NCBI RefSeq assembly: GCF_900111165.1
Contig: NZ_FOGH01000002.1
Coordinates: 62,001 to 126,000 of the forward strand
Direction: 5' to 3'
Origin: Nitrosomonas sp. Nm51
GTDB lineage: Bacteria; Pseudomonadota; Gammaproteobacteria; Burkholderiales; Nitrosomonadaceae
DNA: 64,000 nucleotides
The notes beneath the pieces are model-generated. The model had not been told where the DNA came from. It ran no database searches and worked only from the letters and a program-made list of their open reading frames with translations. Positions within the stretch are counted from its first letter, which is position 1. Each line of letters opens with the position of its first letter. This document shows, piece after piece, positions 1 to 64,000 of the stretch. The position numbers and the translations under genes are program-made.

Positions 1-1168
1 TTTCATCAACGACGACAGATACTTTGATCTCAGAAGTGGCGATCATCTGGATATTGATTCCTTCCTCAGCCAAAACACGAAACATTTTGCTGGCAATGCC
101 TGCATGCGATCGCATGCCTACACCGACAACGGAAACTTTTGCAATCCTGTCGCCGCCGATGACATCGCGGGCACCGATATGCGGTTGAATTTTTTCACGA
201 ATGATATTCATTGTGTTGTTAAAGTCATTACGGTGAACAGTGAACGAGAAATCGGTTAAGTCATCATGACTGACGTTTTGAATAATCATGTCCACATCAA
301 TATTGGCATCCGCAACCGGCCCAAGTATCTGGTAGGCGATGCCAGGATGATCGGGAACACCTAAAACAGTGATTTTTGCTTCGTCCCGGTTAAATGCGAT
401 ACCCGAAATTACCGGCTGTTCCATATGCTCATTTTCCTCAAAAGTTATCAGTGTGCCTGGCCCTTCTTCTTCAAAGCTGGATAAAACTCTCAACTTAACT
501 TTATATTTACCCGCAAATTCAACCGCTCGTAACTGCAATACTTTTGAGCCAAGGCTGGCCATTTCCAGCATTTCTTCGAATGTAATACGATCAAGACGTC
601 TTGCTTCAGGTACAACACGCGGGTCGGTAGTGTAGATGCCGTCTACATCCGTATAAATCTGGCATTCGTCCGCTTTCAATGCGGCAGCAAGCGCAACACC
701 CGTGGTGTCAGATCCGCCGCGCCCTAATGTGGTTATATTTCCATGCTGATCAACACCCTGAAATCCGGCGACGATGACAACATGTCCATTGTCGAGATCA
801 GTGCGGATTTTGTCCTGGTCTATGTTCAAAATGCGGGCTTTGGTGTGGGCGCAGTCTGTCAGTATTCTTACCTGTGCGCCGGTGTAGCTTTTAGCCTTGA
901 CTTTCAATGCCATTAAAGCCATTGAAAGTAACGCAATCGAAACCTGCTCTCCAGTCGATACCATGACATCCATTTCACGTGGATCCGGATTGTTCTGAAC
1001 TTCCCGGGCCAAAGCGATCAACCTGTTTGTTTCGCCACTCATAGCCGAAACAACAACTATGATCCGGTGTCCCTGTGCATGGAATTTAGCCACCCTGCGG
1101 GCAACATTCCTGACGCGCTCGGTGCTTCCAACAGAAGTGCCACCATATTTTTGAACGTAAAATGCCAC
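1..1168 (-). CDS. lysC: Aspartate kinase (partial, C-terminus beyond window edge)
   Basis: Catalyses ATP-dependent phosphorylation of aspartate, the first step to lysine, threonine and methionine. Translating the minus strand from a GTG at 1166-1168 gives MAFYVQKYGGTSVG, the aspartokinase N-terminal signature, followed by the STGEQVS and GRGGSDTT substrate-loop motifs. Regulatory ACT-domain sequence follows (residues about 265-389), including SFTVHRND and VGVGMRSHAGIA. About 389 residues are present, so only the last 15-20 of a roughly 405-residue enzyme are missing. The GTG start is chosen because it places the KYGGTSVG motif at the usual distance; no ATG lies upstream in frame near it. No riboswitch-like leader was recognised. 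The neighbouring cysB-like gene is read in the same direction. Confidence 0.95.
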   Translation of the reverse strand, partial: MAFYVQKYGGTSVGSTERVRNVARRVAKFHAQGHRIIVVVSAMSGETNRLIALAREVQNNPDPREMDVMVSTGEQVSIALLSMALMALKVKAKSYTGAQVRILTDCAHTKARILNIDQDKIRTDLDNGHVVIVAGFQGVDQHGNITTLGRGGSDTTGVALAAALKADECQIYTDVDGIYTTDPRVVPEARRLDRITFEEMLEMASLGSKVLQLRAVEFAGKYKVKLRVLSSFEEEGPGTLITFEENEHMEQPVISGIAFNRDEAKITVLGVPDHPGIAYQILGPVADANIDVDMIIQNVSHDDLTDFSFTVHRNDFNNTMNIIREKIQPHIGARDVIGGDRIAKVSVVGVGMRSHAGIASKMFRVLAEEGINIQMIATSEIKVSVVVDE

Positions 1169-1270
1169 AGATTACTGATCCATTCTTTCGTAATGAATCC
1201 CCGATAAAAAACGCAAGATTTTACACTTTTCTTTGCCGAATTACTAATTTGTAATTGCCGACTCAGCCAG

Positions 1271-2200
1271 TCAAACTGCGCCTTGCTTTAGTTTTTCCTG
1301 AATGCTGTTTTTGTTCAGATGCGGCGCAAACATTTCAATAAAATCAAAAACAAAGCCTTGTAAATAACTGTTGCGGCTGATGCCAATCCGCGTTGTGCTG
1401 GATTCAAACAGGTGACTTGCATCAATTGCTTCAAGGTGCTTGTCGCGTAAGGGATCAAAAGCCATTTTGGCCAGGATGCCGATACCCAGACCCAGTTCCA
1501 CATAAGTTTTAATGACATCTGAATCAATTGCGGTTAATACAACGTTTGGGGTCAGACCTTTGCTTTCGAATGCCTGATTGATTTTGGAGCGACCGGTAAA
1601 TGCAAAATCATACGTGATTATGGGGTGCTGGCTGATTGCTTCGAGTGTCAGTTTTTTTTTCTGTAACAGGGAATGTCCGGGTGGTACGACGATGCAACGA
1701 TTCCACTGATAGCATGGCAACATTATCAGTTCGTGAAAATGCTCAATGGCTTCAGTGGCGATGGCGATATCCGCTTCACCTGAGGTGACCAGCGCGGATA
1801 TTTGAGTAGGACTGCCCTGGCGCAAAATAAGCCGAACTTTGGGGTGAATCGCGGTAAACCGCTTGATTACGGGAGGAAGAGCGTAACGTGCCTGTGTGTG
1901 GGTCGTTGCAATGGTTAATGTCCCCTTGTCTTCGTGTGTAAATTCCTGCGCGGCCTTTTTCAGATTTTCAGCTTCTTGCAGCACCTTGCGTGCAATGTGA
2001 AGAATGGTGAGGCCGGGTGGCGTGATTTGTACTATACGTTTGCCGTTACGGATAAAAATCTGTACTCCGAGCTCTTCCTCGAGCAGTTGTATTTGCTTGC
2101 TGATAGCCGGTTGCGACGTATGCAGTTTTTGTGCGGTTTTAGACAGGTTAAGTTGATGATTCGCCGCTTCGCACAGGTAGCGTAATTGCCGGAGTTTCAT
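1271..2200 (-). CDS. cysB: LysR-family regulator of sulfur assimilation, CysB type
   Basis: A 309-residue LysR-type regulator. The N-terminal helix-turn-helix (residues about 1-60, with LSKTAQKLHTSQPAISKQI) is followed by an effector-binding domain carrying TTHTQARYALPP, a sequence typical of CysB/Cbl and involved in sulfate or N-acetylserine sensing in those families. It is transcribed away from the TauE-like exporter and lies next to the cysI-cysH-cysD-cysN cluster, so control of that cluster is the obvious inference. The intergenic stretch 2201-2331 is very AT rich and would hold both divergent promoters. No clean CysB site could be picked by eye. The other possibility is Cbl, a paralogue. 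Confidence 0.9.
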   Translation of the reverse strand: MKLRQLRYLCEAANHQLNLSKTAQKLHTSQPAISKQIQLLEEELGVQIFIRNGKRIVQITPPGLTILHIARKVLQEAENLKKAAQEFTHEDKGTLTIATTHTQARYALPPVIKRFTAIHPKVRLILRQGSPTQISALVTSGEADIAIATEAIEHFHELIMLPCYQWNRCIVVPPGHSLLQKKKLTLEAISQHPIITYDFAFTGRSKINQAFESKGLTPNVVLTAIDSDVIKTYVELGLGIGILAKMAFDPLRDKHLEAIDASHLFESSTTRIGISRNSYLQGFVFDFIEMFAPHLNKNSIQEKLKQGAV

Positions 2201-2331
2201 TTGAAGTTTAATTTTAGTAATAAAAAGTTATAATAATGTAACATAATATTATTTTGAATTATATAAAGAACTTGATACTATGCCGCCTTTTCCAAAAAAA
2301 CCAAAAAATTAAAATAGGAAAATAAATGTAA

Positions 2332-3111
2332 ATGGAAATGGGTTATACGTTATCCGGGCTGCTAGTCGGTTTTATTGTTGGCGTCACAGGCGTTGGCGGC
2401 GGTTCCCTGATGACGCCATTGCTGATAATGGTATTCGGTATTCAGCCGGCAATTGCCGTGGGTACTGATTTGCTTTATGCGGCATTAACAAAAGCAGGTG
2501 GCGCTTGGGTACATAGCCGACAAAAAACTGTGCATTGGAAGTTGGTTGGCCATCTGGCTATGGGGAGTGTGCCTGCGGCTGTTTGTACGGTGATTGTATT
2601 AAATGTAGTCAGCGTCGATCATGAATTTTTTTCTAAGCTGATTACGAGCACACTGGGACTGGCATTGATCCTGACCGCGATGGCGCTGTTATTCCGGCAG
2701 CAATTAACGCGACTGGGCAAGTCGCACTTCGGTTTTTTGGTAGAATGGCGTGATCGGCATATTGTATTGGCTACAGTAATGACAGGTGTGATCCTGGGCA
2801 TACTTGTAACAATTTCATCTGTCGGCGCGGGTGCGCTGGGTATGGTCGTGTTGTTCATGCTATATCCGCGTCTGCCTGCTGTCACTCTGGTGGGTAGTGA
2901 TATTGCCCATGCAGTGCCGCTGACATTGGTTGCTGGTTTGGGGCATGCTTATATGGGCTCAGTCGATTACAGCCTGCTGGTAAGTTTGCTGGTTGGCTCC
3001 TTGCCTGGAATATATCTTGGCAGTCACGTCAGCAAACGTATACCGGACCGTTTTTTGCGTCCGGTGTTAGCGACTATTCTGATTGTCATTGGTGTCAAAC
3101 TGGTTGCATAG
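2332..3111 (+). CDS. TauE/SafE-family sulfite/organosulfonate exporter
   Basis: A 259-residue polytopic inner-membrane protein with about eight hydrophobic segments and the internally repeated GVGGGSLMTPLL and SSVGAGALGMVVLFMLYP motifs of the TauE/SafE (DUF81) family. These proteins are thought to move sulfite, sulfonates or related anions across the cytoplasmic membrane. The position between cysB and the sulfite-reductase cluster fits a role in relieving sulfite excess or exchanging sulfur anions, but direction and substrate are inference. The start at 2332 is used; ATG at 2338 is an alternative, since both sit in the same AT-rich leader with only a weak Shine-Dalgarno sequence. Confidence 0.85.
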   Translation: MEMGYTLSGLLVGFIVGVTGVGGGSLMTPLLIMVFGIQPAIAVGTDLLYAALTKAGGAWVHSRQKTVHWKLVGHLAMGSVPAAVCTVIVLNVVSVDHEFFSKLITSTLGLALILTAMALLFRQQLTRLGKSHFGFLVEWRDRHIVLATVMTGVILGILVTISSVGAGALGMVVLFMLYPRLPAVTLVGSDIAHAVPLTLVAGLGHAYMGSVDYSLLVSLLVGSLPGIYLGSHVSKRIPDRFLRPVLATILIVIGVKLVA

Positions 3112-3194
3112 CTTCGGTTGGCGGCACGATACGGGAATTAATTGTTTTATAATCAAAGAAAAAATATACGGATGTAATAAGGGGCTGATTTCAT

Positions 3195-3425
3195 ATGAGT
3201 ACAAATGTTGAAAATAAACCAAAACAGGTTACCTGGTTTAATGGATGCGGCGGGCGTATTGGTGTCGTTGTTGGCGAGAAGGGTGATTTTGCCTATATCG
3301 GTATGGCATTGAGGCATGATGAAGACGATGATGTTGATCATATTATGAAGTATGGCGCCAAATTTCCGCTGGACGCGGCAATGTTATTACCTGTTTCCAA
3401 AAATTACACCAAAGCCGAATCCTGA
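3195..3425 (+). CDS. Small conserved-looking protein in the sulfur cluster, function unknown
   Basis: Encodes 76 residues starting from an ATG with an AAGGGG Shine-Dalgarno sequence about 12 bases upstream. It has no signal peptide or membrane segment. The N-terminal half has a compact glycine-rich stretch (TWFNGCGGRIGVVVGEKGD) and the middle an acidic run (HDEDDDVDHI). It is not recognised as a named family. It lies between the sulfite exporter and cysI and reads in the same direction, suggesting co-expression with sulfate assimilation. The good ribosome-binding site and clear globular composition argue for a real gene. Confidence 0.65.
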   Translation: MSTNVENKPKQVTWFNGCGGRIGVVVGEKGDFAYIGMALRHDEDDDVDHIMKYGAKFPLDAAMLLPVSKNYTKAES

Positions 3426-3535
3426 GGATCAAGCAGCTTAGTTTTGCCGATGTCTGCAAAATTCACAACAAATGAATTGTTAGTGCTGAGTCCGTCTAAA
3501 CATAGACATCGAACGGACAAACGGAGGGATAGAAA

Positions 3536-5284
3536 ATGTATTGTTACGATGAATATGATCAAATAATGATTGATGAGCGTGTCGCGCAGTTTCGTGACCA
3601 GGTGCGCCGGCGTTTGGCAAATGAGTTAACGGAAACTGAATTTTTGCCATTGAGACTGCAAAACGGTTTGTATATGCAGGTACACGGTTACATGCTGCGC
3701 ATTGCCATACCTTATGGCCTGGTTTCTTCAAGGCAGGTGCGTGTGCTCGCACACATTGCGCGCAAATACGATCGTGGTTACGGTCATTTCACTACGCGTC
3801 AGAATATACAGTTCAACTGGCTAAAACTGGAAGATACGCCGGATGTGCTGGCTGATCTGGCGTCTGTTCAGATGCATGCTATTCAGACTTCCGGCAATTG
3901 TATTCGGAATATTACTTCAGACGAATTTGCGGGTGTGGCGCAAGATGAAATAGTTGACCCACGGCCTTATGCTGAAATTTTGCGCCAGTGGAGCACTTTT
4001 CATCCGGAATTTGCCTACTTGCCGCGTAAATTTAAAATTGCCGTGAGTGGTGCCGTACAGGACCGTGCTGCTGTTCAAGCGCATGATATCGGTCTGTCTA
4101 TAATCAAAAACGCTAAAGGCGAGGTTGGTTTTCGCGTTTTTGTGGGCGGAGGTCTCGGACGTACGCCGATAGTCGGCAGCGAAATTTGTGAATTTGTACC
4201 GTGGCAACATATTCTGACATATGTCGAATCAATTCTGCGCATATACAACCAGTTTGGCCGCCGCGATAACAAGTTTAAAGCACGTATTAAAATCCTTGTA
4301 AAAGCACTTGGCATCGATGAATTCAGACGTTTGGTTGAAGAAGACTGGACGCATATCAAAGACGGATCAGGCACGTTGACGGCTGAGGAAGTTGAACGTG
4401 TTTCCGGTTTTTTCACCGGTCCTGACTATGAAACCTTGCCCGAACATGATTCCAAACTGAATGAATTCAAAGCTGATAACCGGCGATTTTCCAACTGGAT
4501 GCTTAGCAATGTAAAACCGCATCGAATGCCGGGTTATGCCATTGTGGTCTTGTCTCTGAAAAAACCAGGTGAAGCACCTGGTGATGCAACTGACGCGCAA
4601 ATGGATGCTATAGCCGATTTGGCGGATCGGTACTGTTTCGGTGAGATGCGTATTACGCATCAGCAGAATATCGTATTTGCGGATGTCAAACAATCGGACT
4701 TGATTGAACTGTGGCAGCAATTGACAAAACTGGAACTTGCATCACCCAATATTGGGTTATTGACGGATATGATCAGTTGCCCGGGAGCGGAATTCTGTAC
4801 GTTGGCCAATGCCCGTTCGATACCGTTGGCCAAGTCGATCGCTGAGCGCTTCGAAAGTATAGATTTTCAGCATGACATCGGCGAAATTACGCTCAATATT
4901 TCCGGATGTATGAATGCTTGCGGACAAAATCATATCGGAAATATTGGTATAACCGGTGTTGAAAAGAAAAACCACGAGGAATGGTATCAGATAGCTATTG
5001 GCGGCGCGGAAGGCAATGATTGCTCAATGGGTAAAATTCTGGGCCCATCGTTTAAATTCCATCAGGTCCCGGAAGCAATTGACCGGATTCTACACGTTTA
5101 TTTGCTTGAGCGTGTTGACGAAAATGAGCGTTTTATTGAAACAGTGCGGAGAATCGGCCATCAACCGTTTAAAGAACATGTTTATGCTGCAGAATTTGGC
5201 GATGAACCCGTATTGGATTCACCGGATGATAAGGCTGTGATTTCTGCGCAATATGACGTTCCCTTTTATTCTCCCAGGTTTTAA
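3536..5284 (+). CDS. cysI: Siroheme [4Fe-4S] sulfite (nitrite/sulfite) reductase
   Basis: A 582-residue member of the nitrite/sulfite reductase family, which carries out six-electron reduction of sulfite to sulfide (or nitrite to ammonia). It has the duplicated ferredoxin-like and catalytic halves. The siroheme/4Fe-4S ligands are visible as C415-x5-C421 (CPGAEFC) and C458-x3-C462 (SGCMNACGQNH). A strong GGAGGG ribosome site precedes the ATG. The stop is 5 bases before the DUF934 gene, and cysH, cysD and cysN follow, so it is assigned to sulfite reduction rather than nitrite reduction. No cysJ flavoprotein is adjacent, so the electron donor must be ferredoxin-like or the large flavoprotein at 9.1 kb. 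The symbol follows common annotation of this betaproteobacterial arrangement. Confidence 0.88.
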   Translation: MYCYDEYDQIMIDERVAQFRDQVRRRLANELTETEFLPLRLQNGLYMQVHGYMLRIAIPYGLVSSRQVRVLAHIARKYDRGYGHFTTRQNIQFNWLKLEDTPDVLADLASVQMHAIQTSGNCIRNITSDEFAGVAQDEIVDPRPYAEILRQWSTFHPEFAYLPRKFKIAVSGAVQDRAAVQAHDIGLSIIKNAKGEVGFRVFVGGGLGRTPIVGSEICEFVPWQHILTYVESILRIYNQFGRRDNKFKARIKILVKALGIDEFRRLVEEDWTHIKDGSGTLTAEEVERVSGFFTGPDYETLPEHDSKLNEFKADNRRFSNWMLSNVKPHRMPGYAIVVLSLKKPGEAPGDATDAQMDAIADLADRYCFGEMRITHQQNIVFADVKQSDLIELWQQLTKLELASPNIGLLTDMISCPGAEFCTLANARSIPLAKSIAERFESIDFQHDIGEITLNISGCMNACGQNHIGNIGITGVEKKNHEEWYQIAIGGAEGNDCSMGKILGPSFKFHQVPEAIDRILHVYLLERVDENERFIETVRRIGHQPFKEHVYAAEFGDEPVLDSPDDKAVISAQYDVPFYSPRF

Positions 5285-5289
5285 CCGCT

Positions 5290-5841
5290 ATGATTATCAA
5301 AAATAATATACTCGTGGAAGACGACTGGCAGGTATTACGTTTCAACGAGCAAGAAACGGCTGAAACGGTTACGGTGTCGGAAGGTAAAGTAATTGTGCCG
5401 CTAAAAGTCTGGCAAGCGCAGCGCGACCGGCTGCTGCCGCGACAACAGCGGGGTGAAATCGGCGTCTGGTTTGCCAGTGACGACCGCCCCAAAGATTTGA
5501 AGCAAGATGTGCAGAATTTTCCTGTAATAGCTGTTGATTTTCCGGTATTTTCCGATGGGCGCGGCTATTCTATTGCCTATAATCTGAGGGTGCGGTTAGG
5601 ATTTTCCGGTGAACTGCGTGCAATTGGGGACGTGCTGCGTGACCAGCTATTCTATATGCGGCGTGTTGGTTTTGACGCGTTTGCGCCGCGACCGGATCGT
5701 GATATTCACGAAGCATTAAAAGGGCTTGAGGATTTTTCAGAGGTTTATCAATCATCATTTGATCAGAAGTTGCCTTTGTTCAAACGCGTTCATCGCAAAG
5801 GTAAATCCGCTAACGAAACGGTTAACGGTAGAAGCCATTAA
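5290..5841 (+). CDS. DUF934 family protein, sulfite-reductase accessory
   Basis: A 183-residue soluble protein of the DUF934 family, recognised by the central pattern VDFPVFSDGRGYSIAYNLR, the following LGFSGELRAIGDVLRDQLFYMRRVGFD and its place directly after the siroheme reductase. Members almost always sit between a cysI-type reductase and cysH in beta- and gammaproteobacteria. The biochemical role is not established, and a part in sulfite-reductase maturation or electron delivery is only inferred. It begins 5 bases after the cysI stop and ends 2 bases before cysH, so the three are surely co-transcribed. Confidence 0.88.
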   Translation: MIIKNNILVEDDWQVLRFNEQETAETVTVSEGKVIVPLKVWQAQRDRLLPRQQRGEIGVWFASDDRPKDLKQDVQNFPVIAVDFPVFSDGRGYSIAYNLRVRLGFSGELRAIGDVLRDQLFYMRRVGFDAFAPRPDRDIHEALKGLEDFSEVYQSSFDQKLPLFKRVHRKGKSANETVNGRSH

Positions 5842-5843
5842 AA

Positions 5844-6542
5844 ATGACTGATTTGACGCAAAAAATTGAACAGGTTGTGACGGTTCTGGCGGATACTGTC
5901 CATGATTATGCGCCGGTTGCTTTTGCCAACAGCTTGGGTGCTGAAGACATGGTTTTAACCGACCTGATCGACCGTTACAAGTTGGACATTGAAATGTTCA
6001 GTCTGGACACCGGGCGACTGCCCGAGGAAACATATGATCTGATGCAGACTGTGCGTGATCGCTATCAAACACCGCTGCGAATTTATTTTCCGAATGTTAA
6101 GCAGGTCGAGGCGTATGTTGCTAAAAACGGTGTGAACGGGTTTTATCAGAGCATAGAATTACGCAAGGCGTGCTGTCATATGCGAAAAGTAGAGCCTTTG
6201 CGGCGTGCTTTGGTAGGAAAGCGCGCCTGGATTACCGGCATTCGTAGCGAACAGGCGACAACGCGTGTGGATTTGAAGGTCTCGGCTTATGATATCAGTA
6301 CCCGTATGCAAAAAGTGAATCCGCTGCTTGAGTGGACGACTGATGACGTCTGGGCCTATATCAAACAATATGAAGTGCCCTATAACGCGTTGCATGACCA
6401 ATTCTACCCAAGTATCGGTTGCGCACCCTGTACACGCGCAGTTACCCCGGGTGAAGACATCCGGTCGGGACGATGGTGGTGGGAAGCGCCGGAAAATAAG
6501 GAATGTGGATTACATACAAATAATGTGATTCCGCTTAAGTAA
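5844..6542 (+). CDS. cysH: Adenylyl-sulfate (APS) reductase, [4Fe-4S] type
   Basis: A 232-residue thioredoxin-dependent reductase converting adenylyl sulfate to sulfite and AMP. The PP-loop region (ANSLGAEDMVL) and the C-terminal catalytic ECGLH cysteine (C221) are present. Two cysteine pairs, C110-C111 and C193-x2-C196, are the ligands of the [4Fe-4S] cluster that marks APS-specific enzymes; PAPS-specific reductases such as that of Escherichia coli lack them. This agrees with the absence of cysC (APS kinase) in the cluster. The gene follows the DUF934 gene with a 2-base gap. Confidence 0.93.
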   Translation: MTDLTQKIEQVVTVLADTVHDYAPVAFANSLGAEDMVLTDLIDRYKLDIEMFSLDTGRLPEETYDLMQTVRDRYQTPLRIYFPNVKQVEAYVAKNGVNGFYQSIELRKACCHMRKVEPLRRALVGKRAWITGIRSEQATTRVDLKVSAYDISTRMQKVNPLLEWTTDDVWAYIKQYEVPYNALHDQFYPSIGCAPCTRAVTPGEDIRSGRWWWEAPENKECGLHTNNVIPLK

Positions 6543-6623
6543 CATAAATACACAATGATCATGTCAATATTGTCAACAGATCTGAATCTGTGCTGATGTT
6601 TTTAGTAAGTAGAGAGAAAATAT

Positions 6624-7529
6624 ATGAGTAATCGCCCTTTTACCCATCTTGATGCATTGGAGAGTGAGTCCATCCATATCATGCGAGAAGTGGCGGCCGA
6701 ATGTGCCAATCCTGTGTTGCTGTTTTCGGGTGGCAAGGATTCCATTGTATTGCTTAGGCTGGCGGAAAAAGCTTTTCGGCCCTGCCGTTTTCCGTTTCCC
6801 CTGATGCACATCGATACGGAACATAACTTTCCTGAAGTGATTGAGTTTCGTGATCATCGCGCCAGAGAACTGGGCGAACGCCTGATTGTACGCAGTATGG
6901 AAGATTCAATTAAAAAGGGCAGAGTGGTATTGCGTTCAGAAACTCAAAGCCGCAATCCTTTTCAATCAGTTACACTGCTAGACGCAATCGCCGAATTCAG
7001 TTTTGACGCCTGTATCGGCGGCGCCCGCCGGGATGAAGAAAAAGCCCGTGCCAAGGAACGAATTTTTTCCTTTCGTGATGAATTCGGTCAATGGGATCCA
7101 AAAAATCAGCGTCCGGAGTTATGGGATTTATATAATACGCGAACCCATCCAGGCGAGAATATTCGTGTTTTTCCGATAAGTAACTGGACGGAACTGGATG
7201 TGTGGGAATACATTGCACGTGAAAAACTGGAGGTGCCATCGATTTATTTTGCGCATGAACGCGACGTGGTCCGGCGTGAAACCGGTTTGTTGCCGGTATC
7301 GCATCTGGTGCAACCTGGATCAAACGAGCGGGCGGAAAAAATGACCGTACGATTTCGTACAGTTGGTGACATGAGCTGTACCTGTCCTGTGGCTTCGAAT
7401 GCTGCCACGGTTGAAGCAATTATTGCTGAAACCGCAATGACGCGTATTACGGAACGGGGTGCTACGCGCATGGATGATCAAACTTCCGAAGCATCTATGG
7501 AGTTGCGCAAGAAAGAAGGCTATTTTTAA
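6624..7529 (+). CDS. cysD: Sulfate adenylyltransferase subunit 2
   Basis: A 301-residue ATP-pyrophosphatase-fold subunit that forms APS from sulfate and ATP together with the CysN GTPase. The PP-loop FSGGKDSIVLL is near residue 35, and family motifs such as CIGGARRDEEKARAKERIFSFRD and the C-terminal cysteine-containing MSCTCPVAS segment are intact. The length matches the family. It lies 81 bases after cysH and 135 bases before the probable cysN start, in the same direction. Confidence 0.96.
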   Translation: MSNRPFTHLDALESESIHIMREVAAECANPVLLFSGGKDSIVLLRLAEKAFRPCRFPFPLMHIDTEHNFPEVIEFRDHRARELGERLIVRSMEDSIKKGRVVLRSETQSRNPFQSVTLLDAIAEFSFDACIGGARRDEEKARAKERIFSFRDEFGQWDPKNQRPELWDLYNTRTHPGENIRVFPISNWTELDVWEYIAREKLEVPSIYFAHERDVVRRETGLLPVSHLVQPGSNERAEKMTVRFRTVGDMSCTCPVASNAATVEAIIAETAMTRITERGATRMDDQTSEASMELRKKEGYF

Positions 7530-7664
7530 AAATCCGGATGTACTTGGAATATAGTTTCGTTGACTGCGCAAACACCGCGGCGGGTCAATGTAAACTGTTC
7601 CAAAGTCAAACCAGACCCGGAAGTTATGTTTCAGTGCGGTGGAAAAATTCCAGAAAGGATATCG

Positions 7665-8945
7665 ATGGCTGCAATTGAGAAAATTCTGCTTGATCAGACC
7701 GAATTATTACGTTTTATAACCGCTGGTAGTGTAGACGATGGCAAAAGCACTTTGATCGGCCGCCTGCTGCATGATTCCAAATCAATTTTTGAGGACCAGC
7801 TCAGTTCAATTACCAACACCACGCATCGTCGTGGCATGGAAGGTGTCGATTTGTCCCTGCTGACAGATGGACTGCAGGCTGAACGTGAGCAGGGGATAAC
7901 TATCGATGTCGCCTATCGATATTTTGCCACGCCCAAACGCAAATTCATCATTGCTGATACACCCGGTCATGAACAGTATACCCGTAACATGGTGACTGGT
8001 GCTTCAACGGCCAATCTGGCTGTTATTTTGATTGATGCGCGCAAAGGAGTGCTGACGCAATCGCGCCGTCATGCCTACCTTGCCAGCCTGGTCGGTATTC
8101 CGCATCTGGTGGTAGCCGTGAACAAGATGGATCTCGTCGATTATTCGCAATCGGTATTTGACGAAATCTGCAGGGATTTCTCGGTATTCGCTGAAAGACT
8201 CAATTTGCAACATGTCGATTTTATTCCCATATCTGCATTACAGGGCGACATGGTGGTTGAGCGTGGTGACCGGCTGAACTGGTACAAGGGCATAACGTTA
8301 ATGGATTTACTGGAAAACGTTTCCATCAGCCATGATATTAACCGTCAGGATTTTCGTTTTCCTGTGCAATGGGTGTGCCGGCCGCATACCGAAAAACTGC
8401 ATGATTTCAGAGGTTATATGGGACGTATTGAATCAGGCGCTATACAGACCGGCGACGCCGTTACGGTGTTGCCGTCCGGGTTGAATTCCCGGATAAAGGA
8501 AATCGTGCTGTATGAAGGTCTTGTCAATGAAGCCGAAGCACCGCAATCGATTACATTAACGATTGAAGATCACCTTGATATTTCCCGCGGTGATGTTCTG
8601 GTCAAAACAGGCGACCTGCCTCAGGTTACCAAAGTTTTTGATGCGATGTTGTGCTGGCTTTCGGAGCAACCGCTTGATCCGGCCAGAAAGTATCTGATCA
8701 AGCATGCAACCCGTGTCGTCAAGGCTGTCGTTAGCCGCATCGATTATCGCGTTGATGTAAATACGATGGATCATCAAGCGTCGGACAATTTAACAATGAA
8801 TGATATTGCGCACGTGAATATCAAAGTCCAGCAGCCACTGGTATGCGATGACTATCAGCGAAATCGTGCAACAGGTTGTTTTATCGTGATTGATGAAAGC
8901 AGTAATAACACTGTTGGCGCAGGCATGATATGTGCGGTAGTTTGA
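7665..8945 (+). CDS. cysN: Sulfate adenylyltransferase subunit 1 (GTPase)
   Basis: A 426-residue EF-Tu-like GTPase subunit that drives APS synthesis. G motifs are GSVDDGKSTLIG (P-loop), DTPGHEQYTRNM and NKMDL. Beta-barrel domains follow and there is no fused CysC kinase. The reading frame is open back to a TTG at 7560, but the ATG at 7665 is preferred: AAAGGA lies 6 bases upstream, and MAAIEKILLDQTELLRF matches where family members start. A strong hairpin terminator follows the stop, closing the sulfate-assimilation unit. Confidence 0.95.
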   Translation: MAAIEKILLDQTELLRFITAGSVDDGKSTLIGRLLHDSKSIFEDQLSSITNTTHRRGMEGVDLSLLTDGLQAEREQGITIDVAYRYFATPKRKFIIADTPGHEQYTRNMVTGASTANLAVILIDARKGVLTQSRRHAYLASLVGIPHLVVAVNKMDLVDYSQSVFDEICRDFSVFAERLNLQHVDFIPISALQGDMVVERGDRLNWYKGITLMDLLENVSISHDINRQDFRFPVQWVCRPHTEKLHDFRGYMGRIESGAIQTGDAVTVLPSGLNSRIKEIVLYEGLVNEAEAPQSITLTIEDHLDISRGDVLVKTGDLPQVTKVFDAMLCWLSEQPLDPARKYLIKHATRVVKAVVSRIDYRVDVNTMDHQASDNLTMNDIAHVNIKVQQPLVCDDYQRNRATGCFIVIDESSNNTVGAGMICAVV

Positions 8946-8972
8946 ACATGATGGGATAAACATTTTGCGCAT

Positions 8973-9006
8973 AATTGCGCCAGCTACGCAGCTGGCGCAA
9001 TTTTCT
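8973..9006 (+). terminator. Rho-independent-like terminator of the cys operon
   Basis: A perfect 13-bp stem (AATTGCGCCAGCT paired with AGCTGGCGCAATT) with a 4-base loop ACGC, starting 28 bases after the cysN stop and followed by TTCTTG. The stem is long and GC rich in its core. The T tract is short. Confidence 0.8.
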
Positions 9007-9106
9007 TGAGCTTACAGTTTTGCCACTGTCAAATTACCTTGTTCGTAACACATTGCTTGTAATTAACTGAATTTTATTTTCGATATTGAGATTTTGAATT
9101 AAATTT

Positions 9107-12100
9107 ATGAGAACTTCGGATTTAGCATCCCAGACGCGGGCAACGGCTTCAATGCCTAATTTTCAATTGGATATTACAATTGCGGACCTGTATTTGCGGG
9201 AAGGTTTACTCAAGATAGATCGCGCGTTTCAGGATTATTTGCATGAGGGCGATGCGGTGCTCTATGAGAAACTGTTGAGCGCCCGCCAGACGCCCGATTC
9301 ACTCCAGCCAAAGGATGAGTCCGCGTTACTGATTGAAATTGCGCCTTGGGTTGAAGATTATATCGCGAAGTTATTCGGCATTGAGACCGAAGTTAAGTCG
9401 TTAGCTGAAGAACACCACGAACTGGCGCCACTTTATTTTTGCAAACGACAGTTTGTGCAACGCCGGGCGAAGGGTAAAGTCAGTGTCGAAGAGTTGGGCG
9501 GAATCGATGGTCCTGCATTAGAAAAAGCGCTCGAAACTGAATTTGGAGAATCATTCTCAGAATTGGTTTTTGCTAAGCATGTGGCGCTGTGGATGGAAGA
9601 TGAGGCCGCTCATGCAGAACGCCTGAAAATGGCGTTGCACTATGCGGCCTGGGCATTACGAACACCGGAAGGACAGGCGCATACACATGCTGGCATTTTG
9701 TTTAAATCGCCGGCGAAGCTGGACTTCCAGAATTTGTTGTCTCTAAAGACTGACGATACACAGGGTTTCCCGCTGCATACGGTTGACCACCTAAGACACC
9801 GCAATGGTTTTGCGTTGACCGATGAAGGTACCGATTTGGCAGGGGCGCTGGATGAAGCCAATTATTGTATCTGGTGTCATGAACAGGGTAAAGATTCATG
9901 TTCCAAGGGACTGAAAGAAAAAGCCAAGACTCCGGAGGAAACGCCTGCATTTAAAAAAAGCGAGCTTGGCGCGTTACTGGCAGGGTGCCCGCTTGAAGAG
10001 CGTATTTCGGAATTTCACAAACTTAAAACGCAGGGTGTTGCCATCGGCAGCCTGGCCATGATTGCGCTGGATAATCCAATGTGCGCGGGCACCGGACATA
10101 GAATATGCAATGATTGTATGAAGTCCTGTATTTATCAGAAACAGGACCCGGTCGATATTCCTCAGGCAGAAACACGGACTCTGAAAGATGTGCTTGCGCT
10201 GCCGTGGGGTTATGAAATCTACAGTTTATTGACGCGCTGGAACCCGTTAAATCTGCGCCGGCCTGTTCCCAAGGCGCCAACAGGGAAAAAGGTCCTGGTC
10301 GTGGGCATGGGACCGGCCGGGTATACATTGGCGCATCACTTGATGAACGACGGACATACGGTTGTCGGCATTGATGGCCTGAAAATCGAACCGTTGCCGA
10401 AGCACATTTCTGGTGTCAACATGCACGGTGAACGTGTTCCGTTTGATGCCGTTTATGATGCCAGCGAGCTTGACGAGGATCTAAACGAACGCATACCGGT
10501 TGGATTTGGCGGCGTGGCGGAATATGGCATTACCGTACGCTGGAACAAGAATTTTCTTAAGCTGATTCGCCTGTTGCTTGAACGCAGGAATCAGTTTGCA
10601 TTATTTGGCGGTGTCCGTTTTGGCGGCACGTTGACAACCGATGATGCTTTCGCTATGGGTTTTGACCATATTGCTCTGGCTGCGGGCGCTGGAAAACCGA
10701 CAATATTGAATTTGCCGAATGGTTTGGCGCGCGGCGTGCGGGCAGCCTCGGATTTTTTGATGGCGCTGCAATTAAGCGGCGCATCTCAGAGCGATTCAAT
10801 TGCCAATATGCAGCTGCGACTGCCTGTAATCGTGATTGGAGGTGGTTTGACTGCAATCGATACGGCAACGGAAGCGCTGGCCTATTATCCGGTTCAAGTG
10901 GAGAAATTTTTGCAACGCTTTGAAATTCTGTGTGCCGTTCAGGGAGAAGAAGTATTGCGCTCGGTCTGGGATGCTGAAGAAACTGAGATTGCAGATGAGT
11001 TTTTACGGCACGGACGCGCCATCCGTGCTGAACGTGAAATGGCAAAACGCGAGGGGCGTGAACCGGACGTTCTGTCTTTATTGCAGTCATGGGGCGGTGC
11101 AACCATCGCTTACCGTAAACGCTTGGTTGACAGTCCATCTTATACGCTGAATCACGAAGAAGTCGAAAAAGCGCTTGAAGAAGGGATCGCGTTCGCAGAG
11201 GGATTAACGCCGATACGCATCAATGTCAATCAATGGGAACATGTACAATCTGTACGGTTCTCCATACAAAAACGTGATGAGACCGGGCAGTGGCAGGCGG
11301 CTGGTGAAATAGAACTGCCCGCGCACGCATTACTGGTTGCTGCAGGCACGCAGCCTAATACGGTGCTGGCACGGGAGGATGCGGAAATCTATAAACTGGA
11401 TGGCCGTTATTTTGCATCATGTGACGAGATGGGCAACACAGTTACGCCCGAATACGGCAATCCAAAATCTGGAGCTTCGGTCTTGCTGGGCCGTTATAAA
11501 GATTCTGCGGACGGGCGTTTCATCAGTTTTTTCGGCGACCTGCATCCATCTTATTCAGGTAATGTGGTTAAAGCAATGTCGAGTGCCAAGCAGGGCTATC
11601 CTGTCGTCAGCAAAGTGTTGAACCAAATTGCACCGTCTTCTGATAAAGCAACCGAACAGTTTTTCGCTGAATTTAACAATCAGCTACGCCCGGTTGTACA
11701 CAAAGTTGAAAGGCTGACGCCGAATATTATCGAAGTTGTTGTGCATGCGCCGCTGGCTGTCAGCCGTTTCCGTCCGGGACAATTTTACCGCTTTCAGAAT
11801 TATGCATCACTCGCACCGGTTGCTGGCGATACCCGGATGGCAATGGAGGGTATTGCGTTAACTGGTGCCTCGGTGGATGTTGATCGTGGTCTGGTCTCGT
11901 TGATTGCACTGGAAATGGGTGGTTCGGCGGATTTGTGTGCTTCATTGAAACCTGGTGAGCCGGTGATACTAATGGGACCTACAGGCACACCGACTGAAAT
12001 TGAGCCGGGTGAAACGGTTGTACTTGTTGGCGGTGGATTAGGCAACGCAGTATTGTTTTCCATTGGTGCCGCGGCGCGTGCGGCGGGATCCAAGGTGCTT

Positions 12101-12643
12101 TACTTTGCTGGATATAAGAAGCTTGTTGACCGGTATAAAGTGGCTGAAATTGAAGCAGCTGCAGATACAGTGGTCTGGTGTTGTGATGAAACACCGGGGT
12201 TTGAAGCGACCAGACCGGGTGATAAACAATTCGTTGGTAATATTGTTGAAGCAATGGTTGCGTATGGCAGTGGCCAGCTGGGAGAACAACCTGTGCCGCT
12301 GATGGATGTCGATCGCATTATCGCGATTGGTTCCGATCGTATGATGGCTGCTGTAGGGGCGGCGCGATACAAACAGCTAAAACCATATTTGAAAGCTGAT
12401 CATTTTGCAATCGGATCGATCAATTCGCCGATGCAGTGCATGATGAAAGAAATATGTGCGCAATGCCTGCAGCCGCATAAAGACCCTGAAACCGGCGAAA
12501 TTACATATGTCTTTTCCTGTTTTAATCAGGACCAGCCACTTGATCAGGTGGATTTTGTCAGTCTGGCATCGCGCCTGCGGCAAAACAGTGTTCAGGAAAA
12601 ACTAACCAGCCGTTGGATTGACCGCTGTCTTGGTAAACGATAA
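9107..12643 (+). CDS. Large multidomain flavoprotein: GltD/NfnB-like plus PyrK/NfnA-like fusion
   Basis: A 1178-residue cytoplasmic protein. Residues about 1-250 are unrecognised and mainly helical. Cysteine clusters follow at about 252-265 (CIWCHEQGKDSC) and 326-343 (CAGTGHRICNDCMKSC), resembling the Fe-S N-terminus of GltD/NfnB. A Rossmann FAD site (VLVVGMGPAGYTLA) is near 395 and a second nucleotide site (VIVIGGGLTAIDTATEAL) near 575. From about 860 a ferredoxin-reductase/PyrK-like module appears (RPGQFYRF, LVGGGLGNAVL) with a terminal 2Fe-2S motif CMMKEICAQC and a further cysteine near 1130. The order corresponds to NfnB joined to NfnA, so NAD(P)H-ferredoxin-type electron transfer or bifurcation is inferred. 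It is downstream of the cys terminator but in the same direction. Start uncertain: ATG at 9107, or 9152. Confidence 0.7.
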   Translation: MRTSDLASQTRATASMPNFQLDITIADLYLREGLLKIDRAFQDYLHEGDAVLYEKLLSARQTPDSLQPKDESALLIEIAPWVEDYIAKLFGIETEVKSLAEEHHELAPLYFCKRQFVQRRAKGKVSVEELGGIDGPALEKALETEFGESFSELVFAKHVALWMEDEAAHAERLKMALHYAAWALRTPEGQAHTHAGILFKSPAKLDFQNLLSLKTDDTQGFPLHTVDHLRHRNGFALTDEGTDLAGALDEANYCIWCHEQGKDSCSKGLKEKAKTPEETPAFKKSELGALLAGCPLEERISEFHKLKTQGVAIGSLAMIALDNPMCAGTGHRICNDCMKSCIYQKQDPVDIPQAETRTLKDVLALPWGYEIYSLLTRWNPLNLRRPVPKAPTGKKVLVVGMGPAGYTLAHHLMNDGHTVVGIDGLKIEPLPKHISGVNMHGERVPFDAVYDASELDEDLNERIPVGFGGVAEYGITVRWNKNFLKLIRLLLERRNQFALFGGVRFGGTLTTDDAFAMGFDHIALAAGAGKPTILNLPNGLARGVRAASDFLMALQLSGASQSDSIANMQLRLPVIVIGGGLTAIDTATEALAYYPVQVEKFLQRFEILCAVQGEEVLRSVWDAEETEIADEFLRHGRAIRAEREMAKREGREPDVLSLLQSWGGATIAYRKRLVDSPSYTLNHEEVEKALEEGIAFAEGLTPIRINVNQWEHVQSVRFSIQKRDETGQWQAAGEIELPAHALLVAAGTQPNTVLAREDAEIYKLDGRYFASCDEMGNTVTPEYGNPKSGASVLLGRYKDSADGRFISFFGDLHPSYSGNVVKAMSSAKQGYPVVSKVLNQIAPSSDKATEQFFAEFNNQLRPVVHKVERLTPNIIEVVVHAPLAVSRFRPGQFYRFQNYASLAPVAGDTRMAMEGIALTGASVDVDRGLVSLIALEMGGSADLCASLKPGEPVILMGPTGTPTEIEPGETVVLVGGGLGNAVLFSIGAAARAAGSKVLYFAGYKKLVDRYKVAEIEAAADTVVWCCDETPGFEATRPGDKQFVGNIVEAMVAYGSGQLGEQPVPLMDVDRIIAIGSDRMMAAVGAARYKQLKPYLKADHFAIGSINSPMQCMMKEICAQCLQPHKDPETGEITYVFSCFNQDQPLDQVDFVSLASRLRQNSVQEKLTSRWIDRCLGKR

Positions 12644-12712
12644 TTGAATTTTCAATATAGGTACAGATTGACGGGGAATAAGCAATGCTCCGTCTCCGGG
12701 TCGACTAATAAT

Positions 12713-13249
12713 CTAATAATCGTCGTTCTTTGTCAGTAGTGTATTTTTAACGGTACTGTCAACGATGGCGCCTACTTTCTCGAGCGCGCTCCTTCCAAGC
12801 AGCATAGGCGTTGAAAAGTGCGAGCGGTCAATCAAATTGACCATAATGCTGTGCGGTTGACCGTCGAAGTAAATTTTCATGCTGACGACGGGGCGTGAAT
12901 GATGCGTTTGGGTTCTGCCGCCCTCGGATGCGCGCTTTTTTATCCGCGCATGCCGGACAATTGGCAGATCATAGCGAAGCGAATGCTCAAGGTCAGGATG
13001 GGAAACCGTAAATTTCACATATTCTTCACCTTCTCTTTTATATAGCTGAATATCTTGTGCTGATATGGATGCTGTTTCTGCGCCAGTATCCAGTTTAGCT
13101 GTCAGTGTGACATCGTCAGGTGATAATTGGACCGGTTCGAGATAACCATAAACGGATTTATTGGCCATAGCCGACGTTGCAATCAATAAAAGAACAGTTG
13201 CAATCAATATAACAGTACTGTAACGGAATTTGATAATTTGTGATTTCAT
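12713..13249 (-). CDS. Periplasmic retropepsin-like protein (RimK-associated/ATP-dependent zinc-protease family)
   Basis: A 178-residue protein with an N-terminal hydrophobic signal or anchor (residues about 10-28, ending near SAMA). The domain carries LDTGAETASISA, the aspartic retropepsin-like motif, plus R/K-rich H-x-R-P-V and a second loop near MLLGRSALE. This is the pfam05618 family, often labelled ATP-dependent zinc protease, though the fold is that of retropepsins. The substrate is not known. It stands alone between the large flavoprotein, which converges on it, and a gene-poor stretch. Confidence 0.8.
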   Translation of the reverse strand: MKSQIIKFRYSTVILIATVLLLIATSAMANKSVYGYLEPVQLSPDDVTLTAKLDTGAETASISAQDIQLYKREGEEYVKFTVSHPDLEHSLRYDLPIVRHARIKKRASEGGRTQTHHSRPVVSMKIYFDGQPHSIMVNLIDRSHFSTPMLLGRSALEKVGAIVDSTVKNTLLTKNDDY

Positions 13250-13712
13250 AACAATTTAAGTAGTCTTGGGTTGTAAAATCAGTTGTTATTTAGACACAAA
13301 GTAAAAGTAGATTTTAAACTTTGAATAAGCAAACCAGAATAAACAGCACAGTCTGTCGAAGTTCAGATTGGGCTGTATGAATAGTGTATATTTCTATTTT
13401 CAATGAATGAGTGAATAAGAATACAAAGGATTTTTGCCCGTTTTTTAAAATACATGAAGAACAGCAGGGTTGCAATGATTGCGTAATACATTTTAAAGCA
13501 CATGACGACACCCCCCCCTGGAAACAATTATGAAATTTTTTTGATGTAGAGCGATAGAAGCGCAGATTAATCACTGACTCATGCTGTAAACTACTTTATT
13601 GTGCAGATAATTTCGGTATACTTTTGTAAAGCTGTAGAAATACAAGGATTAAAAGTGGTTTTGCTGCTACGCAAATTTCATCAGTACTGGAAATCAACGT
13701 AAAAAGGAGCGC
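13250..13712. other. 463-base gene-poor spacer
   Basis: No convincing gene is seen. An 86-codon minus-strand frame here has a cysteine/phenylalanine-rich composition unlike a protein and no good ribosome site. At 13498-13516 a stretch reads GCACATGACGACACCCC, matching the right terminal repeat of the MITE-like elements at 47954 and 57222. No partner end was found nearby, so this could be an eroded copy. Confidence 0.5.
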
Positions 13713-13925
13713 ATGATGTCGGATCATATTTATAAACTCATGGAGTTAACCGGTTCATCTTCAACTAGTATGCAAGATGCAATTGAAAATGCAATTTCTC
13801 GGGCAGCAAAAACAGTCCGGGATATGCGCTGGTTTGAGGTTGTTGAAACACGTGGCCATATCGAACAAGGCGCTATCAAGCACTGGCAGGTGACAATAAA
13901 AGTTGGCTTTACATTAAATGAATGA
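13713..13925 (+). CDS. Dodecin, flavin-binding small protein
   Basis: A 70-residue protein of the dodecin family, which assembles into dodecamers that store or buffer flavins. The pattern [22 protein letters not shown], the central tryptophan in [11 protein letters not shown] (stacks on flavin in the family) and the C-terminal [11 protein letters not shown] are all present. AAAGGAG stands 8 bases before the first ATG; a second ATG follows directly at 13716, so one residue is uncertain. It has no operon partner. Confidence 0.92.
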
Positions 13926-14016
13926 TATTTAGTTTGATCTCTGAGCGGTCACTGGCACTTAGGGCTGCTGTCAGTCCAGCTTTTTCGGTTATTGCTTTAG
14001 ATAATTACTCCCAGTT

Positions 14017-14436
14017 ATGCTCTGGATAAAGTCATTTCATATTATTTTTATGGTTACCTGGTTTGCCGGATTGTTTTATCTGCCGCGGCTGTTTGTGTAC
14101 CATGCCATGTGTGAGGATACATCCGGTAAAGAGCGATTCAAAGTTATGGAACGTAAACTATATTACGGTATTATGACGCCAGGTGCTGTTTTGACAATAG
14201 TTTTTGGCGTTTGGTTATGGATCGGTTACGGCTTTACTGGTGACTGGCTTTATGCCAAGCTTGCGTTGGTTCTGATATTGGTTGTTTATCATTATTACTG
14301 CGGCTTGTATGTCAAAGCTTTTAAACAGGATAATAATACACACGGCCATGTTTTTTACCGCTGGTTTAATGAGTTTCCGGTATTAATTTTGTTCGCTGTT
14401 GTGATGTTGGTGGTTTTTAAACCGTCGCTATTTTAG
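14017..14436 (+). CDS. hemJ: Protoporphyrinogen IX oxidase, HemJ type
   Basis: A 139-residue membrane protein with four hydrophobic segments. The conserved N-terminal LWIKSFHIIFMVTWFAGLFYLPRLFVYHA includes the haem-ligating His of the first helix, and the C-terminal RWFNEFPVLILFAVV matches HemJ/YfdX-type proteins (formerly CopD-like UPF0093). It oxidises protoporphyrinogen in haem synthesis in organisms lacking HemG and HemY. The length equals the family norm. It is a single gene, 91 bases after dodecin. Confidence 0.88.
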   Translation: MLWIKSFHIIFMVTWFAGLFYLPRLFVYHAMCEDTSGKERFKVMERKLYYGIMTPGAVLTIVFGVWLWIGYGFTGDWLYAKLALVLILVVYHYYCGLYVKAFKQDNNTHGHVFYRWFNEFPVLILFAVVMLVVFKPSLF

Positions 14437-14630
14437 CAGCCGGGTTATTCATTATGCGAATGGTTGCCCGTTGGGAAAGGTCAGCTGTTGCCTTATATTA
14501 AATTTCACTTGTTTAACTTTGGAGGTTAGTGCTTAATGATAACCCCATGATCAAACCAGGCAATATCATATTGATAGAGCACTAATTTGCTGCAATTGGT
14601 TTTTGAACAAAAATGCCTTAGGAATTGTTT

Positions 14631-15515
14631 ATGGATATTCGCACTCAATTATGTTTCTCGCTCAGCAGAAAGCTGATGCGTCCGCCCGCTGAGCGAACGA
14701 TTGATTACGGGGCTTATGGAGACTGGCGTAATGATTCCCTCTCTAAGAGTTGGGCCGCATTTTCTGATACAAATGTCACTGATAAAGATGTACTGGATTT
14801 TGGTTGTGGCGACGGTCATTTAAGTTTTTTTCTCGCGAAAGAGAAACGTCCTCGGCGAATCGTTGGCGTAGATATAAACGAAATGGCCATAGAGCGGGCC
14901 AATGAAACGCTTGCTCAGACCCCGTATGCAAATGATATGTCCATCGAATTTTTAGTAGGCAATACAGATAAATTACCTGTTCCTGACCAATCGTTTGATA
15001 CGGTTCTGGCTTTTGATTGTATGGAGCATGTGATGTCACCTAAATCCATTCTGAATGACTGGTATCGAGTGCTTCGCCCCGGTGGGCGATGCCTTATCGA
15101 ATGGTTTCCTTATAAAGGACCGTGGGGACCGCATATGGAAGCATTAATCCCAATTCCCTGGGCGCACATTGTTTTTGGTGAACGCGCAATGTTTCGTACC
15201 GCCGAAAAAATTTACGACCTTTCAGAGTTTACACCTCGGCATTGGGATCTCGATGAAAATGGAAAAAAGAAACCAAACAAATGGAGCGCATGGTCAACAT
15301 TTGAGGAACAAGGGTATATAAACAAATTGGATATTCCAACGTTTCAAACGTTAGCACGCGGGGCGGGGTTCGCGCTTTCACGTAAAGAACAGCATAGTTT
15401 CGGTGGCTCTCACGTACGACGTGCGATAGGCCGCACACTGATGAACACACCTTTAATTGGAGAATACTTCGTATCTTATGTCATTATCGAGTTGCTGCGC
15501 CCAGAGCGCCTTTAA
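14631..15515 (+). CDS. Class I SAM-dependent methyltransferase
   Basis: A 294-residue protein with the SAM-binding motif I VLDFGCGDGHLSFFLA near residue 55, the acidic motif II IVGVDINEMA, and FDTVLAFDCMEHV as motif post-I/IV. Closest in feel to Methyltransf_11 enzymes acting on lipids, sugars or small molecules. The C-terminal part (about 170-294) is longer than in minimal members and ends hydrophobic. ATG 14631 is chosen over a TTG 6 bases earlier because GGA lies 8 bases before it. No neighbour points to a substrate. Confidence 0.75.
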   Translation: MDIRTQLCFSLSRKLMRPPAERTIDYGAYGDWRNDSLSKSWAAFSDTNVTDKDVLDFGCGDGHLSFFLAKEKRPRRIVGVDINEMAIERANETLAQTPYANDMSIEFLVGNTDKLPVPDQSFDTVLAFDCMEHVMSPKSILNDWYRVLRPGGRCLIEWFPYKGPWGPHMEALIPIPWAHIVFGERAMFRTAEKIYDLSEFTPRHWDLDENGKKKPNKWSAWSTFEEQGYINKLDIPTFQTLARGAGFALSRKEQHSFGGSHVRRAIGRTLMNTPLIGEYFVSYVIIELLRPERL

Positions 15516-15941
15516 AGTAGCGTGATTTGTTTATAACCCTTAGAAAGAGTGTCTTGCGAAAGTATACCTTACATTGGATTGTTCAGTCTGAAGTCGATTT
15601 CGAAACCTTGCTTGCCAGGGCAAGGAAGCGGAGTTCGCTAAGGGGTTAATTGCATTTTACTAGCACCGGTTTCGGTATCATTAAGGTTTAAACCGAGAAC
15701 GGTTGTGTTTACCTGGCCACATAAATATATAGTCAGATCCGTTGCTGTATTCAAAACTACTTAATAATGCTATAAGCTTTCTGAAAGATCAGGATAAACA
15801 CAATTTACCCATCTGTTATGTTTTTTGAATGGTGTTGTTTGTCTTTGTAAGTTGCTTAAAATGTATACGAGGGAATATGTCGCGATCTATTCGTTTCCTG
15901 TCACAATCTGTACTTGTCTGTACTTGTCTGTACTTGGTGAG
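15516..15941. other. Spacer with imperfect inverted repeat and short tandem repeat
   Basis: No gene is seen. TAACCCTTAG at 15533-15542 and CTAAGGGGTTA at 15638-15648 form the ends of an imperfect 116-base inverted structure, inside which CCTTGC/GCAAGG (15606-15625) makes a short hairpin. At 15908-15936 the 10-mer CTGTACTTGT is repeated almost three times, just before the decayed gene that follows. Confidence 0.45.
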
Positions 15942-16648
15942 TTGTCACTGTCGACGCAAGACATAGTGGAAAGTATTGAACATTTGTACAAGGAAGAGAT
16001 TGTTCGCAAGTCTGGAATGCTCCAAAACCGGTGGTAACAGCACCTGATGGCAGATATATGATGACGACACTTGCGGCCGCCGACAGTCCGCAAATTTTGG
16101 CCGTCAAAGCATTGTTGCTGAATCCGAAGAACTCATTATCGGAGGCTGCAAAGTATTTATGCTCTGTCTACATTGTTAGACAGTGATATCGGCGTGCCGC
16201 TGGCATGTTGGATGGCGGCTGGGTTACAGCGGCACGAACAGCCGGTTTAAGTGCGGTTGCGGCGAAGCGTCTCGCAAAAATTGATTCATCCGTTGCGGCA
16301 TTTATCGGTTGCGGTGTTCAGGCGCGCAGTCATTTAAAAGTTTTTGCTGATTTGTTTCCACTGACTGAAATTCGCGCATTTGGTCGTGGTGCTGAGAATC
16401 GGGATAAACTTTGTCAGTGAGCAAAGGATTTTGGGTTGAAAGCGACTGCATACGCAACAGTTCAGGATGCGCTATCGGAAGCTGATATCATTGTTACATC
16501 GGTCACAATTTCGCCCGGGTTAAAGCCTTTTATTGGTGCGCAATGGCTAAAACCAGGTGCATTTGTTACCATGACAGATCTGGCAGTTTCAGCGCTGGCT
16601 TACCGGTGTGCATGCGACAGCTCATTAGGGCAGTTAGTTGAATTATAA
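15942..16648 (+). pseudogene. Decayed ornithine cyclodeaminase/mu-crystallin family gene
   Basis: Pieces of an ornithine-cyclodeaminase-like protein appear in changing frames. LSLSTQDIVESIEHLYKEE comes first (15942 on). PDGRYMMTTLAAADSPQI follows in the next frame (about 16035-16120), then TLLDSDIGVPLA, then DGGWVTAARTAGLSAVAAKR after a single-base loss near 16203. A TGA at 16418-16420 breaks the frame between GRGAENRDKLCQ and AKDFGLKATAY, and the frame ends at 16648 without the usual C-terminal third. Family members bind NAD(P) and deaminate ornithine or reduce imino acids; this copy cannot give a full protein. Sequencing error could explain one but not all lesions. Confidence 0.82.
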
Positions 16649-16853
16649 TTTTTTCCGGCTATCCGGAAGCTGTTGTAAATGTGAATCAATTTCATAATCT
16701 GTTCCAGTAGTCCGTTACGCGAAGCGTAAATTGATTTATAATTCGCCCGTCAGTTTTTAGAAGAAAAGAAGAATAATTTCATATTGTTTGAAAAGTTAAA
16801 AGAAAATTTTTGCAAGTTTGTTGGCAAAATAAGGGAGATAGGAGAGATCGGCA

Positions 16854-17981
16854 ATGCATATAGGCATACCCGCAGAGACTCGCGGGGAAGAAACGCGTGT
16901 AGCTGCTACACCAGAAACTATTAAAAAATATACTGCAAAAGGAGTCCATGTCGTGTCTGTTCAATCAGGCGCGGGCGCAGGCGCCAGTATTCCTGATTCG
17001 GAGTTTGAAGCGGCTGGCGCAAAAATTGTTGCAGATGCTGCAACTTTGTACAGTCAGTCGGAAATTGTGCTAAAGGTCCGCGGTCCGGAAGCGGAAGAAC
17101 TGGCTATGATGCGTAAGGATGCCGTGTTGATTGGATTGCTGGCGCCAAATAAAACTGAAGGCATAGAAGCTATGGCCCGGCATGGCATTACGGCATTTGC
17201 GATGGAAAAACTGCCGAGAATTACACGCGCCCAGAACATGGACGTACTGTCGTCCCAAGCAAATATTGCCGGTTATAAGGCGGTGATCATTGCTGCCAGC
17301 ATTTATCAGCGTTTTTTTCCGATGTTGATGACTGCGGCGGGAACAGTCAAGGCTGCCCGCGTGTTGATTCTAGGGGCAGGCGTAGCAGGATTGCAGGCAA
17401 TTGCTACTGCAAAAAGGCTTGGCGCAGTTGTTGAAGCGTTCGATGTAAGACCGGCAGCAAAGGAGCAGGTTGAAAGTCTGGGCGCTAAATTTGTAGAGGT
17501 GCCGCTCAGCGATGAAGAAAAAGCAAACGCCGAAACTTCAGGTGGTTATGCTGCAGAAATGTCAGAAGATTACAAACGCCGTCAGGGTGAACTGGTTCAC
17601 GAGAGAGCTGTTGCCGCTGATATCGTGATTACTACCGCTTTGATTCCTGGTCGCCCGGCGCCTGTTTTAATTAAAGAAGAAACTGTAAAGGCGATGAAAC
17701 CGGGCTCAGTGATAGTTGATATGGCCGTTGAGGCTGGCGGTAATTGTCCTTTGTCTGTATTGGATCAGACGGTTGTCAAACATGATGTACACCTTGTCGG
17801 TATCGCCAATATACCCGGTTTGGTTGCTGCAGATTCAAGCACATTGTATGCACGGAACCTGATGAATTTCCTGAATCTGATTGTTGACGCTGAAAGCGGT
17901 AAACTAACTATTGATCGAGAAGATGAAATCGTCGCCGGGACATTGGTTTGCAGTGGTGGCAATGTTATGAGCCAAGCATAA
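16854..17981 (+). CDS. pntAA: Proton-translocating NAD(P) transhydrogenase, alpha subunit part 1 (dI domain)
   Basis: A 375-residue NAD(H)-binding subunit. MHIGIPAETRGEETRVAATPETI begins the alanine-dehydrogenase/PNT N-terminal domain, and VLILGAGVAGLQAIATAKRLGA (about residue 165) is the Rossmann nucleotide site. With PntAB and PntB it couples proton flow to hydride transfer from NADH to NADP+. The split alpha subunit (two genes) is the form common in alpha- and betaproteobacteria. GGGAGATAGGAGAG lies just before the ATG. The next gene starts 45 bases on. Confidence 0.95.
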   Translation: MHIGIPAETRGEETRVAATPETIKKYTAKGVHVVSVQSGAGAGASIPDSEFEAAGAKIVADAATLYSQSEIVLKVRGPEAEELAMMRKDAVLIGLLAPNKTEGIEAMARHGITAFAMEKLPRITRAQNMDVLSSQANIAGYKAVIIAASIYQRFFPMLMTAAGTVKAARVLILGAGVAGLQAIATAKRLGAVVEAFDVRPAAKEQVESLGAKFVEVPLSDEEKANAETSGGYAAEMSEDYKRRQGELVHERAVAADIVITTALIPGRPAPVLIKEETVKAMKPGSVIVDMAVEAGGNCPLSVLDQTVVKHDVHLVGIANIPGLVAADSSTLYARNLMNFLNLIVDAESGKLTIDREDEIVAGTLVCSGGNVMSQA

Positions 17982-18026
17982 TAAATAGCTAAAGCAATAC
18001 AGTTAACGAATTTAAAAGGAGTGAAT

Positions 18027-18335
18027 ATGATCGGTGACATCGACCCGCTTATTATCAATCTAACAATTTTTGTGCTGGCAATATTTGTCGGCTACCATGT
18101 GGTATGGAATGTTACACCCGCCCTGCACACACCGTTGATGTCTGTAACTAATGCAATTTCAAGTATTATCATTGTTGGCGCTATGCTGGCGGCAGGACCT
18201 GCTGATACGGACTGGGGAGTATGGCTTGGCGCGGTCGCCGTAACGCTTGCAGCTATTAATGTATTTGGCGGATTTTTGGTCAGTCAGCGCATGCTTGAAA
18301 TGTTCAAGAAAAAAGATAAAAAAGGAAGCGAATAA
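18027..18335 (+). CDS. pntAB: NAD(P) transhydrogenase, alpha subunit part 2 (membrane)
   Basis: A 102-residue subunit with three or four hydrophobic helices ([20 protein letters not shown], then [14 protein letters not shown] and [19 protein letters not shown]). It supplies part of the membrane domain dII. ATG 18027 is preferred to the GTG six bases earlier, because AAAGGAG ends at 18021 and would overlap the GTG. The stop is directly followed by the pntB start. Confidence 0.93.
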
Positions 18336-19715
18336 ATGTCAGCAAATATGGTAGCACTCGCATATCTGATAGCTTCGGTATTTTTTATACTGGCGCTGAA
18401 GGGTCTAAGCTCGCCGGAATCTGCGCGTCGCGGTAATGTATTCGGTATGCTCGGCATGTTAATCGCCGTTGCAACGACGATGACACTCACCGAAAACTGG
18501 ATGTTGATCATTGGTTGTATCGCCACCGGCGCCGTTATCGGCACCATAATCGCCAAACGGGTGCAAATGACAGCGATGCCAGAACTGGTTGCTTTTATGC
18601 ACTCACTGGTAGGTTTGGCGGCTGTATTCATTGCGATTGCGGCGGTTAATAATCCCGTTTCTTTTGGTTTGCCGGCAGTATTGCCCGCAGGCAGTAAGCT
18701 GGAATTGTTTCTGGGTACATTTATCGGTGCGATGACTTGGTCTGGCTCGGTCATAGCATTCTTGAAGTTATCTGGCCGTATGGGTGGTACGCCTATTATC
18801 TTTAGCGGGCAGCATATGCTGAATCTGTTACTGGCAATCGTGATGGTAGGATTTGGACTTTGGTTTTTCTTCAGTGAAACAACCAATTGGACTGCGTTTA
18901 TCATGATGACAGCAATTGCTTTCCTGCTGGGCTTCCTGATCATCATTCCAATTGGTGGTGCGGATATGCCCGTTGTTATTTCCATGCTCAATTCATATTC
19001 TGGCTGGGCGGCGGCAGGTATCGGCTTTTCACTTGGGAACCCGATGCTGATTATCGCCGGTTCGTTGGTAGGCAGTTCCGGCGCAATACTTTCATACATT
19101 ATGTGTAAGGCGATGAACCGGCCGTTTTTGTCAGTAATATTAGGTGGCTTTGGAAGTGACGGTGGAGCGGCGGTTGTCGATGACGGAACTCAAAAAACCT
19201 ATCGAAGCGGCAGTGCTGACGATGCAGCATTCCTGATGGGCAATGCTGATAGTGTGGTCATCATTCCGGGTTATGGATTGGCTGTTGCGAGGGCGCAGCA
19301 TGCTGTTAAGGAATTGGCTGAAATACTGCACGAAAAGGGTGTAACTGTGCGCTTTGCCATTCATCCAGTTGCCGGACGTATGCCGGGACACATGAATGTA
19401 CTGTTGGCAGAAGCGGAAATACCCTATGAACAGGTATTTGAAATGGAAGAAATCAATAGTGATTTTTCCAATACGGATGTGGTATTGGTGCTCGGTGCCA
19501 ATGACGTGGTGAATCCGGCTGCCAATGTGCCAGGTAGTCCGATTTATGGCATGCCGATCCTTGAAGCACACAAGGCGCGTACTGTTATGGTTGTCAAACG
19601 GAGTATGGGTGTTGGTTATGCTGGATTGGATAATGATCTGTTTTATATGGATAAAACAATGATGATCTTTGGTGATGCGAAAAAAGTGGTAGAAAACATG
19701 GTCAAAACGATCTGA
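18336..19715 (+). CDS. pntB: NAD(P) transhydrogenase, beta subunit
   Basis: A 459-residue subunit. Roughly nine membrane helices (residues about 1-265) are followed by the soluble NADP(H)-binding domain dIII with VIIPGYGLAVARAQHAVKEL, HPVAGRMPGHMNVLLAEA and GANDVVNPAA, all family hallmarks. It begins immediately after the pntAB stop. The hairpin at 19751 ends the operon. Confidence 0.96.
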   Translation: MSANMVALAYLIASVFFILALKGLSSPESARRGNVFGMLGMLIAVATTMTLTENWMLIIGCIATGAVIGTIIAKRVQMTAMPELVAFMHSLVGLAAVFIAIAAVNNPVSFGLPAVLPAGSKLELFLGTFIGAMTWSGSVIAFLKLSGRMGGTPIIFSGQHMLNLLLAIVMVGFGLWFFFSETTNWTAFIMMTAIAFLLGFLIIIPIGGADMPVVISMLNSYSGWAAAGIGFSLGNPMLIIAGSLVGSSGAILSYIMCKAMNRPFLSVILGGFGSDGGAAVVDDGTQKTYRSGSADDAAFLMGNADSVVIIPGYGLAVARAQHAVKELAEILHEKGVTVRFAIHPVAGRMPGHMNVLLAEAEIPYEQVFEMEEINSDFSNTDVVLVLGANDVVNPAANVPGSPIYGMPILEAHKARTVMVVKRSMGVGYAGLDNDLFYMDKTMMIFGDAKKVVENMVKTI

Positions 19716-19750
19716 TTCTCTTTCACACTTTTTCAAATGAACTGTTTGAT

Positions 19751-19790
19751 GCGACAGTATTCATGGAAAATCCATGGTGACTGTCGCTTT
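19751..19790 (+). terminator. Terminator after pntB
   Basis: GCGACAGT pairs with ACTGTCGC (8 bp), with an inner CATGG/CCATG helix, followed by TTTTGGCTTTATT. It lies 36 bases after pntB. Read on the other strand it could also serve the converging EAL gene, but the T tract favours pntB. Confidence 0.8.
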
Positions 19791-19795
19791 TGGCT

Positions 19796-21328
19796 TTATT
19801 TGTCTGGTGAAACCGGCGATGTTGAAATCGAAGAAGCGTTAGCGGTTTTTTGCAGTACTGCCATCAAATTATTTAACGGATAAGGTTTTTCAACACCAAG
19901 CCCTTGCACATAATGGATTCCAATTTCACGTAATTTGGATATTGTTTCTTTATTTTCTACAAGCTCTGCAATTGTTTTTATGTTTAATTGACGCGCAATC
20001 TGGTTAATATTTTTTACCTTTGCGAGGTCGTCGTGCTCGTAAATCATATTGCAGACAATGATGCCGTCAATTTTCAAGAAATCTATTTTTATTTTTTTCA
20101 ATAATTCTACCGACTGAGAATCTTGACTAAAACCGCATAAGGTAACCAGGCATCCTAATTCGCGAATTTTTTCTGTAAAGAACATTGTTTCGATCAAATT
20201 AGACTTCGCGTCTAACTCTTCAATTTCAAAACACAACTGATTTGGCGGAATTTTTGATTTTTGTATTTTATCTTGAATGAACTCGATAAACGTTTTATCA
20301 CATAAAGTATCCTTGGCTACATTCAAGCTAAATACTGTTCTGCATTTTTGTGCATTCTCTGACAGCGTTTTGACGATATAACTTGCAACCCATCGATCAA
20401 GTTGCGGCATCATTTTAAGTTGATCGACGAGCGGCAGGAATGAACCCGGTGGCATTAGATTGTTTTCCTCTTCTGCCATGCGGATCAAAATTTCATATTG
20501 GGTCGGAGACAAGGAATTTGCATCGAGAGGAATAATCTTCTGGCAGTAAAGATAGAATTCTCCGCCTTTTATCGCCTGAATAATCCGATCCGGAGAAATC
20601 CCTGATTGTGCATGCTTTTTTGTTCCCAGCTGTATTTTATCCTTACTGCTGTTTTCTGCCGCTGGCTTACCGGGCTGACCATTCTTCTTGAAAGATAAAC
20701 GATTTTTGTCCTGTGCGCAGGGCGTGTGTAGCGTGTAAAAACCAATCGTTCTGCCTTTACTGTCTATATGAGGAACGTATTGTTCAGTAAAAATATAAGG
20801 AAACCCTTTTGTCGATTTCAAAATGCGCTCTTCATGAACCGTTTTTCCGGAAAGAATGTCTTTGAAATGTTTTTTGATACAGGATGTAAACGCATCATCT
20901 GCAAATTCTTCCAGTAGCTTGCCGTCAATTTGATCCGCCTTTAAACCGAACCATTTGCGAAAAATCCGATTATGGTATTTGCAGCGTTGGTCTGAGTTGA
21001 AATATGCCAGTAGAACAGGGATATTTTCATCGATTATTTGCGATTTTGTTTTAGCTTCTGTTGTTGATTTTTCTGCCCATAAGCGATGTTTGATTTCATT
21101 GGTCAGTCTTTCTTTGTTAGCTGTTAACTGATGAGAATAGCTATGGATTTCTTTTTCCGCATGTATGAATTGTCCAAGCATCATTAAAATAGCAGAAAAT
21201 AAAAAAATCCATAATATAACAGTCCAGGTTATGGCGATATCATCGAAATAAAGGTCGATGGTAATCAGTAGTGTCGCCATAAATAACGCAATACCGGCGG
21301 ATACAAATGGTTTGAAAAAATTTAGCAT
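19796..21328 (-). CDS. Membrane PAS-EAL protein with degenerate EAL catalytic loop
   Basis: 510 residues: two N-terminal membrane helices (about 8-55), a short coiled stretch, a PAS-like domain (about 95-215), a linker, then an EAL domain (about 250-495). The first EAL glutamate (YEILIR), the EIEEL glutamate, the LKID lysine and AELVEN are kept. The loop that should read DDFGTG is instead LCGFSQDS, losing the two aspartates that bind the catalytic metals. It is therefore predicted not to hydrolyse c-di-GMP and may act as a receptor or scaffold. Converges on pntB. Confidence 0.85.
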   Translation of the reverse strand: MLNFFKPFVSAGIALFMATLLITIDLYFDDIAITWTVILWIFLFSAILMMLGQFIHAEKEIHSYSHQLTANKERLTNEIKHRLWAEKSTTEAKTKSQIIDENIPVLLAYFNSDQRCKYHNRIFRKWFGLKADQIDGKLLEEFADDAFTSCIKKHFKDILSGKTVHEERILKSTKGFPYIFTEQYVPHIDSKGRTIGFYTLHTPCAQDKNRLSFKKNGQPGKPAAENSSKDKIQLGTKKHAQSGISPDRIIQAIKGGEFYLYCQKIIPLDANSLSPTQYEILIRMAEEENNLMPPGSFLPLVDQLKMMPQLDRWVASYIVKTLSENAQKCRTVFSLNVAKDTLCDKTFIEFIQDKIQKSKIPPNQLCFEIEELDAKSNLIETMFFTEKIRELGCLVTLCGFSQDSQSVELLKKIKIDFLKIDGIIVCNMIYEHDDLAKVKNINQIARQLNIKTIAELVENKETISKLREIGIHYVQGLGVEKPYPLNNLMAVLQKTANASSISTSPVSPDK

Positions 21329-21380
21329 AGATTAGGTAGTTTTCGTGTTATATACAGATGTGATTAAACTCAGTACAAAA

Positions 21381-22430
21381 TCATGTCTGATTAACGGCAT
21401 AAAACGACAATGGTTTTGTAGTTGCCCAGAATTTCCACAGATTGTTGCGTGTGACTTCAAAATTGTGAGTAGTATTTTCATTTGTCGTTGAAATTTTAAG
21501 CGTATTGATCTGATTATTTTTCAGTGCTGTATATAACGGCGTAAACCAGGTTTTCTCCAGCTTTATTAAGTTTTCGCGCCATGCCAAAACATTATTGTAT
21601 TTGTCATTATTTAATAAAGAGTCGAGAATAACAAGATGCTGATCTCTGTGACTACGTTCTTCTAGCCATTGTGTAGAATTGTCTGGCAGTCGCTCGTGCG
21701 GTGTATGGCTGAAATCGGCCAGGGCATGTGAAAAAGTTTCATTACTCCATATTTTTGAATAAGAAGAACGTATAAACTGTGGCAGATGACCGCCGCCCCA
21801 AAACCAAACGCTATTAATGACTATTTGATTACGTGCTGCACGTTTCTGATTAAGCGGATGATCATGTAATAACATTTGAATTTCATTAAATAGTTTGCGC
21901 CATTGAAGACTGTCTTTTCCGGTTGGCAAAAGATTGTTGATGTTTTGACATGTTACGGAACTGAGTGTGTGTGTGTGTAAATCGGGCCTTTTTTTTAACC
22001 GGATATACCATCGAAACGGGTGGTACGGAAAAAATGTAAACAATTCATCATTTAGGCATTGATTAATTGCGTTGGTATATCGCTCCGCCTCATCTTGGGA
22101 GAGTTCAAGGACATGGCTATCGGCCAGCATAATATGATTTTGCTCAACGCGTAAGTGAACCGGGTCGGCGCGCAACCAGTAATATTCGTTTAAGGTTGCA
22201 GTCTGACTATGGTTTTCAGCCTGTAGCATGATCGGCGCGACAGGCCAGTCAAGTTGTTTCTCAATATTGAATGACTGACACAGCCATGCGCTGAAGTCCG
22301 TTGCTTGCGCCGCACTGTTTTTGCTTTTTGCTAAAAGCTTTTCAAGTGATGGCAGATGAAGATCTTGATAAACTTCGGGAAGGGTTGTGTCCGACCAGAA
22401 TAAGGATGGAATGTAAAGGTGTAAATTCAT
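21381..22430 (-). CDS. RpfE/COG4255-like protein, function unclear
   Basis: A 349-residue protein without signal peptide or membrane segments. It opens MNLHLYIPSLFWSD, has many Trp and His residues and the central VINSVWFWGGGHLP motif seen in the uncharacterised proteobacterial family sometimes called RpfE or, loosely, phosphoglycerate-mutase-like regulatory protein. I assign it to that family from memory of the overall pattern, not from a search. It is read in the same direction as the EAL gene, with a gap of about 50 bases, so the two may be co-transcribed. Confidence 0.5.
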   Translation of the reverse strand: MNLHLYIPSLFWSDTTLPEVYQDLHLPSLEKLLAKSKNSAAQATDFSAWLCQSFNIEKQLDWPVAPIMLQAENHSQTATLNEYYWLRADPVHLRVEQNHIMLADSHVLELSQDEAERYTNAINQCLNDELFTFFPYHPFRWYIRLKKRPDLHTHTLSSVTCQNINNLLPTGKDSLQWRKLFNEIQMLLHDHPLNQKRAARNQIVINSVWFWGGGHLPQFIRSSYSKIWSNETFSHALADFSHTPHERLPDNSTQWLEERSHRDQHLVILDSLLNNDKYNNVLAWRENLIKLEKTWFTPLYTALKNNQINTLKISTTNENTTHNFEVTRNNLWKFWATTKPLSFYAVNQT

Positions 22431-22567
22431 AGCGTATTCAAAATGAAATGAGAAAGAATGCGGGTACTATAATGCTTTATAATTGTTTAAAAGGAAATTG
22501 AATATCAATCCGGTTCTTGAACATTTATGAATGTATAGAATTAATTCAAAAATGATGAATGTAATAT

Positions 22568-23047
22568 ATGGTAAAAGGGTTTATCAGTGTACTGGTAATC
22601 TGGGTAATTATTTTTGCTGTCGCTTATATTTACTTTGATACTAGGCTTGAACATAGAGTTTCAGTTGCCAGAGAGTATCAGGAAAATGGGGCAGTGATTA
22701 TTCCCAGATCATGGGACGGGCATTACTACGTACAGGGCTCTATAAATGGTTTTCCAATTAAATTCATGATTGATACCGGCGCAAGTGTTGTATCCGTGGG
22801 CAAACAATTTGCTCAGCTGGCAGATTTGCCAAAAGGAAGGCCTGCAAGTTTTGCTACAGCCGGTGGAGTTGTGCAGGGAGAAATGGTTTTTAATCAAATC
22901 ATAGAGGCCGGCGGTATAGTGATAAATGGTTTGCAAGTCTCTGTTGGATTACACGGTGATGTAGCATTGCTTGGCCAAAATTTTCTACGCAGAATAGATG
23001 TAATCCAGTCCAACGACACAATGATACTGCGGGTCAGGACTGAATAA
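22568..23047 (+). CDS. Membrane-anchored retropepsin-like aspartic protease (clan AA, TIGR02281 type)
   Basis: A 159-residue protein with one N-terminal membrane helix (about 4-24) and a periplasmic retropepsin domain. FMIDTGASVVSVG holds the catalytic DTGA triad, and HGDVALLGQNFLRRIDV is the typical C-terminal half. It would dimerise to make an active site. It diverges from the RpfE-like gene. This is the second retropepsin-type protein in the window (see 12713) but from a different family. Confidence 0.85.
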   Translation: MVKGFISVLVIWVIIFAVAYIYFDTRLEHRVSVAREYQENGAVIIPRSWDGHYYVQGSINGFPIKFMIDTGASVVSVGKQFAQLADLPKGRPASFATAGGVVQGEMVFNQIIEAGGIVINGLQVSVGLHGDVALLGQNFLRRIDVIQSNDTMILRVRTE

Positions 23048-23266
23048 TTTTTTGGTTTCAGGCCATATGTTTAAATGTATATGTAAATTATATAGATAGA
23101 GAGTTTTTGTTATGTAATTGATAAAAATTCCGTTGATGACAACTTGTTAAAATGATTGAATTATCAAAATGCGGTTACAATAAAATCGAATGAAGTAAGC
23201 GGTTGTATCTTAGCGCATATACATGAATTGTTTAATTTGAATATAAATGGCTATTTTGGAGATACG

Positions 23267-24520
23267 ATGTATCAGCATATCAAAACGCCTGATGATGGCG
23301 AAAAAATACAAATAAATAAAGATGATCAGACGCTGCACGTGCCAGATAACCCCATTATCCCCTATATTGAAGGCGACGGAATTGGCATGGATATCACACC
23401 CGTGATGCAGAAAGTGGTCAATGCTGCCGTCGCGAAAGCCTACAATAACCAACGAAAAATAGCCTGGATGGAGATTTACGCCGGCGAGAAATCAACGCGG
23501 ATATATGGCCAGGATGTCTGGTTGCCGGATGAAACACTGGCTGCTGCAAAAGAATATGTGGTTTCGATCAAGGGGCCATTGACAACACCGGTGGGAGGCG
23601 GTATCCGTTCCATTAATGTCGCGTTACGCCAGGAACTGGATCTTTATGTCTGTCTGAGGCCCGTCAGATATTTTAAAGGTGTTCCAAGTCCGCTTAAAAA
23701 TCCCGAAAAAACAGATATGATAATTTTCAGGGAGAATTCAGAGGATATTTATGCCGGCGTCGAGTGGGAGGCTGAGTCCGCTGAGGCCAAAAAAGTCATC
23801 AATTTTCTGACCCAGGAAATGGAGGTTAAGAAAATTCGTTTTCCAAATACATCGGCTATCGGTATTAAACCGATATCGAAAGAAGGTACGGAGCGTTTTG
23901 TAAGAAAAGCAATTCAATATGCCATCGACAATCAAAGAAAATCTGTAACCTTCGTGCACAAAGGCAATATTATGAAATTTACCGAAGGTGCATTTAAAAG
24001 CTGGGGTTATGCGCTGGCTGAGCAAGAATTTGGTGCGGCGCCATTAGATGGCGGTCCCTGGATGCAATTGCCTCAGGAAAGAGGCAATGTCATCATCAAG
24101 GATGTTATTGCCGATGCTTTTTTGCAGCAGATTCTGCTGCGTCCAGAAGAATATGATGTCGTAACGACGATGAACCTGAATGGCGATTATATTTCGGATG
24201 CGCTGGCAGCGCAGGTTGGCGGCATTGGTATTGCGCCCGGGGCGAATTTAAGCGATTCAGTGGCCATTTTCGAAGCAACACATGGTACTGCTCCAAAATA
24301 TGCGGGTAAGGATCAGGTTAATCCAGGATCCATTATTTTGTCGGCAGAAATGATGTTAAGACATCTGGGATGGGCTGAAGCGGCTGATATGATTATTCGT
24401 GCAATGGAAGGTGCCGTCAAAGACAAAATTGTGACCTATGATTTTGCCAGGTCAATGCCCGATGCGCAAAAAGTGTCTTGCTCAAGATTTGGCGAAGCGT
24501 TGATAGAACGATTGTGCTAG
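23267..24520 (+). CDS. icd: Isocitrate dehydrogenase, NADP-dependent
   Basis: A 417-residue TCA-cycle enzyme making 2-oxoglutarate, equal in length to the Escherichia coli protein. [13 protein letters not shown] opens the fold, [16 protein letters not shown] carries the substrate-binding serine, and [28 protein letters not shown] the metal-binding aspartates. The frame is open back to 23156, but ATG 23267 has TTTTGGAG 6-10 bases upstream and gives the family N-terminus, so it is chosen. A leader of about 200 AT-rich bases precedes it. It is a single gene. Confidence 0.96.
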
Positions 24521-24908
24521 TCTCTCTATCCATATGATACTGCCGGATGCAGTAAGCTGTCAGTCAGAATGTTTGGCAAGGCGTGCTTGCAGGAAGTCGC
24601 CGTTCTTATTGTCAAAAGGCGTAGCGCTAACGCAGACTATGGGCGCTGACAAGTTCACCACAGCAGTGGGCTACCATGGTGTCCTGCAACTTGCGTTACA
24701 GTATTTAAAAGGGCATTACCCTTTCCTGCAGATGAAAAGATTAGATATAGTGATCGGGAGCATTAAAAATAATGCATCAAAAAACCCCTTGCTGAATGAA
24801 TCAGTCAAGGGGAGATGCATTTATCATTAATTAATTTTGTATCTGATCTTATTGTGGCCTGGCTTGCGACGCGGTGCCAATAATTTATACAAATGAACAG
24901 TTTATAGT
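24521..24908. other. Intergenic stretch between icd and the cold-shock gene
   Basis: Contains the terminator of the minus-strand cold-shock gene (24778-24812) and otherwise nothing recognised. A 98-codon plus-strand frame (24534-24830) runs through the terminator and lacks a ribosome site, so it is not treated as a gene. Confidence 0.5.
24778..24812 (-). terminator. Terminator of the cold-shock gene
   Basis: On the minus strand CCCCTTG pairs with CAAGGGG, extended inside by CTGA/TCAG around a bulge, and is followed directly by six T residues. It lies about 100 bases beyond the cold-shock stop. Confidence 0.85.
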
Positions 24909-25112
24909 TTATGTTGATTGAATATTTGCTGCTTGTTTTCCTTTAGGCCCCTGAGTAACGTCAAAACTTACTTTCTGGCCTTCTTTGAGCGTTTTAAATC
25001 CAGACATGTTAATGGCCGAGAAGTGGGCAAACAAATCCTCACTGCCATCGTCAGGAGTAATAAAGCCAAAACCTTTAGAATCATTAAACCATTTTACTGT
25101 ACCTGTTGCCAT
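24909..25112 (-). CDS. cspA: Cold-shock-domain RNA chaperone
   Basis: A 67-residue protein consisting of one cold-shock domain, with RNP1 KGFGFITP and RNP2 LFAHFSAI, binding single-stranded RNA/DNA. Length and sequence fit CspA/CspE-type proteins; the exact paralogue cannot be told, so the symbol is generic. AGGAAGTAG precedes the ATG. A leader of about 115 bases is predicted (see promoter at 25235), in keeping with post-transcriptional control known for this family. Confidence 0.93.
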
Positions 25113-25234
25113 TTCTACTTCCTATAATACGTTTAAGAAAAACTGGGCCGGAAACCCTAATACTATTTGAATTTCAAGGCCGCAAACGGCTAACTGGGGT
25201 ACCGCCGAGAACTTGAAGCCAAACACGAGATAGA

Positions 25235-25263
25235 GTTTTACGCAAAACGGAGGCTTAAGTCAA
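25235..25263 (-). promoter_or_regulatory. Candidate sigma-70 promoter of the cold-shock gene
   Basis: On the minus strand TTGACT and TAAAAC are separated by 17 bases, placing the transcript start near 25228 and giving a leader of roughly 115 bases. The -35 is good and the -10 moderate. The rest of 25113-25422 holds nothing else recognised except the upstream region of clpS. Confidence 0.4.
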
Positions 25264-25422
25264 GCGGTTACAGCATTTTTATAAATTTACGCAAGATTAT
25301 TTATCTAAGCCACTTGAAAAAAATGTCGTAATCGTCAACTATTATGAAGTGAGGGGAAAGAGGATATTGGCTGTTTAACGATTACTGATTAAAATTGTCA
25401 GGAAATTGTTAGGGAGCTTGTC

Positions 25423-25731
25423 ATGACGGAAAAGGATCTGGAAACCGTTATAAATACTAAGGGAGAGAATGAAATCAAAGTTCCTCCGATGTATAAGATT
25501 TTGTTGTTAAATGATGACTTTACACCAATGGATTTTGTAGTTGAGGTATTAAGATTGTTTTTTTCGATGGATCTGGAACAGGCTACTCAAGTTATGCTAG
25601 AGATTCATACCGAGGGTGCGGCTGTTTGCGGTGTGTATCCAAGCGATATTGCCAGCACTAAGGTTAATCAGGTTATTGAATTTGCACGTAGTAATCAACA
25701 TCCGCTAAGATGTGTGATGGAGGAAAATTAA
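25423..25731 (+). CDS. clpS: ClpA adaptor ClpS
   Basis: A 102-residue adaptor delivering N-end-rule substrates to Clp[25 protein letters not shown], the conserved start of the folded domain, is followed by [23 protein letters not shown]. The acidic flexible N-terminus (about 25 residues) that enters ClpA is present. TAGGGAG precedes the ATG. The stop is one base from the clpA start region, so the pair is an operon. Confidence 0.97.
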
Positions 25732-25732
25732 G

Positions 25733-28006
25733 ATGATTGCTCCGGATTTAGAAGTGAGCTTACACATGGCTTTTGTTGAATCCAGACAAAAGCGACATGA
25801 ATTTATTACAGTGGAGCATTTGTTACTGGCAATGCTGGACAACGCCAGTGCAGCAGAGGTATTGAATGCCTGTTTGGTTGATCTGGAAGATTTGCGTGCA
25901 ATATTAATCGATCATATTTCGCGGCATACTCCCATTATCAGCAGTGATTCTGAAGTAGATACACAACCTACCTTGGGATTTCAGCGCGTAATTCAAAGGG
26001 CTATTTTACATGTTCAGTCTTCCGGCAAAAAAGAAGTAACGGGTGCGAATGTTCTTGTTGCAATTTTTGGCGAAAAAGACTCACATGCTGTTTATTATCT
26101 GCAACAACGTGGCGTTACCCGGCTCGATGTGGTGAATTATATTTCTCACAATATTCGAAAAACACCGCTGGAGAGCGAAAACAAAACTGCGGTAGAGAAT
26201 GAACAGGAGCAAGGTCAGCAGGATCAGGGACCAGCTGGTAATAATAACATGCTGGAAAATTATACGGTGAACCTGAATGTACTTGCACTGACGAATAAAA
26301 TCGATCCTTTGATTGGCCGTGATCAGGAAATTGAACGCGTTATTCAGACATTATGCCGCAGACGTAAAAATAACCCGCTGCTGGTTGGTGAAGCGGGCGT
26401 CGGTAAGACAGCCATAGCAGAAGGGCTGGCCAAGCGAATAGTCGAGGGTGATGTACCCGGTCTGCTGGCTAACCACCAAATCTACGCACTTGATATGGGT
26501 TCATTACTTGCTGGCACTAAATATCGCGGTGATTTCGAGCAACGGTTGAAAGCAGTGCTCAAGCAGTTGACAGACAATAACGATACGATACTTTTTGTCG
26601 ATGAAATTCATACTTTAATTGGTGCTGGTGCCGCTTCCGGAGGTGTTCTGGATGCATCAAATCTGCTGAAACCGGTACTGAGTTCAGGGCAACTGCGTTG
26701 CATCGGAGCAACAACATATACAGAGTTTCGCGGTATCTTTGAGAAAGATCACGCACTGTCGCGGCGTTTTCAGCCGATTGACGTTAATGAGCCCAGTGTA
26801 AATGAAACGGTAGCAATTCTGCGCGGCTTAAAGTCGCGTTATGAATTGCATCATGACGTCAAATATACCAACAGTGCGCTTAGTTTGGCGGCGGAATTGT
26901 CTGAACGCTATATTAACGACAGACATTTGCCGGATAAAGCAATTGATGTAATAGATGAGGCTGGCGCCGTTCAGCGGATCATGCCGAAATCGAAAAAACG
27001 CAAGGTCATCGGCAAGACCGAGATTGAAAACGTTGTGGCCAAAATTGCACGTATTCCGCCTCAGAATATTTCGGCAAATGATCGCAACCGGCTGAAGACG
27101 CTGGAGCGCGATATGAAAGCAGTCGTGTTCGGTCAGGATAAGGCGATCAGTTCGTTGTGCGCTGCAATTAAAATGTCCAGAAGCGGTTTAGGCAATCCGC
27201 GCAAACCGGTAGGTTCGTTTCTGTTTTCAGGCCCGACCGGTGTCGGTAAAACAGAAGTTGCACGGCAGCTTGCTTATACGTTGGGTATTCAATTGCATCG
27301 TTTCGACATGTCAGAATATATGGAGCGGCATGCCGTGTCCCGCTTGATCGGCGCGCCGCCAGGCTATGTCGGCTTTGATCAGGGCGGGTTATTAACCGAA
27401 ACGGTGGTCAAGCATCCGTATTCCGTGTTGCTGCTCGACGAAATTGAAAAAGCGCATACGGACATATTCAATATTCTGTTGCAAGTTCTGGATTATGGCA
27501 CGCTGACGGATAACAATGGCCGTAAAGCGGATTTCCGCAATGTCATCATTATCATGACAACAAATGCCGGTGCCGAGTCACTGACGAAAACAACGATTGG
27601 TTTTACCAAACCGGCACATGCCGGCGATGAAATGGCAGAAATCAAACGCCTGTTCACACCGGAATTCAGAAATCGTATTGACGCCATCATTTCATTCTTG
27701 GCGTTGAATGAAGATGTCATCTTGCAGGTTACCGATAAATTCCTGATGCAGCTGGAAGCACAGTTACAAGAGAAAAAGGTGGAAACAACATTCACTGAAC
27801 GTTTGTGTAAATTTCTTGCAAAAAACGGTTTTGACCCGCTTATGGGTGCCCGGCCAATGGAACGCCTTATTCAGGATACCATACGCAGGGCGCTGGCGGA
27901 TGAACTACTGTTTGGCCGTCTGATAAATGGCGGCAAGGTGACCGTAGACATTGATCATAGCGATAAGATTCAACTTGTTTTTGAGGAAGAAGCTGTAGAA
28001 GCATAG
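25733..28006 (+). CDS. clpA: ATP-dependent Clp protease ATP-binding subunit ClpA
   Basis: A 757-residue unfoldase with the usual layout: N-terminal Clp repeat domain (1-145), AAA1 with [16 protein letters not shown]2 with [13 protein letters not shown], and the ClpP-binding C-terminal part. There is no ClpB-type middle coiled coil. It feeds ClpP, which is not in this window. A hairpin with seven T residues lies 37 bases after the stop. Confidence 0.97.
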
Positions 28007-28042
28007 AATGGCACGTTCAACATATCCGTGACAATCTGTGTT

Positions 28043-28067
28043 GTGGCTTGCTTTTGCCACTTTTTTT
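28043..28067 (+). terminator. Terminator after clpA
   Basis: GTGGC pairs with GCCAC around TTGCTTTT, followed by TTTTTTT. The stem is short but the T tract is ideal. It overlaps the furthest upstream possible start of the next frame, which argues for a later start there. Confidence 0.75.
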
Positions 28068-28209
28068 GCTCTTTGTGCCGGTCTCGACAATGTTCTTGAG
28101 CGGCATTTTGACGCCACGAAGGGCAATGTGCTGTTTCCTGATTCCTTTTTCAATTCCTTCTAATGTGAACCCGATAATTTCCCATTCAACTGTCCAGCAT
28201 TCCGAAGTC

Positions 28210-29271
28210 GTGCATTCGGCGTTGTTTACCGGGTTTTTAGTTGTGTTATGGCTGGGAGTCAGTCTGCAGTCTGCTCAGGCGCAGTCAGCAACTTATCAAT
28301 GGCGCCTGGCCATGTCCTGGCCGGCAGGAACGCCAATGCTGCATAATGCGGCTGCGCGCTTTGCCAAAAATGTTGAGACAATGTCCGGTGGACGTTTCAG
28401 TATTATTGTTGATGCGCCCGGCAGACACAAGGCACCGCTGGATATCTTGGGTATGGTTCGCTCCGGTGCATACGAAATGGGTCATAGTGCATCGTATTAC
28501 TATAAAGGTAAGGATCCTGCCACAACTTTTTTTACCACCACACCTTTCGGCATGACACCGACGGAAATGAATGCCTGGTATTACTATGGTGGTGGACTTG
28601 AGTTGTTAAAAAAGGTGTATGCGCGTCATAACGTTGTTGCTTTCCCGGCCGGTAACACGCATATCCAGATGGGCGGCTGGTTCAGAAAAGAAATCAAATC
28701 GGTGCAGGACTTGAAAGGTTTGAAAATCCGCATGCCGGGCCATGCAGGGGAAGTGGTCGGCAGAGCGGGTATGAAGCCGGTCAGCATTCCGCCCGGCGAA
28801 CTTTATACAGCATTGGAACGCGGCACAATTGACGCAGTCGAATGGGCGGGACCGGCCAACGATATCAAAATGGGTTTTCATAAAATCGCGCCTTTTTATT
28901 ATACGGGCTGGCATGAACCGGGTGCAGAATTACATGTATTCATCAACAAACAGGAATTCGATGCGCTGCCAGACGATCTGAAAGCAATCATTGCCGTAGC
29001 GGCTAAAGAAGTATCGTTCGATATACTGTCGGAATCGTTTTATCGTAATGCGCTGGCCTGGGAAGAAATGAAACAGCGCAGTAACATAATGGTCCGAACA
29101 CTGCCGGATGATGTGCTGGAGTTGTTCAAACAGGCGAATGCCGACTTGCTCGATGAGGTGGCGGAGAAATCACAACTGGCCGGCGAGGTCATTAACAGTC
29201 AGCGCGAATTTCTTAACAAAGCGAGAAGCTGGACGACTATTACCGATGCCGATTATTTGCGTTTAAGATAA
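28210..29271 (+). CDS. TRAP-type transporter periplasmic solute-binding protein (DctP family)
   Basis: About 353 residues. A signal peptide (LFTGFLVVLWLGVSLQSAQAQ) precedes a DctP domain with WRLAMSWPAGTPML, DLKGLKIRMPG and GTIDAVEWAGPANDI, closest to members binding 2-oxo acids or similar carboxylates. The frame is open back to 28048, but that region overlaps the clpA terminator. GTG 28210 gives a proper signal peptide, though its ribosome site is weak, so the start is uncertain. No DctQ/DctM membrane genes lie nearby, so its transporter is elsewhere or absent. Confidence 0.85.
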   Translation: MHSALFTGFLVVLWLGVSLQSAQAQSATYQWRLAMSWPAGTPMLHNAAARFAKNVETMSGGRFSIIVDAPGRHKAPLDILGMVRSGAYEMGHSASYYYKGKDPATTFFTTTPFGMTPTEMNAWYYYGGGLELLKKVYARHNVVAFPAGNTHIQMGGWFRKEIKSVQDLKGLKIRMPGHAGEVVGRAGMKPVSIPPGELYTALERGTIDAVEWAGPANDIKMGFHKIAPFYYTGWHEPGAELHVFINKQEFDALPDDLKAIIAVAAKEVSFDILSESFYRNALAWEEMKQRSNIMVRTLPDDVLELFKQANADLLDEVAEKSQLAGEVINSQREFLNKARSWTTITDADYLRLR

Positions 29272-29436
29272 ATCATTTCAGCCAATTTGTTCAATTTTCC
29301 TTTCCTTAAATTCATTAATAGCGACCAATACCGTCAACACAGTTGCAACCTTAAATCTTATATTCTGCGCGCATCATTAATAGTGGTAATATATACGGTT
29401 TAACGGTTATTCTAATTTAGAAGGTCTGACGACACC

Positions 29437-30687
29437 ATGTTTTCGCAGAATCAAACGATAGAGCGCAAGGATCCGGATTTATGGCAAGCCATGCAAGGCG
29501 AGGTAAAACGGCAAGAAGAATATATTGAATTAATTGCATCTGAAAACTATGCCAGTCCTGCGGTTATGCAGGCACAAGGATCCGTGCTGACTAATAAATA
29601 CGCCGAAGGCTATCCCGGTAAGCGTTATTATGGTGGTTGTAGTTATGTAGATGTTGTAGAACAATTGGCGATAGATCGGCTAAAAGCACTGTTTGGCGCC
29701 GAGTATGTCAATGTGCAGCCGCATTCTGGTTCTCAGGCCAATGCGGCGGTGTACCTGTCTGCGCTTAAACCGGGCGATACGCTGCTGGGGATGTCGCTGG
29801 CGCATGGTGGACATCTGACGCATGGCGCGACCGTCAATATGAGCGGTAAAATTTTTCATTCAGTTTCCTATGGATTGCACCCTGAGACTGAAGAACTGGA
29901 TTACGATCAGGTTGAAGAACTGGCCCATGAACATAAGCCCAAAATGATCGTGGCCGGAGCATCAGCATATGCACGGGTTATTGACTGGAAACGGTTTCGC
30001 AAAATTGCGGATTCCATAGACGCATATTTGTTCGTCGATATGGCGCACTATGCCGGTTTGATCGCCGCCGGCTTTTATCCGAATCCGGTTGGCATTGCAG
30101 ATTTTGTGACCAGTACCACACACAAAACCCTGCGTGGTCCGCGCGGCGGGATTATTATGGCCAGACCCGAGCATGAAAAAGCGCTCAATTCGGCAATCTT
30201 CCCGCAAACACAAGGCGGCCCGCTGATGCACGTGATCGCGGCCAAGGCAGTTGCTTTCAAAGAAGCAGCGGGCAAAGAGTTTAAAAAATATCAGGAACAG
30301 GTGATTGAAAATGCGCGCGTCATGGCAAAAGTACTGAAACAACGCGGTTTGCGCATTGTATCGGGCAATACGGATTGCCATATGTTTCTGGTAGATTTGC
30401 AGACGATTCAGCTTACCGGTAAAGAAGCGGAAGCTGCACTCGAGCATGCGCATATCACAGTGAACAAAAATGCGATTCCCAATGATCCGCAAAAACCGTT
30501 TGTCACCAGCGGTATCCGTATCGGCACACCCGCAATGACCACACGCGGGTTCACGGAAATTGAGTCGGAACAACTTGCGAACATGATAGCCAGTGTGCTC
30601 GAGGCACCGGATGATTCAACGGTTATATCACGCATCGCTAAGGAAGCAAAAGCACTCTGCGCCAAATTTCCGGTTTACGGTAAATAA
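29437..30687 (+). CDS. glyA: Serine hydroxymethyltransferase
   Basis: A 416-residue PLP enzyme interconverting serine and glycine with tetrahydrofolate. It shows [14 protein letters not shown] near the N-terminus, the PLP-lysine motif [13 protein letters not shown] (about residue 230) and the C-terminal [14 protein letters not shown]. Length is that of the family. It leads a probable glyA-nrdR-ribD set on the plus strand, an order common in proteobacteria. No glycine riboswitch-like structure was seen in the 165-base leader. Confidence 0.97.
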
Positions 30688-30757
30688 GAGCAAAAGCATT
30701 TTCTGACCCCCTAAGTGATTTGAAATCGAAGAAATTGGGTGAGACGAGCAGTCGCTT

Positions 30758-31249
30758 ATGAAATGTCCGTTCTGTAACGCGGAGGACACTAATGTCATCG
30801 ATTCGCGGGTGAGCGAAGAAGGCAACCGTATTCGCCGCAGACGGCGCTGTCCTGCCTGCGGCAAGCGTTTTACCACATACGAAACAGTCGAATTGCGTTT
30901 GCCCCAAGTAGTCAAACATGATGGTACACGGGCAGAGTTCGACCGCAATAAATTACTTACAGGGTTTAAACGTGCGCTGCACAAGCGTCCGGTGCCAACT
31001 GATTATGTAGATGCGGCGATTGACCGCATCGTACAGAAGTTTCTGAGCCTGGGAGAGCGTGAAATATCTTCCCGTAGCATTGGCGAAAGCGTCATGCACG
31101 AACTCTATAAACTGGATAAAGTCGCTTACATCCGATTTGCATCGGTCTACAAAAGTTTTCAGGATGTTGACGATTTCCGCGATGCAATCCGTGAGGTAAA
31201 CAAAGTCAATTCAGCCAAGGCAAATACCAATGGCAACAAGCCAGAATAA
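30758..31249 (+). CDS. nrdR: Transcriptional repressor NrdR
   Basis: A 163-residue regulator of ribonucleotide reductase genes. The zinc ribbon has C3-x2-C6 and C31-x2-C34, followed by an ATP-cone domain (about 49-139) that senses ATP/dATP. It starts 70 bases after glyA and precedes ribD by about 70 bases. No nrd gene is in the window, so its targets lie elsewhere. Confidence 0.96.
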
Positions 31250-31321
31250 AACCAACAGCAGTCTTTTTATGACGAATAGCGACAAACGTTATACGGAACG
31301 CGGTTGAACCGGGAAGCCGTC

Positions 31322-32410
31322 ATGTTTTCCTCCAAAGATTATATGTTCATGGCGCATGCCGTGCGGCTTGCGGAAAAAGGGTTGTATACGGCGACGCCGA
31401 ACCCGCGCGTCGGGTGCGTAATAACCCGGAATGATCAGATTGTCGGCAGCGGTTGGCATGAAAAGGCCGGACAGGCGCATGCGGAAATCAATGCATTGGC
31501 GATGGCCGGTGATAAGGCGCGTGGTGCAACCGCCTATGTAACTTTAGAGCCATGCACTCATCACGGACGCACGCCACCCTGTGTCGAAGCGTTAATCAGG
31601 GCTGCAGTCGCCCGTGTGGTCATTGCCATGGAAGACCCCAACCCACTGGTATCCGGCAGCGGTATTGAAACGCTGAAACAGGTCGGCATTGCAGTCCAGT
31701 CAGGGTTGTTGCAAGAGCAGGCGCTGGCGCTCAATCCCGGTTTCGTAAAACGCATGCAGCGTGGCAGGCCTTGGGTACGGTTGAAAACTGCTGTAAGCCT
31801 CGATGGCAAAACCGCATTGCGTAACGGACAGAGCCAGTGGATCAGCTCTGAAGCGGCGCGTATAGACGGCCACCGCTGGCGTGCGCGTTCCTGCGCAGTC
31901 ATGACCGGTATCGGCACCATACTCGCCGATAACGCGCAATTGACCGTGCGCCATATCCCTGTGTCACGGCAGCCCAAAAAGGTCATTATCGATAACCGTC
32001 TGGCGATACCAGTTGATGCCCGGGTATTGCAAGGTGAAGATGTTTTCATCTTTACGGGCTCTATTGAAGAAACCTCCAAGACCGACACACTGGAAAAAAT
32101 GGGCACAGCCCAAATCATTGTTTTCGAAGGCTCCGGTCACCGGACAAATCTGAACCGGATGATGGAAACACTGGCAAAACTGGCGCTAAACGAAGTCCTG
32201 GTCGAGGCCGGCTCTGGGCTCAGCGGCGCATTGATCCAGGCCGGACTCGTCGATGAACTGATTATCTACATGGCGCCCAGTCTGTTGGGGGATGCGGCAA
32301 AAAGCATGTTTCAATTATCCGAGATGGTCAATCTGGGTCAAAAAATTGCTTTAAGCATAGAAGATGTACGGATGATCGGGCGGGATATCCGGGTAATAGC
32401 AAGACTTTAA
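31322..32410 (+). CDS. ribD: Riboflavin biosynthesis bifunctional deaminase/reductase
   Basis: A 362-residue enzyme for the second and third steps of riboflavin synthesis. The N-terminal deaminase has HAEINAL and PCTHHGRTPPC zinc ligands, and the C-terminal reductase begins near PWVRLKTAVSLDGKTA. ATG 31322 is used, with GGGAAG 6 bases upstream; an in-frame TTG at 31304 is less likely. Length is normal for the family. Confidence 0.95.
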   Translation: MFSSKDYMFMAHAVRLAEKGLYTATPNPRVGCVITRNDQIVGSGWHEKAGQAHAEINALAMAGDKARGATAYVTLEPCTHHGRTPPCVEALIRAAVARVVIAMEDPNPLVSGSGIETLKQVGIAVQSGLLQEQALALNPGFVKRMQRGRPWVRLKTAVSLDGKTALRNGQSQWISSEAARIDGHRWRARSCAVMTGIGTILADNAQLTVRHIPVSRQPKKVIIDNRLAIPVDARVLQGEDVFIFTGSIEETSKTDTLEKMGTAQIIVFEGSGHRTNLNRMMETLAKLALNEVLVEAGSGLSGALIQAGLVDELIIYMAPSLLGDAAKSMFQLSEMVNLGQKIALSIEDVRMIGRDIRVIARL

Positions 32411-32478
32411 GACGGCTCTTGACTTTTACGTATAAATCCGATCATGCATAATACGGGCTGATAAGAAAAAAGCCTGTC

Positions 32479-35400
32479 ATGAGTTGGAAAAAACAATTAA
32501 TCGATGTCGTGTTTTTCAGTGGGCTGGGCAGTGTGCTGGCCAAAGCGCTACCTGAACACTGGCAGCGCCGTGTAAACGAACGGCTGGGCGATTTTAATCC
32601 TTACAACGTTATCGCAGGCAATCAGGATTTGGTGCGCGCGGCGCGGCTGGCGTGGATCAAAGCTGCGCTGGAAGTGCTGGATGCAGCCAAAGAGAGCGCA
32701 CAGTCCAGCGGCAGAGAGGAATTTGATCAAAAGAATGATATTCTGCGTTTTGAGTCGGTAGCACGCCAAAGCTTGATCAAAATTCGATCCGATGCATTTG
32801 ACCGGCGCACCCATCCCGGTGCTACGCCGATTGATGCGCATCTGAAAACAATCATCGAGGGAACATCGGAATTCATCGCGCCGGATGAAAATCCTGCGCT
32901 GGATCAGTCGCCAGCCCTGGACTTCGACAATACGCTCGCGGCGGTTACCGGCAGGTCGGCGAATGAAATACCTGCCATGTTCAGACAGATTGCGCGAGAC
33001 GGTCTTCCTACGGTAAATCAAGGTGAGAAGCGGCCATTTGGCGAACTAGTTTTTGCCGCATTTGCGGAAATACTGAAAAGCCCGGATCAGTACCCGGAAG
33101 CCTATCCGGCGTTTACTATCGCTACGCTGGATGCCGCGCGTAAGCTTTCAGAGGAAATACTGACAGCTGTCCGGGGCATTGACGGCAAAGTGGATCAACT
33201 GATTGTGCAGACCGATGCGCTGGCTGTCTTTCAAACCGGTGCAAAAACATACCTCGAACTGTTGCCACGGCTTCTGGAAGGACAGGAGCGGCTTGAAGCA
33301 CTGGCACTGACTACTCTGAACGGTGTTCAGGCGGTCAAAACAGATACGGAAGAAATCAAGGATGTTCTACATCGTATTGAACAATCCGCAAAATCGAACC
33401 CTGCCGCCAGCGAGGAAGAAGTGCTGGCCGAATATTCAAAACTGCTCGCTCAGCTTGACCGGCGTGAATTCAGGCAAATACTCAATGCGGTTCCTGAAAG
33501 CCTGAACACTTTCCGCGCACAGTGCATTGCCCGCTGGTCGCAACCCCTGTATGCCATTGACAAGCAGTTCACGCCATTGACATTGCTGCTTGATCAGGGC
33601 GATGAACATGAGGGTGAACGTTACCGGAGAAGCCGACCATACCATGATCTGCGCGATATTTTAACCGCGGTGGACGCTGCAACAGAACCCGTTATTGCCG
33701 TGACCGGCGGGCCGGGCAGCGGTAAAAGTACGTTGCTGCGCCGTTTGGAGCTAGACCTTGCCAGCAGCGCTTTGCGTTCTGAGGATGTGGATGCGCCACT
33801 GACAATGTTCTTGCCGCTGAATGACTTTGGCGATAAAAACAGCTTCCCTAAACCGGCTGACTGGATTAAGGAAAGTTGGGATCAAAATAAAAAATTGTGG
33901 TTGTCTTCTCAAGACTTGCTTCGCCAGCCACTTATCCTGTTGCTCGATGGTTTGAACGAAATGCCGCGCGTGGACCGCGCGGATTATGATGCACGGCTGG
34001 CGGCCTGGAAAAATTTTTTAAACGATCTGGCGTTGAATCATCCGAGTGTGCGCGTCATTTTCAGTTGCCGCACGCTGGATTACGGCACTAAATTAACCAC
34101 CAAAGACCTGCCGCGTGTGCCGCAGGTGGAGGTCACGTTACTGGATGATGCGCAGGTAGAGAAATTTCTGCATGTGTACAGCCCGGACACTGCGGTGCAT
34201 TTGTGGGATCAACTCAAGGATTCTGAACAGCTTGAATTGTACCGGTCGCCGTATTATCTCAAGTTGCTGATCGATCAGACCAGCGACGGCCGGATACCCG
34301 AAGGCCGCGCGGCATTGTTTACCGGTTTTGTGCGCGCCATGCTCGCGCGTGAAATGGACAACACTCGTTTGTGCAATGCGGATTGGCTGTTGACGGAACG
34401 TGATCTGAAACGGATCGGGCATTGGCGCGATGCTTATGAGCTGCCAAACCGTGGCGTTTTGTTTAATGCGCTGGCCGATTTTGCGTTTCAATTGCAAACC
34501 CAGCGCAACGATGGCGATACCGATAACGCCGGTAACACAATGCAAGTACGTATCGATATTGACGATGCCCTCAAGTGTTTATCGGCGCAGATACCGGATG
34601 CGCCGCAACAGGAACGCTTGCTCGGTGCCGCGGTTGATCTGCAGATTCTGGATATGCCGGGTGACGATGTGCTGTTTGTGCATCAGTTGTTGCAGGAGTA
34701 TTTTGCCGCGCGGCATCTGGCTGAACAGTTTAATAATGCCGGAAATGCCGGGGAACAGACCGCAAGCCTCGATTGGGTCCAAACAGCCTGGCTTGAGGGC
34801 GATATTTCGCCGACTGTGCGGGAGGTGCTTGCAACCTTGCCGCGCTCGGGCACTTTGCCCGCTCTGCCGACAACCGGCTGGGAGGAAACATTCATGCTTG
34901 CGGCGGCGATGACTAATGCGCCCGACGATTTTCTGCATATGCTGGCGCAAGTAAACCTGCCGCTCGCAGGACGCTGCGCGGCGCAGCCGGATGTAAAAAT
35001 TTCAGATGCGTTGCGCCGCGATTTACAGCAACGGCTGGTTGCGCGCAGCCGCGATTCCGGGGTTGATTTGCGCGCACGCATCCATGCCGGTGACGCGCTC
35101 GGCCGGTTGGGCGACCCGCGTTTTGAACCGCGTCAGGGTAAATATGGCCGTTATTTGTTGCCGCCGATGGTTGAAGTCGAAGGTGGAATCTACAGCATTG
35201 GCAGCGATGAAGGCATCGAAGACGATGAATCACCGCGGCATGACGTCGAGCTAACGCCGTTTGCGCTGGGCCAGTTTCCGGTCACCAACGCGGAATTCAA
35301 ATGTTTTATCGATGCCGGTGGTTACGACGATGAATGCTGGTGGGACACGCCGCAGGCGCAGCGCTGGCAACGCGGCGAAAGTACAGGTGAAGCAGGCCGG

Positions 35401-36105
35401 GTAAACTGGCGTTACTTCCGTAACCAGTTTAAAAGCGATGCGGCATATTTTAAGCAACTCGCCGATGAACAAGCCTGGACTGAAGAAAGCATCCAGCAAT
35501 GGAAAGGGTACATTGGCATGACCGATGAAGCCTTTGAAGCGTTGTTGGAAGATCAATGGCCCCACCAGCGTTTTATGTTGCCACAGCTTTGGAACGATCC
35601 CAAATATAATGCGCCTGCGCAACCGGTTGTCGGGATTTGCTGGTTCGAAGCGCGTGCGTATTGCGACTGGCTCAGTGCGCAAACAGGACAAAATTACCGC
35701 TTACCGGCCGAGGCGGAATGGGAAGCCGCAGCAGGCGGCAAAGCGGGCAGACGCTATCCGTGGGGCGATACATTCGATGCAACAATGTGCAATACGATCG
35801 AAACCCGGTTGCGGCGCGTAACCCCGGTTGGTATTTTTCCAGCCGGCGATACACCGGCGCCGGCATCAGAGGCCGGTATTGCGGATTTGCCGGGCAACGT
35901 CTGGGAATGGACCGACAGTCACTATCAGGCTTATCCGTACCGTGCCGATGACGGCCGGGAAGCGGTCGATAGCGGCGCGGGGCGTGTTATCCGCGGTGGT
36001 TCCTGGAACTACGACGGCTGGCTCGTTCGTTCTGCTCTCCGCGGCAGGTACGGCCCTGACGGGCGTGGCAACGGTCTTGGTTTCCGTCTTGCCCTAGGTC
36101 ATTGA
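32479..36105 (+). CDS. Giant NACHT NTPase fused to a C-terminal FGE-sulfatase/C-type-lectin-like domain; possible DGR target
   Basis: 1208 residues. Residues 1-400 are helical and unrecognised. A NACHT-type STAND NTPase follows: Walker A GGPGSGKST near 410-418, Walker B LILLLDGLNE near 485-494, sensor-like FSCRTLDYG, winged-helix part and QLLQEYFAARHLAEQ near 735-750. A formylglycine-generating-enzyme-like domain covers about 898-1206 (SIGSDEG, PVTNAEFKCFI, LPAEAEWEAAAGG, DLPGNVWEWTDS, GGSWN). FGE-fold C-termini of this kind are ligand-binding surfaces rather than enzymes in many retroelement-diversified proteins, and STAND proteins are often signal-sensing switches, some in antiphage defence. 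Start: AGAAAAAAGCCTGTC before the ATG is only a fair ribosome site. GC content is higher than in the flanking housekeeping genes. Target and ligand unknown. Confidence 0.85.
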   Translation: MSWKKQLIDVVFFSGLGSVLAKALPEHWQRRVNERLGDFNPYNVIAGNQDLVRAARLAWIKAALEVLDAAKESAQSSGREEFDQKNDILRFESVARQSLIKIRSDAFDRRTHPGATPIDAHLKTIIEGTSEFIAPDENPALDQSPALDFDNTLAAVTGRSANEIPAMFRQIARDGLPTVNQGEKRPFGELVFAAFAEILKSPDQYPEAYPAFTIATLDAARKLSEEILTAVRGIDGKVDQLIVQTDALAVFQTGAKTYLELLPRLLEGQERLEALALTTLNGVQAVKTDTEEIKDVLHRIEQSAKSNPAASEEEVLAEYSKLLAQLDRREFRQILNAVPESLNTFRAQCIARWSQPLYAIDKQFTPLTLLLDQGDEHEGERYRRSRPYHDLRDILTAVDAATEPVIAVTGGPGSGKSTLLRRLELDLASSALRSEDVDAPLTMFLPLNDFGDKNSFPKPADWIKESWDQNKKLWLSSQDLLRQPLILLLDGLNEMPRVDRADYDARLAAWKNFLNDLALNHPSVRVIFSCRTLDYGTKLTTKDLPRVPQVEVTLLDDAQVEKFLHVYSPDTAVHLWDQLKDSEQLELYRSPYYLKLLIDQTSDGRIPEGRAALFTGFVRAMLAREMDNTRLCNADWLLTERDLKRIGHWRDAYELPNRGVLFNALADFAFQLQTQRNDGDTDNAGNTMQVRIDIDDALKCLSAQIPDAPQQERLLGAAVDLQILDMPGDDVLFVHQLLQEYFAARHLAEQFNNAGNAGEQTASLDWVQTAWLEGDISPTVREVLATLPRSGTLPALPTTGWEETFMLAAAMTNAPDDFLHMLAQVNLPLAGRCAAQPDVKISDALRRDLQQRLVARSRDSGVDLRARIHAGDALGRLGDPRFEPRQGKYGRYLLPPMVEVEGGIYSIGSDEGIEDDESPRHDVELTPFALGQFPVTNAEFKCFIDAGGYDDECWWDTPQAQRWQRGESTGEAGRVNWRYFRNQFKSDAAYFKQLADEQAWTEESIQQWKGYIGMTDEAFEALLEDQWPHQRFMLPQLWNDPKYNAPAQPVVGICWFEARAYCDWLSAQTGQNYRLPAEAEWEAAAGGKAGRRYPWGDTFDATMCNTIETRLRRVTPVGIFPAGDTPAPASEAGIADLPGNVWEWTDSHYQAYPYRADDGREAVDSGAGRVIRGGSWNYDGWLVRSALRGRYGPDGRGNGLGFRLALGH
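35983..36102 (+). other. Candidate variable region (VR) of a diversity-generating retroelement target
   Basis: The last 40 codons encode GRVIRGGSWNYDGW, then RSALRGRYGPDGRGNGLGFR. This matches the RSAxRxRxxPDxRxxxxGFR spacing of known FGE-fold variable regions, where x is an AAC codon in the template. At the x and neighbouring positions the codons are AAC, TAC, GAC, GGC, TGG, CTC, GGC, TAC, GGC, GGG, GGC, AAC, GGT, nine of them or more ending in C. The interleaved constant codons mostly end in T. No template repeat or reverse transcriptase occurs in this window, so ordinary FGE-family divergence remains possible. Confidence 0.5.
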
Positions 36106-36111
36106 GCTCAA

Positions 36112-36140
36112 GACAGGCAAGTCAGACAGGGTTTGCCGTC
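36112..36140 (+). other. Hairpin just after the NACHT-FGE gene
   Basis: GAC(A)GGCAA pairs with TTGCCGTC (8 bp with one bulged A) around a 12-base loop, 6 bases past the stop. There is no T tract, so it is a poor terminator. Hairpins at this position are required for retrohoming in studied diversity-generating retroelements, which makes it worth recording. Confidence 0.45.
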
Positions 36141-36281
36141 AGCCGCCACTTGGCAACCGTGCGTCGGAGCGCGCGGAAGGACAAATGGCGGATGGCGGCA
36201 ATGCGTCGGAACAGCATTGATGCGGTTCTAATGCCGTAATATCAATGATGTTACGGGTCAAGCCTGCCGGATGAACATCGT

Positions 36282-36352
36282 GTAGGATGTGCTGACGCAG
36301 GAAGCGCATCAACTGATGTGCCGACAAAGAAAGCGCATCAACCGATGTGCAA
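36282..36352. repeat. REP-like repeat pair, left side of the RAYT gene
   Basis: Two units containing GCGCATCAAC-(T/C)-GATGTGC, at 36282-36322 and 36329-36352. The first unit is the inverse of the sequence at 36997-37037 with about 38 of 41 bases matching. The second matches 36968-36990 in inverse orientation. A third weaker unit (GCGTATTCATTGATGC) follows at 36361. Confidence 0.8.
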
Positions 36353-36413
36353 TAAAGAGAGCGTATTCATTGATGCTGATTGAGAAGCCCTATGATGACG
36401 GAGAAATAAACCC

Positions 36414-36944
36414 ATGACCGCATACCGGCGTATTCATGCACCCGGTGCTTCCTGGTTTTTTACCGTCAATCTTGCTGCGCGAAAAAACAACCGGCTGCTG
36501 GTCGACAACATTGATTTATTGCGCGAAGCGTTTGATACTGTCAAACAGCGCCGCGCGTTTCGTATCGACGCCGTGGTGATTTTGCCGGATCATCTGCATT
36601 GCATCTGGACATTGCCGCCATCGGATGCAGATTTTTCCACCCGGTGGAATATGATCAAAGGATATTTCTCACGTCATATCGAAACAGGCGAGTCTATCTC
36701 TGCGAGCCGCCAATCCCGGCGCGAAAGAGGCATATGGCAGCGCCGCTTCTGGGAGCATTTGCTGCGTGATCAGAACGACTTTAACCGGCATGCGGATTAT
36801 ATTCATTGGAATCCCGTTAAGCATGGGTGGGTCGAAAAGGTGCGTGATTGGCCGTATTCCAGTTTTCACCGGCACGTGAAACAAGGTGTTTATCCGGAAG
36901 ACTGGGGAACTGTTGCGCATGGCGAGATAGACGTTATTGAATAA
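36414..36944 (+). CDS. REP-associated tyrosine transposase (RAYT, Y1 family)
   Basis: A 176-residue Y1 HUH-type nuclease. VILPDHLHCIWTLP carries the HxH metal-binding motif, and YIHWNPVKHGWV with the following WPYSSFHRHVKQG the catalytic-tyrosine helix region of RAYTs. The full length and intact motifs suggest activity. It is framed by inverted REP-like units on both sides, which these enzymes nick and mobilise. Single-copy RAYTs are usually vertically kept rather than insertion sequences, so this is listed as a gene and the repeats separately. Confidence 0.9.
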   Translation: MTAYRRIHAPGASWFFTVNLAARKNNRLLVDNIDLLREAFDTVKQRRAFRIDAVVILPDHLHCIWTLPPSDADFSTRWNMIKGYFSRHIETGESISASRQSRRERGIWQRRFWEHLLRDQNDFNRHADYIHWNPVKHGWVEKVRDWPYSSFHRHVKQGVYPEDWGTVAHGEIDVIE

Positions 36945-36967
36945 CGGGGTGGTGTGTCTCATGTGCC

Positions 36968-37037
36968 GGCACATCGGTTGATGCGCTTCCTGTATCGGTG
37001 CATCAGTTGATGCGCTTCCTGCGTCAGCGCATCCTAC
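36968..37037. repeat. REP-like repeat pair, right side of the RAYT gene
   Basis: Units GCACATCGGTTGATGCGCTTCC (36969-36990) and GCATCAGTTGATGCGCTTCC (from 36999, running on to CATCCTAC at 37037) are arranged head to tail and inverted relative to the left-hand pair. Confidence 0.8.
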
Positions 37038-37101
37038 GGGATTTGAGAAGGGTTTGTCGGGTATGAAGTTTTGATGTGTTCATCGATGAATTGACCGTCT
37101 A

Positions 37102-39036
37102 TTATGCCGCGGTTTGTTTTCTCTCATATACAAACTTGCCTTCGCCCTTGACGATGTTGCGCACGAACGATTCGAACATCAGCAGCGTCCACAGCGATGC
37201 GCTGTAGTCGCGCCTGCCGGACTGGTGATGGTCGACCAGTTCTTCAAGATAAGCGCGGTTGAAGATACCGGTTTCCGCCAGCACCGGGCCTAAAACGGCG
37301 TCGCGCACGCGCTGGCGCAAGGGGCCGCGGAACCAGTCGGCAAGCGGCACCGAAAATCCCATTTTGTTGCGGTAAAGAATATTGCCGGACAGATACGGCT
37401 CGAGCGATTTTTTAAAGATATATTTGCCTTCGCCATCTTTAAGTTTGATGGAAGCGGGCAGGGTGGAAACCCATTCGACCAGTTCATGGTCGAGCAGCGG
37501 CACCCTGACTTCGAGTGCGTGCGCCATGCTGGCGCGGTCGACCTTGGTCAGGATATCGCCGACCAGATAGGTTTTCATATCGAGATATTGCACGCGCGAC
37601 AGCGCGTCGTCTGTAGGGCACTGGTCGGCGTAGGATCGCAGCACATCAGCCGCCTGATACGCCTGCAGATCGCTTCTGAACGCAGGTGCAAACAGACGCC
37701 GGCGCATGGCGTCGCTCATGATCGAGACGCTGTGAAAATAACCTTCGACGGCGTCGCGCGCGAGCGCTTCGAATGTGGCCTTGGCGCGGAACATGCGCGG
37801 CGCCCAGTCGGCCTTGGGGTAAATATGGCCGAGCAGGCCGAATAACGGTTTGCGAATGGCCAGCGGTAACCTGTTGCGCATTCTTTCTTCAATCATATGC
37901 CAGCGGTAGCGCCGGTAGCCGGCAAAGTTTTCATCGCCGCCGTCGCCGGACAGCACCACGGTGACGCGTTCGCGCGCCAGTTCACAGACGCGGTAGGTGG
38001 GCAGCGCGGAGCTGTCGGCATACGGCTCGTCGTACAACAGCGCCAGTTTGTCGATGAGATCGAAATCGTCGTGCTCGACCTGTTTGACATGGTGGCGGGT
38101 ATGGTAACGGTCGGCGACTTCCTGCGCGTAACGCGATTCATTGAACGCCGGATCGCCGAACGATATCGAGCAGGTGTTGACGGGCCCGTTCATGATACCG
38201 CTCATCATTGCCACTACCGCACTTGAATCGACGCCGCCGGATAGAAACGCGCCGAGCGGTACTTCCGTCATCAGGTGGATGTCGACCGATTCGCGCAGTT
38301 TGGCGATCAGCGCTTCCTGGGCTTCGGATTCATCGATTACGTCCTGCCGGTTAAATGGCACGTCCCAGTATTGCCGCGGTTGCAGGTCGGCTTGCCCCCG
38401 TTGCACTTTTAGCGTGAACCCCGGCGACAGTTTTCGAGCCTGCTTGAAGATGGTTTTCGGTTCCGGAATATAGCCATAGGCAAAATAGTCTTCAACCGCG
38501 CAGGGATCCATTTCCCGGCTTAATGCTGGGTGCGCGACCAGTGCCTTGAGTTCGGAAGAAAAAACAAACTGGCCGTTATCCAGCAGCGCGTAGTACAGCG
38601 GTTTGATGCCGAGGCGGTCGCGCGCCAGAAACAGTGTTTCCTGATTCCGGTCCCACAGGCCGAACGCGAACATGCCGCGGAAGTGGTTAACGCACTGTTC
38701 GCCCCACTCCTCCCAGGCGTGCACGATTACTTCAGTGTCGCAATGCGTTTTGAATTGATGCCCGGCTTCGGTCAACTGACTGGCAAGTTTCCGGAAGTTG
38801 TAGATTTCGCCGTTGAACACGACCACCACGCTGCCGTCCTCATTGAACAGCGGCTGCTGCCCGCTGGCGACATCCATGATAGACAGGCGGCGATGACCCA
38901 GCCCGAGACCTGGCTCGATGTACACTTCGCCTTCGTCCGGGCCACGGTGCACCTGGGTCTGGTTCATTGCTACCAGTTGTTGCCGGTCGATTTCATTGCT
39001 GCCGCGCGTATCAAACAGACCTACTATTCCACACAT
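37102..39036 (-). CDS. Asparagine-synthase-like amidotransferase, exosortase A (PEP-CTERM) type
   Basis: A 644-residue protein starting MCGIVGLFD with the N-terminal nucleophile cysteine of class II glutamine amidotransferases. A synthetase domain follows with SGGVDSSAVVAMMSG and LSGDGGDENFAGYRRYRWH. The length and the last motif resemble the exosortase-A-associated amidotransferase family (TIGR03108) more than AsnB proper; I judge this by eye. Such proteins modify exopolysaccharide or sugars in loci that make PEP-CTERM matrices. No exosortase or other eps gene is visible here, so plain asparagine synthesis (asnB) remains possible. GC content is high. Confidence 0.75.
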   Translation of the reverse strand: MCGIVGLFDTRGSNEIDRQQLVAMNQTQVHRGPDEGEVYIEPGLGLGHRRLSIMDVASGQQPLFNEDGSVVVVFNGEIYNFRKLASQLTEAGHQFKTHCDTEVIVHAWEEWGEQCVNHFRGMFAFGLWDRNQETLFLARDRLGIKPLYYALLDNGQFVFSSELKALVAHPALSREMDPCAVEDYFAYGYIPEPKTIFKQARKLSPGFTLKVQRGQADLQPRQYWDVPFNRQDVIDESEAQEALIAKLRESVDIHLMTEVPLGAFLSGGVDSSAVVAMMSGIMNGPVNTCSISFGDPAFNESRYAQEVADRYHTRHHVKQVEHDDFDLIDKLALLYDEPYADSSALPTYRVCELARERVTVVLSGDGGDENFAGYRRYRWHMIEERMRNRLPLAIRKPLFGLLGHIYPKADWAPRMFRAKATFEALARDAVEGYFHSVSIMSDAMRRRLFAPAFRSDLQAYQAADVLRSYADQCPTDDALSRVQYLDMKTYLVGDILTKVDRASMAHALEVRVPLLDHELVEWVSTLPASIKLKDGEGKYIFKKSLEPYLSGNILYRNKMGFSVPLADWFRGPLRQRVRDAVLGPVLAETGIFNRAYLEELVDHHQSGRRDYSASLWTLLMFESFVRNIVKGEGKFVYERKQTAA

Positions 39037-39394
39037 CGTCGTGTTCTCGCTTCAATACAGTTATCGTAAAAAGTTTGATGGCTGGTTTTGAAAATCCTGC
39101 ATCAATCCAGGAAGGTTGCCAGCCGCGTATTCTACGCAAGAATCAGGCCAGCCTCCAGGCAATTTTCTGATTGTTTGCAGCTGGAATGATAGCCTTTAAG
39201 CGTGAATTTCATGAATCAAATACTCATGGATTGTTTGTTTAAATCGCCGTTTCGAGTGTCTGCTGCAGCTTGATTTAGTGGATTATCATCAGATTTCTGC
39301 GACTACGCACAACAACGAGATAGAACCCGCTCCAATAAAGTACCTGCTGGCTTACTCGCCAAGGTGCTGACACGAATAGAATAAAAAACAATGA

Positions 39395-39409
39395 CGATAA
39401 TAATTATGA
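39395..39409. promoter_or_regulatory. fur box: Candidate Fur box
   Basis: CGATAATAATTATGA fits the 7-1-7 Fur consensus (TGATAATnATTATCA) at 12 of the 14 defined positions. It lies about 20 bases upstream of the -35 of the bacterioferritin promoter. Confidence 0.45.
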
Positions 39410-39429
39410 TTTTTAATCAATAGGTTATT

Positions 39430-39458
39430 TTGTCATTGTGACCGATGACGATTATAAT
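39430..39458 (+). promoter_or_regulatory. Sigma-70 promoter of bacterioferritin
   Basis: TTGTCA (39430-39435) and TATAAT (39453-39458) are spaced by exactly 17 bases, giving a transcript start near 39465. Confidence 0.7.
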
Positions 39459-39638
39459 ACAGTTGTTGTTCGCTATTTAAACCTGCGTCTAGTCATTTGC
39501 CGGCGCCGTTTTTGCGCTATAAACATGAAGTGTAGAACAAAGAAAAACAGGTTGATATCGTGCCGCCTGACGGGTGCGCTGATCAAAAATGACGGGAACA
39601 AAAACGGCTGCATGTATATTTTCTTAAGGAGAGTCAAT

Positions 39639-40106
39639 ATGAAAGGGAACGTTAAAATCATCGATACATTGAATAAACTGCTGGCGGCTGAATTGACCTC
39701 TATGGATCAGTATTTTACACATTCGCGCATGTATGAGGACTGGGGATTCAGTAAGCTTTTTGAGCGTATCGATCATGAAATGAATGATGAAAAACAACAT
39801 GCGGACCTGTTGATTAAACGCATTCTTTTTTTGGAAGGCGCGCCTGCCGTGGGCAACCGCAGTCCGCTCAAAATTGGCCAAGCTGTACCAGCTATGTTAA
39901 AGAACGATCTGGAGCGCGAACGTGAAGTCATTGATGCGCTGCGCACTGCGATTGCGGCTTGTGAACAGGAGCAGGATTACCAGACCCGGGAAATCCTTGA
40001 AGCGTTGCTGGCCGATACCGAAGAAGATCACGCATACTGGCTGGAAAAACAGCTTGGTTTGATTGAAAAAGTCGGGCTGCAGAATTATTTACAGTCGCAA
40101 ATGTGA
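39639..40106 (+). CDS. bfr: Bacterioferritin lacking the haem-ligand methionine
   Basis: A 155-residue ferritin-fold iron-storage subunit. Ferroxidase ligands E18, Y25, E51, H54, E94 and, one residue later than usual, E128 and H131 are present. Residue 52, methionine in haem-binding bacterioferritins, is lysine (NDEKQHAD). So this subunit should not ligate haem by itself; Neisseria BfrA-type subunits show the same loss and pair with a haem-binding partner. AAGGAG 8 bases before ATG 39639 fixes the start, although the frame stays open further upstream. Confidence 0.92.
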   Translation: MKGNVKIIDTLNKLLAAELTSMDQYFTHSRMYEDWGFSKLFERIDHEMNDEKQHADLLIKRILFLEGAPAVGNRSPLKIGQAVPAMLKNDLEREREVIDALRTAIAACEQEQDYQTREILEALLADTEEDHAYWLEKQLGLIEKVGLQNYLQSQM

Positions 40107-40373
40107 GTGCACTGAATACCCGGCGTGCCAATGTTATTGAAGTAAGGCGCACTTACTTTGATTGATATTGATAAATACGTCTCTGGAATCGCCGGCACGC
40201 TGCTGTTTTTTTGCTTGAGTGCGTTCCTTTGTGTGTCGACATGGCGAGGTCGCGCATGGCCATGCCATGTTGGACATTATTAGCTGGCATGTCCGCACTG
40301 TCCTTTTTTCACAGAAATCATGAGGCTTGCTTTCAAATCCCGGGAGGATGACATAACGGAAAGACAGCCGGTC

Positions 40374-41978
40374 TCATTGCTCGGTCTGGCGCATAAAAAA
40401 CAGTATGGGGATTAAGCCGGCCAGCACCAGCGTTAACGCGGGCAGAGCAGCCTGTTCCCATTCCCCCTCTGAGGTCATTTCAAAAATGCGCACTGCAAGC
40501 GTATCCCATCCGAAAGGACGGGTCATCAAAGTGATGGGCATTTCTTTCATTACATCAACGAATACCAGTGCCGCGCCGGTGAAAATGCCTGATTTGAGCA
40601 TAGGCAGATGAATCTTACGGATCATGGTCCAGCCGTGCAGACCCATGCACATAGCCGCTTCTTCTATACTGGGGGTAATCCGTTGCATGGCACCGTTAAT
40701 CGGGTAGTGACTGACGGCCATAAAGCGTATCAAATATGCCAGCAGCATAATGATGAGCGTGCCCTGGATTAAAAGGCCTGTTTCAACTTCAAATAATGTA
40801 AAAACCAGTTCACCGAGCCGGGAATCAAGCCAGCTTAGCGGTATAAAAATGCCGATAGCAAGTACTGCGCCGGGTAATGCATAACCGATGGTGGCGGTAC
40901 GTACAGCAAACTGCATGGCGCGACCTGGAAAACGGCGTGCAGCATAGACGATCATGATGACAATAAGGCAGGTAATCATGGCTGCCATGCCGGAAAGCGA
41001 TACCGAATGCCAAAGAAATTCAAGGTAGCGGTGCACATCAAATTCTGATGTGACAGATTCGATTGTCCAGAGTATCAGCTGCGTGACCGGTAACAGGAAT
41101 GCAAAAGACCAGACAGCCGCAATAAAACCGGTAATGCTCCACCGGTAACGTGCGGTCAAATAAATCCGGTTAGCGCGCTGGCTTTTTCTGGTTTCAGCAT
41201 AGCGCATGCGCGAGCGGAACTGCTGTTCAAGCACGATAATAACGAAAACGATTAATATAAGCAGTGATGCCAGCTGTGAAGCTGCTGTTAGCGAAAACAG
41301 ACTGAACCATGCTTTATAAATTGCTGTGGTGAACGTGTCGTAATTGAACACCGCGACCGTACCGAAATCAGCCAGTGTTTCCATTAAAACCAGCATCAGA
41401 CCACCGGCAATCCATGGACGCGCCATCGGCAGCGCGACTTTATAAAAACCTGCGCGGCGTGTAAAGCCCAGTGACTGCGCAACTTCCAGCGAACGCTTTC
41501 CCTGGCTCACGAAAGCATTGCGTGCGAGCAGGTATACATAAGGATAAAAGGCAAGCGACATGACAACGATGACCCCCGTGCGGCTGCGGATATCCGGAAA
41601 CCAGCGCAGTTCGGAATCCAGCCAGGCGCGCAGGAAAGTTTGAACGGGTCCGGTAAAATCAAACAGTCCCAGTGCGACAAAGGCGGTGACATAGGCGGGA
41701 ATCGCGAGTGGCAAAAGCAGTGCCCAGGTAAAAAAACCGCGTCCGGGAAATTCGTATACTGCGGTAATCCAGGCTAGGCTGACACCCAGCAGGCCCGTTC
41801 CGAACAAAACACCCAGCGTCAGCCAGAAGGTGTTCGTTAACAGCAGCGGCAAGGTATTCTCTACCAGATGTTCCCAGATGTCGCCGGCCGGTGCGAGCAA
41901 TGACGACATGACTGCACCGACTGGTATCATGACCAGTATTGCGGCTAAAAAGGGAATCAGTCGCCAGCCAGCAATCAC
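40374..41978 (-). CDS. fbpB: Iron(III)-type ABC transporter permease (two fused permease halves)
   Basis: A 534-residue inner-membrane protein with about twelve helices in two BPD_transp_1 halves. EAA-loop-like segments are EVAQSLGFTRRAGFYKVALPMARPWI and EEAAMCMGLHGWTMIRKIHLPMLKSG. It works with the binding protein encoded just upstream (44-base gap). A GTG at 41978 with AAGGGA close by is taken as start. No ATPase subunit gene follows; the strand turns quiet after the stop, so the ATPase must be encoded elsewhere. Confidence 0.88.
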   Translation of the reverse strand: MIAGWRLIPFLAAILVMIPVGAVMSSLLAPAGDIWEHLVENTLPLLLTNTFWLTLGVLFGTGLLGVSLAWITAVYEFPGRGFFTWALLLPLAIPAYVTAFVALGLFDFTGPVQTFLRAWLDSELRWFPDIRSRTGVIVVMSLAFYPYVYLLARNAFVSQGKRSLEVAQSLGFTRRAGFYKVALPMARPWIAGGLMLVLMETLADFGTVAVFNYDTFTTAIYKAWFSLFSLTAASQLASLLILIVFVIIVLEQQFRSRMRYAETRKSQRANRIYLTARYRWSITGFIAAVWSFAFLLPVTQLILWTIESVTSEFDVHRYLEFLWHSVSLSGMAAMITCLIVIMIVYAARRFPGRAMQFAVRTATIGYALPGAVLAIGIFIPLSWLDSRLGELVFTLFEVETGLLIQGTLIIMLLAYLIRFMAVSHYPINGAMQRITPSIEEAAMCMGLHGWTMIRKIHLPMLKSGIFTGAALVFVDVMKEMPITLMTRPFGWDTLAVRIFEMTSEGEWEQAALPALTLVLAGLIPILFFMRQTEQ

Positions 41979-42022
41979 ATGTCCCTTGGTTTTTTAAAAA
42001 ATCAGAAATGCAGTTTTGGGGT

Positions 42023-43051
42023 TTATCGATAGCCTGCACGATCCATAAGCTTGACTGCTGCTGCCTGCAGCTCTCCGGCTTTAGCCAGGTTAAGGCTGCT
42101 TTGCTTAAAGCGTCCCCAGGAGGAAACAATGGGGTCGGGTACAATATTCGGGTTGACCGGATATTCCATGTTGACATCCGTGAACAGCTTTTGCGCCTGA
42201 ATGGATGACAGAAATTCCAGCAGCTGCTCCGCAGCTTGCGGATGTTTACCATAACGAGTCAGGCCGGCTCCGGATATGTTGACATGGACGCCGCCGATAT
42301 GTTCGCTTTTCTGATTTGGCCAGAAAATCCCCAGCGGCAGGTCCGGATTCTTCTGCATTAGACGCCCGTAATAATAACTGTTGACGATTGTCACGTCACA
42401 GCGGCCGGCTGCCACGAATTCCATCGCGCGCGTATCGTCGGATAGCGGGTCAGTTGCCAGATTGGATACCCAGCCTTTAACAATATTTTCCGTTTCGGCT
42501 TCGCCATGCTCGGCAATCATCATTGCGACCAGTGACTGGTTGTAGATCTTTTTTGACGTGCGCAGACATAACCGGTTTTTCCATTTGGGGTCGGCAAGAT
42601 CTTCGTAAGTGGACAAATCGTCCGGGTCGACTTTGTCAGTATTGTAAACAATCGTGCGTGCCCGAATGGATAACCCGAACCATTCATTATCGGGATCGCG
42701 TAAATGTTCGGGTATATTGGATTTGAGCACTTGCGAATCATAAGGCCTGAATAATCCGGCTTGCGCGGCGGCCCATAAATTACCGGCGTCTGTTGTAATC
42801 AGCAAGTCAGCCGGCGTATTTTTGCCTTCCGCTTGCAACCGGGCAAGCAAAGCGCCTTCTTTATCCGTGGTGAATTTGACCTGAATACCCGTTTTTTCAG
42901 TAAATAAATCAAACATGGGTTTGATAAGCTGTTCAATTCTGGCTGAGTAAACAACGACCTGTTCTGCGTGAACCGGATTAGCCATAAAGAAAGAGAGCGC
43001 GGCGAATAAAGATAATGTAACGTAACCTGATTTAAAGCTTGAAATTTGCAT
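42023..43051 (-). CDS. fbpA: Periplasmic iron(III)-binding protein
   Basis: A 342-residue protein with a signal peptide (cut near NPVHA-EQ). VVVYSARIEQLIKPMFDLF opens the fold and the twin-tyrosine iron motif NSYYYGRLMQ is near residue 225. It delivers ferric iron to the FbpB-like permease encoded directly downstream. The leader contains CAATTATCAATCAATC, faintly Fur-like but below the standard I would list. Confidence 0.9.
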   Translation of the reverse strand: MQISSFKSGYVTLSLFAALSFFMANPVHAEQVVVYSARIEQLIKPMFDLFTEKTGIQVKFTTDKEGALLARLQAEGKNTPADLLITTDAGNLWAAAQAGLFRPYDSQVLKSNIPEHLRDPDNEWFGLSIRARTIVYNTDKVDPDDLSTYEDLADPKWKNRLCLRTSKKIYNQSLVAMMIAEHGEAETENIVKGWVSNLATDPLSDDTRAMEFVAAGRCDVTIVNSYYYGRLMQKNPDLPLGIFWPNQKSEHIGGVHVNISGAGLTRYGKHPQAAEQLLEFLSSIQAQKLFTDVNMEYPVNPNIVPDPIVSSWGRFKQSSLNLAKAGELQAAAVKLMDRAGYR

Positions 43052-43566
43052 ATGATTGCCAATAAATGAAATTGGGTAGCTGATTATTAATGGGTATAAC
43101 TATATTACGGATAGGAACAATTATCAATCAATCAGCCTTTTTTACATACCGGAGTTTAACCCAATGGATATTGCATCAGTTGCTGGAATTTAAACGCTGA
43201 ACTGTTTTGAATTGAGCGTGTCCGCGATCGCAGGCGTAGTTATTTTGCTGCATGGGGCGCATGTGCGTTCAATTCAAGACAGGGCAAGTTAAAAACCGGC
43301 AAGTGAGTCTGCGGGTACAAACCGTACTTCCGTTAGAGTCCACGAAAACCAACAGGCATCATAATTACAGACCAAAATCCAGTGTACTGGTGTGATACCG
43401 GGGTTAGTCCGTTTCAGGTCTATGGTGTTAAATCGTAAGGACATCGTAAGGACAGATACTGAATGGCAATGCCGGCAATATTGCAATATTAATTTTAATA
43501 TCGCCGGGCTTGTATGAAATGATTCTAAACAGTCCAGCCTTCGCTGAACGCGTATTAAAATTTGTA
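43052..43566. other. 515-base intergenic stretch
   Basis: Promoter region of the iron-binding gene lies at its left side. The remainder, including a short direct repeat of CGTAAGGACA around 43435-43455, shows no gene, RNA or terminator that I can support. Confidence 0.4.
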
Positions 43567-44637
43567 TTAAACTGTGTCTTCCTCTGGTTTTCTTTTTCTA
43601 AGTGCGATCATTCTGACAAATAATGGTGCACAAACCAGACCAAACAATAACCCAACGAATGAGATGCCCGCAATAGGGACATTATCGTTGAAAAAATCGG
43701 TGACTTGTTTTGTCAATGAATCTTTTTCTTTGCCATTGTCCGTATCGGGGACTTGAGGCAGATCTTCAGCTTCGTATTTGTCGTTGATTACATAAGGCGT
43801 CAAACCGGGAATGCTTGGAATATCCTCTCCACCGTTACCGACGACAAGTTGCGCCTTCATGCCATTTTCCATATGTTGGGAGATATCGCAGTGTACCAGA
43901 TACGTTTCATCCGCTGCAGGTACAATCATTGTGCCTGAAACTTTTCTCGGGCCGGTATTTTCGAGATGAAACATCCCGAGGTTGTATAAATAGCGTGGCA
44001 GTCCGTGCATCATGAACTGGTGACGGATATTGTCTTCATTGATAAAATGCCAGGTAATCCTGGAACAGGGCTTGACGCGCCATTCCTGCTGGTCAAAAGC
44101 AAATGTAACTCCCGGAAATTTTTTGGCATATTTGGTGCCACCTCGAACGGTAATCTCAATTTCTTCTGAAATGCTGGTACAACTGCTCGGCAGCTTGTCA
44201 AAATTCTGTCCCATAATATGGGTGCCTTCATGATCCATGAGATGGCCGTCATGATGGTGATGGTGGTCGCCGTGATGATGTGCGTGTGCGTCATCTTCAC
44301 CATGCAACATTGAATGGTCGCCGGGTGCATCCATCATATGGCCGTCGCCATGGGTCATGCCGCTATGATCATGGTCGCTGTGATCCATTTCATGCTTGCT
44401 ATGATCATGCGCGCTGTGATCCATGTCATGTTCGCTGTGATCATGTGCGCTATGGTCAGTATGATCATCGTGATCTGTATCATGGTCATGATCGTCGTGT
44501 TCATGTGCATCATCGTCGTGTTCATGTGCGTCATGCTGCATCGTTTCATGCTGACTGTGATCGGCACTATCCTGCGCAAACGCATGAGAGCCGAATGCAG
44601 TCATGCAAATTAATATGGTAAAGAGCTGCTTAATCAT
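43567..44637 (-). CDS. Histidine-rich membrane-anchored cupredoxin
   Basis: About 356 residues. A signal peptide (IKQLFTILICMTAFGSHAFA) precedes roughly 120 residues dominated by His, Asp and Met in repeated DHSxHxMDHSxHDHS units, a metal-binding low-complexity region. A cupredoxin domain follows, with HQFMMHG and the type-1 copper loop YLVHCDISQHMENGM. The C-terminus is one membrane helix (ISFVGLLFGLVCAPLFVRMI) and a basic tail. ATG 44637 is chosen: AGGGAG is 8 bases before it. The gene overlaps the end of the multicopper oxidase by 8 bases, so translation is coupled and the proteins probably cooperate in copper handling or electron transfer in the periplasm. Confidence 0.88.
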   Translation of the reverse strand: MIKQLFTILICMTAFGSHAFAQDSADHSQHETMQHDAHEHDDDAHEHDDHDHDTDHDDHTDHSAHDHSEHDMDHSAHDHSKHEMDHSDHDHSGMTHGDGHMMDAPGDHSMLHGEDDAHAHHHGDHHHHHDGHLMDHEGTHIMGQNFDKLPSSCTSISEEIEITVRGGTKYAKKFPGVTFAFDQQEWRVKPCSRITWHFINEDNIRHQFMMHGLPRYLYNLGMFHLENTGPRKVSGTMIVPAADETYLVHCDISQHMENGMKAQLVVGNGGEDIPSIPGLTPYVINDKYEAEDLPQVPDTDNGKEKDSLTKQVTDFFNDNVPIAGISFVGLLFGLVCAPLFVRMIALRKRKPEEDTV

Positions 44638-46348
44638 TGGCTTTACTCCCTTTTGAGCCTCTAAGCTTGGTGAGCGCACCTGTCATGGCTCCTCTGACTT
44701 GCTGTTTTTTGGCAATGATTAAATAAATCAAAAGACCAAAAACGAACCCGATTAACAGGTTGGTAACGGTTTCCTGCGTTTCTGGATCAATGCCTGAACG
44801 CACACCTGGCGCGCCCAGACTGCCGCTTTCATCCAGATCCTGCCAGATAGGCAGTTTTCGTGCGTGGAATTCTTGGGTGAAATATTTGCTGACATCAACA
44901 CCCATTCCTTTGGGCAGACCAATTTCATTCAAATATTTCTTGTACACGATAGCGCTTACATTACCGCCAGGATTCATGCCGTCAGTGGTGATTCCTTTTT
45001 CCCTATGGTCATGAAAAAGCCAGATGCCCTCTCCATAACTATGGAGACCGTCATTTGTCGTGTTTAACGTCAGATCAAGCCGCTGCGCAGGAGCCAGAGC
45101 ATAAACATCACGTGTAATTTGTGCCGCCGGGTTATGTTCTACGCCATCATAATGCGTTATGGTTGCTTTATGTCCGTGGGTATGCAACGCGAGCATTTCA
45201 CTTGCCGAATTGGCTACACGTAGTTTGATTTTTTGATCCGGTTCAGCAAAAATTATAGATTCCCTTAGAGTATATGGAAACGACATACCATTCAGGATGA
45301 AATAATCTTCCGTTGAATCGGTGATGTCATATAAACGATTCATGTCCCTTGCAATCAATCGAGGATCATTATATTTTTGGATAATTTCATGCAGTTCTTT
45401 ATCCATCGCATGGAAATGCAAGTCAAATTCCTCGTCGAATTCTTCCTGTATTGCCACAGATGGATAGCGTACATGCCCACCGCCAACATTCAATGTTTGT
45501 AACCAGTTATTAGGGCGGTTTTCTTCAATGATAATCATGCCAACCAACCCCATGGCAAGGTGAGTATGCGTTTGCACATGACAGTGATAAAGCATGGTGC
45601 CGGTCTGGCGCGGTTGAAATTCATAAACGCGGCTTTCTCCTGGCATTAAAAACATCTCGCTGGTTTGCGGTACGCCGTCGCCACCGGCTACATGTCCATC
45701 AGCATGTGTAAAAGGATGGTCCACACCATGCAGATGGATGGTGTGTGGCAGGTAATGTGTGTTTTCCAAAACGATTTGTACAATGTCGCCGACTTCGACG
45801 CGTATCACGGGCGATGGCAGCCGCAACAATGAATTGGCTCTGATACTTTCAAAATTTTCTGTCGACATGCCGCTTGTCTTGGGCGCGAACACCCACGCGC
45901 CGGGTTGAATGCCTGGTGCAATATCAAATGTCGGTATCAGGCCTTCGAAGTCAGGGGTGCGGCCATTCAACTCAATGACTTCCAGTTTAATTGTGATACG
46001 GTCCGGATCGCCATCGCCGTCGATGTCGTCGGTTTTGATAATCGTATCAGGCGATAAATCTGTTTCCATCAGCGTTGCCATGGAAATATTATTGGTCCCT
46101 TTCACGGCAGCGGCAATCAAAGCCGGATTATCAGGATCGCAAACTTTTGACTCGCGAATTTTAACACCTTCGATGACTTGTGCTTTCCGCCATGATGGGG
46201 AAATTTTAGGATCGCAAATGGGTTCCGAGTTTAATGCTGCAGGGTTCACTTTTACAGTTTCAGGCAATTTCAATGAAGCCTGCGCATTCAATGGTAAAGC
46301 AATGCTGCAAGCTGCCAGAATGGCCATTAAATAACAACGGGTCGGCAT
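44630..46348 (-). CDS. Membrane-anchored multicopper oxidase
   Basis: About 572 residues from ATG 46348 (AAAAGG upstream; a GTG four codons earlier is less likely). Signal peptide at residues 1-25. Copper-binding motifs are HTIHLHG, YHCHVQTHTHLAMG, LHTHGHKATI and FHDHREKG, giving the trinuclear-site histidine pairs. The C-terminus has a membrane helix (LLIGFVFGLLIYLIIA) and a basic tail, like its neighbour. It could oxidise Cu(I), Fe(II) or phenols, or act in nitrogen-oxide metabolism as such proteins do near nirK in ammonia oxidisers; the substrate is not evident. An EF-hand-like stretch, DDIDGDGDPDRIT, lies near residue 110. Confidence 0.88.
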   Translation of the reverse strand: MPTRCYLMAILAACSIALPLNAQASLKLPETVKVNPAALNSEPICDPKISPSWRKAQVIEGVKIRESKVCDPDNPALIAAAVKGTNNISMATLMETDLSPDTIIKTDDIDGDGDPDRITIKLEVIELNGRTPDFEGLIPTFDIAPGIQPGAWVFAPKTSGMSTENFESIRANSLLRLPSPVIRVEVGDIVQIVLENTHYLPHTIHLHGVDHPFTHADGHVAGGDGVPQTSEMFLMPGESRVYEFQPRQTGTMLYHCHVQTHTHLAMGLVGMIIIEENRPNNWLQTLNVGGGHVRYPSVAIQEEFDEEFDLHFHAMDKELHEIIQKYNDPRLIARDMNRLYDITDSTEDYFILNGMSFPYTLRESIIFAEPDQKIKLRVANSASEMLALHTHGHKATITHYDGVEHNPAAQITRDVYALAPAQRLDLTLNTTNDGLHSYGEGIWLFHDHREKGITTDGMNPGGNVSAIVYKKYLNEIGLPKGMGVDVSKYFTQEFHARKLPIWQDLDESGSLGAPGVRSGIDPETQETVTNLLIGFVFGLLIYLIIAKKQQVRGAMTGALTKLRGSKGSKAND

Positions 46349-46785
46349 TTTTTTACGCACCTTTTGAGTTGATTTTATCTAACAATGGTTATAATTATTT
46401 AATCGATACAATTCTGGATTCAATAGTACCTTTTTACCAGAAAGTGTCGATTGTTAAAAATTTCTTGGAACTCTCTCTTGACTCTTACTCTTAATCCAAT
46501 CCTTGGATTCCCTATTTATTAAAAGGTTTTAAAAATTATGATTAATTTGTATCATTTTGTTGCGGAAATTTGATATTGTGTGCACCCGTACATGCAAAGG
46601 TCAGCGTGTATTGCCGATACAAATTTTTTTATTATACATAACCCATTCGGCCATGTAAGCTTTTCTTGAGCGTCATCAGTCACCGGTGTATTTTTTGCCA
46701 AATAGTTAGAGTGTCCGGGCGCAATAGATAGATCTATGTTGTGTATGTTGCACAAAGAAATAAATCAAATAACGAATCATTGATA
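46349..46785. other. Divergent region between the copper genes and the efflux operon
   Basis: About 430 AT-rich bases presumably containing the promoters of both divergent units. No copper-regulator dyad, terminator or small gene could be recognised. Confidence 0.35.
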
Positions 46786-47919
46786 ATGAGAATAATTACC
46801 GTTTCAATATCGGTGTTTGCTGTTTCACTGTTATTATTTGCCTGCAGCAGCGAAACTGCTGAGCGCAAAATGTCCTCTGAAGTTTTGCGCGTTGGCGTGT
46901 TGCAAATAGAGCCGGTCAATGTGCGCCTGAGCGCGGAAACAATCGCCCAGACTGAAGGTGCCAAAGAAATTGAAATTCGTCCCAGAGTAGGGGGCATTGT
47001 GCTCAAACGCCACTATCATGAAGGAATGGCAGTCAAAGCCGGTGAACCGATGTATTTGATTGATCCGGCGCCATTCCGGAAAGTTCTGGCTGAAGTTCAG
47101 GCAGAATTCCTTGAACAGAGCATACAGGCAAAAAAAGCCAAAACCGAAAAGGAGCGGCAGGAAAAACTGGTTGCTGAAAATTTTGTCAGTCAACGGTCGT
47201 ACGATAACGCGGTTGCAGATCTGATGATCGCCGAAGCCGCATTGCATGCGTTAAAAGCACGTGTGCAACAGGCTGAACTGGATTTGTCCTATGCCACGGT
47301 CAGAGCGCCAATTGACGGCATCGCAGGGCGTTCACAGATTTCTGAAGGAACGTTGGTGGCTGCAAACAGCAGTGTATTAACCACGATGGCGCAAATATCA
47401 CCAATCTGGGTGCGTTTTAGTTTTTCCGATAACGAACTTGTCCGTTTTAACGGCCGGCTAAACGAAGGTAATGTAGAAGAGGTTATTCTGATTTTGCCTG
47501 ACGGTACTGAATATTCCGTCAGCGGTGCAATCAATTTTGCCGCAAGTGAAATTGATCCGCTGATCGGCACACAGCAGCTCAGGGCAACATTCGATAATCC
47601 GGACCGCAGGTTGTTGCCGGGACAGTTTGTGCGTGTCCGTGTGATTTCAGGTGAAACTGACGACGTATTTCTGTTGCCGCAAGTGGCTGTGATGACGTCC
47701 GACCTGGGCCGGTATGTCTATGTGGTCGATAATAACAATGTCACCACCACACGCCAGATTACTGTTGGCGAATGGGTCGGCAAAGACTGGATTATTCTGG
47801 AAGGCCTGCAGGCAGGTGATCGGGTCGTTGTCAATAATCTGATCCGGTTGAGTTCCGGAATGACTGTCAATCCCGAATTACTCGATGCTTCGGAAGTTTT
47901 GTCTTCCGGACGCAAATGA
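46786..47919 (+). CDS. RND efflux periplasmic adaptor lipoprotein
   Basis: About 377 residues of the AcrA/MexA family. The lipobox LLLFAC at residues 15-20 gives an N-terminal lipid anchor. A lipoyl-like half (VGGIVLKRHYHEGMAVKAGEP), coiled-coil hairpin (about 80-140), second lipoyl half (YATVRAPIDGIAGRSQISEG) and beta-barrel follow. It bridges the RND permease to an outer-membrane channel. ATG 46786 is chosen to give a compact lipoprotein signal; the frame continues upstream to 46741. The permease gene starts 195 bases later, beyond a MITE-like insertion. Confidence 0.92.
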   Translation: MRIITVSISVFAVSLLLFACSSETAERKMSSEVLRVGVLQIEPVNVRLSAETIAQTEGAKEIEIRPRVGGIVLKRHYHEGMAVKAGEPMYLIDPAPFRKVLAEVQAEFLEQSIQAKKAKTEKERQEKLVAENFVSQRSYDNAVADLMIAEAALHALKARVQQAELDLSYATVRAPIDGIAGRSQISEGTLVAANSSVLTTMAQISPIWVRFSFSDNELVRFNGRLNEGNVEEVILILPDGTEYSVSGAINFAASEIDPLIGTQQLRATFDNPDRRLLPGQFVRVRVISGETDDVFLLPQVAVMTSDLGRYVYVVDNNNVTTTRQITVGEWVGKDWIILEGLQAGDRVVVNNLIRLSSGMTVNPELLDASEVLSSGRK

Positions 47920-47953
47920 GTATAGTCATTGTGCGCCGGCATAAACGATCTTA

Positions 47954-48104
47954 GGGAGTGTCGTCATGCTGTTATGTGCGATTCTGTTTGTTTTTCGAAC
48001 AAAATTCTCGTCGTTTTTGCGCCTTGAATATACTCTGCACGTTTTTCCAAACATTCATCAAAATCCGCACGCGCATAAGTGCACATAACACATGACGACA
48101 CCCC
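47954..48104. mobile_element. MITE-like element, copy A (151 bp), between the RND adaptor and permease genes
   Basis: Ends in inverted repeats of about 25 bases: GGGAGTGTCGTCATG... on the left and ...CATGACGACACCCC on the right, with GTTATGTGC/GCACATAAC inside them. TTA directly flanks both ends, a plausible 3-base target duplication. Internal sequence (ATTCTGTTTGTTTT, ACATTCATCAAAA, CGCACGCGCATAA) recurs in the element at 57222. It has no coding capacity and its right end is 10 bases before the permease ATG. Confidence 0.8.
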
Positions 48105-48114
48105 TTAAGACAGT

Positions 48115-51100
48115 ATGACCAAGTTTTTTATTACACGCCCTATCTTTGCGTCGGTACTGTCAATTATTATCGTACTCGCCGGTATCGCTGCGGCGTTTCA
48201 GTTGCCGATAGCGCAGTATCCTCAAATCACACCGCCCGTTGTTCAGGTAACAGCACGGTTTCCCGGTGCCAGCGCAGAGACGCTGATTAAAACGGTAGCT
48301 GCGCCGATTGAGGAACAGTTGAGCGGCGTGGATGATTTGCTGTATTTCAATTCAAGCGCCGATTCAAGCGGTCAGCTGACCATTACCGTTACATTCGAAA
48401 TCGGTACGGATATCGACCTTGCGACGTTCAATATCAGCAACCGGGTCAATATCGCTCTGCCGCGTCTGCCCGACGAGGTCAGACGATCCGGCATAACCAT
48501 ACAAAAACGTGCCAATGATTTGCTGCTCGTGTTCGCAGTCACGTCAACGAATGAGGCGCATACGCCGTTATTCCTGGGTAATTATATTACCAATCATTTT
48601 CTTGACGAGCTCAAACGAACCGGCGGCGTTGGAGAAGCACGCATTTTTGGAACGCAGGACTATTCCATGCGTATCTGGCTGCAGCCGGACAAAATGGCGC
48701 AACTGGATATTACGACCAGTGATATTGCCGATGCGATCCGTGCGCAAAACGCGCAGTATGCTGCCGGAAAAATCGGCCAGGAACCGGCTCTGGCTGATCA
48801 GCAACTGGTTTATACCGTCACCGCAAAAGGCAGGCTGGCTGAAACAGAGGATTTCGGCAATATTATTTTGCGCGCCGATGGTCAGCGCGGCGTGTTGTAT
48901 CTCAAAGACGTTGCGCGCATCGAACTGGGCGCGCAGGAATATAATATTCAAAACCTTCTGAACGGTGAACCAGGCGTCGGTATTGGAATTTTTTTACAGA
49001 CCGGGGCGAATGCGCTGGATACGGCGGCCGCGATCAAATCCAAAATGGCTGCGCTGCAGCCAACGTTTCCGGACGGCATGCAGTATGTTTTGCCGTATGA
49101 CACCAGCGAATTTGTCAAGGCGTCGATATGGGAGGTTGTCAAGACGCTGCTGGAGGCAATGGTGCTGGTTGTGCTGGTTGTCTATGTTTTTCTGCAAAGC
49201 TGGCGCGCAACGATTATTCCGATTATAGCCGTGCCGATTTCTCTCATCGGTACGTTTGCAGGGCTGTGGCTGTTGGGTTATTCAATCAACACCATGACGC
49301 TGTTTGCCATGGTGCTGTCAATTGGTATTGTCGTGGATGATGCCATTGTCGTACTGGAAAATATCGAACGGCTGATCTCCGAAGAAAAACTGGCGCCGGT
49401 TAACGCAGCAATCAAGGCCATGCAGCAGGTTTCCAGCGCCGTGGTTGCGATGACGCTCGTGTTGGTGGCGGTTTTTGTGCCGGTTGCATTTCTTGGCGGC
49501 ATGGCTGGTGAACTGTACCGCCAGTTTGCCGTCAGCGTCGCTGTGGCAGGTGTGATTTCCGGGATTGTCGCGCTGACACTGACGCCGACTTTGTGCGCCA
49601 TGCTGCTGCACTCTACTCAGCGGCATGCTGCATTTTTTGACTGGTTCAATCGCGCATTCAGCCGATTACGAAATTTTTATGTCAGCATGGTTGATGCTGC
49701 GATACGCCATGTTCTCATCAGTGTGCTGGTGTTTCTTGCCTTTATAGGGGGCGTGAGCTTTTTGTTAAAAATCATACCGGGCAGTCTTGTGCCTTCGGAA
49801 GACCAGGGTTATGTGATTACGGCGGTTATTTTGCCGGACAGCGCCGCGCTGCCGCGCACCATCGCCACGAGTGATGCGATCCGTGTCGAAATTGCAAAAA
49901 ACCCGGATGTTGCTTTTCAGTTCGCTGTAAACGGGCTGGATTTTATCGGTGGCGGCAATAAAACAAATGTGGCGACTGTTTTTACACGAATGACAGATTG
50001 GTCTGAGCGGGAAACGACCGCCGATGATCTGGTCAATGAATTATTTGCCGTGGGCGCGCAGCAAACCGACGGTATGGCCGTTGCATTCAATCCGCCTGCA
50101 ATCCGTGGACTTGGCAGCACCGGGGGCTTCGAGCTTTACGTACAAAGCCGAACAAACACGGATCCGCAGCAGCTTGCCAGGGTTGTAGATGATTTTATGC
50201 GGGCACTGAAGCAGGAACCCAAACTGGCAACGGCCAATACGTTTTACCGTTCCAAAGTGCCGCAGTTTTATGTGTCGGTCGATGAGGCCAAAGCGGTTTC
50301 TCAAGGTGTTGCCATTGCGCATATCTACGAGACACTGCAAAGTACGATGGGGTCGCTTTATGTGAACGATTTTAACCGTTCTGGGCGTACCTACCGCGTG
50401 CAACTGCAGGCTGAAGCCGCTTACCGTATGAAGCCGGAAGACATCGGTAAGGTATATGTACGTTCGAGTACGGGATTGATGGTGCCGTTGTCTGCGCTGG
50501 TACGGATCAAACATATTGTCGGCGCAGAACAATTGGAACGCTTCAACGGTTTACTGTCGGCCAAAGTTATTGGCAGCGGGGTGCCGGGACTGAGTTCGGG
50601 CGAGGCGATTACGCTGATTGAGCAGGTAGCTGATCAGGTTTTGCCGGACGGTTATCAAGTCGCCTGGACGGGCAAGGATTTTCAGGAAAAAAGAACCGGT
50701 GCGGCAGCAGTGTTTGCGTTCAGCCTGGCGATTATCATGGTGTTTTTAATTCTGGCCGCTCAATTTGAAACCTGGGCTTTGCCGCTGGCGGTGATCATGG
50801 CAGTGCCATTTGCCATGGCCGGCGCATTGATCGCTGTACTGTTGCGGGATATGCCCAATGATATTTATTTTCAGATTGGTATGGTGACGTTAATCGGATT
50901 GGCGGCTAAAAATGCGATATTATTAGTTGAATTTGCCAACCAGAAAATGAAGGCGGGTATGGACGCCAAGCGCGCGGCGGTAGAATCTGCGTATCTGCGT
51001 TTTCGCCCCATTGTAATGACATCAATGGCGTTTATCCTGGGTGTGGTGCCATTGGTGATTGCTACCGGCGCGGGTTCGGCCGCACGGCAATCCATGGGGA

Positions 51101-51294
51101 CAGGCGTTTTTGGCGGCATGATTCTGGCTGCATTTGTCGCCACTGTATTTGTTCCATTGTTTTTCTCGTGGTTCGTATCGAAACATAAACCGCTGCATTC
51201 AGCGTTGCGCTGGCGAAAACATGCGCAGAAAAAAACAGATGGCTTACACTATAAACCTGTCCAAAAGGCGGTGCAAACTGCAAAGACTGACTGA
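48115..51294 (+). CDS. RND multidrug efflux permease (HAE1 family)
   Basis: A 1059-residue inner-membrane pump with twelve helices and two large periplasmic loops. MTKFFITRPIFASVLSIII, PIAQYPQITPP and GIVVDDAIVVLENIER (proton-relay aspartates in helix 4) identify the HAE1 branch (AcrB/MexB-like). It pairs with the adaptor upstream; no outer-membrane factor or regulator gene is adjacent. Because the MITE-like element ends 10 bases before the ATG, the ribosome site is formed by element and junction bases (TTAAGA), a weak one. Confidence 0.95.
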   Translation: MTKFFITRPIFASVLSIIIVLAGIAAAFQLPIAQYPQITPPVVQVTARFPGASAETLIKTVAAPIEEQLSGVDDLLYFNSSADSSGQLTITVTFEIGTDIDLATFNISNRVNIALPRLPDEVRRSGITIQKRANDLLLVFAVTSTNEAHTPLFLGNYITNHFLDELKRTGGVGEARIFGTQDYSMRIWLQPDKMAQLDITTSDIADAIRAQNAQYAAGKIGQEPALADQQLVYTVTAKGRLAETEDFGNIILRADGQRGVLYLKDVARIELGAQEYNIQNLLNGEPGVGIGIFLQTGANALDTAAAIKSKMAALQPTFPDGMQYVLPYDTSEFVKASIWEVVKTLLEAMVLVVLVVYVFLQSWRATIIPIIAVPISLIGTFAGLWLLGYSINTMTLFAMVLSIGIVVDDAIVVLENIERLISEEKLAPVNAAIKAMQQVSSAVVAMTLVLVAVFVPVAFLGGMAGELYRQFAVSVAVAGVISGIVALTLTPTLCAMLLHSTQRHAAFFDWFNRAFSRLRNFYVSMVDAAIRHVLISVLVFLAFIGGVSFLLKIIPGSLVPSEDQGYVITAVILPDSAALPRTIATSDAIRVEIAKNPDVAFQFAVNGLDFIGGGNKTNVATVFTRMTDWSERETTADDLVNELFAVGAQQTDGMAVAFNPPAIRGLGSTGGFELYVQSRTNTDPQQLARVVDDFMRALKQEPKLATANTFYRSKVPQFYVSVDEAKAVSQGVAIAHIYETLQSTMGSLYVNDFNRSGRTYRVQLQAEAAYRMKPEDIGKVYVRSSTGLMVPLSALVRIKHIVGAEQLERFNGLLSAKVIGSGVPGLSSGEAITLIEQVADQVLPDGYQVAWTGKDFQEKRTGAAAVFAFSLAIIMVFLILAAQFETWALPLAVIMAVPFAMAGALIAVLLRDMPNDIYFQIGMVTLIGLAAKNAILLVEFANQKMKAGMDAKRAAVESAYLRFRPIVMTSMAFILGVVPLVIATGAGSAARQSMGTGVFGGMILAAFVATVFVPLFFSWFVSKHKPLHSALRWRKHAQKKTDGLHYKPVQKAVQTAKTD

Positions 51295-51369
51295 CCTGAA
51301 GTTTTTTGGTATGACATCAATGAGCAAGTCCTGTGCAGTTACCTGTAACGGGTTTGTTATAATCCGGTT

Positions 51370-53070
51370 ATGAACAGAAGTAAAAAAATTGCTGTTTCCG
51401 ATACAAAAAGCGTACATTTTTTGGGCGACAGCAATATTATACTGGTTGGTATGATGGGCGCGGGTAAAACGACAATCGGCAAGGCGCTGGCCAGTTATAC
51501 GGGTAAGCAGTTTTTTGATTGCGATCATGAAATTCAAAAATGCACCGGCGTAAAAATTCCGGTTATTTTTGAAATTGAAGGGGAAGAAGGGTTCCGCAGA
51601 CGCGAAACGCAGACGTTAAAAAAACTTGTAAGCAAAAACAATATTGTCCTGGCAACCGGTGGTGGCGCAGTACTCAGTCATGAAAACCGCACTGTGCTGA
51701 AACAAAGCGGGATTGTTGTCTATTTAAGGGCATCGGTTAATGATTTGTACCGCCGAACGCGTCATGATAAAAACCGGCCATTGCTGAAGACGGATAATCC
51801 GCGTGAAAAACTGACACAATTGTACCAGCAGCGGGACAAATTTTATCAGCAAACAGCGCACATCATCGTGAATACAACCCGGCAGAATATCCGTCTTCTG
51901 GTCAGGGAACTGGTCAAGCGACTGGCGGCGATTAAACAAACGCAATCAACAACACATATTTACAAACATATGCAAACCATTACGGTTGAATTCTCATCAT
52001 CTGCCGAAACACGGAGTTATCCCATTCATATCGGCAACGGCATTTTAGACCAGACTGAACGCATTACCGCGTGTCTCAAGCAAAAACGCGTAGCCATTGT
52101 CAGCAATACGACAGTTGCGCCGCTGTACCTGGAGAAACTGCGCACCGCGCTGGAAAAGAACGGCGTGCAGTCGATACCGATTATTCTGCCGGATGGCGAA
52201 GTTTATAAGAACTGGGAAACACTGAATCAGATCTTTGATGCACTGCTGAAAAATCATTGCGAACGCACTACAACCGTACTGGCGCTGGGCGGGGGCGTGA
52301 TCGGCGATCTGACCGGATTTGCGGCCGCCACATATTTACGGGGCGTCCCGTTTATTCAGATACCGACCACATTACTGGCGCAGGTGGATTCTTCTGTCGG
52401 CGGTAAAACCGGTATCAATCATGCGTTAGGAAAGAATATGATTGGTGCGTTTTATCAACCGCGAATGGTGATCGCCGACAGCGCAACGCTGGATTCTTTA
52501 CCGGACAGAGAATTGCGCGCCGGTATTGCGGAAATTATAAAATATGGTTTAATCCGCGACCCCGCGTTTTTTGAATGGCTGGAAAAAAATATGCAACGGT
52601 TGCTGTCGCGCGATCCGGCAATACTTAACGATGCGATTCAACGCAGCTGCGAAAATAAGGCGGAAATAGTCGCTGCTGACGAAAAAGAGAGTGGCGTGCG
52701 TGCCTTGTTGAATCTGGGGCATACCTTTGGCCATGCCATCGAAAACGGTATGGGATACGGTATCTGGTTGCATGGTGAGGCTGTGGCTGCCGGTACGGTG
52801 CTGGCAGCCGACTTATCCAGGCGGATGAAATTAATTAACGATACCGACGTTGCGCGTATTCATGCGATTTTTCAGCAGGCCGGTTTGCCGGTCAGTGCTC
52901 CCAGGCTCGAGCCGGAAAAATATCTTGAACTGATGGCGCTGGACAAAAAAGTTTCCGCCGGAAAGACACGTTTTATTGTGTTGAATCGTATCGGCGAGGC
53001 CGTCATGCGCGCGGATATCCCGCCTGAGCTTATCACCGAGACACTGAACGCCTGTATGACGCATGAATGA
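51370..53070 (+). CDS. aroKB: Fused shikimate kinase / 3-dehydroquinate synthase
   Basis: 566 residues. Shikimate kinase occupies about 15-185 (Walker [33 protein letters not shown]). 3-dehydroquinate synthase occupies about 200-563 ([61 protein letters not shown]). The linker (about 185-200) contains a methionine at 51970, but no ribosome site precedes it, so a single bifunctional chain is favoured. The two enzymes serve steps 2 and 5 of the shikimate pathway. In most relatives aroK and aroB are adjacent separate genes. The stop overlaps the dgt start. Confidence 0.93.
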
Positions 53071-54184
53071 GCTGGCGTCCTACGCGGTATCTGAAAAAAA
53101 TTCCCGCGGTCGCATATTTAAAGAACCGCCGCCGACGGGCCGTGGAGAGTTTCAGCGTGATCGTGACCGCATTATCCATTCAAAAGCATTCCGCCGCCTG
53201 GAATATAAAACCCAGGTATTCGTGAACCATGAAGGAGACCTGTTCCGCACGCGCCTGACACACAGCCTGGAGGTCGCGCAAATCGGTCGTTCGATCGCGC
53301 GCAATCTTTGCCTGAATGAGGATCTGGTGGAAGCGATCACGCTCGCGCACGATCTCGGTCATACACCGTTCGGTCACGCCGGACAGGATGCATTGAACGC
53401 GTGCATGAAGGAATACGGTGGTTTCGAACATAATCTGCAGTCACTGCGGGTAATTGATATCCTGGAAGAGCGCTATGCAGCATTTGACGGGTTGAATCTG
53501 TGTTTTGAAACCCGTGCCGGCATCCTGAAACGCGCATCAAAAAATAACGCCCGCAAGCTGGGCGCGGTGGGAGAACGTTTTATTCTAAACAAAAGACCGT
53601 CGCTTGAAGCGCAGCTGGCGAATTTTGCCGATGAAATCGCCTACAACAATCATGATGTTGATGATGGTTTGCGCTCTGGACTGATATCGCTCGAACAGCT
53701 GCGAGAGGTCAGTATCTTTTCCCGGCATTTGGAAGCAGTCATGGCGACGTATCCCGACCTGACCGAACGGCGGTTGATTTACGAAACCGTGCGCTGCATG
53801 ATCAATACCCTGGCGACCGATCTGACCGCGCAAAGCAGACGAAACATCGCTCAGGCGCAATTAGCCAGCTTGGACGATGTGTATCAGGCGCAACCGTTGA
53901 TCGGTTTCAGTGATCCCATCAAACAAGAGCAGCAACAGTTGAAGAAATTCCTGTATGACAACTTATACCTGCATTTTCGCGTCATGCGGATGAGCAGCAA
54001 GGCGTCACATACCATCAAACGCCTGTTCGAGGCGTTCAGCTCCAACGTGCGTCTGCTTCCCGTCAAATATCAGCAAAAATTCGAGCACGAAGGTCATCAG
54101 GCGATTGCCGATTATATCGCGGGCATGACAGACCGTTACGCCATCCGTGAATATCAGCGGCTGTTTGCGATAACACAGGATTAA
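53063..54184 (+). CDS. dgt: Deoxyguanosinetriphosphate triphosphohydrolase-like HD protein
   Basis: A 373-residue HD-domain dNTPase. [15 protein letters not shown] supplies the first His, [14 protein letters not shown] the HD pair, and [15 protein letters not shown] the last aspartate. It hydrolyses dNTPs to nucleoside and triphosphate. The ATG lies inside the last codons of aroKB (8-base overlap), a common aroB-dgt arrangement. The length is that of the short, non-Escherichia-type family. Confidence 0.93.
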
Positions 54185-54319
54185 CAGGAAATTGGGTCTT
54201 GACTGTTCCGGTTGCATGGCGTTCTGGCAACCAATTCGCTAAAATACGTTCCTAATGAAAAGCGATTGCGTTTTTTGATTTTTGATAAACACATTCAGTC
54301 GTTTTATGAGGTAAGCAAG

Positions 54320-55048
54320 ATGCGATGTACAGAACCTGAAGCCATAAAACATGGATGGGGTGTCGTGATCACCTGTCTATTGTTCTTCATTTCCGCAACC
54401 ACCGTTCTGGCCTCGGAAAAAGTGATTCATGAGATAGACTTTACCGGACAGGACGAGGGCAGCGCGTTGTCCTGGTTAAAACAACAGGGTTTTGAATTTG
54501 AGCTGAACGCAAAGGCCCTCAATCCACGGTTTGAAAATGACGCCCTGGTGATCAGTACGCAGAACGAGGCGGTCGGGCTGTTTGGTCTGCAGTTGGCGCA
54601 ACAGGATTTTATTCACAATGTCAAACGTGTGGAAATCGTCTGGGGCGTTAACCGGTATCCCGAAGGGGCGGACTGGAATAATGGCATTAACAGTGTGCCC
54701 ATTGCGGTCATGCTGTCGTTCGGTACGAAAAAACTGCCGAGCGGGCTGCCACTTGGCATCAAATCCGCGCCATATTTTTTGAGCCCTTTTATCGGCAAAC
54801 AGGAAGAAAAAGACAAAATGTATACCGGCAAGCTCTGGCGTGAGGGTGGAAGGTATTTTTGTGTGGCCTCGGGCGACCAATCGGGCAAAATCATCACAAC
54901 AGATTTCGAAGTGGACGAGCGCTTCAGGACTGTCTTCAATCAGGAGAAAACGCCGCCGATTACTGCGCTCGCTTTCCAGAAGAATACCAGCAATACGCAA
55001 GGTGCGTCGGAAGCGTTTATCAGAAAGATCAAGTTCTTATCGGAATAG
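54320..55048 (+). CDS. Secreted protein, DUF3047-like
   Basis: About 242 residues from ATG 54320 (GAGGTAAG 5-12 bases upstream; the frame extends further without better signals). A signal peptide (VVITCLLFFISATTVLASE) precedes a beta-rich domain. The layout, with KRVEIVWGVNRYPEGADW, a central aromatic stretch, VDERFRTVFNQEKTPPITALAF and a final NTQGASEAFIRKIKF, recalls DUF3047 proteins. This is a distant impression. It has no recognised catalytic motif; a role in the periplasm is all that can be inferred. Confidence 0.6.
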   Translation: MRCTEPEAIKHGWGVVITCLLFFISATTVLASEKVIHEIDFTGQDEGSALSWLKQQGFEFELNAKALNPRFENDALVISTQNEAVGLFGLQLAQQDFIHNVKRVEIVWGVNRYPEGADWNNGINSVPIAVMLSFGTKKLPSGLPLGIKSAPYFLSPFIGKQEEKDKMYTGKLWREGGRYFCVASGDQSGKIITTDFEVDERFRTVFNQEKTPPITALAFQKNTSNTQGASEAFIRKIKFLSE

Positions 55049-55095
55049 CCGCCGGGCAATGTAAATTCAAGCGCAAATCAAATTATGGTGCGGCA

Positions 55096-55428
55096 TTGAA
55101 AAAAATAAGCTTTTATGTGACCGGAAACGTACAGAACGTCATGTTCAGGCAGACATTTATCCGGGGTGCGCAACAGCGCGAACTTGCAGGCGGCGCCTCG
55201 AACGATGCTAAAGACCCGAATCGCGTGCATTGCTCGCTGGCAGGCAACGCCGCCGCAATCGATGAAATGATCGAGAAACTGCAGGCGGGCAAACCCGTCA
55301 ACTCGTGGCAGGCGCGTGTGGAAGCGTTGCATGTCTACGGCCATTATATTGAATTATCCGAACATCAGGTGACTACCGACAATGTAAACCGGTTTCGCTG
55401 GTCACCTGATGTTGAATTTTATCTATAA
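55096..55428 (+). CDS. Acylphosphatase-like protein
   Basis: About 110 residues. KKISFYVTGNVQNVMFRQTF corresponds to the acylphosphatase signature (G-x-VQ-x-V-x-FR) with the catalytic arginine kept. SND further on supplies the asparagine, and HCSLAGNAAAIDEMIEKLQAG the second half of the fold. It differs from the family by GNVQNVMF in place of GRVQGVGF and by an extra C-terminal 25 residues. The only suitable start is TTG 55096; the upstream codons overlap the preceding gene in another frame. Confidence 0.72.
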   Translation: MKKISFYVTGNVQNVMFRQTFIRGAQQRELAGGASNDAKDPNRVHCSLAGNAAAIDEMIEKLQAGKPVNSWQARVEALHVYGHYIELSEHQVTTDNVNRFRWSPDVEFYL

Positions 55429-55440
55429 TCTATTGATTGC

Positions 55441-56976
55441 TTATGGCAGCACGACCAGTGAATCAAACCAGGCGTTGCCGCTGAGCAGCGCCGGAATTGC
55501 GCAGTCTGAATGACCGCCGGAGAACAGTGTTTCAAGCCTGACATCGGCGCCTGCGGCAGTGAAGTAGTCCATTGCTACCGTGGAATTTTCATACGGCACG
55601 CGATCGTCGTCCAAACAATGATACAGGCGCGTGGGTGAAGTCGGCGTCCAGCGGTATACATCATTGTGCGCAAGCGCCGCTCTCAATGGGTGGTAGCCGC
55701 CGTTTTCCAGCGCTGCCAGCAGGACGGGTGAAAATAAATCGTTGCCAGTTGCCGGCAGCGCTGCATCGATCGTATCGCCATCGTTCGATCCGTCAAACAG
55801 TTCTGGCACAGTAGCGGCGATGTTCTCGTTAAACAGGTTTGCGAGGTTGTCATCAAAGCCGTAAATCTGGTTGTATGCGAGCAGTATGTAGGAAAAGTAC
55901 ATCGGCCTGGGTAACGGATCGTCTGATAACGCCTGCTGCAGCATGGTGCCGGACAAATCGTATGCGCCCGCCATTGGCGCCGAGGCTGTTATCATGAATT
56001 CGTCAGCGTGGTGAGTTTCGATTTCACGCTGTGCGGCCATGGTGGCGTAACCGCCTTCGGAATAACCGGCCAGAAACAACTGTCCGTTGAGCGGAAAGCC
56101 GCTGTTTGCAGCCAGCGAGCGAACAGCACGGATCAGATCGATCACCGGCCATGCCAGCGACTTGGCGTGCATAAACGGATGCAGACCGGCGTTCTCGCCG
56201 AATCCCAAATAATCCGGTGCCGTTACCAGATAGCCGCGCGCGCCCATCAGATACAGCGCCAGATCAACGCCCGTTTCTTCAGGATTGATGCTTGGCGCAT
56301 GGTCGTTGCGGGTAATGGTGCCATGCTGAAAACTCAGCAGCGGCGCGCCCGTCGGTATGCCCGCTGGCACGGCGGCAACGCCGGATGCTGAAACAGGATT
56401 GCCGAGCGCATCCTGCGTCCGGTAGCCGACCCGGTATACGGCAACATCAAAGCGCAGTTCAAATCCAGCGATGGCGGCAATCGGATATTTTTCCGCAATC
56501 TGGTTGACTGTTCTGGTTTCTATCAATGTGACTGAAAGCGGCGTGCCCCTGCCTTCGGTGGCAGAGACCGGCTCGGCATGTGCGATCTGAAACATGTTTC
56601 CGCTGTCATAGGTCAGCGTTGCGTGGTACAGTTCGCCACGGTAGCCGACCAACGGCATGACAATGGTTAGATCTTCGCCGGCCTTCGCAAGCGCTGTTCC
56701 AGGCGCAGCGTTTTTGCGTGCTATTGCTGTATCCAGCCGGAATTCCTGTGCGTCTCCGGTTGCCGCACCCATGAGCACAGAATAGGTTTGTCCACGGTAT
56801 TCTGTCCAGGGCAAATAAAGTTCAAGTTCATCAGACAGCAGCGCGACGGCATGAACTGGCGGCGATATATGCGCGGCTGCCAAAACCCATACAGTTAACA
56901 AATAGAACAGGCAGCTCTGCAGCCAGCGCGGTCGCGGTATGCGAAATGTGAAAGATAAGCGAATAATTCGGTACAT
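55441..56976 (-). CDS. Secreted alpha/beta hydrolase (lipase/esterase-like)
   Basis: 511 residues. A long signal segment (about residues 18-44, ending near HAVA) precedes about 120 residues of beta-rich sequence and a hydrolase domain. Nucleophile elbow AGYSEGGYATM gives Ser near residue 305; VTAPDYLGFGEN and HCLDDDRVPYENS (Asp) and SGGHSDC (His) complete a triad. It resembles secretory lipases or xenobiotic esterases. It converges with the acylphosphatase gene and has no operon partner. Confidence 0.8.
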   Translation of the reverse strand: MYRIIRLSFTFRIPRPRWLQSCLFYLLTVWVLAAAHISPPVHAVALLSDELELYLPWTEYRGQTYSVLMGAATGDAQEFRLDTAIARKNAAPGTALAKAGEDLTIVMPLVGYRGELYHATLTYDSGNMFQIAHAEPVSATEGRGTPLSVTLIETRTVNQIAEKYPIAAIAGFELRFDVAVYRVGYRTQDALGNPVSASGVAAVPAGIPTGAPLLSFQHGTITRNDHAPSINPEETGVDLALYLMGARGYLVTAPDYLGFGENAGLHPFMHAKSLAWPVIDLIRAVRSLAANSGFPLNGQLFLAGYSEGGYATMAAQREIETHHADEFMITASAPMAGAYDLSGTMLQQALSDDPLPRPMYFSYILLAYNQIYGFDDNLANLFNENIAATVPELFDGSNDGDTIDAALPATGNDLFSPVLLAALENGGYHPLRAALAHNDVYRWTPTSPTRLYHCLDDDRVPYENSTVAMDYFTAAGADVRLETLFSGGHSDCAIPALLSGNAWFDSLVVLP

Positions 56977-57221
56977 GCCGGTTTTTGTTACAAATTTATT
57001 GGCTTGCAGTCATGGTATGCAATTATGAAGTGAATGCAAACACACAAATAAACAAACACACATTAACACAAAAACCGGCATGGGTCTGTTTATGGCCTGG
57101 AACGTTAAATTGTGCATGGCAGCAGACAGTGTTTGCGTCAGCGCTTGCCGGAGCCTGAATGACGGCACGCTGATGCTGAAACAACAGCGTCAACGGTGTT
57201 AAACTATATCAACAGTTTTAG

Positions 57222-57437
57222 GGGGCGTCATGTGTAATGTGAATTCTGTTTGTTTTCCGGACAGAAGGATCAAGTTTTTGTGCCGCGGGATATGTCAAGG
57301 CATATTCAAGGCGCTTGAACATAGCTGCGGCTGTGCTCTGCGTGCTTTTCACGAACATTCATCAAAAATCTGCACGCGCATAAATGTACATAACACATAA
57401 CACATAACACATAACACATAACACATGACAGCACCTC
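57222..57437. mobile_element. MITE-like element, copy B (about 216 bp) with heptamer expansion
   Basis: Left end GGGGGCGTCATGTGTAATGTG and right end CATGACAGCACCTC are degraded versions of the copy A repeats. Shared internal blocks are ATTCTGTTTGTTTT, ACATTCATCAAAAA and TGCACGCGCATAAATG. It carries about 60 extra central bases, and near the right end the heptamer AACACAT is repeated about six times (57390-57427). No coding capacity. Confidence 0.72.
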
Positions 57438-57492
57438 TGACAGCATTTAATTGCAAATAAAAACAAGTGGCTAGTTGTTCATGGAGCTAATT

Positions 57493-57858
57493 ATGTATGT
57501 TCAATTAAAAACCCGGAGGCTGATTCCGGTCGCTGGATTGGCCTTGCTGTTGACCGGCCTGCCAGTGCTGGCTGAAAAGCCTGCGCCCAAAACAGACGAA
57601 CCGATCCTGCTGATGCTCGGCAAGGAGCAGGATCTGACAGGCTGTAAAATGCTCGGTAAGGTTTCAGGTACCTCAGAGGACAACGACGCAACCTATCCGG
57701 AGCGAATGATTATCGCACGCGACAAATTGCGCGCGGAAACTGCCAGGCTTGGCGGTAACGCCGTCCATGTGTTGCAGACCTACAATACGGCCCGCTATGC
57801 GATCCCCGGCATCGAGCAAAAGATTATGTTTTCCGGTAATGCCTATTTTTGTGAATAA
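57493..57858 (+). CDS. Small secreted protein, DUF4156-like
   Basis: About 121 residues from ATG 57493, with GGAG six bases before it (ATG 57481 and an earlier codon are alternatives). Signal peptide (IPVAGLALLLTGLPVLA) followed by a short domain: LTGCKMLGKVSG, RDKLRAETARLGGNAVHVLQTY and a terminal NAYFCE. The paired cysteines and RxxAxxLGGNAV pattern resemble DUF4156 envelope proteins. Function unknown. Confidence 0.7.
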   Translation: MYVQLKTRRLIPVAGLALLLTGLPVLAEKPAPKTDEPILLMLGKEQDLTGCKMLGKVSGTSEDNDATYPERMIIARDKLRAETARLGGNAVHVLQTYNTARYAIPGIEQKIMFSGNAYFCE

Positions 57859-57925
57859 CAATGACGCTGACTGACGATGTTGCCGGAATTTTGATTTTTG
57901 TGGCATACCGGATATTCCGCAAACG

Positions 57926-58942
57926 ATGGATTTATTAACACAGGGTTTGCTTGGCGCGGGCATGGCGCAGTCCGGGGCCAAACACAATGAAACGCGGATT
58001 GCTGCAGGCATTGGTTTTTTTGCCGGGCTGGTTGCGGATGCGGATATTCTGATCCGGTCAGAAAACGATCCGCTGCTCAATATCGAGTTTCACCGGCACT
58101 TTACGCATTCCATTTTTTTTGTGCCGTTTGGCGCATTGATTGCGGCCTTATTGCTGTGGCCCTTTTTGCGCAGACGCCTGCCGTTTGCGCGTATTTACTT
58201 GTTTGCGTTTCTGGGGTATTGCCTAAGCGGCGTCCTGGACGCGTTTACCAGTTATGGCACGCATCTGTTGTGGCCGTTCAGTGATGCACGCGTGGCGTTC
58301 AACATCATTTCGGTTATTGATCCGGTCTTTACGTTAATTCTGCTGATCGCAGTTGTGATTGCGTGCAAGAAGTACACCGTGACCGTGGCGCGTGCCGGAT
58401 TGCTGCTGGCGGCACTTTATCTGTCGTTTGGCTGGATGCAGCTACAGCGTGCAGAGAATGTTGCCGGAACACTGGCGGCTGAACGAGGACATACCATTGA
58501 GCGGCTGCTGGTCAAGCCGACACTGGCTAATCTGGTACTCTGGCGCTCGATCTACCAGTCTGAGGGAAAACTGCATGTCGATGCTGTGCGGACAGGTCTG
58601 TTTTCAGGTGTGCGCGTTTATCCGGGAGGCTCAATTGAATTGTTCGATATTTCACGCGATATGCACGGTCTGCCGGTTTCATCCGTTTTGGCTGATGACA
58701 TCGAGCGCTTTACGCATTTTTCCGATGGTCTGGTCGCGCTCTGGAGCGAGCAGCCCGGACAGGCCGAAGTGCTGATTGACGTGCGTTACTCCAATCTTCC
58801 CATGACACTGGCGCCGCTCTGGGGTATTGAGATTGATACGGCACAACCTGAGAAGCATGCCAGATTTACGCTGTACCGGGATGCTTCCAGCGAAACACGA
58901 AAAAAATTTATGTCGCTGCTGATGGGGCTGGATCTGGATTAA
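57926..58942 (+). CDS. Membrane-bound metal-dependent hydrolase, YdjM/DUF457 type
   Basis: A 338-residue protein. MDLLTQGLLGAGMAQ, LVADADIL and HRHFTHSIFFVPFGAL match the LexA-binding, inner-membrane-associated putative hydrolase family. Four or five membrane helices (about 55-180) are followed by a soluble C-terminal domain. His/Asp residues in the N-terminal motifs could bind metal. The activity of the family is not established. Confidence 0.8.
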   Translation: MDLLTQGLLGAGMAQSGAKHNETRIAAGIGFFAGLVADADILIRSENDPLLNIEFHRHFTHSIFFVPFGALIAALLLWPFLRRRLPFARIYLFAFLGYCLSGVLDAFTSYGTHLLWPFSDARVAFNIISVIDPVFTLILLIAVVIACKKYTVTVARAGLLLAALYLSFGWMQLQRAENVAGTLAAERGHTIERLLVKPTLANLVLWRSIYQSEGKLHVDAVRTGLFSGVRVYPGGSIELFDISRDMHGLPVSSVLADDIERFTHFSDGLVALWSEQPGQAEVLIDVRYSNLPMTLAPLWGIEIDTAQPEKHARFTLYRDASSETRKKFMSLLMGLDLD

Positions 58943-58966
58943 TATTCAACTGCATCTGTCCGGATT

Positions 58967-59668
58967 CTATTTTAAAGCAGTGATCCATTTTGCATATACA
59001 TGATCGGCAATGGTATTAAGTTTTGCTATGCGTTCAGACAGATTCTTTTCCATCTCGGGGGGAGACTGCACAGCCGGTCCATCCATTTGAATAATTTCCT
59101 GGAAATTGACATCACTCCAGTCCCTGACCATACGTTCTGTCATTTCAACATGACATTGCATACCCAGGTGGATACCGACGGCAAAGGCCTGATTTGTACA
59201 ATGCGGGCTGGACAGAATACAGGCGGCGCCTTCCGGCAGGCTAAAGGTTTCGCCATGCCAGTGGAAGGTTTCAAATTCTGACAAATCATCAAACCAAGTA
59301 CGTGCTATCGTATTTTGCGCCACTTGTACCGTCCCCCAGCCCATTTCCCTGCATGCGTTTTGTGTGATTACGCCGCCGAGTGCTTTAGCCATTAACTGAC
59401 CGCCCAGACAATGTCCCAGAACAGGTATTTCCCGCGCGATCGCCTGCCGGATCAGGTCCAGCGTTGGCTCAATCCAGGGCAAATCATCATTCACACTCAT
59501 CGGGCCGCCCATAAAAACCAGTCCGCTGTACGGTTCGACATCAGCTGGTGTTTCAGTGCCTGCATCGATTTTGATCAATTCCCACGGAATATGATTGTTA
59601 TCGAGAAATGTGGCAAAATAGCCTGGCCCTTCGATGGGCAGATATCTGAAAATAGCAACGGGTTTCAT
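58967..59668 (-). CDS. Class I glutamine amidotransferase-like protein
   Basis: About 233 residues. VLGHCLGGQLMAKALGG carries the nucleophile Cys, and QCHVEMTERM the His and Glu of the triad. It resembles the GMP-synthase-amidotransferase-like group, often annotated from GuaA homology but standing alone. Start ATG 59668 (MKPVAIFRYLPIEGPGYF) has AGGA 6-9 bases upstream; the frame continues to 59716. The acceptor is unknown. Confidence 0.82.
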   Translation of the reverse strand: MKPVAIFRYLPIEGPGYFATFLDNNHIPWELIKIDAGTETPADVEPYSGLVFMGGPMSVNDDLPWIEPTLDLIRQAIAREIPVLGHCLGGQLMAKALGGVITQNACREMGWGTVQVAQNTIARTWFDDLSEFETFHWHGETFSLPEGAACILSSPHCTNQAFAVGIHLGMQCHVEMTERMVRDWSDVNFQEIIQMDGPAVQSPPEMEKNLSERIAKLNTIADHVYAKWITALK

Positions 59669-59860
59669 GAAGTGTCCTGCTAACAATAAGTCAAAAAAAT
59701 TAGTCCGTAAGTGCAAAAGGTACCGTCATCATATTTTCTCCTGACAATGTATGTCAATTTTGTGCCGGTTTGCTGATTCCCGGCAGCTGTATGATCGCTA
59801 TAATTTATAGTTAATCGATAACCATAACCGGTTTTTATTTGTTGTTACTTTTGTTATTCA

Positions 59861-61246
59861 ATGTCTGTCAAAAAAAATTCATTCGCCGAACTGGTGCGCG
59901 TTGAGCAGATACGCGTTATCGAATCAGTAAAATCTGAAGAACTGTCATATGACGGCGCGGCAGAAATGGAAAGCCAGTCGATGGCGGATTTTAAATATAC
60001 CGATTTTACGCAACGGTTGACTGCACGCGCCAACATGCTGATTCGGGATAACAGGCTGGAAGATGCTATTGTAAAACCACGTCAACAGTTCATGCGCGCG
60101 GGTTGGGTCTGTTTGATCGCAGCAGTCATTCTTGGTTGTCTCGCGGCGGGTAATGCGGTGAGTGCACTGCATACTTTAAATATTTACTGGCTGCTTTCGG
60201 TACTGCTGGGTTTTCATGTGTTATCGCTGATACTGTGGTTTATCGGTATTGCATTGAATGTACAGGGTCTGAGCAGTGGTGTTGCCGCACAACTGGCAGG
60301 GTGGTGGCCCTTTCGCAAAAAAGAAAAGGACACGGCCGAATCACTGGCAAGACTTGCCTGGTGGGAAAGCTGCCTGACCGGTACCGTTGGCAAATGGCGT
60401 ATTAGTGTGCTCACGCATCAATTCTGGTTGAGCTATCTGGCAGCAGGTCTATTGCTGCTGATTTTGCTCATGCTGGCCAAACAATATAACTTTATCTGGG
60501 GAACCACGTTGTTGCCCGAACATAGCCTGCCCAGACTGACCGAATCACTGGGCCAGCCTTTGACTCTGGTTGGCCTTGAAATCCCCGACAGCCAGCAGAT
60601 TGCTGCAAGCAGAATGGGTGTTATAAAGCAGGATGCGCAAACACGCAGCGCCTGGGCACAGTTTCTGATTGGCGTGTTATTGATTTACGGCCTGTTGCCG
60701 CGGCTGTTGTTGCTTGCCTTCTCAGCATTGATGTTAAAGTGGTCAGAACGCCGGTTCAAGCTTGATTTGTACCTGCCTTATTATATTGATTTGCGCCAGC
60801 GTCTAATGGGACGCAAAGATAATTCTAGAATTATTGATGCGGATCCGTTAGCGGATGAAGAGCCGGTAAAGGTATTCTGTACGCCTGTTAACAACGCGAT
60901 ACCGGAAAATGCCCATGCAGTGGGCATTGAACTCGACGATAGCGTTATCTGGCCTGGTTCTGTAACCTGCCGTTTGAATATTATTGACCAACAAACCCAT
61001 GCAGATGCGGTTAAGCTGGTTAGCTCACTGAGCGGACCTTTGCTGATCGGCGTTGCCGCTTACCGTTTGCCTGATCGCGGTATTCAACGTATCGTCAAAG
61101 ATTTGCTTGCCGCAAGCAGATGCAATCCCTGGCTGGTGCTGCTGAATAAAAATCCTGTCGTGTCCGTTGCCGACAACCGGGAGCAGGCCTGGTTTCGCTT
61201 GGCACAGGCATGCAAGATTCCTGCCGAACAGATAATTACCCAATAA
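59861..61246 (+). CDS. DUF2868 membrane protein
   Basis: A 461-residue protein with helices at about 80-135 and 180-205 and two further ones (about 265-290), and a hydrophilic N-terminus. I assign it to DUF2868, whose members are almost always encoded just before a DUF3482 GTPase, as here. The last base of its stop codon is the first base of the next gene (TAATG), so translation is coupled. The role is unknown; an envelope-linked GTPase module is likely. Confidence 0.8.
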   Translation: MSVKKNSFAELVRVEQIRVIESVKSEELSYDGAAEMESQSMADFKYTDFTQRLTARANMLIRDNRLEDAIVKPRQQFMRAGWVCLIAAVILGCLAAGNAVSALHTLNIYWLLSVLLGFHVLSLILWFIGIALNVQGLSSGVAAQLAGWWPFRKKEKDTAESLARLAWWESCLTGTVGKWRISVLTHQFWLSYLAAGLLLLILLMLAKQYNFIWGTTLLPEHSLPRLTESLGQPLTLVGLEIPDSQQIAASRMGVIKQDAQTRSAWAQFLIGVLLIYGLLPRLLLLAFSALMLKWSERRFKLDLYLPYYIDLRQRLMGRKDNSRIIDADPLADEEPVKVFCTPVNNAIPENAHAVGIELDDSVIWPGSVTCRLNIIDQQTHADAVKLVSSLSGPLLIGVAAYRLPDRGIQRIVKDLLAASRCNPWLVLLNKNPVVSVADNREQAWFRLAQACKIPAEQIITQ

Positions 61247-62655
61247 TGATCATGGCGCAACCTTCACATCGTCTGCTGAATATCGCTGTTGTCGGGCATA
61301 CCAATACAGGTAAAACATCGTTAATTCGCACCATGCTGCGCAGTACTGAATTCGGTGAAATAGAAGATGCAGCCGGCACCACGCGCCATGTGGAACAAGC
61401 AACGATTAACGCGGGCGATTTGCCCGCCTTGAATCTGCATGATACGCCCGGACTGGAAGATACGCATGCACTGTACGCGCATTTGAAAAAAATAAGCGAA
61501 AAATCCAGAGCGGTAGCGCCTGTAAAAATTCTTGAGGAATTCGTCACGAATATTTCCATGCATGACCCGCTGGAGCAGGAAGCAAAAGTCATTCGTCAGG
61601 TTTTACGTAGTGATATTTTGCTCTATGTAATTGATGTGCGCGAACCTTTTCTGGAAAAATATCGCGTTGAACTGGAAATTCTCACACGGTCATCAAAGCC
61701 GGTGATACCGGTTTTCAATTTCATTGCCGGACATAAACTGGAACTAAACCATTGGCGTGAACAACTGGCAGCTTACAATATCCATGCGACACTTGAATTT
61801 GATACGGTTGCGTTTACGTTTGAAGCCGAGAAACGTTTGTATCAGAAAATTCAGACACTGCTCGAAGCACATTACGACCATCTGCAGAAGTTGATTGATT
61901 ATCGTGCCAAGGTCTGGAAGCAGCTTTGCCTATCAGGAGCAAAACGTATTGTGGAATTGATTGTGAGTGTGGCCTGCTATCGCGAAAGCATAAACGCAAA
62001 GTATCGTCATATCGCTGAATCGTTGAATGAAGACCGGTTGCACGACTATGTACGGAAAGCGGAACAAAACTGTCTCAAGGACTTGTTAGCGATTTTCAAT
62101 TTTTCGAAGAAAGATATCGCAATTCAGAAAATTCCGGTCAGTAACGGCCAATGGCAGTTGGATATTTTTGCGCCGGGTATTCTGAAAGCATACGGACTGG
62201 ATGTCGGCAGCGCTGCGGCAAAGGGTGCAGCAGCCGGTGCAGGCATTGATTTGATGGTGGGCGGGTTGAGCCTGGGTGCAGCAAGCGCGCTGGGCGCACT
62301 GGCGGGTGCCGGATGGTCTACTTTCAAGCGTTACGGTGATGAAATCAAGGCGTCCGTCCGCGGTACGCAATGGCTATGCGTCGATGACGCTACATTGCAG
62401 GTTTTGTATCTGCGTCAGAAACAGCTGTTGGAAAAACTGATGCATCGTGGCCATGCCGCTCATGATACGATGCAAGTCGATGCGCCGGAAAAAATCAAAC
62501 TGCCGGATGGCTGGCCCGGATTTATCAGTACGTTGCGCCAGAATCCGCTTTGGCGCGAATCATCAACGTCCCGCAATAACAACAAGCAGTTTCTGGAAAT
62601 AGAATCCAAATTGATCGCCGCCATTTTATACAATGAAACGGCCGCGAAGCAGTAA
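61246..62655 (+). CDS. GTPase with DUF3482 domain
   Basis: About 469 residues. The GTPase domain has GHTNTGKTSLIRTM (P-loop) and HDTPGLEDT (G3). A typical NKxD (G4) is not evident; PVFNFIAG sits about where it would be. The C-terminal DUF3482 half contains a glycine/alanine-rich stretch (AAKGAAAGAGIDLMVGGLSLGAASALGALAGAG) that could insert in or lie on a membrane. Coupled to the DUF2868 gene. ATG 61246 overlaps the previous stop; ATG 61252 is an alternative. Confidence 0.82.
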   Translation: MIMAQPSHRLLNIAVVGHTNTGKTSLIRTMLRSTEFGEIEDAAGTTRHVEQATINAGDLPALNLHDTPGLEDTHALYAHLKKISEKSRAVAPVKILEEFVTNISMHDPLEQEAKVIRQVLRSDILLYVIDVREPFLEKYRVELEILTRSSKPVIPVFNFIAGHKLELNHWREQLAAYNIHATLEFDTVAFTFEAEKRLYQKIQTLLEAHYDHLQKLIDYRAKVWKQLCLSGAKRIVELIVSVACYRESINAKYRHIAESLNEDRLHDYVRKAEQNCLKDLLAIFNFSKKDIAIQKIPVSNGQWQLDIFAPGILKAYGLDVGSAAAKGAAAGAGIDLMVGGLSLGAASALGALAGAGWSTFKRYGDEIKASVRGTQWLCVDDATLQVLYLRQKQLLEKLMHRGHAAHDTMQVDAPEKIKLPDGWPGFISTLRQNPLWRESSTSRNNNKQFLEIESKLIAAILYNETAAKQ

Positions 62656-62848
62656 CGCCTAATCATCCTGAATTCGCATTATTCTGTTGAACAAGCTGCT
62701 CTTCTGTTTTCTGCGATCACGTTGCATGGCATGCTGCTTGTGGCTAAGTTATCACGGTATCGTGCCGTATATACTGCCATCTATTACAACGAAAATAATC
62801 AGTTATCCATGCCTGATTAAATCGCATTCCTAATATCAAGGAGTAATT

Positions 62849-64000
62849 ATGGGCGCTGTAACAGCACGTACAGATAAAAAAGTTAAAGAAATCAATTTTT
62901 CCTGGGAAGGTAAGGACAAAACCGGAAAGCAGATCAAAGGCGAAATGCGCGCGGCCGGTTCTGTTGTCGTTACATCGGCGTTGCGCCGCCAAGGGATTAA
63001 AGTTACAAAAATCAAGAAAGTCAATCAGTCGGGAGGAAAAATAACGAACAAAGATATTACTTTGTTTACCCGTCAGCTTGCGACTATGATGAAATCCGGC
63101 GTGCCGTTGCTGCAGGCTTTCGATATCGTTGGCAAGGGACATAACAATCCTGCAATGAGAAAACTGCTGCTGGATATTAAAACCGATGTGGAAACCGGTA
63201 ACAATTTGGCCGATGCATTTCGTAAATATCCGCTGTATTTTGATAATCTGTTTTGCAATCTCGTGGGGGCGGGTGAAGCCGCCGGTATTCTCGATACGTT
63301 GCTGGATCGTTTGGCTACATACAAAGAAAAAATTCAGGCCATTAAAGGAAAAATCAAGTCTGCACTGTTTTATCCTATATCGATTATTGTCGTGGCATTT
63401 ATCATCACTGCGATCATGATGATTTTTGTGATTCCGTCATTCAAAGATTTATTCGATAATTTCGGCGCGGATTTACCTGGACCTACGCTGTTTGTCATGA
63501 CGCTCTCGGATTTTTTTGTGGAATACTGGTGGGCTATATTCGGATCGCTTGGCGGCAGTATTTATGCTTTTTTTTATATTTGGAAACGTTCGCCAGCCAT
63601 GCAACGGGTTATCGACCGCCTAATGCTCAGATTGCCCATTTTTGGTGACGTTATTCGCAAAGCAACGATTGCCCGCTGGTCACGGACACTATCAACCATG
63701 TTTGCTGCCGGAGTACCGCTTGTCGAGTCGCTCGATTCGGTTGCAGGTGCGGCAGGCAATTATGTTTATTACGAAGCGACTAAAAAGATTCAGATTGAAG
63801 TCAGTACAGGCAACTCCCTGACGTCATCTATGACCGGTACTGAGCTCTTTCCGCATATGGTGCTTCAAATGGTTGCCATCGGCGAGGAAGCAGGCTCTCT
63901 GGATTCCATGCTCAGTAAAGTAGCCGATTTTTTTGAGGCAGAAGTGGATGATGCCGTAGAGGCGTTATCCAGCCTGATGGAGCCCATGATTATGGTGGTG
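62849..64000 (+). CDS. pilC: Type IV pilus inner-membrane platform protein PilC (partial)
   Basis: 384 residues are present of roughly 405-410. TLFTRQLATMMKSGVPLLQAFDIV and MVAIGEEAGSLDSMLSKVADFFEAEVD are the two T2SSF repeats, separated by membrane helices (about 175-195 and 215-240). PilC connects the pilus motor ATPases to the pilin assembly base. AAGGAG is 8 bases before ATG 62849. It begins a region that probably continues with pilD/pilB beyond the window. Confidence 0.95.
   Translation, partial: MGAVTARTDKKVKEINFSWEGKDKTGKQIKGEMRAAGSVVVTSALRRQGIKVTKIKKVNQSGGKITNKDITLFTRQLATMMKSGVPLLQAFDIVGKGHNNPAMRKLLLDIKTDVETGNNLADAFRKYPLYFDNLFCNLVGAGEAAGILDTLLDRLATYKEKIQAIKGKIKSALFYPISIIVVAFIITAIMMIFVIPSFKDLFDNFGADLPGPTLFVMTLSDFFVEYWWAIFGSLGGSIYAFFYIWKRSPAMQRVIDRLMLRLPIFGDVIRKATIARWSRTLSTMFAAGVPLVESLDSVAGAAGNYVYYEATKKIQIEVSTGNSLTSSMTGTELFPHMVLQMVAIGEEAGSLDSMLSKVADFFEAEVDDAVEALSSLMEPMIMVV

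Follow-up and report, generated by a model that had tools for sequence, protein, structure and literature searches.

The 3' end of a NACHT NTPase gene in Nitrosomonas sp. Nm51 raises the question of whether its C-terminus is diversified by a retroelement and, if so, from where in the genome it is written. The stretch of DNA analysed here (the window) covers 64,000 nucleotides, C77:62001-126000, of a genome of 3.24 Mb in 131 contigs. A first-pass annotation, made from the letters of the window, had read this end as a variable region of a diversity-generating retroelement (DGR), pointing to a regular residue spacing and to codons ending in C, both of which are present in the gene. The NACHT and FGE identities that it proposed were borne out by Pfam (Table 1). 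The PDB matches of the FGE domain are mainly FGE-type enzymes, and also include the DGR variable protein TvpA (2y3c, E 4.9e-5). The variable repeat (VR) lies at the C-terminus of what is predicted to be a C-lectin-fold protein; AlphaFold2 modelled the FGE domain with low confidence (mean pLDDT 58.9, below 50 over most of the VR). A domain search with residues 1-390 for an N-terminal effector gave only an MRS2-like match under the cut-off (E 0.04).

A search of the whole genome with window positions 35940-36140 returned three further copies, all within 3 kb on contig C82. One of them is the near-identical copy with A at the differing sites that the annotation had predicted, namely the template repeat (TR) beside a reverse transcriptase (RT) gene, and the others are the VRs of two linked genes (VR1 and VR2). 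Compared with the TR, the window VR is changed at 17/29 A sites and at 0/98 non-A sites (Fisher 9.7e-14), VR1 likewise at 17/29 and 0/98, and VR2 at 18/29 and 0/98. The place given earlier for the variable region (35983-36105) was thus right and its extent was not, the repeat being 35971-36097, with a slightly earlier start. The 96-bp core of the TR holds 26 A, spread over nine AAC codons and six others, which allows for ~10^15 protein variants; all nine AAC codons are variable, in agreement with the idea of AAC codons altered at their adenines, and a single AAG codon is able to yield a stop. The first non-A difference between VR and TR is at 36098 (G in VR, C in TR), one base past the VR core. 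This G-for-C change, at the 3' end of the putative IMH/IMH*, is common to all three VRs of the TR type named class A (classes A to F are labels of this analysis), and the identical difference also separates VRs from TR in genome G046.

Plain FGE homology, or gene conversion between paralogues, could give similar ends without reverse transcription, and FGE ends are indeed conserved around RGGSW and GFR. However, the A-only pattern (0/98 non-A against 17/29 A changes) already refutes this explanation, and FGE ends not tied to the class A TR differ at both A and non-A sites. As a control, a homologous FGE end on C58, not written by the class A TR, differs from it at 19/70 non-A and 15/26 A sites, so domain homology alone does not produce the A-only pattern, and we regard this explanation as extremely improbable. 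With a TR and a DGR-type RT in the genome, and with all VR/TR differences at template adenines, the DGR reading of the gene end is well supported.

The RVT_1 search of the genome placed the RT gene amid the three C82 copies. Its accessory gene is of the HRDC type and not the avd-like gene that had been expected; it overlaps the RT gene by 26 nt, and the TR begins 24 nt past the last base of the RT stop. The RT, assigned to its family by the RVT_1 profile, has an open frame, keeps the YMDD motif (invariant in A1), and carries an IGSLTSQ motif, motif 4 of DGR-type RTs being IGxxxSQ. Two further RVT_1 matches were considered as DGR RTs and rejected: the one on C73 reads as an RT beside a Cas1-like protein, and we take it to be a CRISPR-type RT with a Cas1-like part; the one on C84 reads as, and presumably is, a group II intron fragment.

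Table 1. Features of the NACHT-FGE gene and its downstream region (window coordinates) and of the DGR locus on contig C82 (coordinates of locus L005 = C82:160001-180000, all genes on one strand).
Feature	Position	Strand	Basis or remark
NACHT-FGE target gene	window 32479..36105	+	1208 aa; ORF and Pfam
N-terminal region of the 1208-aa target	before NACHT	+	no domain recognised by Pfam
NACHT NTPase domain, residues 405-532	33691..34074	+	PF05729, E 4.8e-11
FGE-sulfatase domain, residues 895-1205, C-lectin-type scaffold bearing the VR	35161..36093	+	PF03781, E 6e-50
VR, 127 bases at the end of the NACHT-FGE gene	35971..36097	+	TR comparison
Unchanged 3' block of the VR, IMH-like	36076..36097	+	no difference from TR
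Possible 3' DNA hairpin	36116..36137	+	paired sides co-change across three syntenic species (G000, G012, G067)
RAYT (REP-associated tyrosine transposase), directly downstream of target	36414..36944	+	NF047646, 207.5 bits
74-nt inverted repeat flanking RAYT, 89% complementary	left arm 36277..36350, right arm 36969-37042	+	
TIR gene	L005 4410-5876	same strand	first in locus order
MoxR-like AAA gene	L005 5897-6922	same strand	AAA_5/AAA match
961-aa protein ending in FGE, with VR1	L005 6926-9811; VR1 9557-9683	same strand	
HRDC accessory gene	L005 9808-10302	same strand	PF00570 1.1e-18
RT gene	L005 10277-11284	same strand	RVT_1 1.5e-15
TR	L005 11308-11434 (C82:171308-171434)	same strand	directly after RT
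285-aa FGE protein with VR2	L005 11594-12451; VR2 12317-12443	same strand	

With the VR set aside, the NACHT protein's FGE domain shares only 29% and 27% identity with those of the two C82 targets (172 and 205 aligned residues). Because these backbones are so distant, the 98 identical non-A bases point to TR copying rather than to close gene kinship. The window VR and the TR lie on separate contigs (C77 and C82), at least ~142 kb apart; judged by sequence comparison, the NACHT-FGE gene is thus a remote (trans) VR target of the unlinked C82 DGR, with TR information copied over at least ~142 kb. Very probably, its 3' end is a remote VR that belongs to the one DGR detected in the genome and is rewritten in trans via the TR, RT and HRDC protein of C82. 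Seven further TR/VR systems in the genus, with 11 VRs that each show 0-2 non-A differences, support this reading, and a reconstituted DGR in E. coli was reported to act on targets on a second plasmid or the chromosome (PMC12875486, main-text parts). A viral origin was set aside on weak evidence, a constant 33-nt VR block, searched as one exact pattern, having given 0 exact matches in the viral collection; a first scan of named genomes with the NACHT protein gave no match.

According to the mechanism that we propose, TR RNA would be produced on contig C82 and turned into cDNA, with errors at adenines, by the linked RT and its HRDC-domain partner; this cDNA would then replace the VR in the two linked C82 genes and, in trans, the VR ending the NACHT gene, a process that may still be active today. 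Misincorporation of DGR RTs at template adenines and VR replacement by cDNA are described in the main-text parts of PMC10907252. The variable patch would sit on the ligand-binding face of the C-lectin-type FGE domain, and the NACHT protein would be a STAND-type sensor whose NACHT module switches on ligand binding, so that a foreign molecule bound by the patch may lead the N-terminal region to trigger a defence response. This immune role is a proposal made in common with PMC10907252. A variable sensor for kin or cell-cell recognition, and not for phage defence, seems rather unlikely: Nitrosomonas is named in that paper's main text among the bacteria of dense microcolonies, and many published cellular DGR targets are thought to be surface proteins binding other molecules or cells (PMC8144416, main-text parts), whereas the sensor carries a NACHT domain, weakly resembles the antiphage NACHT protein EruA (9.6e-10, a match that falls far short of the cut-off), and is served by a DGR whose neighbours are TIR and MoxR-like AAA genes.

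We also surveyed 85 genomes of the genus, the window genome included, which compares species and not strains of one species. TR-like DNA was found in 17/85 genomes, a figure that pools VRs and templates across several classes. RT matches (E 1e-10 or better) occurred in 15/85, not all of them DGR RTs, and the NACHT part (residues 1-874) in 13/85, several of these broken or partial. Among chosen sets of VRs, the 14 with their TR in the genome show 0-2 non-A differences and the 7 without it show 4-13 (Mann-Whitney p 9e-5, post hoc), the templates for the latter coming from other species and adding divergence of their own. Left out of this count were VRs without an assigned class or with a cut TR, among them those of G047 C202, G048 C48, G017 at 1.67 Mb, G057 C12, G018 and G040 C78; the C45 VR was likewise left out.

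In the window genome itself, at least four more FGE ends are of the VR type (two each on C58 and C45); part of the ends of its 12 FGE matches were inspected. In the 96-bp core, one C58 end differs from the class B TR at 6/70 non-A sites and one C45 end from the class C TR at 7/66, and template searches of the window genome found no class B or C template. On C45, the FGE ends at L256 1358-1492 (+) and 2856-2951 (-) belong to a third DGR class, the second ending in VLCSSPIE, with no template found in the genome. On C58, the FGE gene end at L016:5330-5440, upstream of the C58 RAYT, lacks the sequence that separates RGG from the final FR codons, as if its VR had been deleted. In G003 (C113), L246:6640-6780 is an A-rich, template-like repeat of class C type with a stop, flanked by an FGE gene on one side and a broken RAYT on the other; G003 has no RT match at 1e-10, and this repeat is likely a fossil DGR.

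The hairpin downstream of the window VR folds no better than shuffles (z -0.55). Elsewhere, the local VRs have z values of 0.22 and -1.25 and the G012 orthologue has -2.49; for one G046 VR and both VRs of G083, z ranges from -2.97 to -4.81. At L096:7703-7772 (G046) a VR is followed by a REP-like palindrome with a 12-bp stem (z -4.8), and at L016:6926-6995 (C58) by a weaker one (z -1.2); such REP-like palindromes might serve as the 3' hairpin for homing. The weak window hairpin, and the at least four other VR-type ends left in this genome without a template of their class, would suit a DGR that wrote the window VR in the recent past and is now silent, the VR being a fixed allele. We consider this unlikely: the RT frame is open with its catalytic motif kept, and the TR and all three class A VRs are identical at 98/98 non-A sites, against the higher counts given above for the seven VRs without a matching template, where the foreign TR adds its own divergence.

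Two RAYT genes exceed the family cut-off in the window genome (Table 1; L016:5484-6050 on C58), each beside an FGE gene with a DGR-type end. In 12 genomes, own included, picked for holding VRs or sensors, 9/34 RAYT loci have an FGE gene within 1 kb, with 0.27 expected (uniform placement, rounded genome sizes), and all RAYT-FGE pairs are co-directional (12/12); for this count, pieces of one gene were joined manually and short FGE pieces retained. In a tree of 25 RAYTs, however, those dwelling in FGE arrays fall mostly into two lineages, and the nearest kin of the window RAYT are not beside FGE genes. A role of the RAYT as DGR partner was not retained, since the association is strong in the sample but largely by lineage, the window RAYT being a separate case; the link of the downstream RAYT to the DGR is uncertain. 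The leading strand of replication is usually G-rich, and GC skew was positive on the VR coding strand in 18/21 regions (27 VRs), the background being 15/27 genes in non-VR loci and 97/157 genes in VR loci. Going by GC skew, it is suggestive only that VR targets run with replication, an orientation in which homing works better according to the main-text parts of a 2026 study (PMC12875486).

Six orthologues of the sensor were compared in detail: those of G000 (window) and G012 with a class A VR at the C-terminus, G040 and G067 with class B, and G017 and G048 with class C. G084 (broken, class C-like end) and G003 (end of another type) were not included, and no end of the VR pattern was seen at the loci of G001, G053, G056, G063 and G066. 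Against the TR of the VR's own class (96-bp core), A and non-A changes amount to 17/26 and 0/70 in G000, 16/26 and 4/70 in G012, 12/26 and 7/70 in G040, 16/26 and 9/70 in G067, 21/30 and 13/66 in G017, and 21/30 and 6/66 in G048. The TR of the VR's own class was detected in G000 only (1/6); none was detected with the other five, of which G012, G040 and G048 are fragmented, so that a template could be missed there, and G017 and G067 are single contigs. G012 holds a DGR of class C, G067 of class D and G048 of class F, and no RT match at E 1e-10 was found in G040 or G017. In the five other genomes, whatever matched a template of class A, B or C lay either within an FGE end or, in G012, in that genome's own class C template.

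In G000, G012 and G067 the sensor lies in one neighbourhood, glyA, nrdR, ribD, sensor, asnB (names from reading translations), and the sequences flanking the VR align on both sides. At this locus two species (G000, G012) have a class A VR and the third (G067) a class B VR, with both flanks retained. At 26 diagnostic sites, which set the class A template apart from that of class B and involve no template A, G000 carries the class A base at 25 and the class B base at 0, G012 at 21 and 2, and G067 at 3 and 17, the rest being neither. G000 and G067 are 86% identical in the 180 nt upstream and only 67% at 67 constant VR sites; for G000 and G012 these values are 81% and 96%. A backbone tree without the VR joins G000, G012 and G067 (100/99) with G040 outside, and grouping the two class B rows as a clade is rejected (AU p 0.0002). 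These alignments and trees require at least one change of VR class at the ribD-sensor-asnB locus; for all three classes, the best tree needs 3 changes, the least possible being 2. Class B could be the older state at the locus. The change could stem from homing of another DGR's cDNA, or from conversion by a class B gene elsewhere; G067 does hold additional FGE genes with matches to the class B template. Its sensor gene is split into two frames, by decay or assembly error.

A tentative reading, which we put forward as possible more than probable, is that the sensor is a stable docking site for successive DGRs, the gene keeping its chromosomal position and its antigen-binding tip being overwritten by whichever class a lineage holds (A, B or C) and the last class being kept after DGR loss. 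A change of DGR class within one orthologous target would be the new element here, NACHT-lectin sensors and trans targets being already in print (PMC10907252, main-text parts); no published description of such a change was found in the main-text parts of the literature searched.

The comparison with published systems draws on main-text parts of the papers cited, PMC3240598 and PMC10053308 among them. In multicellular bacteria, DGRs were reported to diversify NACHT-lectin and MoxR-type conflict proteins, with trans targets, and Nitrosomonas is listed among the hosts of multiple DGRs (PMC10907252). Those systems resemble ours in their NACHT-C-lectin targets, their trans targets, and MoxR-ATPase loci that hold a long and a short lectin target, as C82 does. 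Unlike what is described there, a MoxR/TIR-type DGR locus here serves an unlinked NACHT gene, and one orthologous sensor bears VRs of different DGR classes across species. The Treponema denticola DGRs (PMC4891356) share an HRDC accessory gene that overlaps the RT gene, remote targets and a VR left over from another type of DGR, and their TvpA is a distant PDB match of the sensor FGE domain; however, their targets are described as lipoproteins, and that VR was interpreted as a remnant gene and not as a class change in an orthologue. In cyanobacteria, unlinked VR genes are likewise served by the genome's DGR, and 9 variable proteins from 6 species have IS200/IS605-family transposases nearby, which can be likened to the setting of the window RAYT, whereas the hosts and the RT group differ and the main-text parts mention no RAYT (PMC7517822). 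The VMAP ternary conflict systems with DGRs (Kaur 2020, PMC7159879) also combine a MoxR ATPase with an FGE-type target and have the TR nearby or elsewhere in the genome, but Pfam gave no vWA or VMAP match in the C82 genes, which sets the locus apart from the VMAP/MoxR ternary systems. Remote targets were beyond the reach of the survey in PMC8144416, as its main-text parts describe it.

For this ammonia-oxidising genus, the locus thus offers a clear case of DGR writing in trans on an immune-receptor-like gene, in which a single template would feed two kinds of putative conflict protein. Orthologues with and without a matching template provide a natural comparison of the effect of DGR writing on the receptor. 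If the docking reading is true, DGR classes would be interchangeable diversifiers of one immune receptor, and the ribD-sensor-asnB locus gives a way to ask how a pre-existing receptor comes under a new diversifier.
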